From: a virus | DNA: 36,576 nt | Direction: 5' to 3' (one strand) | Virus record (IMG/VR): IMGVR_UViG_3300038415_000117 | Span: 1 to 36,576 of that record | Part shown: positions 1 to 36,576 of the stretch, in pieces | Position numbering within the stretch: position 1 is the first letter of the stretch | Layout: each line of letters opens with the position of its first letter | Translations under genes and position numbers: made by a program | Notes under the pieces: generated by a model | Databases searched by the model: none | What the model saw: only the letters and a program-made list of their open reading frames with translations | What the model was told of the DNA's origin: nothing

Positions 1-1
1 A

Positions 2-61
2 ATTGAGCCACTGATCCAAGAGGTGATGAGAGACCTTCAAGTCTACATCTACGACCTATGA
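2..61 (+). CDS. 3' end of an unidentified gene (partial)
   Basis: An open frame enters from the left edge and ends in TGA at 59-61. The stop overlaps the ATG of the next gene as ATGA (58-61), the usual sign of translational coupling. Only 19 residues are visible (ending QVYIYDL), too few to identify the product. Confidence 0.6.
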   Translation: MEPLIQEVMRDLQVYIYDL

Positions 62-516
62 AAGCGGCCACCATTACGGGTCATCGTACTCTTGGCCCCA
101 AAAGTATCAAGCGGGTATGGACTGCCGCTCGAACCCTATTGGGCAACTTGAGCATCGACGAGATATACTTGGGAGGGGCAAGCGGGGTGGACACCGAGTT
201 CCTCAAAGCGGCTCTCGAATACCGGAAGGGGTTACGCCCCAAGATCATCGTGGTGGTCCCAGACACCATCAATAGGCAACCAATATCCACAAGAGCTTGG
301 ACTAGGCGCGCAGACGAAGTCATCGAGCTTCACGAACCAATCACCCCCGAGGATGGGTACTTGAGCTATAAGAAGCGTAACGAGTACATCGTAGATCGAG
401 GGGCATTCGTAGTGGCTTTCTTCAACGGATGCCATAGATCAGGTACCGGACAAGCCATCAGCTATGCTAAAAGCCTCCTGAAAACTGTGTACACTATTCC
501 TATTTCTTTAGATTGA
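58..516 (+). CDS. SLOG/DprA-like (DUF2493/YpsA-type) nucleotide-binding protein
   Basis: This 152-residue protein has the marks of the Rossmann-like SLOG superfamily. TITGHR lies at the N-terminus, the phosphate-binding loop GGASGVD near residue 40, a hydrophobic strand IIVVVPD near residue 65, and the late motif YKKRNEYIV followed by a VVAFF strand and a small-residue GTG turn. Families of this fold (DUF2493, YpsA, LOG) bind nucleotides or nucleotide-derived ligands. Which ligand this one binds cannot be read here. The ATG overlaps the stop of the preceding gene by four bases, so the two are probably one operon. It converges on the next gene with a one-base gap. Confidence 0.7.
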   Translation: MKAATITGHRTLGPKSIKRVWTAARTLLGNLSIDEIYLGGASGVDTEFLKAALEYRKGLRPKIIVVVPDTINRQPISTRAWTRRADEVIELHEPITPEDGYLSYKKRNEYIVDRGAFVVAFFNGCHRSGTGQAISYAKSLLKTVYTIPISLD

Positions 517-517
517 G

Positions 518-943
518 CTATTTGTCCCACGTTCCCTTGCAGTCGGGACAGACCCAATAAGCAATTCGGTCGTCGGCAATCACTCCAATTTGTCTGACTC
601 CCGGCGGACCACTCTTGTGGTCCCTCAAGTCGGCTTTGCAATGAGGGCATTCCAAAGTACCCTTCCAGATATGCCAGTAGGCCCCCCAACCTGATACCAT
701 CTGGTGGACGGTGTTTGGGTTATCCTCGGGGGTAGTCTCCGGGTAGACTTTGCGTCGAATCAACTCGTCAATCAGAAGTTTTATGACCTCTGGATTTGAG
801 AGTCTGAATAGATCCCGCTCCCGATTCAGGCCTTGTAGTAGCTCATCATCTGAGCATTCGTCTATAATCCGGCGGGCCTCAGCAAGCTTTACTTCGGCGG
901 CTTCACTGCTGCTACCTTTGAGCGAGCCAGCATTGTTTCCCAT
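518..943 (-). CDS. hypothetical protein with C-terminal zinc ribbon
   Basis: From the ATG at 943 the product is 141 residues. The N-terminal half is helical and acidic (AEARRIIDECSDDELLQGL). The C-terminus holds two CxxC pairs, CPHC and CPDC, about 35 residues apart, which form a typical zinc ribbon. I prefer ATG 943 because an AGG lies six bases upstream. A TTG at 979 is also in frame. The gene starts inside the last 55 bases of the gene upstream (889-1275), suggesting coupled translation in a leftward operon. I recognise no family. Confidence 0.65.
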   Translation of the reverse strand: MGNNAGSLKGSSSEAAEVKLAEARRIIDECSDDELLQGLNRERDLFRLSNPEVIKLLIDELIRRKVYPETTPEDNPNTVHQMVSGWGAYWHIWKGTLECPHCKADLRDHKSGPPGVRQIGVIADDRIAYWVCPDCKGTWDK

Positions 944-1275
944 ACATACCTGTCCAGAGTAGCGAGTCCGTTGGCCCAAGCGTATAACACGAAAGCATCA
1001 GGGTGACGTAGGATTTCTTCGTAAAACGGATTCTCGACCGATGCCCGTTCCTCTGGGGTCGCGTCACTCTTGAGCCCCAGGGTCTTCAACCAGAGGTCTC
1101 GAACCTTGTGGTCCTTCCCGATTACCTTGGTGGCTTCCTTACGGGCCTCTTTGCTTTTGGTAGTCAGGTACCCTCGGAGAGCTGAAAGCTCAGCGTGGGT
1201 CAAATGAGACAGGTCCGGAAGCGGTATGGGAGCCACCGGTCGATGCGGGCTATCTTCCACGACTACCAACGACAC
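889..1275 (-). CDS. hypothetical protein
   Basis: This 128-residue product is unknown. A Pro-rich N-terminus is followed by a helix containing LSHLTHAELSALRGYL and a basic helix (KSKEARKEATKVIGK). The GTG at 1275 overlaps the end of the J-domain-like gene by 26 bases. A GTG at 1260 would shorten the overlap to 11. Neither has a clear ribosome binding site, so the start is uncertain. It sits in a four-gene leftward cluster with a response regulator, whose members overlap by 26 to about 55 bases. Confidence 0.6.
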   Translation of the reverse strand: MSLVVVEDSPHRPVAPIPLPDLSHLTHAELSALRGYLTTKSKEARKEATKVIGKDHKVRDLWLKTLGLKSDATPEERASVENPFYEEILRHPDAFVLYAWANGLATLDRYVWETMLARSKVAAVKPPK

Positions 1276-1690
1276 CGGATGGGCGCATCCCAGCCACAGT
1301 ACTTGCGGTCCCCGACGAAGTCACTTGGGTTCGTATCTCGGGTGGCAGCCCAGCCCAAGCCCCGGCCCTTCGAGTCGGAGGGATCGGATTGTGGAAAACG
1401 ATCTTGTGAATCACGACCCGCGGAGCCACCTCCCGAGGAACTTGAGTGGCCTCCAACTCTTTTGAAAAGTCCAAGAGGAGCCGGAGCTGCGCGGTCTTCT
1501 TTGGGTCCCCGCTGGTTCGGTCTGGATGAAGATCTGGAATCTTCTTTCGGAGAGCCGCTTTGAAACGAGCCTTCAAGGTGTTGAGTTTCTGAGTTGCTTC
1601 CTCGTAGGTGCGAGCCCTTCGAATTGAGTTGAAGTCCTCAGGACAAAACCCCATCTGCAATAGCAACTTCTCTAGTTCTGGGTGGCTCAC
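1250..1690 (-). CDS. J-domain-like protein
   Basis: The segment around residues 30-70 reads as a degenerate J domain. A basic amphipathic helix (LKARFKAALRKKIPD) leads straight into the invariant HPD tripeptide (DLHPDRTSG), followed by a third helix (LRLLLDFSKELE). In DnaJ co-chaperones HPD stimulates the ATPase of DnaK/Hsp70. If functional, this protein would recruit host DnaK. The C-terminal half is Pro/Thr-rich and unrecognised. The start is uncertain: TTG 1708, GTG 1690 and ATG 1654 are in frame. GTG 1690 keeps the first helix and has a GAGG 12 bases upstream. All choices overlap the response-regulator gene. The J assignment rests on the HPD context only. Confidence 0.55.
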   Translation of the reverse strand: MSHPELEKLLLQMGFCPEDFNSIRRARTYEEATQKLNTLKARFKAALRKKIPDLHPDRTSGDPKKTAQLRLLLDFSKELEATQVPREVAPRVVIHKIVFHNPIPPTRRAGAWAGLPPEIRTQVTSSGTASTVAGMRPSGVVGSRGR

Positions 1691-2045
1691 GGTTTCTAAT
1701 AGCCTCAATTATAGCTGACAAATCAAATGGCTTTTGGAACAATCTGCAGTTGGTTGAACGGACATACTCTCTCAACTCAGCACTCATGCCACCTGAACAG
1801 AAGAAAAACATAGGCTGACGCTCAGGGAAGTGACTAGTCACCCAGAGGTGAAATTCAGCCCCAGTCCCATCAGGAAGCATCATGTCTGACAGTATGACCG
1901 AGAAGCTGCCTTCTAGTACCGCCTGCTTCGCCTTACTCACTGAATCGACTGCAGTCACTCTCAAACCTAGTGATCTCAGAACACGAGTAATCGTGTTACG
2001 AAGTACGGTCTCATCTTCAACTAGGAGCATGTTCATAGCTATCAC
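1638..2045 (-). CDS. CheY-like response regulator receiver protein
   Basis: A single receiver domain of about 130 residues with all catalytic positions: the acidic pair in LLVEDE, the phospho-acceptor Asp in VILSDMMLPDG, the switch Ser in FFFCSGG, and the conserved Lys in LFQKPF. No output domain follows, so it resembles CheY or Spo0F-type regulators that act by protein contact. No histidine kinase is present in the window, so a host kinase would have to phosphorylate it. ATGs at 2045, 2036 and 2030 are all in frame. MNMLLVEDE (2036) best fits the usual family N-terminus. It is the first gene of the leftward cluster that includes the J-domain protein. Confidence 0.9.
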   Translation of the reverse strand: MIAMNMLLVEDETVLRNTITRVLRSLGLRVTAVDSVSKAKQAVLEGSFSVILSDMMLPDGTGAEFHLWVTSHFPERQPMFFFCSGGMSAELREYVRSTNCRLFQKPFDLSAIIEAIRNREPPRTREVAIADGVLS

Positions 2046-2234
2046 CCAATTCCCTATACTAGTTACGGATCAATGGTCCACTTCTAAAGGAGGTCAGGAT
2101 AATTTAGGGTTTACATAGGTGTACATCACCTCACCTAATAATCTTTCAGTGCTGATAACTGGTGTAGGACTAGAAGTTGGCTATTCCAGCCAACCTTTGA
2201 AACAGTTCCAGTTGAACGAAATTATTCTCTAAAT
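2046..2234 (+). promoter_or_regulatory. divergent intergenic region with hairpin and promoter-like boxes
   Basis: This 189-base gap separates the leftward response regulator from the rightward zinc-ribbon gene. It holds a perfect 7-bp hairpin (GTTGGCT at 2176-2182, AGCCAAC at 2188-2194), a GGTGTAG box at 2161-2167 like those upstream of other genes here, and a strong AAAGGAGGT at 2086-2094 with no start codon at a usable distance. The last 30 bases before ATG 2235 are AT-rich, with TTGAAA followed after 17 bases by AATTAT, a weak promoter candidate. No convincing gene was found. Confidence 0.4.
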
Positions 2235-2510
2235 ATGTCGGACCTCGAAGATCTCACCCTCACCTGTCGTGATTGCAACAGACCATTCATCTTGACTGCC
2301 AAGGACCAGGCCTTTTTCGCCAGTATGACTGACGATCAGGGGCGGCCCTTTAAGAACCCAGTTCGATGTAAGCCATGCAGGGACATCAAAAAAGCTCAAA
2401 GAATGGGTGAGAGTCCAGTCAATCCGGCCCCTCAATCCTTACCTGATGATGACTTTCGACCGAAGAAGAAGTCTGGCGGTCGCTACCGGGATCGTGAAGA
2501 CGAGTACTGA
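2235..2510 (+). CDS. zinc-ribbon domain protein
   Basis: This 91-residue protein starts with a compact zinc-binding domain: CRDC at residues 11-14 and CKPC near residue 45, separated by DQAFFASMTDD and followed by the basic segment CRDIKKAQR. The spacing and the DQxFF feature resemble the 'probable zinc-ribbon' family found in many bacteria and phages. The tail is charged and disordered (KKKSGGRYRDREDEY). The function is unknown; nucleic-acid or protein binding is the usual inference. Its last 28 bases overlap the convergent coaE gene. Confidence 0.75.
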   Translation: MSDLEDLTLTCRDCNRPFILTAKDQAFFASMTDDQGRPFKNPVRCKPCRDIKKAQRMGESPVNPAPQSLPDDDFRPKKKSGGRYRDREDEY

Positions 2511-3109
2511 TAGGGAAACTTGATCTTCGAGAGGACTCGTAGGGCCTCTTTGAATAGATCATCTTGAGACCCGTCGTTCCAGAGTACATAGTCAGCTAGC
2601 TTCACCTTATCTTCGATAGGGAGTTGTGAGCTGATGCGTGCTCGCGCCTCGGGCTCATTGAAACCATCCCTGTCCATCAATCGCTGGAGTTGGATCCCTG
2701 GGGATACGGCTACGACTACCAAAGGGCTGAATTCATGGTGATATCCCCGCTCGATGAGGAGTGGGGCTTCCAGTCCAACCAGGGAATAGCGCTCGCTTGC
2801 CACCCTAAGTCGAAGTCGAAGCTCGTTTTGGATGTACCGGTGAAGAGAGCTGTCCAGGACGGCTCTCTTCTTCGAGTCTGAGAACACCAGCGCCCCTAAC
2901 TTGGGTCGATCAAGAGAGCCATCTGGTAAGAGGATGTCCTGCCCAAAGTTACTCACCAAGAGGGCAAGAGCGGGAGTACCCGGAGCAACAACATCCCGGG
3001 CTACGATATCAGCATCGACCATAGGGACCCCATTATCAACGAATAGCCTCGATACCGTGCTCTTCCCACAAGCAATGCCACCAGTTAGCGCGAATATCTT
3101 GCTCTTCAT
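2483..3109 (-). CDS. coaE: dephospho-CoA kinase
   Basis: The enzyme phosphorylates the ribose 3'-OH of dephospho-CoA, the last step of coenzyme A synthesis. The 208 residues match the family in length and motifs: P-loop GGIACGKST at the N-terminus, the DAD motif (MVDADIVARDVV), LEAPLLIE for the acceptor site, and the C-terminal signature RISSQLPIEDKVKLADYV followed by NDG. These late motifs favour true CoaE over the related phage deoxynucleotide kinases. The gene stands alone, leftward, diverging from the carbonic-anhydrase-like gene. A CoA-synthesis gene on a phage is unusual. Confidence 0.9.
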   Translation of the reverse strand: MKSKIFALTGGIACGKSTVSRLFVDNGVPMVDADIVARDVVAPGTPALALLVSNFGQDILLPDGSLDRPKLGALVFSDSKKRAVLDSSLHRYIQNELRLRLRVASERYSLVGLEAPLLIERGYHHEFSPLVVVAVSPGIQLQRLMDRDGFNEPEARARISSQLPIEDKVKLADYVLWNDGSQDDLFKEALRVLSKIKFPYQYSSSRSR

Positions 3110-3115
3110 TTAAGT

Positions 3116-3125
3116 CCGGTGTAGT
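3116..3125 (+). promoter_or_regulatory. GGTGTAG box upstream of the carbonic-anhydrase-like gene
   Basis: The box CCGGTGTAGT matches the repeated TTGGTGTA[AG]C element. Here it lies about 40 bases before ATG 3161, which has its own AGAGGAAAG ribosome binding site. No -35 hexamer is obvious. Confidence 0.35.
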
Positions 3126-3160
3126 TAAGTACCGCAACTTCAAGAGGAAAGCCAAGATAA

Positions 3161-3637
3161 ATGAGTACTTTCGCTACAGCCCCAGGGTTTAAGGAAGAGC
3201 ACCCAGATACTCTAGTCATTCAATGCAGTGACGGCCGGTTCAGCAAGCCGGTGTTCGAGCTACTCCGCACCACCGGCTGCCAGAGGTACGACGTGATGGC
3301 CATGCCTGGCGGACCCGCCCTGCTGGACATGGTGGGGGCCTCAATTACAGAGTCTGAGGCTTGTAGGGCCGGTACTTCTTTTCTAGTCAAAAGCCACAAG
3401 ATTAGCACTATCCACTTGATTGCCCATGCAGGTTGTGGCTATTATGACTCTCGTTTTGGAGGTATGAACCGGAACTCTCTTCAAGAAAAGCAAGTTAGTG
3501 ACATGCAGCACGCTGCAGCTTGGCTTCGTAGGTTGGACAGCAAGATACTGGTCCTAGCCTACTTTGCCACCGTGAAGAGTGGTACCGTTCTCTTTCAAGA
3601 CATCGAAATCAATAAGAAAACTAACCCATTGTACTAA
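3161..3637 (+). CDS. beta-carbonic-anhydrase-like protein
   Basis: The protein has the zinc-site motifs of the beta-carbonic anhydrase fold. CSDGRF near residue 22 gives the Cys plus the Asp-Arg dyad, and LIAHAGCGYY near residue 90 gives the His-x-x-Cys pair. At 158 residues it is shorter than the typical enzyme of about 200 or more, and MPGGPA replaces the usual RNAGN region. It may be a divergent or non-catalytic member. Beta enzymes hydrate CO2; some relatives have other activities. It is followed after one base by the Nudix gene, so the two are probably co-transcribed. Confidence 0.7.
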   Translation: MSTFATAPGFKEEHPDTLVIQCSDGRFSKPVFELLRTTGCQRYDVMAMPGGPALLDMVGASITESEACRAGTSFLVKSHKISTIHLIAHAGCGYYDSRFGGMNRNSLQEKQVSDMQHAAAWLRRLDSKILVLAYFATVKSGTVLFQDIEINKKTNPLY

Positions 3638-3638
3638 C

Positions 3639-4049
3639 ATGTTCCTACCCTTTTCGGTTACCGGACTACTCGTCAAAGATGGTAAGATCCTTGCAGTATC
3701 CCGTAAGAACAACCCTAATGACTTCGGGTTGCCTGGTGGGAAACTTGATCCTGGTGAGACTGCCAAGGATGCTATCATCCGAGAGATCTGGGAGGAGACG
3801 GGGATTGTGGTAACCCATTGCGAACCCATCTTTGAGGACAAGGACCGAGTAGAAGGAGGGGAGCCGCGCCCTTGCCTAGCGTTCCTGATTCGGGCTTGGA
3901 CGGGTGAGCCCTCTTCCAAAGAGGCTGGTATTGTGAGGTGGGTTGACCCGTCAGTGATCACTGACCCGTCAACCTCATTCTACGAGTACAACTCTAGGCT
4001 TCTTTCGAGTATGTCCCCGGGACTGAAGAGTGCTCTGAAGTTGGCCTGA
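3639..4049 (+). CDS. Nudix hydrolase
   Basis: The product (136 residues from ATG 3639) has a complete Nudix box: GGKLDPGETAKDAI followed by REIWEETGI, matching GX5EX7REUXEEXGU. These residues bind magnesium and hydrolyse nucleoside diphosphates linked to another group. The N-terminus (VTGLLVKDGKILAVSR) is the usual first strand. ATG 3639 lies just after the TAA of the preceding gene (3635-3637), so translation is probably coupled. The substrate cannot be told; close coaE raises CoA derivatives or nucleotides as guesses. The last 56 bases overlap the convergent gene 3994-4347. Confidence 0.9.
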   Translation: MFLPFSVTGLLVKDGKILAVSRKNNPNDFGLPGGKLDPGETAKDAIIREIWEETGIVVTHCEPIFEDKDRVEGGEPRPCLAFLIRAWTGEPSSKEAGIVRWVDPSVITDPSTSFYEYNSRLLSSMSPGLKSALKLA

Positions 4050-4347
4050 GGCTCTCGAAGTTCGGAGGAGGGGACGGGATTGTGTCCAGGTTGTGGTAGT
4101 CCTCGAACGTAGTTCGATTATCCCCTAGGAATCTAGCAGACTCCTCAATAGTTGGGCTTCGAATCGTGAACTCGTTTTCGAGACTTTCACAGATGATGTA
4201 TACGCGGATCACCCGGGTACAAGGGGCTAGTATGTGCAGGGGGTCATCTTGCAGGTACACAAGATTCCTCTCCTCATCAGTACGGAGTACCCAAAATAAG
4301 TAACCATCGGAGTCCTCGAAGACAGTACCAGGCTGAAGTTTAATCAT
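3994..4347 (-). CDS. hypothetical protein
   Basis: This 117-residue protein is unknown. The first half looks like a small beta barrel (TVFEDSDGYLFWVLR, NLVYLQDD), similar in style to phage SH3-like or LSm-like modules. The C-terminus is Pro/Ser-rich and probably disordered. It starts with ATG 4347 and runs head-to-head with the YqiJ-like gene. Its 3' end overlaps the Nudix gene by 56 bases on the other strand. Confidence 0.6.
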   Translation of the reverse strand: MIKLQPGTVFEDSDGYLFWVLRTDEERNLVYLQDDPLHILAPCTRVIRVYIICESLENEFTIRSPTIEESARFLGDNRTTFEDYHNLDTIPSPPPNFESLRPTSEHSSVPGTYSKEA

Positions 4348-4380
4348 GTGGGCTACTTACGCCGGGCAACAACAATTTTC

Positions 4381-4409
4381 TTGAGAATTACTGGCTAGCG
4401 GTGTAATAG
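4381..4409 (+). promoter_or_regulatory. class A promoter for the YqiJ-flotillin operon
   Basis: TTGAGA (4381-4386), a 17-base spacer ending CTAGCGGTG, and TAATAG (4404-4409) form a good sigma70-type promoter. ATG 4416 begins only six bases after the -10, so transcription should start at or next to the start codon. No ribosome binding site is visible in the gap. It shares its architecture with the other class A promoters of the window. Confidence 0.7.
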
Positions 4410-4415
4410 CCGTAA

Positions 4416-5063
4416 ATGTCTGAACTTCTCAAGTGGTACAATCTGATCTTCTATATCCCGCTGGTAATTGGGCTCCTATCGGTTATCGGTGTTGGTTTTT
4501 CTGGGACAGGCCACGACGTTGGGGTTCACGGAGATATCCACGGGGACTTTCATGCGGACGCTGACTCCGACACTGATGGTGATAACGACGGAGACAGTCA
4601 AGGGAACTGGGTTCTTGGGCTTCTCGGGATCGGAAGGGTCCCGGTCGCCATATCCATCATGACCCTGCTCCTGATCTTCTCGGGTACTGGAATCTGCATG
4701 AACACACTACTTGGGGGACTCCTCAAAGTGTGGAGCGGGTTTGCTTTGGTTTCGCTGGTTGTAGCGACTATCGTGATGTTCTTCGGTACCGCCTTCGTGA
4801 GTCGAACCGTGGGCAAGTTCATGCCCACCACTGAAACAGATTCAGTAAAGAAGATGGATCTCATCGGCTGTACCGGAACTGTCATTCTCGATTGTGACAG
4901 TTCCAGCGGGTTAGCTCAGATTTGTAACAAGAGTGGGGACCGCTATCAAATCCGATGTCGGTCGGAAAAGCCTATCCCCAAAGGAACTCCAATCCTAACC
5001 TTCGAATATAACGAAGCTTTTGACTCGTACACAGTAGTTGTTGACCCCACGATTGGTGGGTGA
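4416..5063 (+). CDS. YqiJ-like (DUF1449/NfeD-type) OB-fold membrane protein
   Basis: Three hydrophobic segments are visible, at about residues 9-28, 77-96 and 105-128, followed by a soluble C-terminal domain (about residues 145-212) with the small beta-rich look of an NfeD/YuaF OB fold (DLIGCTGTVI). Between the first two membrane segments lies an Asp/His-rich loop, including DADSDTDGDNDGD, likely to bind metal. YqiJ and YuaF are the membrane partners of flotillins in Escherichia coli and Bacillus. The flotillin follows 42 bases downstream, which strongly supports the call. A CCCAC/GTGGG hairpin lies at the stop codon. Confidence 0.8.
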   Translation: MSELLKWYNLIFYIPLVIGLLSVIGVGFSGTGHDVGVHGDIHGDFHADADSDTDGDNDGDSQGNWVLGLLGIGRVPVAISIMTLLLIFSGTGICMNTLLGGLLKVWSGFALVSLVVATIVMFFGTAFVSRTVGKFMPTTETDSVKKMDLIGCTGTVILDCDSSSGLAQICNKSGDRYQIRCRSEKPIPKGTPILTFEYNEAFDSYTVVVDPTIGG

Positions 5064-5105
5064 GTTTGGAACACCCTGCCTAGCAGGGGGAAAGATGTAA
5101 ATCAG

Positions 5106-7043
5106 ATGGGTATTGGTCTATTTTTTCTGTTGCTCTTCGGGGTACTTCTAATCGCTAGTCCGATAGCCGTGAATACGTTCACGACTCACCAGGTCTCGGG
5201 GTTGTCCTCGATTATTATGACCCTCAGCGGGGTCCTACTCGTTCTGTTATGTGTCGTTCTCATAACAATTACGAAGCTTTATGTCAAAACGAAGGCCAGT
5301 GAAGCCTTCGTCAAGACTGGTATGGGCGGGCTAAAGGTCATTCGAGATGGTGGCGCTGTCATCCTCCCGGTCGTCCACCAGATAGTCCGAGTCTCTCTTG
5401 AGACCATCAAATTGCCGGTACAGCGTATCGGGGCTGATGCTCTCATCACCAGTGACAAATTGCGTGCTGACGTCCAAGCTGAGTTCTATGTTCGAGTACA
5501 AGCTTCAGATGAGGACATTAAAGCAGCGGCCCGTTCTCTTGGTGACAAGATGAGCGAGGTCAATGTAAATGCTCAACAGCAAAGAAGGTCTGATGGAAAG
5601 GCCTATGAGTCGAGTGTAGCGGCCCTCATTGAGGACAAGTTGGTGTCCGCCCTTCGTACTAGTGCAGCCAAGAAAACCCTCGAACAGCTCAACAGTGACC
5701 GAGATGAGTTCTTGAAGGAAGTTGTGGATGGGGTCACCGCGGACCTGAAGCACAATGGGTTCCTCCTCGAAACAGTCACCATTTCCAAGTTGGACCAGAC
5801 CGATATCACTAACCTGAAAAATGATAACATTTTCGACGCCCAAGGTCTGAGAACCATTGCTGCAATCACCCAAAAGAACCTCACCGAGAAGAACTCCATC
5901 GTACGTACCGGTGAGCAGGCTCGAAAGGATCAAGACGTTCAGACCCGTACTCAGATCCTAGAACTGGAGAGGAAGCAATCTGAGGCTGAAGCCAATCAGT
6001 CCGCCCAGGTCCTCTCGATTCAAGCTGAACAAGAACGCATTGGTAAGCAGAACCAGATCGAAGCTCAACGCAAGGTTGACGTTGCTACCACTGAGAATGC
6101 CCAGCAGACCATCCTCGCCAAGGTTGCCCAAGAGCAAGCGGTTGAGGTTGCAAAGCGTCAACAACAACAAGCCATCGTGATTGCTGACCAGAAGGTTGAA
6201 GTTGCAAAGCGGGACCAGCAGAAGGCCATTGCTGGCTCTGAAGCTGAGAAGGCAAAGGCTGAAGCCCTCCTCGCTGATGCTGAAGCTGAACGTCAGAAGG
6301 CCCGCCAGAACATCCAAACGGTAGAGGTAGTTGCTGCTGCTGACCGAGAGAAGCAGAAGGCAGTTATCGCGGCCCAAGGTGAAGCTGAGAAGAACTATGT
6401 GACCGCCCAAAGGACAGCTGACGCTGGTGCTTACAAGACAATGAAGGAAGCTGAAGCTCGTAAAGCATCGGCTGATGCAGATGCTGAGGCAGTAACCAAG
6501 CAAGCCTCAGCAGCCTCAAAGGCAGCTGAGCTTCAAGCTGCAGGTAATAAAGCTCTGCTCCTGGCCCAAGCTGATGGTGACAAGGCAAAGCTCCTTGCTA
6601 CAGCCGAAGGTCAGAAAGCTTTGGCCATGGTTCCTGTCGAGGTCAATGCCCGCCAGGTGGAAGTCGACAAGCAACGAGTCGAAGAAGTCCTCAAGCCGGA
6701 ACTCGAAGCTCGTGCGGCCAACGGTGAAGCAGCCCAAAACTTCGAACTGGCCAAGTTGTCCATCACCCAAGAAGCTCTGGTCAAGATCGAATCAGCCAAG
6801 GCTACAGCTCAGTTCTATGGCAAGATCCAAGCCAATGTGTATGGGACCCCTGAGGACGTCGCCAAGATGTCCCAGCACTTCAATGCAGGCATGGGTCTAT
6901 CCCAGGCCTTCGGCGGGTTTCTAGCCGGTGCTGATGCTTCCACAGCCGAAACAGTCCAGAAGACAGTTGGCGCAGTCAACGACCTAGTAAGCTCAGTAGG
7001 CAAGATGGTGGGTAAGAAGGCCTCGAAAGAGACTACCACCTAA
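5106..7043 (+). CDS. flotillin (SPFH/band 7 protein, YqiK-like)
   Basis: This 645-residue protein has two N-terminal membrane segments (about 3-24 and 36-58), an SPFH domain (about 60-250) and a long coiled coil rich in Ala, Glu, Gln and Lys, with repeated EAE, AEAE and QAK units. Such flotillins assemble as large membrane-bound rings that organise membrane microdomains. The C-terminus (about 575-645) is less charged, as in YqiK. It forms an operon with the YqiJ-like gene. The leader holds a hairpin (CCCTGC 5074-5079, GCAGGG 5083-5088) that covers the purine-rich AGGGGG, and a start-stop ATGTAA at 5095-5100, so translation may be regulated. Flotillins are rare on phages. Confidence 0.9.
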   Translation: MGIGLFFLLLFGVLLIASPIAVNTFTTHQVSGLSSIIMTLSGVLLVLLCVVLITITKLYVKTKASEAFVKTGMGGLKVIRDGGAVILPVVHQIVRVSLETIKLPVQRIGADALITSDKLRADVQAEFYVRVQASDEDIKAAARSLGDKMSEVNVNAQQQRRSDGKAYESSVAALIEDKLVSALRTSAAKKTLEQLNSDRDEFLKEVVDGVTADLKHNGFLLETVTISKLDQTDITNLKNDNIFDAQGLRTIAAITQKNLTEKNSIVRTGEQARKDQDVQTRTQILELERKQSEAEANQSAQVLSIQAEQERIGKQNQIEAQRKVDVATTENAQQTILAKVAQEQAVEVAKRQQQQAIVIADQKVEVAKRDQQKAIAGSEAEKAKAEALLADAEAERQKARQNIQTVEVVAAADREKQKAVIAAQGEAEKNYVTAQRTADAGAYKTMKEAEARKASADADAEAVTKQASAASKAAELQAAGNKALLLAQADGDKAKLLATAEGQKALAMVPVEVNARQVEVDKQRVEEVLKPELEARAANGEAAQNFELAKLSITQEALVKIESAKATAQFYGKIQANVYGTPEDVAKMSQHFNAGMGLSQAFGGFLAGADASTAETVQKTVGAVNDLVSSVGKMVGKKASKETTT

Positions 7044-7063
7044 CCGTCAGTAATCGTTAGTTG

Positions 7064-7095
7064 AAAAGGGCCTGGTGTAAACTAGGCCCTTTTTC
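7064..7095. terminator. bidirectional intrinsic terminator
   Basis: AAAAGGGCCT and AGGCCCTTTTT flank a loop of about 11 bases. The GC-rich stem has a T run on one side and an A run on the other, so it can work on both strands. It closes the YqiJ-flotillin operon 20 bases after the stop. The loop contains GGTGTAAAC, like the repeated promoter-like box, upstream of the HD gene. Confidence 0.85.
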
Positions 7096-7114
7096 GTTTA
7101 CCAAGGCTCCTTCA

Positions 7115-7762
7115 ATGCGGCATAATTCTAAGGTGAGTACGACTAGCTACCTTCTTACTCGATGGGAAACAACCTTGAAGCGGGCTGAGGCTCAAGGCGC
7201 GGACCCAGGCCTAATCGAAGAGATACTTGGGGCTTACAGTTGTGCAGGTAGGTATTACCACGTCAGAGACCATCTACGTCACATGTTCGAGGTGTACGAC
7301 CGATTCTTTCAAGAACCAAGCCTTGTCCTTGAACTAACGTTTTGGTATCACGACTTCGTCTATGACCCAACCGCCCGTGACAACGAAGTTCGTAGCGCTA
7401 ACATTGGGCAGCTGCGAGTCGAACGGAAGCTTCAGGTGCTCCAAGAGGTTGGGTCCAAAGTACATGACCTGATCCTATTCAGCCAGTACAAAAGGCAACC
7501 AGAAACTCGTGAGGAGATGGTACTCCACGACGTTGACCTGGCAATCTTCGGTGAGGGCGAGGAACTTTTCGGTAAATACGAAAAGGATATTCGTCTAGAG
7601 TATGGGTTCGTTGAAGATGGGGCCTATCGAAAAGGTCGCGCGGAAGTTCTCAGGAAGTTCCAGAGGTATCCGTTCTATTCAACTCAGGAGATGCGCTTCA
7701 GTTCCTATGAGGCCTTGGCGCAGATCAACATTCGCAAGTCAATCGAGGCTCTAGAAGGTTGA
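7115..7762 (+). CDS. HD-superfamily metal-dependent phosphohydrolase (COG4339-like)
   Basis: The pattern fits the predicted HD phosphohydrolases of the COG4339 type: RYYHVRDHLRHMFEVY, then FWYHDFVYDPTARDNEVRSA (the HD pair), then VLHDVDLAIFGEG and a late RKGRAEVLRKF. The HD residues bind metal and hydrolyse phosphoesters, often nucleotides; the substrate is unknown. ATG 7115 and GTG 7133 are both plausible starts. An earlier in-frame codon at 7061 would lie inside the terminator and is unlikely. Its end overlaps the convergent gene 7751-7930 by 12 bases. Confidence 0.8.
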   Translation: MRHNSKVSTTSYLLTRWETTLKRAEAQGADPGLIEEILGAYSCAGRYYHVRDHLRHMFEVYDRFFQEPSLVLELTFWYHDFVYDPTARDNEVRSANIGQLRVERKLQVLQEVGSKVHDLILFSQYKRQPETREEMVLHDVDLAIFGEGEELFGKYEKDIRLEYGFVEDGAYRKGRAEVLRKFQRYPFYSTQEMRFSSYEALAQINIRKSIEALEG

Positions 7763-7930
7763 TCCCCAAGGGATCGGGTCGCCATCCACGAACTCAGCAT
7801 CTGGGTGCTCAAAGCGAACTCGGTCTTTCAAAGCTTCGAGGAACCCACCACGATAACCCCTACCGCGGCCCTCGATGAACCACTTGATGGTGTTACCCTT
7901 TTCATCAACGATAGCGTGGCAGGTGAACAT
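7751..7930 (-). CDS. small hypothetical protein (59 residues)
   Basis: An open frame runs from ATG 7930 to TAG 7751-7753. The product begins MFTCHAIVDEKGNTIKW, has a Gly/Arg-rich middle (EGRGRGYRGG) and ends DGDPIPWGSTF. It has normal coding character, ends next to the HD gene and is preceded by a perfect TTGGTGTAAC box 14 bases upstream. The family is unknown. It is the last gene of the leftward virion cluster. Confidence 0.65.
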   Translation of the reverse strand: MFTCHAIVDEKGNTIKWFIEGRGRGYRGGFLEALKDRVRFEHPDAEFVDGDPIPWGSTF

Positions 7931-7944
7931 GGAGTACGCAGTGG

Positions 7945-7954
7945 GTTACACCAA
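7945..7954 (-). promoter_or_regulatory. TTGGTGTAAC box (class B) upstream of the 59-residue gene
   Basis: A perfect copy of the repeated element reads leftward, with 14 bases between TGTAAC and ATG 7930. It lies in the 38-base gap after the virion gene. Confidence 0.45.
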
Positions 7955-7968
7955 AGCGGCTTCATAGC

Positions 7969-8778
7969 TCAGGGCAGCCCTTGCCATAGTAAGTATGCTG
8001 TAGCTGTACCTGTGGCAACCGTACCCGACACTGTTACATTTGCATAGATTAGCTGTCCAGCTGGGTAAACAGCTTCAAACCCAGTGCTCTGGCCCATGTC
8101 TGATCCCAGGGTGTTCAATGCAAAACCACCAACGATGGACCCTACAGTTGCAGCTGGGAGTATGATCTGGTTTAGGATGATCTGTTGCCCACCTGAAGTT
8201 GATCCTATGCTGACTGTCGAACTCGGGGTACCACTTCCAGTGACGGCTACCTTCACTCGAAGGTCGATGGACATTAACTTCCACCGGCCAGGACCCGTCG
8301 GAGTCGCAGGTCGAGTGTCGATCAGGTAGTTACCCGTTGTGGTCAGATCAATATCAGCAGCCATAGTCACTAGGGTGCTACTAGGTGCGGGTGTTTCCCA
8401 ATCTGCATTGGTGGAAGAAGTAGCAGTAAGTACCTGACCGGGACTTGGGGCTGTGGCTGAAGAGATCGAGACTATTGTCGTCGCACTCTGAAGTCCTGAG
8501 GCGTTACGAAGTGAATCAAGAGCCCCAGAGGTCAGTATGTGGGTTACAGTAACCCCATTGGCATGGGATACGTTTGTCGTCCCCTCTGACCCTCTTTGGA
8601 CGGTGAAAGTAGCCCCGCTGACACCAGTCACCAGCATGAGTTCGCTCTCAACCAAGATCCTGAATTGAGGGAGGGTAGGAAACTCAGAAGGGTCATTGAC
8701 CACCAACGAAGTTACCACCCCATCAATCCCTCCATCGAGAGTCGTGATAGCCTTGTTGGCGAACCGCTCAGTTGTCAT
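7969..8778 (-). CDS. phage virion (tail fibre/baseplate-type) protein
   Basis: From ATG 8778 the product is 269 residues. Residues 25-80 hold a module common in phage fibre and baseplate proteins: a strand ending LPQFRILVESELMLVTGV, then TFTVQRGSEGTTNVSHANG and VTHILTSGALD. The rest is Ser/Thr/Gly/Ala-rich, beta-type sequence without charged clusters, typical of a trimeric receptor-binding or decoration tip. It lies 60 bases downstream of the collagen-like fibre gene on the same strand, so the two are probably expressed and assembled together. A TTG at 8784 is an alternative start. Confidence 0.75.
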   Translation of the reverse strand: MTTERFANKAITTLDGGIDGVVTSLVVNDPSEFPTLPQFRILVESELMLVTGVSGATFTVQRGSEGTTNVSHANGVTVTHILTSGALDSLRNASGLQSATTIVSISSATAPSPGQVLTATSSTNADWETPAPSSTLVTMAADIDLTTTGNYLIDTRPATPTGPGRWKLMSIDLRVKVAVTGSGTPSSTVSIGSTSGGQQIILNQIILPAATVGSIVGGFALNTLGSDMGQSTGFEAVYPAGQLIYANVTVSGTVATGTATAYLLWQGLP

Positions 8779-8838
8779 ACCCAACTAACCAGGCATAAGA
8801 ACTTCAGCTAAAGGTAGGCCCTGCAAGCTTGGAATCAA

Positions 8839-11193
8839 CTAACCATTCGTTGGGGTTTGATCTAGTTGGTAGATATCCCAATTACCCAAAGAGTAAGGGA
8901 TGTATTGAGTACCGACCCCCCAACTTACTGGTACTATGGCTCCTCCGCCCCAGTTGAAGATGTTAGTACCGCCAGCTGTACTAACAGTCCAGTTAGCCCC
9001 ATCAACGCTGTACTCTGAAATGTAATTCACCCCATCAAAACGTAAGCGTACCCAGGTAATACCATTGGTAGTGTGCATGTTGTTTGCAGTTAAACCACCA
9101 TAGTAGTTACGGGTATGACCTGAGAACCCGCAGGCTGATGCTGACAATAGCAATGGACCATAGGGGCTATCCTGAGGCCCAAACATAAACCGATTACCAC
9201 TCCCATCGAGGAGAACTATATTTATACTGGAGTAAGGGTTACCGTCACCACCGCGTGCACCTGTTGGAAGGTACTTGGTGGCCATCGTAATAGTCCAGAT
9301 ACCACCTGGGCCCACGTTCAATGCTGGGGATGGGGGTAGCCAATCGACGTAGTCTGGCGCGGGGTTCGCCAGCAAGCTAACCATTCTAGTGTAGGTATTA
9401 TGTGCTTGTAGAACCGCTGCGTCAGCAATCCCACTCTCATAAGTCCAACCAGAGATATCACCAACGGATAGCGGTATTGGTACAAATCCAGGTAGTATTA
9501 TGTTCCAATGATGACTTATGTCGACTAGTTGCGTTGTATCATCCGTAGGGATATACATAGTTCCATCTGGAAGCCCAGCAGGATCCGGAGTAGCTGAAGC
9601 CAAACCAACATAAATTGTACCCCCGCCACCACCCCCGCCACCGCTAGACCCTTGGAATCCTTGAACTCCTTGAACCCCACTCCCTTGGAATCCTTGGGGC
9701 CCACTTCCTTGAACTCCTTGAACCCCCTGTGGTCCCACATTTCTCATCAACCGGATTCTGGTAATCGTAGTTTGGAATGCGGTACCACTACCGGCTCGCA
9801 TAGCTGAGAGGAATAGGTTGATATCTGCTAATACGTGGCTATGTGAGACTGGAGTACTACTAATGGTTCCTTGGTAAATCGTACTCATCTGACTACGAGC
9901 TGGCCAACCACCACTGTAGTTAGGGGCTGTGAGTGCTTGAACTGAAGATCCGCTAAAGCCACTTGGAACTCTTAGAATAAAGGTTCTCGTACTAGCCCCT
10001 AAGCTATTAGGGGGTGAGCCTATGTAATCAGTATTTCCCTCAATCCACTTTATGGTCACACCAAGCTGATTCACATACCCACGAATTATCCCGATTAGAC
10101 GATCAGTAACACTTCCGGTTCGTGCATACAACCCACCGGCGGTGTTGTCATAATTGGCAGCCTCATTAGAAGTAGCGACATAGATCCACATCTCTAATGG
10201 GGTTGTGACGTCACCCGTAGGAATCACTTGATCTAGAGATACTGCTAAGATGGGTGTGCTAAAGACGCTACCGTATAGATCACAGTATGAGTTTGGGGTG
10301 ATCTGCAAACCTGATCCATTGACAATCTGCATAGCAGTTAGGTCATTGGCGCTATTGAGCTTATTCCAGGTCAAACCCCCAATTGTGTAGGGTCCATCAG
10401 GAGAGAGTACTTGACTTGGTTGGGATGAAAAATCGATCTCCCATACCGCAGCCCATTCGTCAGGCCCCCCACCTCCCCCACTGCCCGAGCCTTGGAATCC
10501 TTGAGCCCCGATATCACCTTGCACGCCTTGAGTTCCGGACCCAACTCCCCCCTGAAAGCCTTGAGCCCCTTGGTATCCAGCTCCAATTGCTCCTTGATAC
10601 CCTTGAGCCCCGATATCACCTTGGTCACCCTGAACACCTTGGTCCCCTTGAGTTCCAGATCCTGTGGACCCTTGAGCTCCTTGAACTCCTTGAACCCCAA
10701 TATCACCTTGGTCACCTTGGTTACCCTGAGTCCCAGCTCCTGTGGACCCTTGAGCTCCTTGTCTTCCTTGAGTCCCAGCTCCTGTGGGCCCCTGAACTCC
10801 TTGTTTTCCTTGAGGCCCTTGGTATCCAGCTCCGCCCCCACCACCAGCCCCCTGCCAACCCTGATTACCTTGGGGACCAGAACCACCAGAAGATGTCGGA
10901 TCCAAACCACCCCTCTGTTGTTCAAACAGTACGCTAATTGCTGATGCAACAGTAGTGTAGTTCGAATCAGGTGATGGTATTATCGGGTTAGTTGAGAATA
11001 ACCCACCAATTATTGACTGTAGAAGCTCTGCCTCAGCATCTAGGTTGGTACTAGTCGTGTTGATAGCACTGTAGATGATTCCAGCAATATGTGCTACGTA
11101 ACTACTAGTGAGTGACCCTGTACCCCAGTGATTCTGACTACTATTGATGCCAGATACGATAGCGTCATAAAAATTAGGGTTGCTATGAGACAT
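8839..11193 (-). CDS. collagen-like tail fibre protein
   Basis: This 784-residue protein has an N-terminal helical domain (1-100), a long collagen-like block (about 103-245) of GxxG[FVYN]QG triplets, a beta-rich domain (about 248-480), a second short collagen block (about 486-523) with a poly-Gly run, and a C-terminal beta-sandwich-like region (about 525-784). Gln replaces Pro in most triplets, as in other phage collagen-like fibres, which form trimeric rods. The C-terminal domain, rich in aromatic and Asn/Gly residues, may bind a surface sugar. ATG 11193 is preceded by GGGAA. Confidence 0.85.
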   Translation of the reverse strand: MSHSNPNFYDAIVSGINSSQNHWGTGSLTSSYVAHIAGIIYSAINTTSTNLDAEAELLQSIIGGLFSTNPIIPSPDSNYTTVASAISVLFEQQRGGLDPTSSGGSGPQGNQGWQGAGGGGGAGYQGPQGKQGVQGPTGAGTQGRQGAQGSTGAGTQGNQGDQGDIGVQGVQGAQGSTGSGTQGDQGVQGDQGDIGAQGYQGAIGAGYQGAQGFQGGVGSGTQGVQGDIGAQGFQGSGSGGGGGPDEWAAVWEIDFSSQPSQVLSPDGPYTIGGLTWNKLNSANDLTAMQIVNGSGLQITPNSYCDLYGSVFSTPILAVSLDQVIPTGDVTTPLEMWIYVATSNEAANYDNTAGGLYARTGSVTDRLIGIIRGYVNQLGVTIKWIEGNTDYIGSPPNSLGASTRTFILRVPSGFSGSSVQALTAPNYSGGWPARSQMSTIYQGTISSTPVSHSHVLADINLFLSAMRAGSGTAFQTTITRIRLMRNVGPQGVQGVQGSGPQGFQGSGVQGVQGFQGSSGGGGGGGGTIYVGLASATPDPAGLPDGTMYIPTDDTTQLVDISHHWNIILPGFVPIPLSVGDISGWTYESGIADAAVLQAHNTYTRMVSLLANPAPDYVDWLPPSPALNVGPGGIWTITMATKYLPTGARGGDGNPYSSINIVLLDGSGNRFMFGPQDSPYGPLLLSASACGFSGHTRNYYGGLTANNMHTTNGITWVRLRFDGVNYISEYSVDGANWTVSTAGGTNIFNWGGGAIVPVSWGVGTQYIPYSLGNWDIYQLDQTPTNG
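10459..10884 (-). repeat. collagen-like coding repeat
   Basis: About 140 codons of tandem Gly-x-y triplets, with recurring 9- to 30-base DNA units such as CAAGGTGATATTGG and CAAGGAGTTCAAGG read leftward. A shorter block lies at about 9625-9735. Copies of this kind recombine easily, so length may vary between relatives. Confidence 0.85.
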
Positions 11194-11279
11194 GTGATTG
11201 GGTTCCCGTCTAAGCCCAATTCATAGACAGATCATTCATCCGTGACAAATGAAACCCCTAGTACTACATTACGTGCATC

Positions 11280-11690
11280 ATGCCCGTTGTCAAAAGCATC
11301 CGCGACTTGTTCTCAGGGGGTCAAGACACCAACCCCACGCTTCGAGATCACGCGAATGATCGAGTCGCAGAGGATGAACGATACGTTCTCCCTCCTGAGG
11401 CCCCATTGTTTACAGCGCGCATGCCCGGGGATCCTGATGACCACCCACTGATGGAGTCGCAAAGGAACAACCCCTTCTACGGAATCAGCCCTCAGAAAGT
11501 CTCAAAGTTGCTCCAGGAAGGGATGATACGTCCTGAGCAAGAGAGGCAAGCTCGCGCGTGGGTTGACCAGTATCAGAAGCTGACGGGCGAAACCTTGTAC
11601 AACGGGCGTAACCACAACTTTGAAGAACCAGAGGTCACCGGAGAGAACAAGTGTGGGCTCCGGCGCGCAGACCCCTGGCCATTCAAATAG
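11280..11690 (+). CDS. hypothetical protein
   Basis: This 136-residue hydrophilic protein, rich in Pro, Asp and Arg, has no membrane segment. The central stretch NPFYGISPQKVSKLLQEGMI looks like a short helical motif. It starts at ATG 11280 and diverges from the fibre gene. It abuts the convergent gene at 11691 with no gap. A virion-associated or assembly role is only a guess from position. Confidence 0.6.
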   Translation: MPVVKSIRDLFSGGQDTNPTLRDHANDRVAEDERYVLPPEAPLFTARMPGDPDDHPLMESQRNNPFYGISPQKVSKLLQEGMIRPEQERQARAWVDQYQKLTGETLYNGRNHNFEEPEVTGENKCGLRRADPWPFK

Positions 11691-12248
11691 CTAACAATCT
11701 ACTAGGTAGCCGTCCTTGAGCCACCCATGGTACTTGCCAGGGAAGAGTATGCTAGGGGTGACAGTTATCTTGGGAATCTCACCGGTGCGAGTCCACGCTG
11801 GGCCCCTCGAACCATCATTGTTCGTTGACGGGCCATCGACAATCCAAGGACCACCGGGGGTTATCACGACTAGACAGTGACGGTCTGGACCCTTCCAATG
11901 GTACCAATCACCATAGTACATAGCTCCTACCGGGGCATCTGATAGTGTGACCCTGAGGGCTAGGTGATCAGATCTCCAATACAACCTAGTAAGTTGGTGT
12001 TGCCACTCATCCTCAGGCTTGAACTTATACCCACAAGGGCATTCGGTTGGCCACCTAGGATCATCATGTTCGATGCCCGTCCCCGGCTCACCATCATGCG
12101 GGATCGCTAGATCATAGGGGACAACGTTGATCTCTACCGAACAGGTGTGGTACTTCGTATTGGGGCAATCGTTCGAGTAGGTGAATCTCCTTAGGGTTTC
12201 TTGGGCAAAAGCGGTAGGCCTTAGAAAGAAACACTCTATGGCAGCCAT
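11691..12248 (-). CDS. DUF6527-like protein
   Basis: This 185-residue protein has a CPCGYKFKPEDEW zinc-ribbon-like pair, then APVGAMYYGDWYHWKGPD, TPGGPWIVDG and a C-terminal VTPSILFPGKYHGWLKDG. The last motif (PSI, then a HG-L-x-G block) resembles the phage and bacterial family annotated as DUF6527, whose function is unknown. ATG 12248 follows TTGAGGC. It is the second gene of a leftward pair with the DUF2786 protein, 26 bases apart. Confidence 0.6.
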   Translation of the reverse strand: MAAIECFFLRPTAFAQETLRRFTYSNDCPNTKYHTCSVEINVVPYDLAIPHDGEPGTGIEHDDPRWPTECPCGYKFKPEDEWQHQLTRLYWRSDHLALRVTLSDAPVGAMYYGDWYHWKGPDRHCLVVITPGGPWIVDGPSTNNDGSRGPAWTRTGEIPKITVTPSILFPGKYHGWLKDGYLVDC

Positions 12249-12274
12249 GCCTCAACGGGATATTGAATGGTTAG

Positions 12275-12715
12275 TCACTTACTGGTTCGAGCCAATTGGT
12301 AGCCCCCTTGCCACCCACTCTTAGATACTAGCACTCCATGCCTGACTTTTGAGAGCAAGCACGTGCGCAACTGACTGTAGTAAGTATCCCATTGGCTGTG
12401 TGTAATTTCTCCAGAGAAGATGGCATTCTCGGCTAGCTCGGTGGCCTTGATCATCGGGTACTCTCCGACGATCGATTTTCTCACTAGCTCGGATACAGCC
12501 TTATTAACACGCTCTTCAGCCAACCTCTGGGTTTTCTGCGCCGCCACCCCTGGGGTTCTTCGTACCTTTCCAACTTCGACTGGACTCACCAATAGGTCAT
12601 ACTTCCGTATCAATCTCACGGCGCTCATGGCCGCGTTCCGTGATTCCTCTTGATCCGGACCGCTATCCAAAGCCAAGGATATCAAGTCTTGAACCTTGTC
12701 CAACGGGGATTTCAT
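12275..12715 (-). CDS. DUF2786-domain protein
   Basis: From ATG 12715 the product is 146 residues. The first 45 fit the DUF2786 pattern: a helix SPLDKVQDLISLALD, then EESRNAAMSAVRLIRKYDLL. The domain is common in phages and often fused to SprT-like or other modules; its role is unknown. The C-terminal half is helical with basic stretches. A GTG at 12730 would extend the frame, but it overlaps the box CCGGTGTACC, which ends 8 bases before ATG 12715. Confidence 0.7.
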   Translation of the reverse strand: MKSPLDKVQDLISLALDSGPDQEESRNAAMSAVRLIRKYDLLVSPVEVGKVRRTPGVAAQKTQRLAEERVNKAVSELVRKSIVGEYPMIKATELAENAIFSGEITHSQWDTYYSQLRTCLLSKVRHGVLVSKSGWQGGYQLARTSK

Positions 12716-12723
12716 GACTACCT

Positions 12724-12733
12724 GGTACACCGG
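12724..12733 (-). promoter_or_regulatory. class B box (CCGGTGTACC) before the DUF2786 gene
   Basis: The variant of the repeated TTGGTGTA[AG]C element ends exactly eight bases before ATG 12715, the spacing also seen at 18826, 20667, 30853 and 32907. Confidence 0.4.
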
Positions 12734-12768
12734 TGTGAACTCGGAAACCCATGGTTACGCGCATGAAC

Positions 12769-12796
12769 TTGACTTTGATCTGACTCAGTGTAATAG
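12769..12796 (+). promoter_or_regulatory. class A-like promoter before gene 12835
   Basis: TTGACT (12769-12774), a 16-base spacer ending CAGTG, and TAATAG (12791-12796) make a good sigma70-type promoter. The gene starts 38 bases further on. The leader contains GAAGG followed by ATGTGA (12817-12822), a start-stop element. Confidence 0.5.
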
Positions 12797-12834
12797 GGGG
12801 CTCTGGGAATTGAAGGATGTGAGTTGCTTTGGTG

Positions 12835-13434
12835 ATGAATCGACCCCGAGTATCGAGACTACTTTTTGATGAATCAGAGACTCCAGAGGGCATCGCTCGA
12901 CGCATAGTTCGAGCTTTTGACCCAGGAGAGACTTTCTGTGTAAAGGGAAAGTTCTTTCGGGTGTCTGGCGGGAGAACCGCCAATGAGACGATCCCAGAGA
13001 ATGTGATTGGGAGCAAGTACACCCTTGTCCTAAACATCGGGGAGCCTGAGCCACCCCCACTAGTAGCCCAGGTGGTGGAGCCCATCTTAGAGGCTCCTGC
13101 CCGGGTTGAGCCTACCAACTTCATCCCACCCCCACCCCCGTCGTCTGCTGTCCAGAATCACATACCACGGAAGCCAACATCCAAGAGTGGTGAGTACGCA
13201 ATCGTCAGGGAAGGGGCCGCCCTAGCCACCAAAGAAGGGCCGCCCAAAGTCCAGGTAGCTCCCGGTCAAGTATGGGAGTCCAAGGACCGAAGACGCAACA
13301 CGTCCTTTACAGTTGCTTCGGTCGACAATGAGTTCCTGTATACAGTCAAGGGTGGAAAGATTTCTCTCAAACGGATGAGGAACTATCGCTTGGTCGAGGG
13401 GTCTGATACAGTACCCAAGCAATCTTCCGGCTAG
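12835..13434 (+). CDS. hypothetical protein with C-terminal SH3-like beta domain
   Basis: From ATG 12835 the product is 199 residues in two parts joined by a Pro-rich linker (PPPPPSS, about residue 100). The N-terminal part (RRIVRAFDPGETFCVKGKFF) is unrecognised. The C-terminal 55 residues (VAPGQVWESKDRRRNTSF, then FLYTVKGGKISLKRMRNY) resemble small phage beta domains of the form PGxxWxxxDxRR. The function is unknown. GTG 12832 is an alternative start. It converges on the methyltransferase with no gap. Confidence 0.6.
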   Translation: MNRPRVSRLLFDESETPEGIARRIVRAFDPGETFCVKGKFFRVSGGRTANETIPENVIGSKYTLVLNIGEPEPPPLVAQVVEPILEAPARVEPTNFIPPPPPSSAVQNHIPRKPTSKSGEYAIVREGAALATKEGPPKVQVAPGQVWESKDRRRNTSFTVASVDNEFLYTVKGGKISLKRMRNYRLVEGSDTVPKQSSG

Positions 13435-14628
13435 TTACTCACTCTCCAGCTTGAACACGAGATTGGCGGCCTCATCCCTGTCGCGCGCATCTTCGATTCG
13501 TTGAAGAGCATTGGCTACTCGATTCTTGAGGACTGGCCAGGTCTTGGGATCCCTCTCGATGCCAAGGAACCCAAAGCCAAGCTCAGCAGCAGCTACCAGG
13601 GTGGTACCGGATCCCGCGAAGGGGTCAAGTACCTTACCACCTTGAGGGGTGATCAATCTTACCAAATAGGTCATCAATTTCAACGACTTGACCGTCTTGT
13701 GCTCATTGACTAACCCCTCATCGAGGTCAGCGCTCTTCTCTTTCGTCGAGGGCTTCGCAATGTACTGGAAGGCCTCATCGTAGTCGGGATCAAAGGTCTG
13801 GAAGAATCTAGAAGCGCCATTCTCTTGCTCGTTCAGGATTCGAACTGGGCATCCTGGCTCGCACTCGTAGATCGGGACCCCCTCGTTCCCGTAGACTCTC
13901 GAATTGGGCTTTCCATCCCCAACATCTGCCCCCGTAGCGTAGAACCCACCTGGCCGCTTCCCTCCAGGGTCACCCCTCTGGTCCCCTTTGAGGAGCTGAG
14001 TCCCTACCCGTTTACAACTAGAATTGTGCGAAAATACAACATCCGCAGGCCATCTCCCAAGCGGGTGACAGTTGATCCCTTGCCCGGGAGGAGCTGCCAC
14101 CTTGTCAGCTTCAGGCTTTGAGGTAAACCCTGATCTCTTCCATGACTCGGGTCGATCCGCTTCATCCCAATCAGTGTATACCCGGGACGCGTCGATATTG
14201 AGGACTCCGGTCCCGTATCTGAGCAGGTTCTCAATGATCTTACCACTGATGGGTTTCCGAATCAGCCACCAATCTTCGATAGCCGGCTTCACTCCCGTGT
14301 GGTAACCAGACCATTTATCAGCCTCCTCTGTAAGTCCTTGGGCCAATAGGGCCTTTTTGATGTCTAATCCTTTTTTATACCCTTGCGAAAACAAATGTAC
14401 TAGTCGGTCGCGAATCTCGAACCCAGATCTCTCCAAGGCCATCCCAGTATGGTGGCTGGTGCGCGGGAGAGCCCAGACCAATCCGAAGGCCCCAGGTTTG
14501 AGCACTCGGTAGACCTCGGTGAAGACACTCACTAGGAAGTTCTGGAAGGCAAGTAGCTCTGCCCGCCCCTCGACTTCCTCGACTTCCTTGTCTTCAGGTT
14601 TGAAGGAATCCCACTCTTCCCCCATCAT
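13435..14628 (-). CDS. DNA methyltransferase, large C-terminal part
   Basis: The frame carries the rest of a DNA-methylase of the N4/N6 class: VLDPFAGSGTTLVAAAELG (motif I, SAM binding) and GIERDP near the C-terminus, with LVWALPRTSH and a helical target-recognition region between. In this order (catalytic motif first, SAM motif last) it is a beta-type enzyme. The first available ATG is 14628, but then the catalytic DPPY motif is missing. It is encoded immediately upstream in the same frame, behind an in-frame TAA (separate entry). As written the protein should be inactive unless the stop is read through or the gene is a recent pseudogene. Confidence 0.8.
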   Translation of the reverse strand: MMGEEWDSFKPEDKEVEEVEGRAELLAFQNFLVSVFTEVYRVLKPGAFGLVWALPRTSHHTGMALERSGFEIRDRLVHLFSQGYKKGLDIKKALLAQGLTEEADKWSGYHTGVKPAIEDWWLIRKPISGKIIENLLRYGTGVLNIDASRVYTDWDEADRPESWKRSGFTSKPEADKVAAPPGQGINCHPLGRWPADVVFSHNSSCKRVGTQLLKGDQRGDPGGKRPGGFYATGADVGDGKPNSRVYGNEGVPIYECEPGCPVRILNEQENGASRFFQTFDPDYDEAFQYIAKPSTKEKSADLDEGLVNEHKTVKSLKLMTYLVRLITPQGGKVLDPFAGSGTTLVAAAELGFGFLGIERDPKTWPVLKNRVANALQRIEDARDRDEAANLVFKLESE

Positions 14629-14643
14629 GCCAATTCCGCTTAG

Positions 14644-14757
14644 TTATGGGGGGTCGGTGACCACGGAGTCGACTGAGTTAGAGGGGAGGGCCCTCATAAT
14701 CTCACGACAATCTCCAAGGATCACACGACCCCGCTCCTTGCTTAATTCGAGTCCCAT
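14644..14757 (-). pseudogene. N-terminal part of the same methyltransferase, ended by TAA at the DPPY tyrosine
   Basis: From ATG 14757 there are 37 codons that read as a normal methylase start (RVILGDCREIMRALPSNSVD, then VVTDPP). The next codon, 14646-14644, is TAA where Tyr of DPPY belongs. The same frame continues as LSGIGMMGEEWD and the rest of the enzyme. Family members usually read DPPY followed by G and a short loop, so either a substitution (TAT/TAC to TAA) or an in-frame 3-base loss could have made the stop. Both parts keep intact coding sequence, so the event is recent, an assembly error, or a read-through site. Confidence 0.75.
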
Positions 14758-14781
14758 TATCTACCTATCAATCTTACAGTT

Positions 14782-15636
14782 ATGAATCGAACATGCCCTG
14801 TGTGTAATGTGGCCTACAATGCTAACCCTACTCGGTTGAAATTTGGGAGGCAGACTACATGTAGTCGAAAGTGCTCCTACTTGTTTAGGGGACAGCTTCT
14901 AACCACAAGCAAGGAACTTACTTGTGGTTATTGTGGGTCTAAATTTCGTAGGTCCCCATCGAGCGCTAAAACAAAACATGGGTTAAATTATTGTTCTCGG
15001 GAGTGCGGCTATCAAGCTGCTAGGCGTGGGTTGACCCCGCATGAGGTAACTAAGAAGTACACTTACACCGAGGAGAGTAAAGCCAGGTTAGTGGCCGCAG
15101 CTAGCAAGCCAAAAGGAAAGAGGGTCTACCATCCGCTGACTTGTTCAAATTGTGGGGTTAGGTTCGAAGACAAGTGGTATGGCAGAGCTAGAAAAAGTGG
15201 AATGACTTTCTGCTCTCCGAAGTGTTGTAATGAGTACAGAAAAGGGGATAAGAACCCCGCCTGGAGAGGTGGTCATCCTGAGTACTATGGCAATAACTGG
15301 AGGGCTATTAGGAGAGCAGTACGGGAGCGAGATAGTTACACTTGTCAAAGGTGTGGTAAGAAACCACCTAAGTTACCAGATGTTCACCATATTAAGCCAA
15401 TAGGGACTTTCAAGACACCTGAAGAGGGTAACTACCCCGAGAATCTAGTCAGCCTTTGCCATCCTTGCCACATGTATGTTGAGTGGAATGGGATGGACTT
15501 TGAGTGGCCCAAGAAGAGGGTCATACCCCTGAGACAAGGCGGTATTGCTGGTATAGCACCCCTCGATGATGCGGTCATATCTGGACCTGATGGGTTTCTG
15601 GGTCAACAACAACGCCTTCGGGTGGTGGGATCTTGA
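14782..15636 (+). CDS. HNH homing endonuclease with zinc-finger repeats
   Basis: The 284 residues hold three similar zinc fingers (CPVC...CSRKC, CGYCG...CSREC, CSNCG...CSPKC, each about 25-30 residues between pairs), a basic linker, and the HNH nuclease: CQRCGKKPPKLPDVHHIKPI, then NLVSLCHPCHMYVEW. HNH enzymes cut double-stranded DNA with a metal. Free-standing ones on phages act as homing endonucleases. The gene diverges from the methyltransferase with 24 bases between starts, and its last 62 bases overlap the convergent gene 15575-15985. The C-terminal 35 residues after VEWNGMDFEWPKK lie mostly in that overlap and look like a run-on tail. Confidence 0.9.
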   Translation: MNRTCPVCNVAYNANPTRLKFGRQTTCSRKCSYLFRGQLLTTSKELTCGYCGSKFRRSPSSAKTKHGLNYCSRECGYQAARRGLTPHEVTKKYTYTEESKARLVAAASKPKGKRVYHPLTCSNCGVRFEDKWYGRARKSGMTFCSPKCCNEYRKGDKNPAWRGGHPEYYGNNWRAIRRAVRERDSYTCQRCGKKPPKLPDVHHIKPIGTFKTPEEGNYPENLVSLCHPCHMYVEWNGMDFEWPKKRVIPLRQGGIAGIAPLDDAVISGPDGFLGQQQRLRVVGS

Positions 15637-15985
15637 ATACCACTACACTAGTCGGGCCCTTGATGGTTACCTTCAGATCGTGAAACTGAATGAGTACCCA
15701 CAACCGACTGTAAGTTGGAAACTTCACCAGATAGTCAGCAGCTACCACGCTGGTGACGTCATAGGTGCAGATCCAACCTCTATCAGTCTGCAGCTTAGCC
15801 GCCTTGGGGGGCTGCTTGTGATACTTGCTAATCAGACTGGGATATGGATCTTCGTTACTCCCTAGTATGTCTTTCCTGTACGCTGGCAGGACCAACTCCA
15901 AAAAGAACTTCTTGTCTTCAGTTGGATCGACTATGATCTGGGTATCAACCGTAACAGTTGGTTCTAGGGTAATGCGCATGTACAT
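15575..15985 (-). CDS. hypothetical phage protein
   Basis: This 136-residue protein is beta-rich at the N-terminus (RITLEPTVTVDTQIIVDP) and has aromatic C-terminal strands (LWVLIQFHDLKVTIKG). No family is recognised. ATG 15985 and ATG 15979 are both possible. Both sit in a perfect 13-bp hairpin, so translation may be controlled by structure. It is third in a leftward series after the lipoprotein and the papain-like protease. Confidence 0.6.
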   Translation of the reverse strand: MYMRITLEPTVTVDTQIIVDPTEDKKFFLELVLPAYRKDILGSNEDPYPSLISKYHKQPPKAAKLQTDRGWICTYDVTSVVAADYLVKFPTYSRLWVLIQFHDLKVTIKGPTSVVVFKIPPPEGVVVDPETHQVQI

Positions 15986-15995
15986 TACCCTAGAA
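15962..15995 (-). promoter_or_regulatory. 13-bp hairpin covering the start codon of gene 15575-15985
   Basis: TTCTAGGGTAATG (15962-15974) and CATTACCCTAGAA (15983-15995) are perfect complements around an 8-base loop. On the leftward mRNA the first ATG is at the inner end of the 5' arm and the second ATG lies in the loop. The sequence could be a translational switch or a protein-binding operator. No T run follows on either side, so it is not a typical terminator. Confidence 0.65.
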
Positions 15996-16011
15996 TACGT
16001 TGGTTTTCAGC

Positions 16012-16830
16012 TCAAGAGGTTTTTACATCAGCCACATAGATGTCTGTCGCGTCCGCAATGAAGTCCTCGTTTCCAATCCAGAAACCCCCATCTCCCCATT
16101 GGTCGGCCCAAGAGTTGGGTCCATTGAAGATGGTGGTTCCGTCTGATTGAGTATCATACCCGGTAGCATAGATATAATGGCTACCTAGGGTGTTTTTGAG
16201 GTCCGGAGCGCCAAGGGGGCTGGTCCCGCCCCACTCCTCGAAGGCCTTATCAACTTGGATAGCTAGCGTAACTGGGTACCCGTTCGCCAGAGCTGTCTTA
16301 ATGGCTAGGATCCTATCTGCCCCGACATCGTCAATGCGGTAGGCCCCTGTCAGGATGACCTCTGAGGCGCTTGTGACAAGACCTAGGCTAGGTTCCACAT
16401 TGACCGTGTCGTCACTCGTAGGCCTGTCTGCGTAAGCTACAATACCCCATTGGGAGACACCCGCCCAAGCGTCAGAGGGTTGGGACCCAAAGTCTGTCAA
16501 TGCAGGAAGTTGAGAGTTGGGTACCCCAGCATTGTCCCTTGCGCGCTCGATACAACGGGCCACGTCATAGATCCAAACAGGAGACCTGTGAGCTATAGGG
16601 GTCCCCATGATGACCAGTCTAGTCTCGATTGAGCCATCCGTGGCGTGGCCCACGCAACTCTCTACTCCCCCTTGATTCATGATCCCAGGGCCCGCTAGAA
16701 CTTGGTCCTGATAGTTCACTGACTTTGGAAGAGCGGTTACCTTGAACTTCTTGGATAGTATGCCAATACCTGGCATACCATGATCAGGTCGGTCTTGCTT
16801 GTGGCCGTAGCCACCAAATAATCTAGGCAT
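16012..16830 (-). CDS. papain-like (C1A) cysteine protease
   Basis: From ATG 16830, preceded by AAGGAG, the product is 272 residues. The C1 catalytic residues are visible: the oxyanion Gln and nucleophile Cys in NQGGVESCVGHA (about residue 55), the His in GSHYIYATGYD (about residue 215) and the Asn in FNGPNSWADQWGDGGFW. The N-terminal 40 residues hold a GGYGHKQDRPDHG segment of unknown use and no signal peptide. On phages such proteases may be virion-bound or act on host proteins. The lipoprotein gene lies 10 bases upstream and is probably co-transcribed. Confidence 0.85.
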   Translation of the reverse strand: MPRLFGGYGHKQDRPDHGMPGIGILSKKFKVTALPKSVNYQDQVLAGPGIMNQGGVESCVGHATDGSIETRLVIMGTPIAHRSPVWIYDVARCIERARDNAGVPNSQLPALTDFGSQPSDAWAGVSQWGIVAYADRPTSDDTVNVEPSLGLVTSASEVILTGAYRIDDVGADRILAIKTALANGYPVTLAIQVDKAFEEWGGTSPLGAPDLKNTLGSHYIYATGYDTQSDGTTIFNGPNSWADQWGDGGFWIGNEDFIADATDIYVADVKTS

Positions 16831-16840
16831 AACACGCTCC

Positions 16841-17155
16841 TTAGTTACACTTGGCTCCGCAGACGGAGGCTGCTTCAACCGTTGTCGCGGCCATTACACA
16901 ATCAAATGGGATCTTGACGAGGTTCGCTTCCAGAACCTTATTGCAGGTATCCAGACACTTCGGGTTGGTACCTTCGGAGCACGGAAGGCTCTTCAGGTGA
17001 TCACAGTACCCATTGCAGTCAATCACTGAAACGGGTCCCGCGTCGATGGTGGTAACTGGCTTAGTGACTGGAATGGTACCGGAGCTACCGCAGCTCCCAG
17101 CAGGGAAAATGACCATGGATACAAGGGCTAGACAGAGAGTAAGTAACTTCTTCAT
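16841..17155 (-). CDS. Cys-rich predicted lipoprotein
   Basis: This 104-residue protein has a clear secretion signal (MKKLLTLCLALVSMVIFPAG) ending in SC, a lipobox-like cleavage site at Cys22. The mature part has paired cysteines (CNGYC, C, C, CxxxC spacing, ending CGAKC). The arrangement C-x3-C ... C ... C-x3-C ... C ... C-x3-C resembles small exported proteins common in Myxococcota, probably two disulfide-linked helical hairpins. A superinfection-exclusion or protease-partner role is possible but only inferred from position. A GTGTAGC box stands before its ATG. Confidence 0.7.
   Translation of the reverse strand: MKKLLTLCLALVSMVIFPAGSCGSSGTIPVTKPVTTIDAGPVSVIDCNGYCDHLKSLPCSEGTNPKCLDTCNKVLEANLVKIPFDCVMAATTVEAASVCGAKCN
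16844..16853 (-). promoter_or_regulatory. class B-like box before the C1 protease
   Basis: CAAGTGTAAC, read leftward, is followed by TAAGGAG and ATG 16830. It overlaps the end of the lipoprotein gene, so the protease may also be transcribed on its own. Confidence 0.35.
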
Positions 17156-17227
17156 GGTATCAATGCTACACTACAAGGTCTTTCTTAAGGGTCTCCGTCT
17201 CCTTCCAGTCTGTAGAGCTTAAATCCC

Positions 17228-17473
17228 ATGAGTTCCGACTCCAAAGCCCCCAGCTCTCGATTGTTCCCTCCGAGTGAGGCCCCTACCGTCAAGCACCTGC
17301 TAGCGGCAGATGCCCTAGCTCATTTGTATGAGATTCGAGAAGAGTTGGACGACACTATCAGGGTCATCGAGGCAATCAAATTTGATTCACAATTGCGGAT
17401 GGGGATCATAAAAGGCTTGAATCAGCTCAAGAAGAAAATCTCACACTTCGAGAGGTACCTTGGTGTCTACTGA
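17228..17473 (+). CDS. small helical hypothetical protein
   Basis: This 81-residue protein has a disordered N-terminus and a long helix-rich remainder (AHLYEIREELDDTIRVIEAI, then KKKISHFERYL), probably a helical hairpin or coiled coil. No family is recognised. It converges on gene 17467-18144 with a 7-base overlap. Confidence 0.6.
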   Translation: MSSDSKAPSSRLFPPSEAPTVKHLLAADALAHLYEIREELDDTIRVIEAIKFDSQLRMGIIKGLNQLKKKISHFERYLGVY

Positions 17474-18144
17474 TCCCCGATACACTTCTTGATTACCCTC
17501 TCATAACGAGTCTCAATGCCCTCGCGTGGTCGAGGATCTGGAACGGGCAAACTGTAGGACATCCCCAGAAACTTTCTGAAGTTCTGGTATATCTCATGGT
17601 CGTTATCCACCTTGCGCCCTTGAACGAAGAAGTCTCCGTTAGCAGCAATCCTGATAACCTCAAGCCCACCTTGCATATTGAATGTGATGTCTCCTCCACC
17701 TATAGGATCGGACTGGTTTAGGTGAACTGATCCTCCATCTGGATCAGAGTAAAGGTGGCTAGGAGCTGGACCCCAGTGGTTACCAGTATCAGTCGCAACG
17801 AGAATCTGACCTGCTTGAACCTCAGAGACTGGTTCGAAGCGGACCTGACTCATGTCAGTCTCATGAATCACGAATGGTTCTTCATAGGGTACTACTACAG
17901 GGGTGTTCTGAGAGTCCCTGTCTGCTGGCAGGATGGTGAGGTCCGTGCGCAGAGGCATTGCCCCAACGAACTGTGGTGGCCCTGAAGCATACCAAGTACC
18001 AGGTGACACCTCACCAACGGAACCAACATCCGCCAGTGGATCTGGGGTGGCCAAATTCACAATGACATGCCCGCCCAGATCCTCGGGTACAGAGCAGCCC
18101 ATTGACACCTCAGGTATCCATCCTACTCGTGGGTCATATGGCAT
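17467..18144 (-). CDS. phage virion-type protein
   Basis: From ATG 18144 the product is 225 residues. The middle has Pro- and Gly-rich beta stretches. The end (VIRIAANGDFFVQGRKVDND, then HEIYQNFRKFL) is a module seen at the C-terminus of many phage structural proteins. It therefore probably belongs to the tail or fibre. The ATG overlaps the stop of the ung gene (shared bases 18134-18144), so translation is coupled. Confidence 0.65.
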   Translation of the reverse strand: MPYDPRVGWIPEVSMGCSVPEDLGGHVIVNLATPDPLADVGSVGEVSPGTWYASGPPQFVGAMPLRTDLTILPADRDSQNTPVVVPYEEPFVIHETDMSQVRFEPVSEVQAGQILVATDTGNHWGPAPSHLYSDPDGGSVHLNQSDPIGGGDITFNMQGGLEVIRIAANGDFFVQGRKVDNDHEIYQNFRKFLGMSYSLPVPDPRPREGIETRYERVIKKCIGDQ

Positions 18145-18826
18145 CTGGGCTCTCCTCGTGGTGGTGCTTCGAGAGGTCCCAGTCGATGGGGTCAAACCCC
18201 TTCTTGACCAGGGCATCGTTGGTCTGCGAGAAGGGCCTTGAACCAAAGAATCCTTGATAGGAACTCATTGGTGAGGGGTGAGCCGACACAAGGACCTTGT
18301 GCTCGGAGGTATTGATCATCACTGACTTGCTTTGGGCATCTTTACCCCAAAGAACGAACACGATGCGACCCCCGCGCGCCGATAAAGCCTTGATCACCTT
18401 GTCCGTGAACTTCTCCCACCCGTGACCTCGATGCGAGCCTGGCTCTCCGTCTCGGACGGTCAGGACCGTGTTGAGGAGAAACACCCCTTGCTCGGCCCAA
18501 CCCATCAAGCACCCATGATCTACCGGAGAAATCCCCAAGTCAGCCTTGAGCTCCTTGTAGATATTCACTAATGATTTCGGGACTCTAACTCCAGGAGGGA
18601 CCGAGAAGGATAGCCCGTGGGCATGCCCGGGGCTCGGGTACGGGTCCTGGCCAAGGATCACCACTCGAACCTTGTCGAATGGGGTTACCTCGAAGGCTGT
18701 GAAGACCTTGCCCTTAGGCGGGTAGATCTTGTGCTGCTCTCTCTCGGTAGCTACAAACTTGAGCAGCTCAACGAAGTAAGGCTTCGCCAACTCGTCGTCT
18801 AAGACGCGGGACCAGGACTCATGCAT
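18134..18826 (-). CDS. ung: uracil-DNA glycosylase, family 1
   Basis: The enzyme removes uracil from DNA as the first step of base excision repair. The 230 residues fit family 1 in length. Motif A reads GQDPYPSPGHAHGLSFS (normally GQDPYHGP...; the His is replaced by Pro), with the catalytic Asp kept. Motif B is HPSPMSSYQGFFGSRPFS, with the minor-groove loop. The active-site Asn is in FLLNTVLTVR. ATG 18826 is preceded by a class B box at exactly 8 bases. A phage copy argues that uracil is a lesion in its DNA, not a regular base. Confidence 0.93.
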   Translation of the reverse strand: MHESWSRVLDDELAKPYFVELLKFVATEREQHKIYPPKGKVFTAFEVTPFDKVRVVILGQDPYPSPGHAHGLSFSVPPGVRVPKSLVNIYKELKADLGISPVDHGCLMGWAEQGVFLLNTVLTVRDGEPGSHRGHGWEKFTDKVIKALSARGGRIVFVLWGKDAQSKSVMINTSEHKVLVSAHPSPMSSYQGFFGSRPFSQTNDALVKKGFDPIDWDLSKHHHEESPDAI

Positions 18827-18834
18827 CAACAGGA

Positions 18835-18844
18835 GTTACACCAA
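18835..18844 (-). promoter_or_regulatory. TTGGTGTAAC box (class B) before ung
   Basis: A perfect copy of the repeated box; TGTAAC ends exactly eight bases before ATG 18826. No -35 hexamer like TTGAGA lies 17 bases upstream. Confidence 0.5.
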
Positions 18845-18854
18845 GAGGTCCCCG

Positions 18855-19196
18855 CTACGAGAAGCTCTTCATGATCCGTTGATACCTCGTTAGCACCTTG
18901 CGCCGACGAGGCTTTCTTTTCTTGGGTTCAGTCTTGAGATGTTGAATTGCTTCCCCCAAAGTAAGCTTGCCAGCCACAGCCTTTTTTCGAAGAGCCTCAA
19001 TTTTGCTCTTGAACTCAAGCAGAACTTGGGTTGAACTTCTAGCCTTGATGATTCGACTCTCGAAGGCATGGACCTCTTCATCAGACCCTTGGGGGCTAAG
19101 AGCCGAATGGATGTACTCTAAGCGATTCTCAACTTGCCTCAGATAGTTAGCCTCCAACTCTTCTAGACTGATTTCTCTGTTGAGGTCGGAGGCCAT
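18855..19196 (-). CDS. hypothetical helical protein with basic tail
   Basis: From ATG 19196 the product is 113 residues. It is almost entirely helical and charged (LEELEANYLRQVENRLEYI) and ends in a strongly basic segment (KKRKPRRRKVLTRYQRIMK) that could bind nucleic acid. No family is recognised. GTG 19208 would overlap the previous stop; ATG 19196 follows it after four bases. It lies 28 bases upstream of ung in the same leftward run. Confidence 0.6.
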   Translation of the reverse strand: MASDLNREISLEELEANYLRQVENRLEYIHSALSPQGSDEEVHAFESRIIKARSSTQVLLEFKSKIEALRKKAVAGKLTLGEAIQHLKTEPKKRKPRRRKVLTRYQRIMKSFS

Positions 19197-19200
19197 TGCA

Positions 19201-19728
19201 TCACCCACTCAATTTGAACGGGTACAGGGAGTTCCACACCTGTAACTCAATTTCTGCGGATATCTCTGGTTCAGGATCGAAAGTCCCTCGGGCAGGATAC
19301 CAGTGTAGAGCAGGGATGCGTGGACCCTCATAGAAGAACCCAATAGGTATGGCTTTCGATACATAAACCTTCCTACCAATATACGCCCCAATGAGACCTT
19401 GAATCAAGTCCCCAGGTTGAGACTCGGTAATGAAGTCCCTACCATAGCCTTTTAGGCTATGGTAATCGCGTGCATTGATAGTGAACGGACCTTTTCGGTC
19501 ACTCCATGACGTTCGTACTTCTTCTACTGTAGCTAGTAAGTGTTCCGGGTCTTCTGTGCAGATCATACCCCACATCTGCACCTCTTCGTCAGTAGCCTCG
19601 CGGATTTCCCCTTCCCAACCATTAGTCTTTACAATGTACCGGCTGTCAACATAGAAAGTAAGGCCGTGTCTTAGAGCGATTCGCTCTAAGTTTTTCTCAC
19701 GTATCCCAAATGGATCAATTGGCTTCAC
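19201..19728 (-). CDS. hypothetical protein with two strong mRNA hairpins
   Basis: This 175-residue protein starts with GTG 19728 (VKPIDPFGIREKN). It has no recognised domain. Pro/Gly-rich strands (LHWYPARGTFDPEPE) suggest a beta fold. Two near-perfect hairpins lie inside its coding sequence, at 19440-19464 and 19670-19690. It is part of the leftward run 20667 to 17467. Confidence 0.6.
   Translation of the reverse strand: MKPIDPFGIREKNLERIALRHGLTFYVDSRYIVKTNGWEGEIREATDEEVQMWGMICTEDPEHLLATVEEVRTSWSDRKGPFTINARDYHSLKGYGRDFITESQPGDLIQGLIGAYIGRKVYVSKAIPIGFFYEGPRIPALHWYPARGTFDPEPEISAEIELQVWNSLYPFKLSG
19440..19464. repeat. perfect 11-bp inverted repeat inside a gene
   Basis: TACCATAGCCT and AGGCTATGGTA flank a 3-base loop (TTT). 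It encodes part of YHSLKGYG on the leftward strand. The palindrome is longer than the coding sequence needs. Confidence 0.75.
19670..19695 (+). terminator. possible intrinsic terminator on the + strand, inside a leftward gene
   Basis: CTTAGAGCG, loop ATT and CGCTCTAAG are followed at once by TTTTT (19691-19695), the form of a rho-independent terminator for rightward transcription. No rightward gene lies just upstream, so it would stop antisense transcription into gene 19772 and beyond, or be a structure of the leftward mRNA. Confidence 0.5.
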
Positions 19729-19771
19729 ACTAAGACTAAGCTATTAGAAGGTTTTCCTGGGTCAGTGTAGT

Positions 19772-20266
19772 TCAAATGACTGGAGTCCGCTCATAGCGAC
19801 TAGGGATGTTGTTACGGAAACTCCTGGACAAGATCTCAATGATCGCCTCTTCGTTACACACAACCTGCTTATCGGACTCTTCCATGAATATGTTTTCGAG
19901 TAGCTTGATCTCATTCTCGGTGGTGGGCGCAGCCCCAGTCTTCTCGTCTAGTTGTCTCTGCAGTTGCTGAGTGGTGATCTTGTGGAAGGCGTACCGGTTG
20001 AGTGCTTCACGGATAATGATCCTACCATCCTGGGTACGCATGAAGTTCACCAGTAGGGCCTCTTCTGCGTTGTACAGCTCTCGAAGCTGATATTCCAGCA
20101 TATTTATGACTGGACAGCCCCAAGTGACGTACTCGTCGAGGCATCCGGCGCACGAGAAACCAACCCAACGTCGCTTCGAGTCATCCGCCAGATTGACTGT
20201 ATGGTTCGTGATCTCAACGTGACTGTACACGTTTCGGAGAACCTCTATTGGATTGTTGAAGTTCAT
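19772..20266 (-). CDS. hypothetical protein
   Basis: This 164-residue protein has a Cys-containing motif SCAGCLDEYVTWGC near residue 38 that could bind a metal, followed by helical, acidic sequence. No family is recognised. The ATG at 20266 overlaps the end of gene 20263-20667 by four bases (translational coupling). Confidence 0.6.
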   Translation of the reverse strand: MNFNNPIEVLRNVYSHVEITNHTVNLADDSKRRWVGFSCAGCLDEYVTWGCPVINMLEYQLRELYNAEEALLVNFMRTQDGRIIIREALNRYAFHKITTQQLQRQLDEKTGAAPTTENEIKLLENIFMEESDKQVVCNEEAIIEILSRSFRNNIPSRYERTPVI

Positions 20267-20667
20267 GTGGCTCTAAGGGTATCCCAATCAACTGCCATGC
20301 TTCTCTCTGCTATCACCTTCTTAAACTCAGGGTTCTTGATGCAGAGACGTGCTCTTAGCATGTCCCCCGCGCGCAATCTATATGGGTTGCAACTCGTGAA
20401 ATGGAAGGTCGAGTTCTCTCGTGGGTACACCCTGAAGCCGGTGACGGTGACTTGCCTGGTGAACTCGGGGAAAGTTACTTCAGCTACGTAGTTCCCATCT
20501 TCATCCATCAAGAGAGGGAATTGAACCTTTCGAGTGCAGGCTTCGTGATCCTGATCAACCGCTTCAACGAAGACTAGTGGGTTTGGCTTGTTGGGCTTCG
20601 GCTTTGGGGCTGGTTTGCGCCGGTTAGGCCGCACCACCTTCCAGAATCGTTCTAGGTCCAAGTCCAT
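20263..20667 (-). CDS. hypothetical protein
   Basis: This 134-residue protein has a basic Pro/Lys-rich segment (RRKPAPKPKPNKPNP, about 16-30), then beta-rich sequence (VAEVTFPEFTRQVTVTGFRV). No family is recognised. It is the first gene of the leftward run that ends in ung and a virion gene, with a class B box exactly 8 bases before its ATG. Confidence 0.6.
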   Translation of the reverse strand: MDLDLERFWKVVRPNRRKPAPKPKPNKPNPLVFVEAVDQDHEACTRKVQFPLLMDEDGNYVAEVTFPEFTRQVTVTGFRVYPRENSTFHFTSCNPYRLRAGDMLRARLCIKNPEFKKVIAERSMAVDWDTLRAT

Positions 20668-20675
20668 GTTGCTTC

Positions 20676-20685
20676 GTTACACCAA
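20676..20685 (-). promoter_or_regulatory. TTGGTGTAAC box (class B) before gene 20263-20667
   Basis: A perfect copy; TGTAAC ends eight bases before ATG 20667. It lies back-to-back with a class A promoter reading the other way (20692-20720). Confidence 0.5.
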
Positions 20686-20691
20686 AACTTG

Positions 20692-20720
20692 TTGAGTTTC
20701 TACCAGCTCGCGCGTAATAG
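20692..20720 (+). promoter_or_regulatory. class A promoter for the SWIM-PspA operon
   Basis: TTGAGT (20692-20697), a 17-base spacer ending CTCGCGCG, and TAATAG (20715-20720), then five bases (ACAGT) and ATG 20726. No ribosome binding site is present, so the mRNA should be leaderless. Confidence 0.75.
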
Positions 20721-20725
20721 ACAGT

Positions 20726-21004
20726 ATGGATCGACAGCGAGCCATCGATAGGTTAGCAGGATTATGGGTACAGGCATACCCTCACCTAGCGGACAGGATA
20801 AACCGGGCCAGGGGACTAGTGGGTAGGGTGAAGCCAATAGGGGACCTGACCTGGGAAGTCCAGGGCGATACTAATACTTACTACGTCTATGCTAATCCAG
20901 AAACTAGGACTTCTAGGTGCACCTGCCCTGATAGTCGAAGTGACCGCCGGTGCAAGCATCGACTTGCCGTAGCTCTTGTTTGGGTGGTAGACCGAGTATG
21001 GTGA
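20726..21004 (+). CDS. SWIM zinc-finger protein
   Basis: This 92-residue protein consists mostly of a SWIM finger: CTCPDSRSDRRCKHRLAVAL, the CxC ... CxH zinc site. The SWIM domain binds DNA or protein. The N-terminal 45 residues are helical and basic (RLAGLWVQAYPHLADRI). It begins with the class A leaderless start and opens the rightward operon that runs to 26355. Confidence 0.85.
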   Translation: MDRQRAIDRLAGLWVQAYPHLADRINRARGLVGRVKPIGDLTWEVQGDTNTYYVYANPETRTSRCTCPDSRSDRRCKHRLAVALVWVVDRVW

Positions 21005-21068
21005 GTTTTTACGTGGGACCAAAGAAACCTGTATCACTTTGGCCTAATTTGTGCTCTAAAAGGATGTC

Positions 21069-21416
21069 ATGAACTTTAGTCCCAGAGGAAAGATGATTAG
21101 GACTAACGAGGGTGGAAGATACGAAGTATCTTCCAATGGCAGCACCGTTTGGGTAAACGAAGTGTCTCTCGTAGCTAGGTTCTGCCCCATCTCCAGAGAG
21201 TATGTGGCAGTCGGCGCCAACAACAGTAGTACAGGTCTTGAGTATGTGGAAGGGGCCGTCATGCACCCCGAGGATGGACCATCCCCTGACGACTGGATTG
21301 ACTTCGTGAACGGAGTCAAGGACCGCTGGGGTATTGTAATCGGACAAAAGCATACACCTATTTACATCCAGCGAACTGAAAATGTCGGCATTACCAAAAC
21401 AAGCACCACCCCGTGA
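21069..21416 (+). CDS. hypothetical protein
   Basis: This 115-residue protein has a beta-type N-terminus (GGRYEVSSNGSTVWVNEV) and a C-terminal acidic/aromatic part (PSPDDWIDFVNGVKDRW). No family is recognised. An AAAAGGATG precedes the ATG. It shares 35 bases with the next gene. Confidence 0.6.
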   Translation: MNFSPRGKMIRTNEGGRYEVSSNGSTVWVNEVSLVARFCPISREYVAVGANNSSTGLEYVEGAVMHPEDGPSPDDWIDFVNGVKDRWGIVIGQKHTPIYIQRTENVGITKTSTTP

Positions 21417-21588
21417 GAGACTCAGTCTCCTCTCCTCAATTGCCATTCAAGGCCAGTTCTGCGCCCCAGAGTGTCCAAATAAAGCAGGTTCGGTCTGTAG
21501 TGCTCAACCAGAACCTGAGAAGTTGACTCTGAACAGTGGTTACGAGATGTACTCCAGGACCACCTATTGCAGGATGAACGCCCGATAA
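21382..21588 (+). CDS. small Cys-rich protein, member of a local paralogue family
   Basis: This 68-residue protein contains CAPECPNKAGSVC and, near the C-terminus, YSRTTYCRMNA. The order C-x3-C ... C ... (Y/L)xRTxYC is shared with genes 26365-26583 and 26625-26951. Four cysteines could hold one zinc. The function is unknown. The start overlaps the preceding gene by 35 bases. Confidence 0.65.
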   Translation: MSALPKQAPPRERLSLLSSIAIQGQFCAPECPNKAGSVCSAQPEPEKLTLNSGYEMYSRTTYCRMNAR

Positions 21589-21597
21589 GGATACGGA

Positions 21598-22104
21598 ATG
21601 AACAAAGCAATCGCGGTAACTCAACAAGGCGACAAGACCCTATTCTTGATTGGTAATCACCAAGCGACTCTCCGATTTGACGGAAGGAGAAATGTGTGGT
21701 CTGCCGAGTATTTCAACAAGAGTCGAAAGGTCCTCGCATCCGACGCTGATAACCATCCTATAATGCCGAACGCGATCTTCGATCAACCTCGGGCGGAAGC
21801 GATTGTCCGGAAGGTGGTTGGCTGCCTTCACGCTGGTCTGGACCTGCCCAAACTAGTCCACCAACCAGCAAAGGTCACCAAGCGCCCCTCCCGGAGAAAG
21901 CCACCCAAGGTAGCGCCTATCGTTACGGTCAGGGGATTTCTCGAAGACCTCTTGGAATTGGTAGACGGGGATTGGACCATTCTTACTCCGTCAGGTAGGC
22001 CAGCGGCCTTACGTAATAGTAAGGTCGTGATCTGTGACCAGCACGGTGAAACAGTCTGCGAATTCCCCTACCTTGTATACGAACACATTCTAAAGGACCA
22101 CTAA
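21598..22104 (+). CDS. hypothetical protein
   Basis: This 168-residue protein has a basic middle (KVTKRPSRRKPPKVAP), which may bind nucleic acid. The flanks are beta-type (KTLFLIGNHQATLRFDGRRN and VRGFLEDLLELVDGDW). No family is recognised. It begins nine bases after the Cys-rich gene and ends four bases before the next one, in the rightward operon. Confidence 0.6.
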   Translation: MNKAIAVTQQGDKTLFLIGNHQATLRFDGRRNVWSAEYFNKSRKVLASDADNHPIMPNAIFDQPRAEAIVRKVVGCLHAGLDLPKLVHQPAKVTKRPSRRKPPKVAPIVTVRGFLEDLLELVDGDWTILTPSGRPAALRNSKVVICDQHGETVCEFPYLVYEHILKDH

Positions 22105-22108
22105 GGAA

Positions 22109-22480
22109 ATGGCTGTTGCGTTCACTAGCCTCAAGGTCGGGGACACCATCTACGACTGTCATCGTCACCGGGTGGGCAACACCACTGCCACTGAGCTGGG
22201 GATCTGGAAGGTGAGGATCTTAGAGATCAACCTGAAAGAACGCAAAGTCCTTGTTTCCTGGAACGATAACCCTTCCAAGTGGGAGAATGAACGCTACTTT
22301 GAGTCAACTATGATCAAGAGAAACCCACCTGAGTGGGTTCACAGAGTTGGTTCAGGTACGGTCTGTTCCATATGTTGGGCCAAAAAGTCCGACGGGCATC
22401 GCCAGGATTGTACTCACCCAAAGGCCAAGAAGTCAGTTAATAGAAAGGAACCCGATTCATGTTCAGACCGATCACCATGA
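22109..22480 (+). CDS. hypothetical protein with C-terminal CCHC-like zinc site
   Basis: This 123-residue protein has an N-terminal SH3-like strand set (LKVGDTIYDCHRHRVGNTT, then KVLVSWNDNP) and a C-terminal VCSICWAKKSDGHRQDCTH that could bind zinc. No family is recognised. ATG follows AAGGAA. Its last 22 bases overlap the TPM gene, so it is co-translated with it. Confidence 0.6.
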   Translation: MAVAFTSLKVGDTIYDCHRHRVGNTTATELGIWKVRILEINLKERKVLVSWNDNPSKWENERYFESTMIKRNPPEWVHRVGSGTVCSICWAKKSDGHRQDCTHPKAKKSVNRKEPDSCSDRSP

Positions 22481-24450
22481 TACTAGCATTCCTAGTGCTA
22501 GTACTAGCGCGTCCAGCGCTAGCCGACGAGTGCACAAGCCCAGTCTTTGATTCCACAGGGAAAGTCAATGCCGTTGAGATTGAGCCCCTTCTCAAGAAGA
22601 TCCAAAGCGACGGCGCAGACCCTGCCCTCGTTCGAGTCCTCACAACAGACGAGATGAACAATCATGGAAACCTCGACAGGTATGCCGGGGACATGTTGAA
22701 ACGATGCCCATCGTGGCAGTCAGCCGGCGGCCGCCTCAAGGCCAACATCTTCCTGCTGATCCTCGAACCCAAGGGTAAGATTGCGGTTCAATTTGCCAAG
22801 AAGGGCCCATTCCAGTCCGTGTTTCCCAACGAGAGGATTGTGGACATTGGACAAGAAATGGGTGGGCTCATTAGCAAAGGAGACTTGACCGGAGCCGCAA
22901 AAGCTGGGTTATTGAGGGCTCATGCCCTGATATCGGCTCAAAAGGCTGAATCTCGTATTGTTGCGAGTGGCCCTGTCACCATTGTCAACCACAACGAGAA
23001 GCCGGCAGACTTGAGTGGTGGGTTCTCCTTCCTGAAGTGGCTCCTTGCCATAGACGTTGCTAGTGGTTTGATCTGGCTGCTCCTCTTCCTGCGAGCCAAG
23101 AAGGAAAAGACTCAGGCAGCTCAGCAGACAGCCCAAACTAAATTGGCCAGCTGCAACAACCTGATCATTGACTTCGACTCACGCCTGACTCGGATAGCGT
23201 CCATGATCACCTCCTACAAGGCCACAATAGGGGTTGTAGACTTCAACACCTATCAGGCCACACTACAGGACTTGGATAGTAAACAAAGCTCGGCCAAGTC
23301 TCAATTTGCCAACAGTGCTACGTCCTCCAACGACCCAGCGAGCTCTGGCCTGAGTGCGGATCAGTACGATGCCATGGCGAGGATCTATGACCGCCAATTG
23401 GGAACCCTGAACGATCTTGATTCTTCAATTACCAGGTTCGAAGGGATTGTTCGTGGGATCGGTAAACTACGTGACGGGGCCCAACCCGCCATTGATGCCC
23501 TGACAGCTGAAATCGAGAGTGCGACCTCTGTAGTCAATGCCGAAAAAGTCCTGAAGACCGATGGACCCCGGGCCACCCTACAGCAGGCAATCAACCTCTT
23601 AGAGCGGGCCACCAGTGAACTCGAAGCTAAGAGCTTCCAAGCTGTTGCGAACACCTGCAAGGAGGGTATGGGTCAAGCCAAGAAGGCTACCCAACAAGTT
23701 CGAGAACTAGCATCTCGCAAGCAGAACATCGAGAACAGCATCTCACAACTCGACCGCTTGGTGATGTCTGATAGGCTCGCGAGCATCGATACCCTCATAA
23801 GTGAGATCCATACCATGTATGGAGAAGGCTCGGAGTCTCCAGCACTTGAGCAACGTGCTGTGGTCACCCAGAAGACCCAAGAGCGGCAGTCAGCTATTAC
23901 CCTAGCCAAGGGTAGTTGCCTTACCCAAAATTGGGACCTGGCTGAACAGCAGATTGCTATTGCAAAGTCCACTGAGTCGGCCATCGACAATGCAATCGGT
24001 ACAGTCCAGAATCTGAGTCGCCGCTTAGCCAACGCCCGCCGGCCCCAGCAATCCAGCTCCTACCGGCCATCTTCGGGTGGGTACTCGGGTGGAAGTCGTT
24101 CCAATCACGTGACCCATACCACCGTGGTCAATAATTATGGCCGGCCTGGCTATGATGACAATGGATTAGCCCTTGGCGTAGGTTTGGGTTTGGCCATTGA
24201 CGACATGGAAACCAATGCTGAGAATACTCGTCTCCGGCGAGAGCTTGAAGAGGAACGACGAGAACGAAGCTGGGGTGGATCAAGCCGTCGCTCTAACGAT
24301 GACGACAGTAGCTTCGGGGGCGGTTCCGTCCAGTCCAGTAGCAGCGACGATGGCGATAGCGGGTATGGTGGCGATTCCGTTGACACTAGCTCATCTAACG
24401 ATAGCAGTGACTTCGGTGGTGGCAGTAGCGGCGGCGGAAGCGACGACTGA
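22459..24450 (+). CDS. TPM-domain membrane protein with long coiled coil
   Basis: This 663-residue protein has a signal peptide (cut near ALA-DEC, residue 22), a TPM-fold domain (about 25-170), a membrane helix (about 190-211: LKWLLAIDVASGLIWLLLFL), a long coiled-coil region (215-520), and a Ser/Gly/Asp-rich tail ending in a glycine-serine run. This layout (exported TPM domain, membrane helix, coiled coil, Gly-Ser tail) is that of proteins paired with PspA in bacterial envelope-stress operons. The PspA gene follows after 27 bases, which strongly supports the link. The domain's biochemical role is uncertain (a phosphatase in plants, envelope quality control in bacteria). Confidence 0.8.
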   Translation: MFRPITMILAFLVLVLARPALADECTSPVFDSTGKVNAVEIEPLLKKIQSDGADPALVRVLTTDEMNNHGNLDRYAGDMLKRCPSWQSAGGRLKANIFLLILEPKGKIAVQFAKKGPFQSVFPNERIVDIGQEMGGLISKGDLTGAAKAGLLRAHALISAQKAESRIVASGPVTIVNHNEKPADLSGGFSFLKWLLAIDVASGLIWLLLFLRAKKEKTQAAQQTAQTKLASCNNLIIDFDSRLTRIASMITSYKATIGVVDFNTYQATLQDLDSKQSSAKSQFANSATSSNDPASSGLSADQYDAMARIYDRQLGTLNDLDSSITRFEGIVRGIGKLRDGAQPAIDALTAEIESATSVVNAEKVLKTDGPRATLQQAINLLERATSELEAKSFQAVANTCKEGMGQAKKATQQVRELASRKQNIENSISQLDRLVMSDRLASIDTLISEIHTMYGEGSESPALEQRAVVTQKTQERQSAITLAKGSCLTQNWDLAEQQIAIAKSTESAIDNAIGTVQNLSRRLANARRPQQSSSYRPSSGGYSGGSRSNHVTHTTVVNNYGRPGYDDNGLALGVGLGLAIDDMETNAENTRLRRELEEERRERSWGGSSRRSNDDDSSFGGGSVQSSSSDDGDSGYGGDSVDTSSSNDSSDFGGGSSGGGSDD

Positions 24451-24477
24451 CCTCAACAAGGAAAGAAGGAAAACACT

Positions 24478-25179
24478 ATGGCATTAGGTATTTTCGACAA
24501 GGTTACCCTACTGGTCAAGGCAAAAAGCCACGACCTACTCGACAGGCAAATCGAAGCAAACTCGGTCCCGGCTCATGAACAACTCATTCGAGAGTTAGAA
24601 GGGGCAATCCGAGCTGAGTCGACCGAAACCATTAAGGCGGATGTAGCGGCCAAGAACCTGCACACCCAGGTCGGAGTCATCCAGCAGCACATCAACGAAT
24701 ATCTCGCGGGGATACAAGCCAACATCGACGACGGGGACCCCTCCAATGATCACGAACAAGCTCCGATGATGATGCACGTCGAGGAGTTGGAAGCCGAGAT
24801 GGCCGACATTAAGGCTCAAGAAGAAACAGCGAACAAGAACCATACCCTCTTGGCCACCACCTTGGAAAAGCTACAAGAGCGCCACAAGACCATGGTTCGT
24901 GAACTTTCCCAACTTCGTCGAGCAGTGAGCCAAGCTAATACCGACGAGAACGCCCTCAAGACGGTCCAGAAAGTGAAGGACCTAACCGATGGTGTTGACT
25001 CAGCCCATCTCGGGAACGCCCTGGCCCACGCTCAGGAAAGGTCCCAAGTTGCGAGTGCTCAACTGGAGCAAGCGGTTGGTAGCATTCAGGACAGTCCAGA
25101 GGCCCTGCTGGCCAAGAACTCAGCCATGGCTCGACTGGCCGCTATGCGAAAAGCTGCTGCTGGCCAGGCCGCTCAGTAA
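24478..25179 (+). CDS. PspA/IM30-family protein
   Basis: This 233-residue protein begins LGIFDKVTLLVKAKSHDLLD, the amphipathic helix and first helix of PspA/Vipp1, and then is a long helical hairpin. Members form ESCRT-III-like coats that repair and remodel membranes. There is a strong AGGAAAGAAGG site before the ATG. With the preceding TPM gene it forms a typical membrane-stress pair. Confidence 0.85.
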   Translation: MALGIFDKVTLLVKAKSHDLLDRQIEANSVPAHEQLIRELEGAIRAESTETIKADVAAKNLHTQVGVIQQHINEYLAGIQANIDDGDPSNDHEQAPMMMHVEELEAEMADIKAQEETANKNHTLLATTLEKLQERHKTMVRELSQLRRAVSQANTDENALKTVQKVKDLTDGVDSAHLGNALAHAQERSQVASAQLEQAVGSIQDSPEALLAKNSAMARLAAMRKAAAGQAAQ

Positions 25180-25181
25180 AC

Positions 25182-25811
25182 ATGAGACTGGCTTCGACAG
25201 CTAGGTTGATGGCTTGGAGGTCCGAGCCATTGAAGACCTGGAACAAGGAAAATCCGCGTGGATTCGAACTCTTCTACAAGAAGGTTCGAGTCGCGCGGGT
25301 GTTCCCCTTCCGAGTCGGGCTCACCGAGTTCGACGACCGATGGTACTGGGTAGCTGGGTACGCCGGTGATTCAGAGGTACCAGCTATCCCTCGGAAGAAC
25401 TCTTCTAATGCCCCTCTTCATGACACTAGGAAGGCCAAGGACGAGTGCGAAGCCTACGTCCGCCAGTGTCTTGGGAAGCCCAAGCATGGATGTCGACGGA
25501 GACTCTCCTGGGTCAAAGAAGTCCCTGACCCAAACCGGTCTATAGCCATAGGTCCACCCCCAGGAGGCAAGTTCCTCCTCAATGAGAAGGTGGTGGTCGG
25601 AGAGGTGAAGCCCTTCCGGATTGGGTTCGGGGCGTACCGGGGTTGGTACTGGACCGCCGCGCTACCCCCCACTGACGAGTTCGCCCACCTAACCGTGGAG
25701 CCACGAAGCACGAAGAACTCACCTGTTAACAGTCTCAGGACGGCCAAGGACGATTGTGACGCTTACCTGCGAGAACAACTACTGATCAGTCCAATGAGGA
25801 AGAGACCCTGA
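25182..25811 (+). CDS. protein with an internal tandem duplication
   Basis: Two similar halves are visible (about 20-95 and 105-195). Each has a basic start, then V(F/K)PFR(V/I)G, a (W/Y)YW motif, Asn-Ser-Pro and a final AKD(E/D)C(E/D)AY(V/L)R. No known family was recognised. It starts two bases after the PspA stop, so it is part of the same operon and perhaps of the same complex. Confidence 0.7.
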   Translation: MRLASTARLMAWRSEPLKTWNKENPRGFELFYKKVRVARVFPFRVGLTEFDDRWYWVAGYAGDSEVPAIPRKNSSNAPLHDTRKAKDECEAYVRQCLGKPKHGCRRRLSWVKEVPDPNRSIAIGPPPGGKFLLNEKVVVGEVKPFRIGFGAYRGWYWTAALPPTDEFAHLTVEPRSTKNSPVNSLRTAKDDCDAYLREQLLISPMRKRP

Positions 25812-26041
25812 TGAAACCGATCCACTACACACTCATCATCTTAGTGACCATCTCAGGTCTGGTCTGGGTAGTCAGTAAGTACCCAAAGGTGGTCACCAAC
25901 TTTCAATGCACCGAGTGGATGATACCCAAGCATAGTGATTCAGCTACGTGTCCTCCACACTCACATCTTATGGCGGTAGGGGAGCAGTGGATCTGCTCCT
26001 GCAGATCAGAAGAACAAACCATGAAAGGGATCCAACGATGA
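25811..26041 (+). CDS. small single-pass membrane protein with Cys-rich domain
   Basis: This 76-residue protein has one N-terminal membrane helix (IHYTLIILVTISGLVWVV) and a soluble tail with four cysteines (C, CPPH, WICSC). The tail probably faces outside the cytoplasm. It shares one base with the previous stop (TGATG). A role with the PspA/TPM pair is suggested only by position. Confidence 0.65.
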   Translation: MKPIHYTLIILVTISGLVWVVSKYPKVVTNFQCTEWMIPKHSDSATCPPHSHLMAVGEQWICSCRSEEQTMKGIQR

Positions 26042-26355
26042 TTGGCGCCGGCAGAATTATCAAACTTCTTGGGGAGCATGTGACTGGAGTACGCGATACC
26101 AGCGAAGTCACAACTAGCTGGCAGGTTGAAGCTGGACCCTACAAGGCCGCCATTACGGAATGGACCTTTGAATCAAAGCAGTACTATCGGTATGAGTTGC
26201 GTGTTGGTGGAAGAGCTATCCTGTATTCAGGCAACAAGAGTGCTTCCACCATCGAGGAAGCTATCCAGATAATCGAGAACACCTTGCGAGAATACCTTCT
26301 TAGGAAGTCCATCATCGAGAAGCGCTTCGGACCCAGATCTAATCCGAGCCCCTGA
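26038..26355 (+). CDS. hypothetical protein
   Basis: From ATG 26038 (ATGA overlap with the previous stop) the product is 105 residues. It looks like a small alpha/beta protein (YYRYELRVGGRAILYSGNKS, then a helix IEEAIQIIENTLREYL). No family is recognised. It is the last gene of the rightward operon that starts at 20726. Confidence 0.6.
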   Translation: MIGAGRIIKLLGEHVTGVRDTSEVTTSWQVEAGPYKAAITEWTFESKQYYRYELRVGGRAILYSGNKSASTIEEAIQIIENTLREYLLRKSIIEKRFGPRSNPSP

Positions 26356-26364
26356 GCGACCCGG

Positions 26365-26583
26365 TCACTCGTCTACAGGTAAGTGAGTGACATTCCCGTC
26401 TATAACTGCATTCTCAATGCAGTAAGCGGTTCGAAGATACAAATCACCATCTCGATTGATTTTCTCAGCCTGTCCAGGTGCTTCCCCCTTAACTGTACAT
26501 GTTCCACTGTACGTTCGGTTGAACATGCAGTTGAGCGAACAGCATCTGGCATCGAACGGGAGGATGACTTTTAGAGATTGCAT
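26365..26583 (-). CDS. small Cys-rich protein, second local paralogue
   Basis: This 72-residue protein has CCSLNCMFNRTYSGTC followed by DGDLYLRTAYCIENA. It aligns with gene 26625-26951 (CSLNC ... C ... FLRTDYC) and gene 21382-21588. A zinc-binding site is probable; the function is unknown. It follows the third copy on the same strand with a 41-base gap. Confidence 0.65.
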   Translation of the reverse strand: MQSLKVILPFDARCCSLNCMFNRTYSGTCTVKGEAPGQAEKINRDGDLYLRTAYCIENAVIDGNVTHLPVDE

Positions 26584-26624
26584 GGTCTAACTCTACCACT
26601 AACATGCACCCACTGGAAGAGGGT

Positions 26625-26951
26625 CTACTTCTCCTCGCGCAAGTAATGCTCGTCTTGGTCATTGACTCGAACGAACTTAGCTCCGCACTCAGTGCACCTC
26701 GTTTGGTATGAGTGGCGCTCCCCCTCACAACGGCCATTACACTTGGGGCAGATTTCAGTGACCTGCCACTGATCTGAGGCGTGCTTGCGACAGTAGTCAG
26801 TCCGTAAAAAGTGAGTACTGTCGTCCTTCCTCAACTGCTCTCTATGATCAGGGTCATACCCACGAGCGGTACAACAACTGAGGTTCATGAGCTGGCAATT
26901 GAGCGAGCAATGATTTTGGTCAATGAGACTAATCGATGCTGGTAGTCGCAT
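26625..26951 (-). CDS. Cys-rich protein, third local paralogue, with extra zinc ribbon
   Basis: The first 50 residues match the family: HCSLNCQLMNLSCC, then THFLRTDYCRKHA. The C-terminal half adds a second zinc ribbon (CPKCNGRC, later CTECG). The function is unknown. It diverges from the GIY-YIG gene with 32 bases between starts. Confidence 0.7.
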   Translation of the reverse strand: MRLPASISLIDQNHCSLNCQLMNLSCCTARGYDPDHREQLRKDDSTHFLRTDYCRKHASDQWQVTEICPKCNGRCEGERHSYQTRCTECGAKFVRVNDQDEHYLREEK

Positions 26952-26972
26952 GTACTTCGAGTCCCAAAGTGC

Positions 26973-26978
26973 TACAAT
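26973..26978 (+). promoter_or_regulatory. -10 element before the GIY-YIG gene
   Basis: TACAAT is followed by exactly five bases (AGGCC) and ATG 26984, the same leaderless spacing as the class A promoters. No clear -35 hexamer is found 17-18 bases upstream. Confidence 0.45.
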
Positions 26979-26983
26979 AGGCC

Positions 26984-27820
26984 ATGCCTAGGGCCTTTGT
27001 CTATGTCATTCAGAACGTAAAAGACGGTAAGATCTACGTTGGGAAGACGATTAGTCCAAACGTCCGGTTCGGAAACCACTTGACCTATGCTCGTAATGGG
27101 TCTTCAAAGGGTCACCTGTACAAGGCAATACGGAAGTATGGTGAGTCCTCGTTCACATACAATCTTATTGAAGAGCACCAAACTGAGTCCGAGGCCCTTG
27201 AGGCTGAGAGGTTCTTCATCGCTTACCTGAGATCTATTGGGGCTAGGTTGTACAACTTAACAGAGGGTGGAGAGGGTACCTCTGGGTATAAGCGCTCACC
27301 TGAGCAAATTCAGAGAGGGGTTGAGAACTCTAGAGCTGGGCTGAAACAGGCTTGGGTTAAACCTGAGGTTAGGGCACGACATAGTCTAGCGAGGAAGAAA
27401 CTATGGTCTGATGAGAAACGTAGAGAGACCCAGGGCACTCTTACTAAGTTGGGCATGAGTGACCCTGGAGTAAAGAAAAAGCTTGTAGCTAATGGTCTTG
27501 CAGTTTGGGCGGACCCTAACTCACGAGAGAAGTTGTTGGCGGCAAACGCTAAGTCCGAAAGTCGTAAGGCCAAGGGTGATGCTGCTAGCAAGCGGTGGAA
27601 GGACCCTGGTAACCGAAAGAAGTATATGGCTAGCGCGCTTAATCCTGTTGTCCTAGAAGCTAAAAGACAAGCTTCACTTAGGCGCTGGGCTAGGTACCGT
27701 AGAGATAATGGGCTAGAGCCCAAGTTGGGTGACTTCGAGTTGCTCACCCGAAGCCATCTCGTACCAACGAGCGGAGAGCATTCGGGCATACAAGACAGGG
27801 TTCAATCCGTAATGCCCTAG
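26984..27820 (+). CDS. GIY-YIG homing endonuclease with NUMOD-type repeats
   Basis: The N-terminal 90 residues form a GIY-YIG nuclease: FVYVIQNVKDGKIYVGKT (variant of GIY-x10-YIG), the catalytic Arg in RFGNH, and Glu in LEAERFFI. The rest contains repeated basic modules typical of NUMOD3-like DNA-binding domains (GYKRSPEQI, and three tracts of A/S-x-K/R-W/L-DP-xR). Such proteins cut a target site and spread their own gene. The last 108 bases overlap the convergent ATP-grasp gene, and the tail after about residue 245 lies mostly in that overlap. Confidence 0.9.
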   Translation: MPRAFVYVIQNVKDGKIYVGKTISPNVRFGNHLTYARNGSSKGHLYKAIRKYGESSFTYNLIEEHQTESEALEAERFFIAYLRSIGARLYNLTEGGEGTSGYKRSPEQIQRGVENSRAGLKQAWVKPEVRARHSLARKKLWSDEKRRETQGTLTKLGMSDPGVKKKLVANGLAVWADPNSREKLLAANAKSESRKAKGDAASKRWKDPGNRKKYMASALNPVVLEAKRQASLRRWARYRRDNGLEPKLGDFELLTRSHLVPTSGEHSGIQDRVQSVMP

Positions 27821-28486
27821 TGAAAACGAATCATTCATTTCGACCAGTAGGGTGCGACCTTGTCGGTCAATACCCCAATCGAGGCTGTAGGCACGTGGAG
27901 CCTCTTTCTTCAGGGCTAGGAGAGCAGCCGCGTCCTCGACGATGCTTCGGTTAGGGGCTAGGGACCAGTCCCCCTTGTAGTGCCTCACATCAATGACCTG
28001 GTCCCTCAAGATGTAACTCCGGAATTCGGCTCTAAAGTACACGAAGTCTGAGATCCATACCTCAAACTCATCCGGTTGGGTTACAATTCTACGGCGGTCT
28101 TCGGCTCGGTTGTACCAAACAAACCCGGTGAATTCCTTGTGCTGGACCGGTTTGACGAATACAGGGGTAGTGGAAGATCTAACCTCTCCGAGGAGACCTC
28201 TCCGGATAGTGCGCCCGAGAACATGATGGAGTGGTCCAGGGTAGTCGATGTTCACCGGAATCGGACGACCGAGTCTCTTGAGAGCCCGGTGAACATCTCC
28301 AATATACCCGGCGACCCCAACGTGAGGACCCAGGTCGCACATGTTGTCGATGTCATCTACCCACTCGAAGGTGTCCAGCTCCACTCCGCACTCGGCAAAC
28401 CCGCGCCTAGAATAATCGCCCAGGACCGTCTCCGGGTAGTTTTCCCGGTGGCGGACATAAAACTTGGTGGCTTCGATGAGTTCCAA
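27713..28486 (-). CDS. ATP-grasp protein (DUF4343-like)
   Basis: This 257-residue protein has the C-terminal half of an ATP-grasp ligase: VFVKPVQHKEFTGFV, the ATP-binding YFRAEFRSYIL, then AYSLDWGIDRQGRTLLVEMND with a metal-binding Glu-x-Asn, and SLGHYGL. This layout matches DUF4343, a family frequent on phages, of unknown acceptor. ATP-grasp enzymes couple ATP hydrolysis to forming an amide, thioester or similar bond. The start is TTG 28486, directly after the TAA of the antirepressor and in the same frame; no ATG lies near. Confidence 0.8.
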   Translation of the reverse strand: MELIEATKFYVRHRENYPETVLGDYSRRGFAECGVELDTFEWVDDIDNMCDLGPHVGVAGYIGDVHRALKRLGRPIPVNIDYPGPLHHVLGRTIRRGLLGEVRSSTTPVFVKPVQHKEFTGFVWYNRAEDRRRIVTQPDEFEVWISDFVYFRAEFRSYILRDQVIDVRHYKGDWSLAPNRSIVEDAAALLALKKEAPRAYSLDWGIDRQGRTLLVEMNDSFSLGHYGLNPVLYARMLSARWYEMASGEQLEVTQLGL

Positions 28487-29380
28487 TTAGTGGTAGAAGC
28501 TATCAAAATCACTGATTTTCTTCAAGTCTTCTTCGCTGATGAAGTTGGTTCCTTCATCTTTGGTTGGTGAGGTCGGCGTCGGAGGGTCCAACAACTCGCG
28601 CGGAGCCCCGGGTCTCATGTTGGCCAAAGCGAACTTGTACAGGGGAATCAGGTGGCCCCACTTCTCAGCTAAGTCCAATGGTTTCACTTCTTTACGCTGA
28701 GTCTGGCTCATGGAGATAGCCGTCTGGTACAGATCGATCCCAGTCTCTCTTCCGTAGAGCCGGTAGAGCTTATCCCAACCTGATCGGTACTCGTACCCAT
28801 GCCCGCGGTCTGTCGAGCGCGAGACAATCTTCCCGAGGAGCGTTCGAATCTTCCTGGGGCTAAGACGAGTGATGTCCCCCTCATCCTCTTCGAGCTCTAC
28901 CCTGGGGGAGATGGCTCGGACTGCCGGCTCCAACTTCAGAGTCATTACGTGGGAGGTCAGGGTGGCCATGGACGTGATGAGCCTGTCCAAGGTATCATTG
29001 AGCCGATCTGTCTGGAAGCTTGATCCAGCACCATTGCGCCCAAAGAACCAATCAGCTATGGCTTTGGCAGCCAGCTTTTGGAACTGAATGAGCTTTGGTT
29101 TTACCTTGGGTGCAACCTTCGCAGGGTTAATGGTCGCCAACCACTGAGGGGCGGACTCAGTAGAGATACACAATTGCTTGTAGATCTTACCGTCAGCTGC
29201 AGTCATGGAGATCATCTCCATGACTGGCCATGGTAGGTCTTTCAGGCGTTTAATTTGACCAGAATGGTCTACCCCTAGTACCTCACAGACCTTCTTCACT
29301 ACAACCCAACCGTTTCCAGATTCGTCCCGAACCGCCTCCACCTCTTCGGAACCTATCTTCACGATCTCTGTCTTCGGCAT
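28487..29380 (-). CDS. phage antirepressor (P22_AR_N type)
   Basis: The N-terminal about 110 residues match the P22 antirepressor N-domain: GWVVVKKVCEVLGVDHSGQI, RLKDLPW, then APQWLATINPAKV and a helix with IQFQKLAAKAIADWFFG. Such proteins bind phage repressors to block them, or bind DNA. The C-terminal part is unrecognised, charged and helical (ISPRVELEEDEGDITRLSP), perhaps an effector region. The leader has an AGAAGGAGTG site and a GGTGTAATAC box. Confidence 0.8.
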   Translation of the reverse strand: MPKTEIVKIGSEEVEAVRDESGNGWVVVKKVCEVLGVDHSGQIKRLKDLPWPVMEMISMTAADGKIYKQLCISTESAPQWLATINPAKVAPKVKPKLIQFQKLAAKAIADWFFGRNGAGSSFQTDRLNDTLDRLITSMATLTSHVMTLKLEPAVRAISPRVELEEDEGDITRLSPRKIRTLLGKIVSRSTDRGHGYEYRSGWDKLYRLYGRETGIDLYQTAISMSQTQRKEVKPLDLAEKWGHLIPLYKFALANMRPGAPRELLDPPTPTSPTKDEGTNFISEEDLKKISDFDSFYH

Positions 29381-29402
29381 AGAAACACTCCTTCTGTTTC
29401 GT

Positions 29403-29412
29403 ATTACACCGA
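29403..29412 (-). promoter_or_regulatory. class B box (TCGGTGTAAT) before the antirepressor
   Basis: It is one of the GGTGTA copies; 22 bases separate it from ATG 29380, with a ribosome binding site in between. The TAA is also the stop codon of the preceding gene. Confidence 0.4.
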
Positions 29413-29625
29413 AGGTTTACTATCCTCCTCGATCGGTTCTGGCGGCTCAGACGGAGGCTCAAAGTAAATGGTCTCAGGTCGTGGCCTAGTTGGTTCAGGT
29501 TTGGGGGGCTCGGGCTCAACCTTGGGCTTGGGCTCTTCACCAGGTCTCGGTGGAACACCCACGGTTGTTTCAGCTTCCGACTCCCATATCAGCAGGCTGA
29601 TCCTATCCTCGATGCTCATACTCAC
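29404..29625 (-). CDS. Pro/Glu-rich disordered protein
   Basis: This 73-residue acidic protein, with a short helical N-terminus (MSIEDRISLLIWES), is followed by runs of P, E and K (PKPKVEPEPPKPEPTRPRPE). It is likely intrinsically disordered. The function is unknown. It ends 23 bases before the antirepressor start and may be co-transcribed with it. Confidence 0.6.
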   Translation of the reverse strand: MSMSIEDRISLLIWESEAETTVGVPPRPGEEPKPKVEPEPPKPEPTRPRPETIYFEPPSEPPEPIEEDSKPSV

Positions 29626-29644
29626 ACTTTAGCACTAGTAAGTT

Positions 29645-29684
29645 ATGAGCACCCGCCTCAGTGGCCACCCTTACGGGTGCTCAT
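29645..29684 (-). repeat. 11-bp stem with an alternative inner hairpin
   Basis: ATGAGCACCCG (29645-29655) and CGGGTGCTCAT (29674-29684) are perfect complements. On the leftward strand the first arm holds CACCC that could instead pair with the nearby GGGTG around a GTAA loop, so two exclusive structures are possible. No T run follows, so it is not a standard terminator. It lies 20 bases upstream of the Pro-rich gene. Confidence 0.65.
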
Positions 29685-29811
29685 TGATCTCTAAGTTGTA
29701 GACTCTCACTTCGTTCTTTCTTGGTTGGGGTTGAACTCTTGACTGTCGGTTCCAATCATTCCTCTGGTTTGAGCCACCAGAAGCTCACCGTCTTAGGTTC
29801 CGGCGTGTCAT
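29685..29811 (-). ncRNA. possible structured RNA or leader region downstream of a class A promoter
   Basis: A strong promoter (29817-29846) should start transcription near 29811, but no gene of normal size follows. The 127 bases hold only tiny open frames: ATG 29811 (8 codons, MTRRNLRR), ATG near 29759 (17 codons) and a coupled GTG frame (12 codons). A 6-bp hairpin (TCTGGT/ACCAGA, 7-base loop) lies near 29762-29781. The region ends in the 11-bp stem. It may be an attenuator leader for 29404-29625, a small RNA, or the remains of a gene. I searched for a tRNA fold and did not find one. Confidence 0.35.
29785..29811 (-). CDS. leaderless mini-ORF (8 codons)
   Basis: ATG 29811 stands exactly five bases after the -10 TAATAA, like the other class A starts. 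The frame MTRRNLRR ends at TGA 29785-29787. Such a basic 8-residue peptide may be a leader peptide. It may also be chance. Confidence 0.3.
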   Translation of the reverse strand: MTRRNLRR

Positions 29812-29816
29812 GCTTG

Positions 29817-29846
29817 TTATTACGCGCGAGCCACCCAAGAACTCAA
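29817..29846 (-). promoter_or_regulatory. class A promoter, minus strand
   Basis: TTGAGT (29846-29841), an 18-base spacer ending CTCGCGCG, and TAATAA (29822-29817), with five bases to the mini-ORF ATG. The GCTCGCGCGTAATA core is identical to that at 33201-33214. Confidence 0.7.
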
Positions 29847-29880
29847 CAAGAACTGTAAAAATAAGCAGTACTACAATCAG

Positions 29881-30198
29881 CTATCTTGACTTACCTGGGT
29901 ACTCGTGGGCTACACTAACCACCCATTCAGGTTTGATCTCTACCTCGTGGACTCCACACTTGGGACACATCTGACCCTCGGGGGCTTCCACTTGGACGTG
30001 GAGAGTCACATCCACTAGTTGGGTTGGGTGGGAGCTTCGGACGTGACGGACGACTCCGGAAGCCGTTCTAGCCTTAGCCTGGAACTTGGTCTGGACCCCA
30101 GCAAGGGAGACTCGCGTAGGGTCAGAGACCTCAAACCAATGGGCCACAACAAGGTCCCCCTTGTTAACTACTACGCACCCTTCGGACTTGATTTTCAT
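29881..30198 (-). CDS. hypothetical protein with CxxC site
   Basis: From ATG 30198 (ATGA overlap with the previous stop) the product is 105 residues. It is beta-rich (SEGCVVVNKGDLVVAHW, then VDVTLHVQVEA) with a late MCPKCGVHEVEI that could pair with an earlier Cys. No family is recognised. The coupled gene 30195-30437 and a class A promoter lie upstream. Confidence 0.6.
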   Translation of the reverse strand: MKIKSEGCVVVNKGDLVVAHWFEVSDPTRVSLAGVQTKFQAKARTASGVVRHVRSSHPTQLVDVTLHVQVEAPEGQMCPKCGVHEVEIKPEWVVSVAHEYPGKSR

Positions 30199-30437
30199 GA
30201 CAGTGTCTTTCTGGTTCTGAGGTCGCGTTGAAACCGTTCGTGCTCCGACAACCACCCGCGGGCGAACTCTTTCCTTGGAGCTTCTAGGGCGCCAGCGTTA
30301 GCATCGGCCACGATCTGTTTTAGGCTGTCCTGGCGCTGCTCGGGGGTCATATCCCAGAACCGCTCTCGACCCAGACCCTCAAAGTCGTTAGGTCCTGTAG
30401 CCTGGAGTAGCGGTCCATTGAGTATTTTGCTTACCAT
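30195..30437 (-). CDS. hypothetical small protein, leaderless start
   Basis: This 80-residue protein is mostly helical and basic (MTPEQRQDSLKQIVADAN, then RGWLSEHERFQRDLRTRK). No family is recognised. ATG 30437 lies five bases after the -10 of a class A promoter, without a ribosome binding site. Its stop overlaps the next gene as ATGA. Confidence 0.65.
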   Translation of the reverse strand: MVSKILNGPLLQATGPNDFEGLGRERFWDMTPEQRQDSLKQIVADANAGALEAPRKEFARGWLSEHERFQRDLRTRKTLS

Positions 30438-30442
30438 ACTCA

Positions 30443-30471
30443 GTATTACGCGCGAGAGTAGGAATTCTCAA
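30443..30471 (-). promoter_or_regulatory. class A promoter for gene 30195-30437
   Basis: TTGAGA (30471-30466), a 17-base spacer ending CTCGCGCG, TAATAC (30448-30443), then TGAGT and the ATG. It is one of the two best matches to the motif. Confidence 0.8.
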
Positions 30472-30508
30472 CACGATTTGGTGGGAAGTAGCCAAAAGTG
30501 CTTCAGGG

Positions 30509-30853
30509 CTAGATCTGAGTGAGTGAGCGCTTCTTGACCTTGTCGATGCTGACTTTGAGCCTGTCGATGAGGTCCTTCAACTCCGGAAATGGGGAATCCC
30601 CCTGCTCTTCCTCGGGGACCGCTGCCAGGAACCAGTTGTATCCAGTCACTCGACTACTCATGGGGTAGTCGATGTCCTCCCAGCTCTTCCTGGTCTGCTC
30701 CAAGTAGTCAATCGCTATCTTGACCGGATGGATCATACTCACAGCTAGCTTGTTGCGCCCCTCAGGAGTCCTGATGTACCTGCTCAAGATCTCTAGTATG
30801 AGTGGGTTCTTGTACTTGGATAGGTAGTTCTGGATGGCAGCTTCCTGATCCAT
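30509..30853 (-). CDS. hypothetical helical protein
   Basis: This 114-residue protein is helical (NYLSKYKNPLILEILSRYI, then LKDLIDRLKVSIDKVKKR). No family is recognised. ATG 30853 lies exactly eight bases after a class B box, which also contains the stop of the preceding gene. Confidence 0.6.
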   Translation of the reverse strand: MDQEAAIQNYLSKYKNPLILEILSRYIRTPEGRNKLAVSMIHPVKIAIDYLEQTRKSWEDIDYPMSSRVTGYNWFLAAVPEEEQGDSPFPELKDLIDRLKVSIDKVKKRSLTQI

Positions 30854-30861
30854 ACCTGAAG

Positions 30862-30871
30862 GCTACACCAA
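30862..30871 (-). promoter_or_regulatory. TTGGTGTAGC box (class B) before gene 30509-30853
   Basis: A perfect copy, eight bases before the ATG. TAG of the box is the stop codon of the upstream gene (30863-30865). Confidence 0.5.
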
Positions 30872-31051
30872 CTGAGAATCCTCATCCTCCTCGTTAGCGG
30901 GCGGTTGCACTTTGACCGCATAGGTCTGAGGCTGGTTCAGTCTATCCACAGGCGGGTTTCCATTAATGAAGATGCAAGTCCCGCAGTAATCGGGCGTTGA
31001 ATACTTGGCATCTGACGGGTACTTCTCTCCACATCGCTCGCATACACGCAT
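30863..31051 (-). CDS. small zinc-ribbon protein
   Basis: This 62-residue protein has MRVCERCGEKYPSDAKY and DYCGTCIF: two CxxC pairs 16 residues apart, a zinc ribbon. The C-terminal part is Pro/Asn/acidic (NEEDEDSQLV). No family is recognised. Longer in-frame readings upstream only shadow the acidic gene, so ATG 31051 is the likely start. A class B box lies about 19 bases upstream. Confidence 0.65.
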   Translation of the reverse strand: MRVCERCGEKYPSDAKYSTPDYCGTCIFINGNPPVDRLNQPQTYAVKVQPPANEEDEDSQLV

Positions 31052-31070
31052 TAGTGTGTCCCTGAAGCAG

Positions 31071-31080
31071 GCTACACCAA
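31071..31080 (-). promoter_or_regulatory. TTGGTGTAGC box (class B) before the zinc-ribbon gene
   Basis: A perfect copy in the 37-base gap after the acidic gene, 19 bases before ATG 31051. Confidence 0.45.
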
Positions 31081-31088
31081 GTATGGGG

Positions 31089-31304
31089 TCACTCTTCGTC
31101 TCCGAGGTCATCATCATCTTCCTCGTCGTCTTCATCGTCGAGGTCAGGCTCATCATCGTCGTCAACAGCATCATCGTCGGGAACGTCCTCGTCATCCCCG
31201 AAAGTGTCCTCACTTTCTACGGGGTCCGGGAACGGGTCTTGCCCGTCGTTCTCGTCACACTTCTCGCCATCGCAATATTCACCACCACAGTTAGAACAGG
31301 ACAT
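31089..31304 (-). CDS. Cys-rich protein with highly acidic tail
   Basis: The 71 residues start with four cysteines in MSCSNCGGEYCDGEKC (possible zinc knuckle). They then become almost pure Asp/Glu: from residue 17 on, most positions are acidic (DDEDVPDDDAVDDDDEPD). Long acidic tails can mimic DNA or bind basic proteins and metal. That is only an analogy. AGGAGA, overlapping the stop of the Fis-like gene, precedes its ATG, so the two are coupled. Confidence 0.65.
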   Translation of the reverse strand: MSCSNCGGEYCDGEKCDENDGQDPFPDPVESEDTFGDDEDVPDDDAVDDDDEPDLDDEDDEEDDDDLGDEE

Positions 31305-31305
31305 T

Positions 31306-31536
31306 TCAGGTCTCCTTCGGTGACTCTTTCCTCAAACCATGCCTCTTGGCCATATCGTGTAGATGCTTTCGATCCATGCTCACCTCCTTAGAGGCTGCTG
31401 ATAAGTTACCATTGTGGCGGCTCAATAGAAGCTCTACAAACTGACGTTCAAACTTGGTGACGAGCTCCGCCTTGATAGCTCCGAAACTACGCTCTGAAGG
31501 GTTGAATTCAACCGAGATCTGAATGGTCTGTGGCAT
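31306..31536 (-). CDS. Fis-type HTH regulator (stand-alone)
   Basis: The C-terminal 50 residues match the Fis/NtrC-type helix-turn-helix: FERQFVELLLSRHNGNLSAA, then SKEVSMDRKHLHDMAKRHGL. It has no AAA+ or receiver domain. At 76 residues it is a stand-alone DNA-binding protein, probably dimeric. The N-terminal 28 residues form beta-like sequence. A promoter (TTGCAA-N17-TAGTAA) is directly upstream, and the acidic gene directly downstream. Confidence 0.8.
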   Translation of the reverse strand: MPQTIQISVEFNPSERSFGAIKAELVTKFERQFVELLLSRHNGNLSAASKEVSMDRKHLHDMAKRHGLRKESPKET

Positions 31537-31544
31537 GGAGGCGA

Positions 31545-31573
31545 TTACTACGCTAGTGGGCCGTAAATTGCAA
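31545..31573 (-). promoter_or_regulatory. class A-like promoter for the Fis-type gene
   Basis: TTGCAA (31573-31568), a 17-base spacer ending CTAGCG, and TAGTAA (31550-31545); eight bases to ATG 31536. It is a weaker match to the family but keeps the spacer end. Confidence 0.5.
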
Positions 31574-31576
31574 TGC

Positions 31577-31999
31577 TCAAGGTAAGAGTACTCCTAACAA
31601 CTTGACATAATTACGCTTTTGCTCCTCTCGCTTTTTATCGAGCCAGAGCTGGGTCATCTTCTTGGCCTTACGAGTACCCCATTTGTCTATCGAGAAGTTG
31701 GTTGAAGCGGGATGCCGAGGGGTCAACATGATCCAAGCCGTCCAAGCGTTGAAGTACTTCCTCACCCCCTGGAGGCTCAGATAGCACCTGCGCTCTTTCC
31801 AGATGCGCCCAGGCCCAGGTAGCATGTCAGGGCCATGATGCCTCTCGGGGAGCGTCAGCTGGACCTTATCTCGATACTTGATGGCGGCGGTCCGCGCCTT
31901 CATGCGCCCTCCCCACAAGCTGTCCGAGAACATCTTACTGATGTGATGGTCCCGATATTCGAACCGAACCCACCAACCGTGACCTCTCCTGTAGTCCAA
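31577..31999 (-). CDS. AP2-like DNA-binding protein (two repeats)
   Basis: Two similar segments are visible: WWVRFEYRDHHISKMFSDS with RMKARTAAIKYRDKV, and AWTAWIMLTPRHPASTNFSI with TRKAKKMTQLWLDKKRE. Each is three strands followed by an amphipathic helix, the AP2/ERF fold known from phage and homing-endonuclease proteins. No nuclease domain is attached, so it is probably a regulator. The only usable start is TTG 31999, next to a stop in the same frame, so the N-terminus is uncertain. Confidence 0.7.
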   Translation of the reverse strand: MDYRRGHGWWVRFEYRDHHISKMFSDSLWGGRMKARTAAIKYRDKVQLTLPERHHGPDMLPGPGRIWKERRCYLSLQGVRKYFNAWTAWIMLTPRHPASTNFSIDKWGTRKAKKMTQLWLDKKREEQKRNYVKLLGVLLP

Positions 32000-32020
32000 C
32001 CTGCTGATATTCTTGTTTTC

Positions 32021-32338
32021 TCATCGACTGACCCCACTACTGTTCAACAACCCAAGGATTGCCCGTGCAGTAGAGTCATCGACCTGGAAGCGTAGCTCGA
32101 CGTCCGTAGTGTCACCCTCATGGATGTAGGAGCGGTACCCGCGGAAGTCCCGGCGAAGGCGGGCCACGATACTCTTCCGCGCTTTCTCCGTAGCCTCTTG
32201 GTTTTTCGCGGCAGTCTGAGCTGATTGGATTGCCAAGTAGCGATCCTTTAAGACACTGACCACCTTGGTCAGTGAGTGCTGCTTCGCCATCTCAGTCTGC
32301 TCATACTTCTTGCAGGTGGTTCCGTAGATCCCATTCAT
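32021..32338 (-). CDS. hypothetical protein
   Basis: This 105-residue protein is helical and basic in the first half (SLTKVVSVLKDRYLAIQSAQ), then has a beta segment (TDVELRFQVDD). No family is recognised. An ATG at 32290 (MAKQHSL) is an alternative start. It lies 12 bases after gene 32351-32593 in the IF-1 operon. Confidence 0.6.
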   Translation of the reverse strand: MNGIYGTTCKKYEQTEMAKQHSLTKVVSVLKDRYLAIQSAQTAAKNQEATEKARKSIVARLRRDFRGYRSYIHEGDTTDVELRFQVDDSTARAILGLLNSSGVSR

Positions 32339-32350
32339 GTAGACCCTGTG

Positions 32351-32593
32351 TTAGTCAAACTTGAACTTCCCTGTCGGTTGTCTTCGCTCGAAGATTTCGT
32401 GGATCACCATTACGTTGTAGGGATTGTTTCCAACCGTAAGCACTACTCGGTAGTGCTGCTCATCATCCAGGTCAGCTATCGCCGGCATGTTGGCCTTAGC
32501 CAACTCATGAAGAATATCAGCACAGAGTCTCTCGGCTCTGACTCCTAATTCATGGCTACTGTATCCCGACGGCCTGTACTTCAAGTTCATCAT
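32351..32593 (-). CDS. hypothetical protein
   Basis: From ATG 32593 the product is 80 residues. It has a helix (LGVRAERLCADILHELAKA) and strands (YRVVLTVGNNPYNVMVIHEI), a small alpha/beta fold. No family is recognised. The ATG overlaps the stop of infA (ATGA at 32593-32590), showing tight coupling. Confidence 0.6.
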   Translation of the reverse strand: MMNLKYRPSGYSSHELGVRAERLCADILHELAKANMPAIADLDDEQHYRVVLTVGNNPYNVMVIHEIFERRQPTGKFKFD

Positions 32594-32814
32594 TTCTTGG
32601 TTCTCCACGTGACAAGACCATGGGTCTTGTCAGAAGGCGCGACTTCAACCTGCACATCATCCCCAACGATTAGGCGAATGCCGAACTTCTTCATTTTCCC
32701 ACAAAGCTGAGCCCTAATAGGATCTGCACCATCTTGTGGAAGGATCTCATACTGACCGCCACCCAAAGCAGAGGTGACCCTTCCCTCGATTACGACATGA
32801 TCACTCTTCGGCAT
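32590..32814 (-). CDS. infA: translation initiation factor IF-1 homologue
   Basis: This 74-residue S1/OB-fold protein follows bacterial IF-1 along its length: SDHVVIEGRVTSAL, a beta hairpin, then GKMKKFGIRLIVGDDVQVEV and a terminal SDKTHGLVTWRTKK (normally PYDxTxGRIxxR). IF-1 binds the 30S A site during initiation and modulates the choice of start. The SGKM surface is CGKM, and the central region differs from host proteins, so its effect may be altered. An ATG-to-TAG leader and a GGAGCT site precede the ATG. Confidence 0.85.
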   Translation of the reverse strand: MPKSDHVVIEGRVTSALGGGQYEILPQDGADPIRAQLCGKMKKFGIRLIVGDDVQVEVAPSDKTHGLVTWRTKK

Positions 32815-32822
32815 GATAGCTC

Positions 32823-32837
32823 CTAGTTGATCGCCAT
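32823..32837 (-). CDS. four-codon leader ORF (MAIN) upstream of infA
   Basis: ATG 32837 is exactly five bases after the class A -10, at the leaderless position. It encodes MAIN and stops at TAG 32823-32825. That stop overlaps the TAGGAG ribosome binding site of infA. Ribosomes that start at the 5' end could thus deliver themselves to, or block, the infA start. Confidence 0.45.
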   Translation of the reverse strand: MAIN

Positions 32838-32842
32838 GATCA

Positions 32843-32872
32843 GTATTACGTGCGAGCCTACTTGATTCTCAA
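32843..32872 (-). promoter_or_regulatory. class A promoter for the infA operon
   Basis: TTGAGA (32872-32867), an 18-base spacer ending CTCGCACG, TAATAC (32848-32843). The first ATG five bases on starts the MAIN leader. Confidence 0.8.
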
Positions 32873-32888
32873 CCAAAAAGATACCTTT

Positions 32889-32898
32889 TTGGTGTAGA
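32889..32898 (+). promoter_or_regulatory. TTGGTGTAGA box (class B) before the PheS-N gene
   Basis: The box follows a T run, and its TGTAGA is eight bases before ATG 32907. It lies back-to-back with the infA promoter. Confidence 0.5.
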
Positions 32899-32906
32899 CA
32901 AGTAGC

Positions 32907-33179
32907 ATGCCCACCCCAGAAGAGGTCATCCAGAGTATTGAATCCAGGCTGCAAATGGTTGAGGGGGAGTACCGTCGTCGATTCACCTCCGCGAGTACAC
33001 CCGAAGCGCTCAATACTGCTCGGGCCTGCATCCTTGGAAGAGAGGGCCCATTCACTGAGGTACTCCGGATGGTGAGCGAGGTTCCTGCTGACCGGAAGCG
33101 TGAGATGGGTGGCCGGATCAATGCATTCCGCACAAATGTCGAGAGCGCCTACCACGCCCGGATGGTTGAAATTCGTTGA
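32907..33179 (+). CDS. stand-alone N-terminal domain of phenylalanyl-tRNA synthetase alpha subunit
   Basis: The 90 residues follow the coiled-coil N-terminal domain of PheRS alpha. TPEALNTARACILGREGPFT matches the region that in E. coli PheS reads AALDNVRVEYLGKKGHLT; then EVPADRKREMGGRIN fits LPPEERPAAGAVIN, and the helix continues in AYHARMVEI. No catalytic core follows: the frame ends and the next gene is unrelated. In PheRS this coiled coil contacts tRNA-Phe. A lone copy could bind the tRNA or compete for assembly of the host enzyme. That is inference. The assignment rests on memory of the family and should be confirmed by profile search. Confidence 0.75.
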   Translation: MPTPEEVIQSIESRLQMVEGEYRRRFTSASTPEALNTARACILGREGPFTEVLRMVSEVPADRKREMGGRINAFRTNVESAYHARMVEIR

Positions 33180-33186
33180 TTCCTTG

Positions 33187-33215
33187 TTGAGTATTGCGCC
33201 GCTCGCGCGTAATAC
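33187..33215 (+). promoter_or_regulatory. class A promoter for gene 33221-33757
   Basis: TTGAGT (33187-33192), a 17-base spacer ending GCTCGCGCG, TAATAC (33210-33215), then TAGAC and ATG 33221. No ribosome binding site is present. Confidence 0.8.
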
Positions 33216-33220
33216 TAGAC

Positions 33221-33757
33221 ATGGCAACCAAATCCTCTAAGACTTCTAAGTCAACCCAGGACGTAGTACTCACTGTTAAGCTTCCTTGGCAAGACAAGAA
33301 GGGCTTAGAGACCTGCCATGGTCACCTGACCATCAAGTTCACTCACAAGAATAAGGGTAGCTCTCGCTCTGTCGACCTCAAGAAGTCAACGGGCAAGCTG
33401 TTGACCCTGTCTATTGTTGGTGATGTCAACTTTGGCCTTCGTAGGGGGGAAACCTGTGGGCAGTGCATAGACACAGTACGTGAGATCTGGGGTCACATCC
33501 CCGAGGTAGCCGAACTCTGTGATCTATGGGAGCGCTGGCATCTGAATGACATTATCGCTGGAACCAGCGTCCAGATGGCAGCTCTGAGAGGGGTGGTTGG
33601 TCAACCTAAAGTTGACTGGTACGACTGGGCTTGCAAGGAACTTGCAAGCAAGAACCTGCTGGTTGACCGGGGGTACACGTTCGGCCACGATTGGCTTTAT
33701 GAGACGATTCCTGCTAAGGTCGTAGCGCGCATCAAGGCCCTGGCCAAAGCGATTTGA
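33221..33757 (+). CDS. conserved phage-type protein (WERWHLND motif), leaderless start
   Basis: From ATG 33221 the product is 178 residues. It contains CGQCIDTV and WERWHLNDIIAGTSVQ, a motif set seen in a widespread phage and bacterial family of unknown function. A perfect 9-bp inverted repeat (33629-33649) lies in its coding region. An upstream in-frame reading to 33194 runs through the promoter and is unlikely. Start and promoter fit the leaderless class. Confidence 0.75.
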   Translation: MATKSSKTSKSTQDVVLTVKLPWQDKKGLETCHGHLTIKFTHKNKGSSRSVDLKKSTGKLLTLSIVGDVNFGLRRGETCGQCIDTVREIWGHIPEVAELCDLWERWHLNDIIAGTSVQMAALRGVVGQPKVDWYDWACKELASKNLLVDRGYTFGHDWLYETIPAKVVARIKALAKAI

Positions 33758-33761
33758 CCCT

Positions 33762-33929
33762 GTGACCAGTCAGCTCAATCGAACCACCAAGTGCATCTCG
33801 ATGTCCAAGTTGGACTATTGGGAACTCACTTACGTTTGCCATAGCCGGCAGACCAAGCGCTACATCAAGAAGACCAAGCATCGCGCGGAGCGCCGGCTGG
33901 GTCGATTGACGACCCATGGATGTTCTTGA
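33762..33929 (+). CDS. small basic hypothetical protein (55 residues)
   Basis: An open frame from GTG 33762 to TGA 33927-33929 encodes a basic protein: YVCHSRQTKRYIKKTKHRAE then RRLGRL, similar in style to small phage proteins with RR and KR helices. It fills the gap between two genes and overlaps the methyltransferase by 14 bases, as expected for phage operons. ATG 33801 would give a 42-residue version. Confidence 0.55.
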   Translation: MTSQLNRTTKCISMSKLDYWELTYVCHSRQTKRYIKKTKHRAERRLGRLTTHGCS

Positions 33930-34470
33930 GTATCTACCCGAGAGTGAGGTCAAACCGCCTAGGTTCATCGAGGTGGACTCCGCTTGGAAGGGCATCGAGT
34001 CCATCCTCTTTGACCTCATCCGCCGGTTCAAGGTCCATTACGGGAACTGCCTGGAGTTCGGGGTTGAGTTTGGCTACTCGACAGTCGCCTTGTCCAACTA
34101 CTTCATGCAGGTTACAGGGGTTGACCTATTCACGGGTGACCTGCACACGATGCATCACGGAGATCACTTCGAGTCTACCAAGAGGTCGTTGGCGCCCTTC
34201 CACAACATCAAGTTGGTCAGGGCAAACTACAAGGATTGGATCAAGCGGGACACCGAGTCCTACTCCCTGATCCATGTTGACATCGTCCACACCTACGATG
34301 ATACCTACCGATGCGGCCTCTGGAGTGCTCACCACAGTGATTGCACCCTCTTCCACGATACCGAGTCCTTCCCAGAAGTCCGAAGGGCTGTCGAGGACAT
34401 CGCGCGAGAGACGGGCAAGAGGTTCTTCAACTACCCAAAGTGTAACGGGTTGGGGATCCTGATAGCCTAA
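33916..34470 (+). CDS. class I SAM-dependent methyltransferase (Methyltransf_24-like)
   Basis: The 184 residues hold motif I (NCLEFGVEFGYSTVALSNYF, with the glycine loop), the acidic end of strand 2 (VTGVDLFTGD), the motif IV strand LIHVDIVHTYDD and the late HDTESFPEVRRAVEDIARE. This fits small-molecule or sugar methyltransferases of the type that act on saccharides. It lies next to a glycosyltransferase gene pointing the other way (overlap 4 bases), so a role in surface-glycan modification is probable. Confidence 0.8.
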   Translation: MDVLEYLPESEVKPPRFIEVDSAWKGIESILFDLIRRFKVHYGNCLEFGVEFGYSTVALSNYFMQVTGVDLFTGDLHTMHHGDHFESTKRSLAPFHNIKLVRANYKDWIKRDTESYSLIHVDIVHTYDDTYRCGLWSAHHSDCTLFHDTESFPEVRRAVEDIARETGKRFFNYPKCNGLGILIA

Positions 34471-35660
34471 GATCTGAGGTAAGGAGTGTATCGGAAGTCC
34501 CCAATTATCTTCCGGGATCTCTCGACTTTTTCCTGCCTCTGCGCCTCAGTCTCAGTCGTACTCGACCTGTAGTAATAGAGGTGCTTGTCGACGTAGGCCT
34601 GAGTGTTCAGTAAGGGGTAGAGTTGGATTGCCCAAACCCTATCCTCCGCGCAATCGATTGACATGAATCTGACTGACTTCGCGATACTGGCCTTGACTGG
34701 ACACCAGATCGAAGGACACCTCATGTGAACCCCGGTGGGGTCTTGTTCCCAGATGTTGTGCGGGTAGTTCATGTCGAACCGGAACTCCCCCGAGGCTCCC
34801 CCGTCGGTAGTGATGATCCCCTTGAAGGTGATACAATCCGGGTGGTAGGCGTCGATGGCCGCGAGCGCGTCGGCTACATAGGAGTCGGCTACCATGTCGT
34901 CGTCATCAACGAATGCGATATACTCCCCCGAGGCTTGGTCCAAAAGGCGGTTCCGTTTATCGCCCAAGATCAACTCCCCATCGTCAGCTAGTTCAATGAT
35001 TTCAACAGGTTTCACCGGTTCTTCCCACCATCCCGGTAGCCTCTCGCATTGGATGTTGAGTGAGGTGACCAGTCTCTCCTTCACGGCAGCTCTGGAGTTC
35101 AGGGTGGCGATGAGTATCGACAGCTTGGGGGTTGGGGCTCCAACCTGATTCGAGGCCCCCTGAAGGCCCCACACGGACTTTGGAATAGGGTTCATCATGC
35201 TCACCACAGTCGTGTAGGGCATGAGCGATTGGAGCTCCCAACGGTACCTAAACAGGCTGAGGGCTGGCTCATAGTTGTAGACATGGGCCGCCCGAGGCTC
35301 AGTGTCGTGGATGACCATGAACCTCGTGTTGTGCATCAGCAACTTGATGTCTATCGCTCTTCGCTCGCAAGGGTGATGGTCAATCAGGACTACGTCCCAG
35401 AGTACGGATTGCAGGTACCTCGTGGTGTCGTCCCAGTTCGGCTCTGTCCTGATCTTGTGGGTAGGAGACCTGAAGTTGGCAAACCTCTCAACCCACTCGG
35501 CCTCACTGTCTAGGGACACTAGCAGCCGATTCGAGCAAAGTTCATGAAGGTATGGGGTGCTGTTGTACCCCATACCCATCTCCAGGACAGGCCCTGTGGT
35601 GATCTCGACCATGTGTCTGAGGAGGGGCAGGTGAGTTCCGGCTGGGTCTGTGATATTCAC
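34467..35660 (-). CDS. fusion: SAM-methyltransferase-like domain plus GT2 glycosyltransferase
   Basis: The 397-residue product has two parts. Residues about 15-170 look like a class I methyltransferase (GPVLEMGMGYNSTPYLHEL, VSLDSEAEWV, WDVVLIDHHPCERRAIDI, FMVIHDTEPRA). Residues about 180-397 form a GT2 glycosyltransferase (KLSILIATLNSR, NRLLDQASGEYIAFVDDDDM, with the DxD-like acidic run for nucleotide-sugar and metal). The C-terminus is basic and helical. The methyltransferase-like half resembles the protein encoded opposite. Probable role: modification of phage or host surface sugars. GTG 35660 is preferred; TTG 35663 is possible. Confidence 0.85.
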   Translation of the reverse strand: MNITDPAGTHLPLLRHMVEITTGPVLEMGMGYNSTPYLHELCSNRLLVSLDSEAEWVERFANFRSPTHKIRTEPNWDDTTRYLQSVLWDVVLIDHHPCERRAIDIKLLMHNTRFMVIHDTEPRAAHVYNYEPALSLFRYRWELQSLMPYTTVVSMMNPIPKSVWGLQGASNQVGAPTPKLSILIATLNSRAAVKERLVTSLNIQCERLPGWWEEPVKPVEIIELADDGELILGDKRNRLLDQASGEYIAFVDDDDMVADSYVADALAAIDAYHPDCITFKGIITTDGGASGEFRFDMNYPHNIWEQDPTGVHMRCPSIWCPVKASIAKSVRFMSIDCAEDRVWAIQLYPLLNTQAYVDKHLYYYRSSTTETEAQRQEKVERSRKIIGDFRYTPYLRS

Positions 35661-35668
35661 CAACCGGA

Positions 35669-35678
35669 GTACACCAGG
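35669..35678 (-). promoter_or_regulatory. class B-like box (CTGGTGTACT) before the glycosyltransferase
   Basis: The box stands seven bases before GTG 35660, in the 22-base gap after gene 35683-36027. Confidence 0.35.
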
Positions 35679-35682
35679 TCCT

Positions 35683-36027
35683 TTACGCGCGGGCCCGAAC
35701 CAAGTGCACTACAGGCAGAGCCAAACACAAGCCAGTCTCACCCTCGAACAACACCCTCAGAGTGTCCCCGTAAACATCCTCTAGCGTCCCCTTGTCCTTG
35801 ATGCTGGCCCCTCGAATCGACTTAAACTCGATCTTGTAGGAGTCATTGACCAAGGAGATCTTGCAGTAATTTGACTGGTTACTCGCATGAGACTTGAACC
35901 GGAAAGATAGCGCACCCTCTTCATGAGAGAACACATTGTAGGCGCCAATCATGACCTTAATATGTCCGCCCAACTGACTGAGGATGGTTTCGGCTATCTG
36001 GGTCTGCTCTTCTTTCGAATACGCCAT
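35683..36027 (-). CDS. conserved phage hypothetical protein, leaderless start
   Basis: This 114-residue protein begins MAYSKEEQTQIAETILSQLG and has HIKVMIGAYNVFSHEEGALS, then NYCKISLVNDSYKIEF and GTLEDVYGDTLRVLFEGETG. This pattern (QLGG, MxGAxN, strand, NDxYxIxF, VYxDxL...TG) is a small protein family found in many phages, function unknown. ATG 36027 is five bases after a class A -10, without a ribosome binding site. Confidence 0.75.
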   Translation of the reverse strand: MAYSKEEQTQIAETILSQLGGHIKVMIGAYNVFSHEEGALSFRFKSHASNQSNYCKISLVNDSYKIEFKSIRGASIKDKGTLEDVYGDTLRVLFEGETGLCLALPVVHLVRARA

Positions 36028-36032
36028 GCCTA

Positions 36033-36062
36033 GTATTACGCGCTAGCCTGGCTGGATCTCAA
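36033..36062 (-). promoter_or_regulatory. class A promoter for gene 35683-36027
   Basis: TTGAGA (36062-36057), an 18-base spacer ending CTAGCGCG, TAATAC (36038-36033), then TAGGC and the ATG. It overlaps the last four bases of the upstream gene. Confidence 0.8.
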
Positions 36063-36355
36063 CAACGAAACCCGAAAGAGCCAGCATTTTCCAAGAGGGT
36101 CGTCAGCTTCACGGCCAATAGGTTCTCCGCCTCTTGGCGCGCGAGCGCGCGATCCTGGTTACAGCCTTCGACCACCAAGTCATCGGTAATGTGAGGTCCG
36201 CCACTCTTGATGCGAATCCTGGTGCTCCAGTGGACCCCATTGTACCACTCGGTAAGAGCCCCTTCCTTGTCCTCGTAGTGACCGTCCACTAGGGTCTTGT
36301 CGACCCACGTGTCAAACTGTGGGTCGAAGTAAGGTTCTCTGGCTGATTGGCTCAT
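36059..36355 (-). CDS. hypothetical protein
   Basis: This 98-residue protein is acidic with aromatic residues (EPYFDPQFDTWVDKTLVDGH) and a C-terminal helix (ALARQEAENLLAVKLTTLLE). No family is recognised. ATG 36355 lies next to an inverted repeat that may be an operator. Confidence 0.6.
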   Translation of the reverse strand: MSQSAREPYFDPQFDTWVDKTLVDGHYEDKEGALTEWYNGVHWSTRIRIKSGGPHITDDLVVEGCNQDRALARQEAENLLAVKLTTLLENAGSFGFRC

Positions 36356-36357
36356 GT

Positions 36358-36401
36358 ATGGTACTCTCTACTTGGGTTTCCGTAGGACATCAGAGTACCA
36401 T
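36358..36401. promoter_or_regulatory. 10-bp inverted repeat upstream of gene 36059-36355
   Basis: ATGGTACTCT (36358-36367) and AGAGTACCAT (36392-36401) are perfect inverted copies with 24 bases between. They fill the gap between the partial gene and the next start, so they probably form an operator or paired protein-binding sites. The first arm abuts the start codon. Confidence 0.55.
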
Positions 36402-36402
36402 A

Positions 36403-36576
36403 TCACGAATTTGTGTGATTCAACAGCCCAAGTAATTCAAGGTTTCGAATCAGGGGCTGAATTTGTTGGCTGAGATTGGATAGTGCTACCGCGCGGGCCC
36501 CAGCTCGATCAGAATCGAAACCACATCCTTTGACTTCGTTGGCTTGAATTCCTAAACAACCAGCCGGTAAGGTAAC
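36403..36576 (-). CDS. 3' part of a gene that leaves the window (partial)
   Basis: A leftward frame stays open from the right edge to TGA at 36403-36405, 57 residues (ending IRNLELLGLLNHTNS). It looks like the helical end of a phage protein (LSNLSQQIQPLIRNLELLGL), without a family match. Confidence 0.6.
   Translation of the reverse strand, partial: VTLPAGCLGIQANEVKGCGFDSDRAGARAVALSNLSQQIQPLIRNLELLGLLNHTNS

Follow-up and report, generated by a model that had tools for sequence, protein, structure and literature searches.

We found that a 233-aa protein, encoded in a run of seven plus-strand ORFs on IMG/VR virus record IMGVR_UViG_3300038415_000117, resembles PspA nearly end to end, and it is likely a remote PspA homologue that falls outside Pfam's cut-off. 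Our preferred account, held tentatively and at somewhat less than an even chance, is that the run is a phage operon of PspA type that serves membrane maintenance and ends in three accessory genes specific to the lineage. The analysis covered all 36,576 bases of the record (the window), which is probably a fragment of a virus genome and probably derives from a large tailed phage. Consistent with such a source are glycosyltransferases belonging to phage families (PHROG search) and Pfam matches to CoaE, N6/N4 methylase, UDG, ATP-grasp, and a P22-type antirepressor domain. The genes of the run, and a second set of membrane genes in the window, are listed in Table 1.

Table 1. Coordinates of the seven-gene run and of the YqiJ-flotillin pair in the window
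Feature	Position	Strand	Basis
168-aa protein, function unknown, gene 1 of the run	21598..22104	+	ORF; 0 Pfam, PHROG, NCBIfam matches
123-aa protein, function unknown, gene 2	22109..22480	+	ORF
663-aa protein, TPM-like by architecture only	22459..24450	+	Sequence
233-aa protein, likely diverged PspA (PspA/Vipp1/ESCRT-III superfamily)	24478..25179	+	Profile comparison, model
209-aa protein with internal duplication	25182..25811	+	ORF, repeat alignment
Repeat 1 of the 209-aa protein	25233..25496	+	34% identical to repeat 2
Repeat 2 of the 209-aa protein	25539..25793	+	34% identical to repeat 1
76-aa protein with one TM, Cys 33, 47, 62, 64	25811..26041	+	ORF
105-aa protein, alpha/beta by eye	26038..26355	+	ORF
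YqiJ-like inner membrane protein	4416..5063	+	PF21001 YqiJ_N, E 8.9e-9
Phage flotillin (SPFH/Band_7)	5106..7043	+	PF01145, E 1.5e-9

Packing of the run and its last three genes

The run spans 21598-26355 and is longer than first described. It is flanked by minus-strand ORFs, and its successive gaps are +4, -22, +27, +2, -1, and -4 bases. No terminator-like sites were found on the plus strand inside the run, and a hairpin after 26355, considered as a terminator, did not rise above shuffles. We infer that the seven genes are co-transcribed. The three tight junctions that the sequence-only reading had described after the PspA-like gene are exact: the stop codon of that gene (25177-25179) is separated by 2 bases from the ATG of the 209-aa gene at 25182; the TGA of the 209-aa gene (25809-25811) ends on the first base of the next ATG, at 25811; and the ATG of the 105-aa gene at 26038 forms a 4-base ATGA overlap with the stop codon of the 76-aa gene (26039-26041).

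That reading took the coupling as a sign of a complex-forming operon. The junctions are real, but the argument proved weak because tight junctions (same strand, within -20 to +4) are ordinary. Across 41 kb of jumbo phage Phosso, 25 of 46 junctions are of this kind, in runs of up to five, as are 7 of 28 in the window, where genes were taken as mechanical ORFs and chosen by hand. Judged by eye from the upstream sequences, an obvious Shine-Dalgarno sequence is absent upstream of the 209-aa gene only, while the other two genes of the trio have one; strict translational coupling is therefore predicted for the 209-aa gene alone.

The description of the trio as unknown was upheld, each protein having no Pfam or NCBIfam family, known PspA partner families included, at E ≤ 1. 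In PHROGs, no row for the repeat protein was better than E 0.11, and the 76-aa and 105-aa proteins returned none; the rows for the 123-aa protein, the second gene of the run, were all weak (best phrog_3032 at E 0.044). Neither tblastn against 50,697 phage records, with the repeat protein and the 105-aa protein as queries, nor IMG/VR scans with all three proteins recovered a relative. A profile of the repeats gave two rows in 282 Myxococcota genomes (E 0.004 and 0.01, the chance expectation) and one row with internal stops in 14 other virus or phage records (E 0.06). With no relatives of the trio turning up in these collections, no conserved neighborhood came to light for it either. The contig with the closest flotillin relative (L002) stops short of the region expected to carry the trio.

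Another reading, which we rate about as likely as the preferred account, is that the trio consists of ordinary small phage accessory genes, serving host takeover or counter-defence, that are chance neighbors of the PspA-like gene and make no contact with PspA, their packing reflecting genome economy. The equally tight junctions elsewhere in the window and in Phosso fit this reading, as does the lack of relatives, which is typical of fast-evolving phage accessory genes. However, the window contains no second run of three such junctions besides the PspA-trio stretch, and the missing Shine-Dalgarno sequence would tie translation of the 209-aa gene to that of the PspA-like gene. Contact or partnership of the trio with PspA is suggested by position alone.

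The PspA-like protein and its upstream neighbor

The label PspA, as given in the sequence-only reading, stood as a statement of remote homology (profiles, hhalign, and model) and not as one of Pfam or NCBIfam membership. PF04012 did not match the 233-aa protein at E ≤ 1 or E ≤ 10 and so stayed short of Pfam's curated cut-off. NCBIfam, phmmer against the PDB, and blastp against E. coli YjfJ and PspA likewise returned nothing, and sequence searches for relatives were all empty, including those in the 282 Myxococcota genomes. Since PF04012 recovers PspA in 86 of 112 genomes of this phylum and the window protein finds none in the 282, pairwise search is insensitive here. Because Pfam, NCBIfam, and the PDB and E. 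coli searches were silent, we gathered PspA proteins encoded by genomes of one phylum, that of a Polyangiaceae MAG, and built two profiles, a broader one and a divergent one that combined divergent members with the two E. coli proteins.

With hmmsearch, the divergent profile scored the 233-aa protein at 15.7 bits, aligning residues 4-231 to model positions 2-226, a score equaled by none of 400 shuffles of the protein. With hhalign, the same comparison gave a probability of 88.5 and a score of 45.1, against at most 22.7 among 300 shuffles (0/300 as high) and 28.5 for the reversed sequence. The broader profile was weaker, yet still above all shuffles (7.7 bits versus 6.0 for the best shuffle with hmmsearch; 35.6 versus 21.8 with hhalign). 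We also scored 32 decoys, which were helical, low-proline stretches from available ORFs. Two of them belong to PspA themselves, namely E. coli PspA, which is part of the profile, and ME3_238 of Acinetobacter phage ME3, and were left out of the unrelated set; the best of the other 30 scored 18.8 with hhalign, and ME3_238 scored 32.0. By these comparisons, similarity to the PspA profiles runs near end to end and lies beyond chance.

An AlphaFold2 single-sequence model of the protein (pLDDT 77) has helices at residues 5-27, 29-85, 88-171, 175-201, and 207-232. In PspA and Vipp1, helices alpha0 to alpha5 include a long alpha1-alpha2/3 hairpin, and the helices of the model appear to follow the order known for these proteins. 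When the model was compared with the PDB by Foldseek, Vipp1 (6zvr) was the top row at E 0.038 and Vipp1 filled five of the top eight rows, all of them weak, with none reaching 1e-3. VIA-align was led by unrelated long helical or coiled-coil proteins with Z up to 12.5, a value within the tool's stated chance range for helical models, and Vipp1 was not among its top rows. In the viral structure library (BFVD), rank 4 was an ME3 phage protein named PspA/IM30, which, by its length, we take to be ME3_238.

We considered whether the 233-aa protein might be some other long-helix phage protein and not PspA, in which case the membrane reading would fail. The silence of Pfam, NCBIfam, and the PDB sequence search, the unrelated coiled coils at the top of VIA-align, and Foldseek E values no better than 0.038 would agree with this. 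We nevertheless regard it as unlikely: the near end-to-end match of the protein outscores every shuffle and each of the 30 unrelated helical decoys, its helix plan includes the short N-terminal helix, and the sole near decoy from outside the profile is a phage protein, by length the one that BFVD names PspA/IM30.

Phage ME3 offers a parallel. Like the window gene, the gene for ME3_238 sits in a packed run and its product is below the PF04012 threshold; PF04012 had no match in ME3, although BFVD names a PspA/IM30 protein there. Unlike in the window, its neighbors are a small TM protein and the AAA+ ATPase ME3_236, and, by the hhalign scores (45.1 versus 32.0), the window protein resembles PspA more than ME3_238 does. 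The PspA-like, one-TM coiled-coil, and AAA+ ATPase genes are consecutive in ME3 (L108:43401-45732, ME3_236 to ME3_238), and ME3_238 and the ATPase are a possible phage ESCRT-III/Vps4-like pair.

The 663-aa protein upstream had been called TPM, and here sequence comparison gave the label no support. PF04536 (TPM_phosphatase) did not match it at E ≤ 1, local TPM profiles scored it within shuffles, its hhalign scores against TPM were equaled by 1 of 150 and 3 of 150 shuffles, and a search for its relatives was empty. By eye, it has an N-terminal signal-like stretch, a soluble domain, a TM, a long helical part, and a Ser/Gly/Asp-rich tail that ends SSDFGGGSSGGGSDD; the tail motif FGGGSSGGG recurs in several of the compared TPM proteins. 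Proteins in which TPM precedes a low-complexity stretch or a long coiled coil are described as a conserved PspA partner in the available part of one survey (PMC11237479). The window protein is TPM-like by architecture only, and by analogy it may serve as a membrane anchor.

Internal duplication and the small membrane protein

The claimed internal duplication of the 209-aa protein was borne out, its halves reaching a BLOSUM62 local score of 122 against a maximum of 50 in 2000 shuffles. Identity between the repeats at codon positions 1, 2, and 3 is 0.50, 0.57, and 0.38 (82 codons); that third positions differ most fits selection on the protein. A model of the repeat pair is beta-beta-beta-alpha (pLDDT 51), and Foldseek gave no row below E 0.5 for it and hence no fold match. 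The 76-aa protein has a single hydrophobic run and the four cysteines listed in Table 1, as first read, and the description of the 105-aa protein as small alpha/beta holds by eye alone.

The 105-aa protein and the 168-aa protein were each tried as an extra repeat copy and rejected for lack of sequence support. A reading in which the 105-aa protein, and perhaps the 168-aa protein, are nonetheless further copies, the operon then multiplying a single beta-beta-beta-alpha domain (perhaps a PspA-capping module, or a nucleic-acid-binding module unrelated to membranes), is very unlikely: the strand-like and helix-like stretches come in a similar order by eye and the repeat model has this fold, but pairwise scores of the two proteins against the repeats lie within shuffles, and the hhalign probabilities for the extra copies were 0.45 and 0.16.

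Membrane genes in the window, in other viruses, and in known PspA systems

A Band_7 flotillin gene with a YqiJ_N partner directly upstream lies at 4416-7043, ∼18 kb upstream of the PspA-like gene, and the pair possibly belongs to the same phage membrane system, although it is not adjacent. A copy of the flotillin with 91% identity occurs in another IMG/VR contig, and related flotillins were found at 11 IMG/VR loci. At 7 of these 11 (L111, L113, L114, L115, L116, L117, and L118), XpaC-like (PF10112) and TelA-like genes directly follow the flotillin, and the row YqiJ - flotillin - XpaC-like - TelA spans positions of ∼9.3-13.7 kb; the seven are not all independent because L114 and L115 look like near copies. 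The same row is present in Sinorhizobium jumbo phage Phosso (L003:19290-23470). Pfam assignments of this module cover Phosso and L111 only, plus the L113 YqiJ. No XpaC or TelA relatives were found in L002, L110, or L112. At L109 (9307-13983), whose flotillin ranks second in closeness (72%), the gene after YqiJ and flotillin has a Peptidase M41 match (E 7e-19) and a weak AAA match; L109 and L121 have only YqiJ and flotillin in common with the window. This FtsH-type match behind the L109 flotillin recalls the HflKC-FtsH pairing. PHROGs held no family for the YqiJ, flotillin, and XpaC-like proteins tested. Phosso gene 493 was considered as PspA and rejected, matching PF10112 instead.

TelA of jumbo phages has been published as part of Ter systems, according to the accessible part of the report (PMC7824862), and one phage paper names SPFH proteins in its available part (PMC13384950). 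Titles and the beginnings of abstracts yielded no literature on flotillin with TelA or XpaC in phages, a scope that does not prove absence.

Elsewhere in the window, a putative carbonic anhydrase gene (3161-3637; Pro_CA_2, E 1.7e-8) adjoins a dephospho-CoA kinase gene (2483-3109; CoaE, E 5.7e-54). A 784-aa protein with collagen-like GXQG repeats is encoded at 8839-11193; its gene is absent from the corresponding site in L002, where both flanking genes are present.

In the phage PspA-type operon that we prefer, the core would be the diverged PspA and the upstream protein with its secreted domain, TM, and long helical part, which is built like B. subtilis YdjH and would act as the membrane anchor. 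Phage PspA would polymerize on the host's inner membrane during infection and stop it from leaking, for instance maintaining the proton-motive force despite abortive-infection pores or other phages. Three accessories would be made together with PspA: a soluble protein of two repeats, a small membrane protein whose extramembrane part bears cysteines, and a small protein of alpha/beta type. Protection of the membrane by the operon is suggested by analogy. Operon-like packing on one strand, the remote PspA homology, the presence of YqiJ and flotillin in the window, and the published analogies (TPM proteins as PspA partners, YdjH, and a phage PspA) argue for this account. Against it stand the unreached PF04012, the weak Foldseek rows, the coiled coils in VIA-align, the TPM label without sequence support, the failure to find relatives of the trio and hence a conserved neighborhood, the ∼18 kb and intervening genes that separate the YqiJ-flotillin pair, and the frequency of tight junctions in such phages.

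An extension that we consider improbable would make the trio a phage invention for controlling and anchoring a viral ESCRT-III-like polymer, in which the repeat protein bridges or caps PspA protomers, the four-cysteine protein anchors the polymer or detects damage to the envelope, and the small protein acts as an assembly chaperone; together with YqiJ and flotillin, this would amount to a virus-encoded membrane-repair machine.

Membrane repair by PspA/ESCRT-III proteins protects bacteria from membrane leakage. With their own version of PspA, phages could block defences that kill the infected cell via its membrane, and the trio, if true partners of PspA, would offer handles on the control of such a polymer. 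Large phages that carry YqiJ-flotillin plus XpaC-TelA, an FtsH-like protease, or PspA may merit more attention than the trio.

Among the closest known arrangements is B. subtilis pspA-ydjGHI. As described in the available portion of one study, PspA belongs to a network with the SPFH protein YdjI and two membrane proteins, YdjG and YdjH; YdjH binds PspA and YdjI, and PspA foci are lost when ydjG, ydjH, or ydjI is deleted (PMC8581546). The window likewise combines a PspA-like protein with a membrane protein that by architecture resembles the TPM/long coiled coil type and with an SPFH protein, going by the accessible parts of two accounts (PMC11237479, PMC8581546). Unlike in B. subtilis, the TPM-like gene is upstream and its putative TPM domain lacks sequence support, the SPFH gene is ∼18 kb away, no YdjG counterpart was seen, and three unrelated small genes follow the PspA-like gene. 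That phages encode PspA is already published: PspA of Salmonella phage SeF3a (phrog_1203) was proposed, in the part of the paper available, to keep up the proton-motive force and thereby forestall abortive infection (PMC9409062). The window resembles SeF3a in bearing a PspA homologue; at E ≤ 1, however, the window protein did not match phrog_1203, and the same part of the SeF3a account mentions no comparable downstream genes (PMC9409062). Finally, the window trio has no Pfam match at E ≤ 1, but its position recalls the bacterial CesT/Tir-PspA and PspAA-PspA pairs, in which small alpha/beta proteins are encoded beside pspA, as set out in the available part of the survey (PMC11237479).

Follow-up and report, generated by a model that had tools for sequence, protein, structure and literature searches.

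A minus-strand region of DNA from an uncultured bacterial virus is best read as the promoter and 5' leader of an operon encoding a Pro-rich protein, an antirepressor and an ATP-grasp protein, in which a leader with a uORF at its very 5' end would control translation. We give this reading a probability of roughly 0.4. Although the best single explanation, it is only moderately supported, and the leader may plausibly control the antirepressor operon. The window, that is, the whole stretch of DNA analyzed, is IMG/VR record IMGVR_UViG_3300038415_000117 (36,576 bases), a linear record that may be a fragment. Every feature of the finding lies on the minus strand where, from 5' to 3', the end of a gene at 29881 is followed by the promoter (29847-29818), the leader (29811-29626), the Pro-rich ORF, the antirepressor gene and the ATP-grasp gene. 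The first-pass annotation had described a promoter leading into a stretch without a normal gene, just before a Pro-rich gene and an antirepressor, and this arrangement is present on the minus strand: about 160 nt without a normal gene separate an 8-codon ORF from the Pro-rich ORF. The features are as follows.

29847-29818, minus strand: class A promoter, GTTGAG-N11-CTCGCGCGTAATA, both blocks exact
29785-29811, minus strand: mini-ORF 1, 8 codons, MTRRNLRR; ATG at 29811, the predicted RNA 5' end; TGA at 29787-29785
29756-29788, minus strand: mini-ORF 2, 10 codons, GTG at 29788; GTGA overlap with mini-ORF 1
29783-29761, minus strand: small hairpin of 8 bp in the leader fold
29706-29759, minus strand: mini-ORF 3, 17 codons, ATG at 29759; ATGA overlap with mini-ORF 2
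29671-29709, minus strand: mini-ORF 4, 12 codons, GTG at 29709; GTGA overlap with mini-ORF 3; TAA at 29673-29671 inside the large stem
29684-29645, minus strand: large stem H1, 11 perfect bp plus a G-U pair, -23.8 kcal/mol, no U-tract; when it forms, the Pro-rich start stays partly accessible
29612-29652, minus strand: H2, a 14-bp stem with one bulge, in which the 3' arm of H1 pairs with the GTG/ATG start of the Pro-rich ORF
29404-29625, minus strand: Pro-rich ORF, 73 codons from GTG 29625 (or ATG 29619), weak Shine-Dalgarno
28487-29380, minus strand: antirepressor, P22_AR_N (PF10547, E=2.6e-25; PHROG anti-repressor Ant)
27713-28486, minus strand: R2K-clade ATP-grasp gene, directly downstream and probably in the same operon

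The class A promoter class, already proposed in the first-pass annotation, is clearly real and firmly established across three phages. We identified six sites in the window with the pattern GTTGAG-N10/11-CTCGCGCGTAATA, allowing no more than one mismatch in its second block, and each is followed by an ATG exactly 6 nt downstream. When up to three mismatches were allowed, a total of 44 near-identical sites were found in three records: 6 in the window, 23 in IMGVR_UViG_3300038415_000126 (98.5 kb; G001) and 15 in IMGVR_UViG_3300031712_000006 (66.3 kb; G002), with none in reversed controls. Among 2.9 million viral contigs scanned, the exact motif occurred outside the window only in G001 and G002, and a relaxed pattern returned the same two records; no match was found in 84,980 prokaryote species genomes. 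CGTAATA is near-invariant across the class A sites, and TTGAG is separated from CTCGCG by 10 or 11 nt in every case.

At 32 of the 44 sites (33 counting one GTG), an ATG stands exactly 6 nt after TAATA, where about one would be expected, and the transcripts should therefore be leaderless. Several of the sites without this ATG carry instead a Shine-Dalgarno sequence before the next gene (AAAGGAC, GAGGAT or AGGGGAG), which argues that the ATG is no part of the promoter and that the RNA most likely starts at about +6. The leader site in the window follows the same rule, with its ATG at 29811, exactly +6, and the 8-codon ORF that had been placed at the leaderless position is real. Taken together, the 44 sites suggest that the transcript starts at this ATG or within 1-2 bases of it. 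A likely class A variant (CTTGAG ... CTAGCGGTGTAATA) was also observed at 4401-4416 on the plus strand of the window. The ATG of a YqiJ_N-domain gene lies 7 nt downstream of it, and an SPFH/Band 7 gene (5106-7043) comes after that gene.

Phage transcripts have been described as often leaderless (PMC5312081), and leaderlessness as such is thus not new. In the literature searched, we found no description of a sigma-linked promoter class that fixes leaderlessness across a phage group. If a promoter class places the start codon at the very 5' end of the RNA for dozens of phage genes, leaderless translation would become a strategy of the whole phage programme, with a candidate dedicated sigma factor.

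A candidate for this sigma factor is encoded in G002 at 8406-9203 (L026:859-1659). The 266-residue sigma-like protein scores above the TIGR02937 cut-off, has TIGR02479 (FliA/WhiG) as its best subfamily (E=2.9e-14), and matches FliA chains in the PDB (E=1.8e-5), with region 4 also matched. A homologue with 57-60% identity to the G002 copy lies in G001 (67648-68441, minus strand), split over two frames near 67910; no sigma gene was found in the 36.6-kb window, itself possibly incomplete. The sigma-like protein was also modelled with AlphaFold, but the quality of the model was low (pLDDT 47) and it was set aside. FliA/WhiG (sigma-28) promoters consist of two blocks, a -35 TAAA and a long GC-rich -10. 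The class A promoter is likewise built of two blocks, with a long GC-rich -10 (GCGCGTAA, against GCCGATAA for sigma-28) and similar spacing, which amounts to a weak match, but its -35 block is GTTGAG rather than TAAA, and recognition is putative. Judging from genome content, which is what links the two, a phage-encoded FliA/WhiG-like sigma factor likely reads the class A promoter.

We further analyzed the coding features of the leader. The 17-codon (29759-29706) and 12-codon (29709-29671) frames noted earlier both exist, and a 10-codon GTG ORF at 29788-29756 that had been missed joins the mini-ORFs into a four-member chain, all linked by 4-nt NTGA stop/start overlaps. Chains with at least three such links arose in 0.34% of dinucleotide shuffles and, when every mini-ORF ATG of the three records was followed, in 0.31%; because the chain was noticed post hoc, it is suggestive rather than proof. 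From the sequence, we infer that the mini-ORFs may be translated.

The leader could instead be the decaying sequence of a broken leaderless gene of about 46 codons, interrupted by the in-frame TGA at codon 9. The 8-codon frame does remain open for 37 codons past this TGA, to the TAA at 29673-29671, and most class A ATGs open normal genes of at least 58 codons. However, an open run of 37 codons would arise by chance about one time in six, the 37-residue stretch has no homologue in phages, and the codon score of the frame (-0.02) lies at about the 5th percentile of real genes, with another frame scoring higher. Two other leaderless mini-ORFs moreover look functional, and we consider a broken gene rather unlikely, though still a live rival.

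Leaderless mini-ORFs occur elsewhere in the group. At 32856 in the window, a class A promoter leads into a 4-codon leaderless ORF, MAIN, whose stop TAG overlaps the Shine-Dalgarno of the next gene, which encodes translation initiation factor IF-1 (32590-32814, minus strand; PF01176 41 bits, infA 49 bits). A leaderless ORF of 21 codons at 25202 in G001 likewise stops on the Shine-Dalgarno of the gene that follows it. Among about 11 sites that lack a normal leaderless gene, 3 have a +6 ATG (P about 0.0006 to 0.004). Together with these two ORFs, this indicates that leaderless mini-ORFs before a second gene recur in the group. A long structured leader like that at 29811 is so far unique within it.

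As to structure, the small hairpin, the 11-bp stem and the alternative inner stem (CACCC-GUAA-GGGUG) described earlier are all present in the sequence. A larger competitor, absent from that description, pairs the 3' arm of H1 with 29625-29612 and thereby with both candidate starts of the Pro-rich ORF. The best 45-nt local fold reaches -24.8 kcal/mol versus -13.4 +/- 2.5 in shuffles, none of 300 being as low, and the whole-leader fold has z = -2.5. H2 is the more stable of the two in the full leader, by about 3 kcal/mol (ensemble -80.5 versus -77.8), and the AUG of the Pro-rich start is predicted to be unpaired in 0.9% of the free ensemble, 0.1% with H2 and 57% when H1 is forced. The duplex between leader and start (-21.1 kcal/mol) was equalled in 19 of 1000 shuffles (p about 0.02). 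Because an RNA ending at 29630 folds H1, H1 would come first and H2 would need refolding. The motif ATGAGCA occurs in both the 5' arm of H1 and the Pro-rich start and partly accounts for H2; this repeat could be a chance coincidence. The folding models suggest a switch between H1 and H2, and also its direction.

Perfect stems of at least 10 bp number ten in the window against 0.5 expected in shuffled sequence, an enrichment of about 20-fold, and most lie inside genes, so that H1 is not exceptional in the window and is weaker as evidence. Examples of perfect inverted repeats of this length are found at 15962-15995, 19440-19464, 29200-29226 and 32610-32632, the first of which spans the start of an ORF at 15575-15985 (minus strand). 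The abundance of stems favours the reading that the leader is an unregulated 5' UTR, in which H1 is one of many stems, possibly with a role in RNA processing or stability, and the mini-ORFs arose by chance except for the promoter-set ATG; short ORFs are also frequent by chance. We consider this unlikely: the +6 ATG is non-random at mini-ORF sites too, and the competing stem falls exactly over the Pro-rich start, at the p value given above.

H1 was rejected as an intrinsic terminator, because the large stem is followed by AACUUACUAGUGC and not by a U-tract, and a terminator scan of 28500-31500 found none within the leader. The large stem without a U-tract does not favour classical transcription attenuation, and the structure points to translational control. 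We also asked whether the arms of H1 could be copies of a repeated DNA operator; outside the two arms, ATGAGCACCCG has no exact copy and near matches are not above chance, and the idea was dropped.

Another possibility is a discrete small RNA, processed or terminated near H1, which acts in trans or on the antirepressor mRNA in the manner of the c4 RNA of P1 and P7. A precedent may exist in G001, where the class A promoter at 65161 leads, with no ORF, into an 11-bp terminator hairpin followed by six U (65203-65246), giving a candidate RNA of about 70 nt, and the leader in the window does contain an element complementary to the Pro-rich start. Yet H1 lacks the U-tract, and an Rfam search, suggested in the first-pass annotation as a check, gave no backing: neither C4 antisense RNA (RF01695) nor any other family matched the region at gathering score, and none was convincing at E up to 5. 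We regard a small RNA as improbable, but as a live rival nonetheless. A hit to InvR on the opposite strand was rejected, its 20.5 bits lying below the cut-off of 60, and no tRNA or tmRNA was found.

Under the preferred reading of a translation-controlling leader, the sigma-read class A promoter would start the RNA at its first ATG or within 1-2 bases of it, and ribosomes would load on this 5'-terminal AUG without a Shine-Dalgarno and translate the 8-codon uORF. They may then hop through the three further mini-ORFs via the stop/start overlaps and finish within the large stem, at 29671. Two pairings would compete for the 3' arm of this stem: with the 5' arm in H1, which leaves the Pro-rich start partly accessible, or with that start in H2, which masks it. 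H1 would form first during transcription, with H2 predicted to be the more stable in the full leader by the 3 kcal/mol noted above, and a ribosome that occupies the 5' arm would prevent H1 and shift the balance to H2. Translation of the leader would in this way lower synthesis of the Pro-rich protein and possibly of the antirepressor.

The Shine-Dalgarno of the Pro-rich ORF is weak (-1.7 to -4.7 kcal/mol), whereas that of the antirepressor is strong (-10.0). These values speak for regulation of the Pro-rich ORF at the level of translation, but less clearly for regulation of the antirepressor, which has a strong site of its own and may escape the switch. The earlier suggestion that the region controls the antirepressor operon fits the anatomy, namely the start-masking stem, the weak Shine-Dalgarno and the lack of any other visible promoter, but no close homologue of the antirepressor or the Pro-rich protein was found to back it. 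The Pro-rich ORF had no match in Pfam or PHROG, matches to the N-terminal domain of the antirepressor were limited to Gordonia, Mycobacterium and Corynebacterium phages, at 29-35%, and neither protein had relatives in IMG/VR. The broader proposal of an attenuator or regulatory RNA likewise holds for its parts, since the promoter, the leaderless mini-ORF, the non-genic leader and the competing hairpins are all present, but it lacks comparative support: no homologous leader was found in the two relatives, phages, plasmids, or IMG/VR via the adjacent proteins, and the region matched the two relatives significantly in the promoter only. If the mini-ORF leader does control the antirepressor operon, it would link a phage decision gene to the translation of leaderless uORFs.

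The nearest described cases are E. coli mRNAs with 5'-terminal uAUGs (ptrB and others), which bind 70S ribosomes and raise or lower expression of the downstream cistron (PMC4965119); as predicted here, their 5'-terminal AUG begins a short uORF ahead of a normal cistron. In the window, by comparison, the position of the AUG is set by a phage-wide promoter class, the downstream gene has a weak Shine-Dalgarno, and a predicted start-masking stem follows. The c4-icd-ant operon of P1 and P7 consists of a promoter, a structured leader complementary to the next start, a small ORF and an antirepressor. The window shares this order, including the start-complementary element in a structured leader, but has no match to the c4 region in sequence or to the RF01695 covariance model, a single complementary element and a leaderless uORF. 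In translational attenuators such as ermC, a leader ORF lies beside alternative stems, only one of which can form at a time, and which expose or mask the next start. The leader in the window also combines an ORF with mutually exclusive stems over the next start, but with three segments rather than four and with the opposite predicted sign, a leader ribosome here hiding the start.

At its most far-reaching, this phage group might produce a leaderless mRNA class through a sigma factor of its own and turn the fixed 5'-terminal AUG into a regulatory device, with short chained leaderless uORFs feeding ribosomes to a switch that exposes or masks the first start of the antirepressor operon, and with the phage IF-1, expressed from the same promoter class, tuning such initiation; we treat this combination as a long shot. 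In G002, a class A site at 10932 (minus strand) has a GTG at +6 that opens a 2-codon ORF, with a strongly folded leader of more than 100 nt, and the gene after this leader is similar to the one that follows the 65707 promoter in G001.
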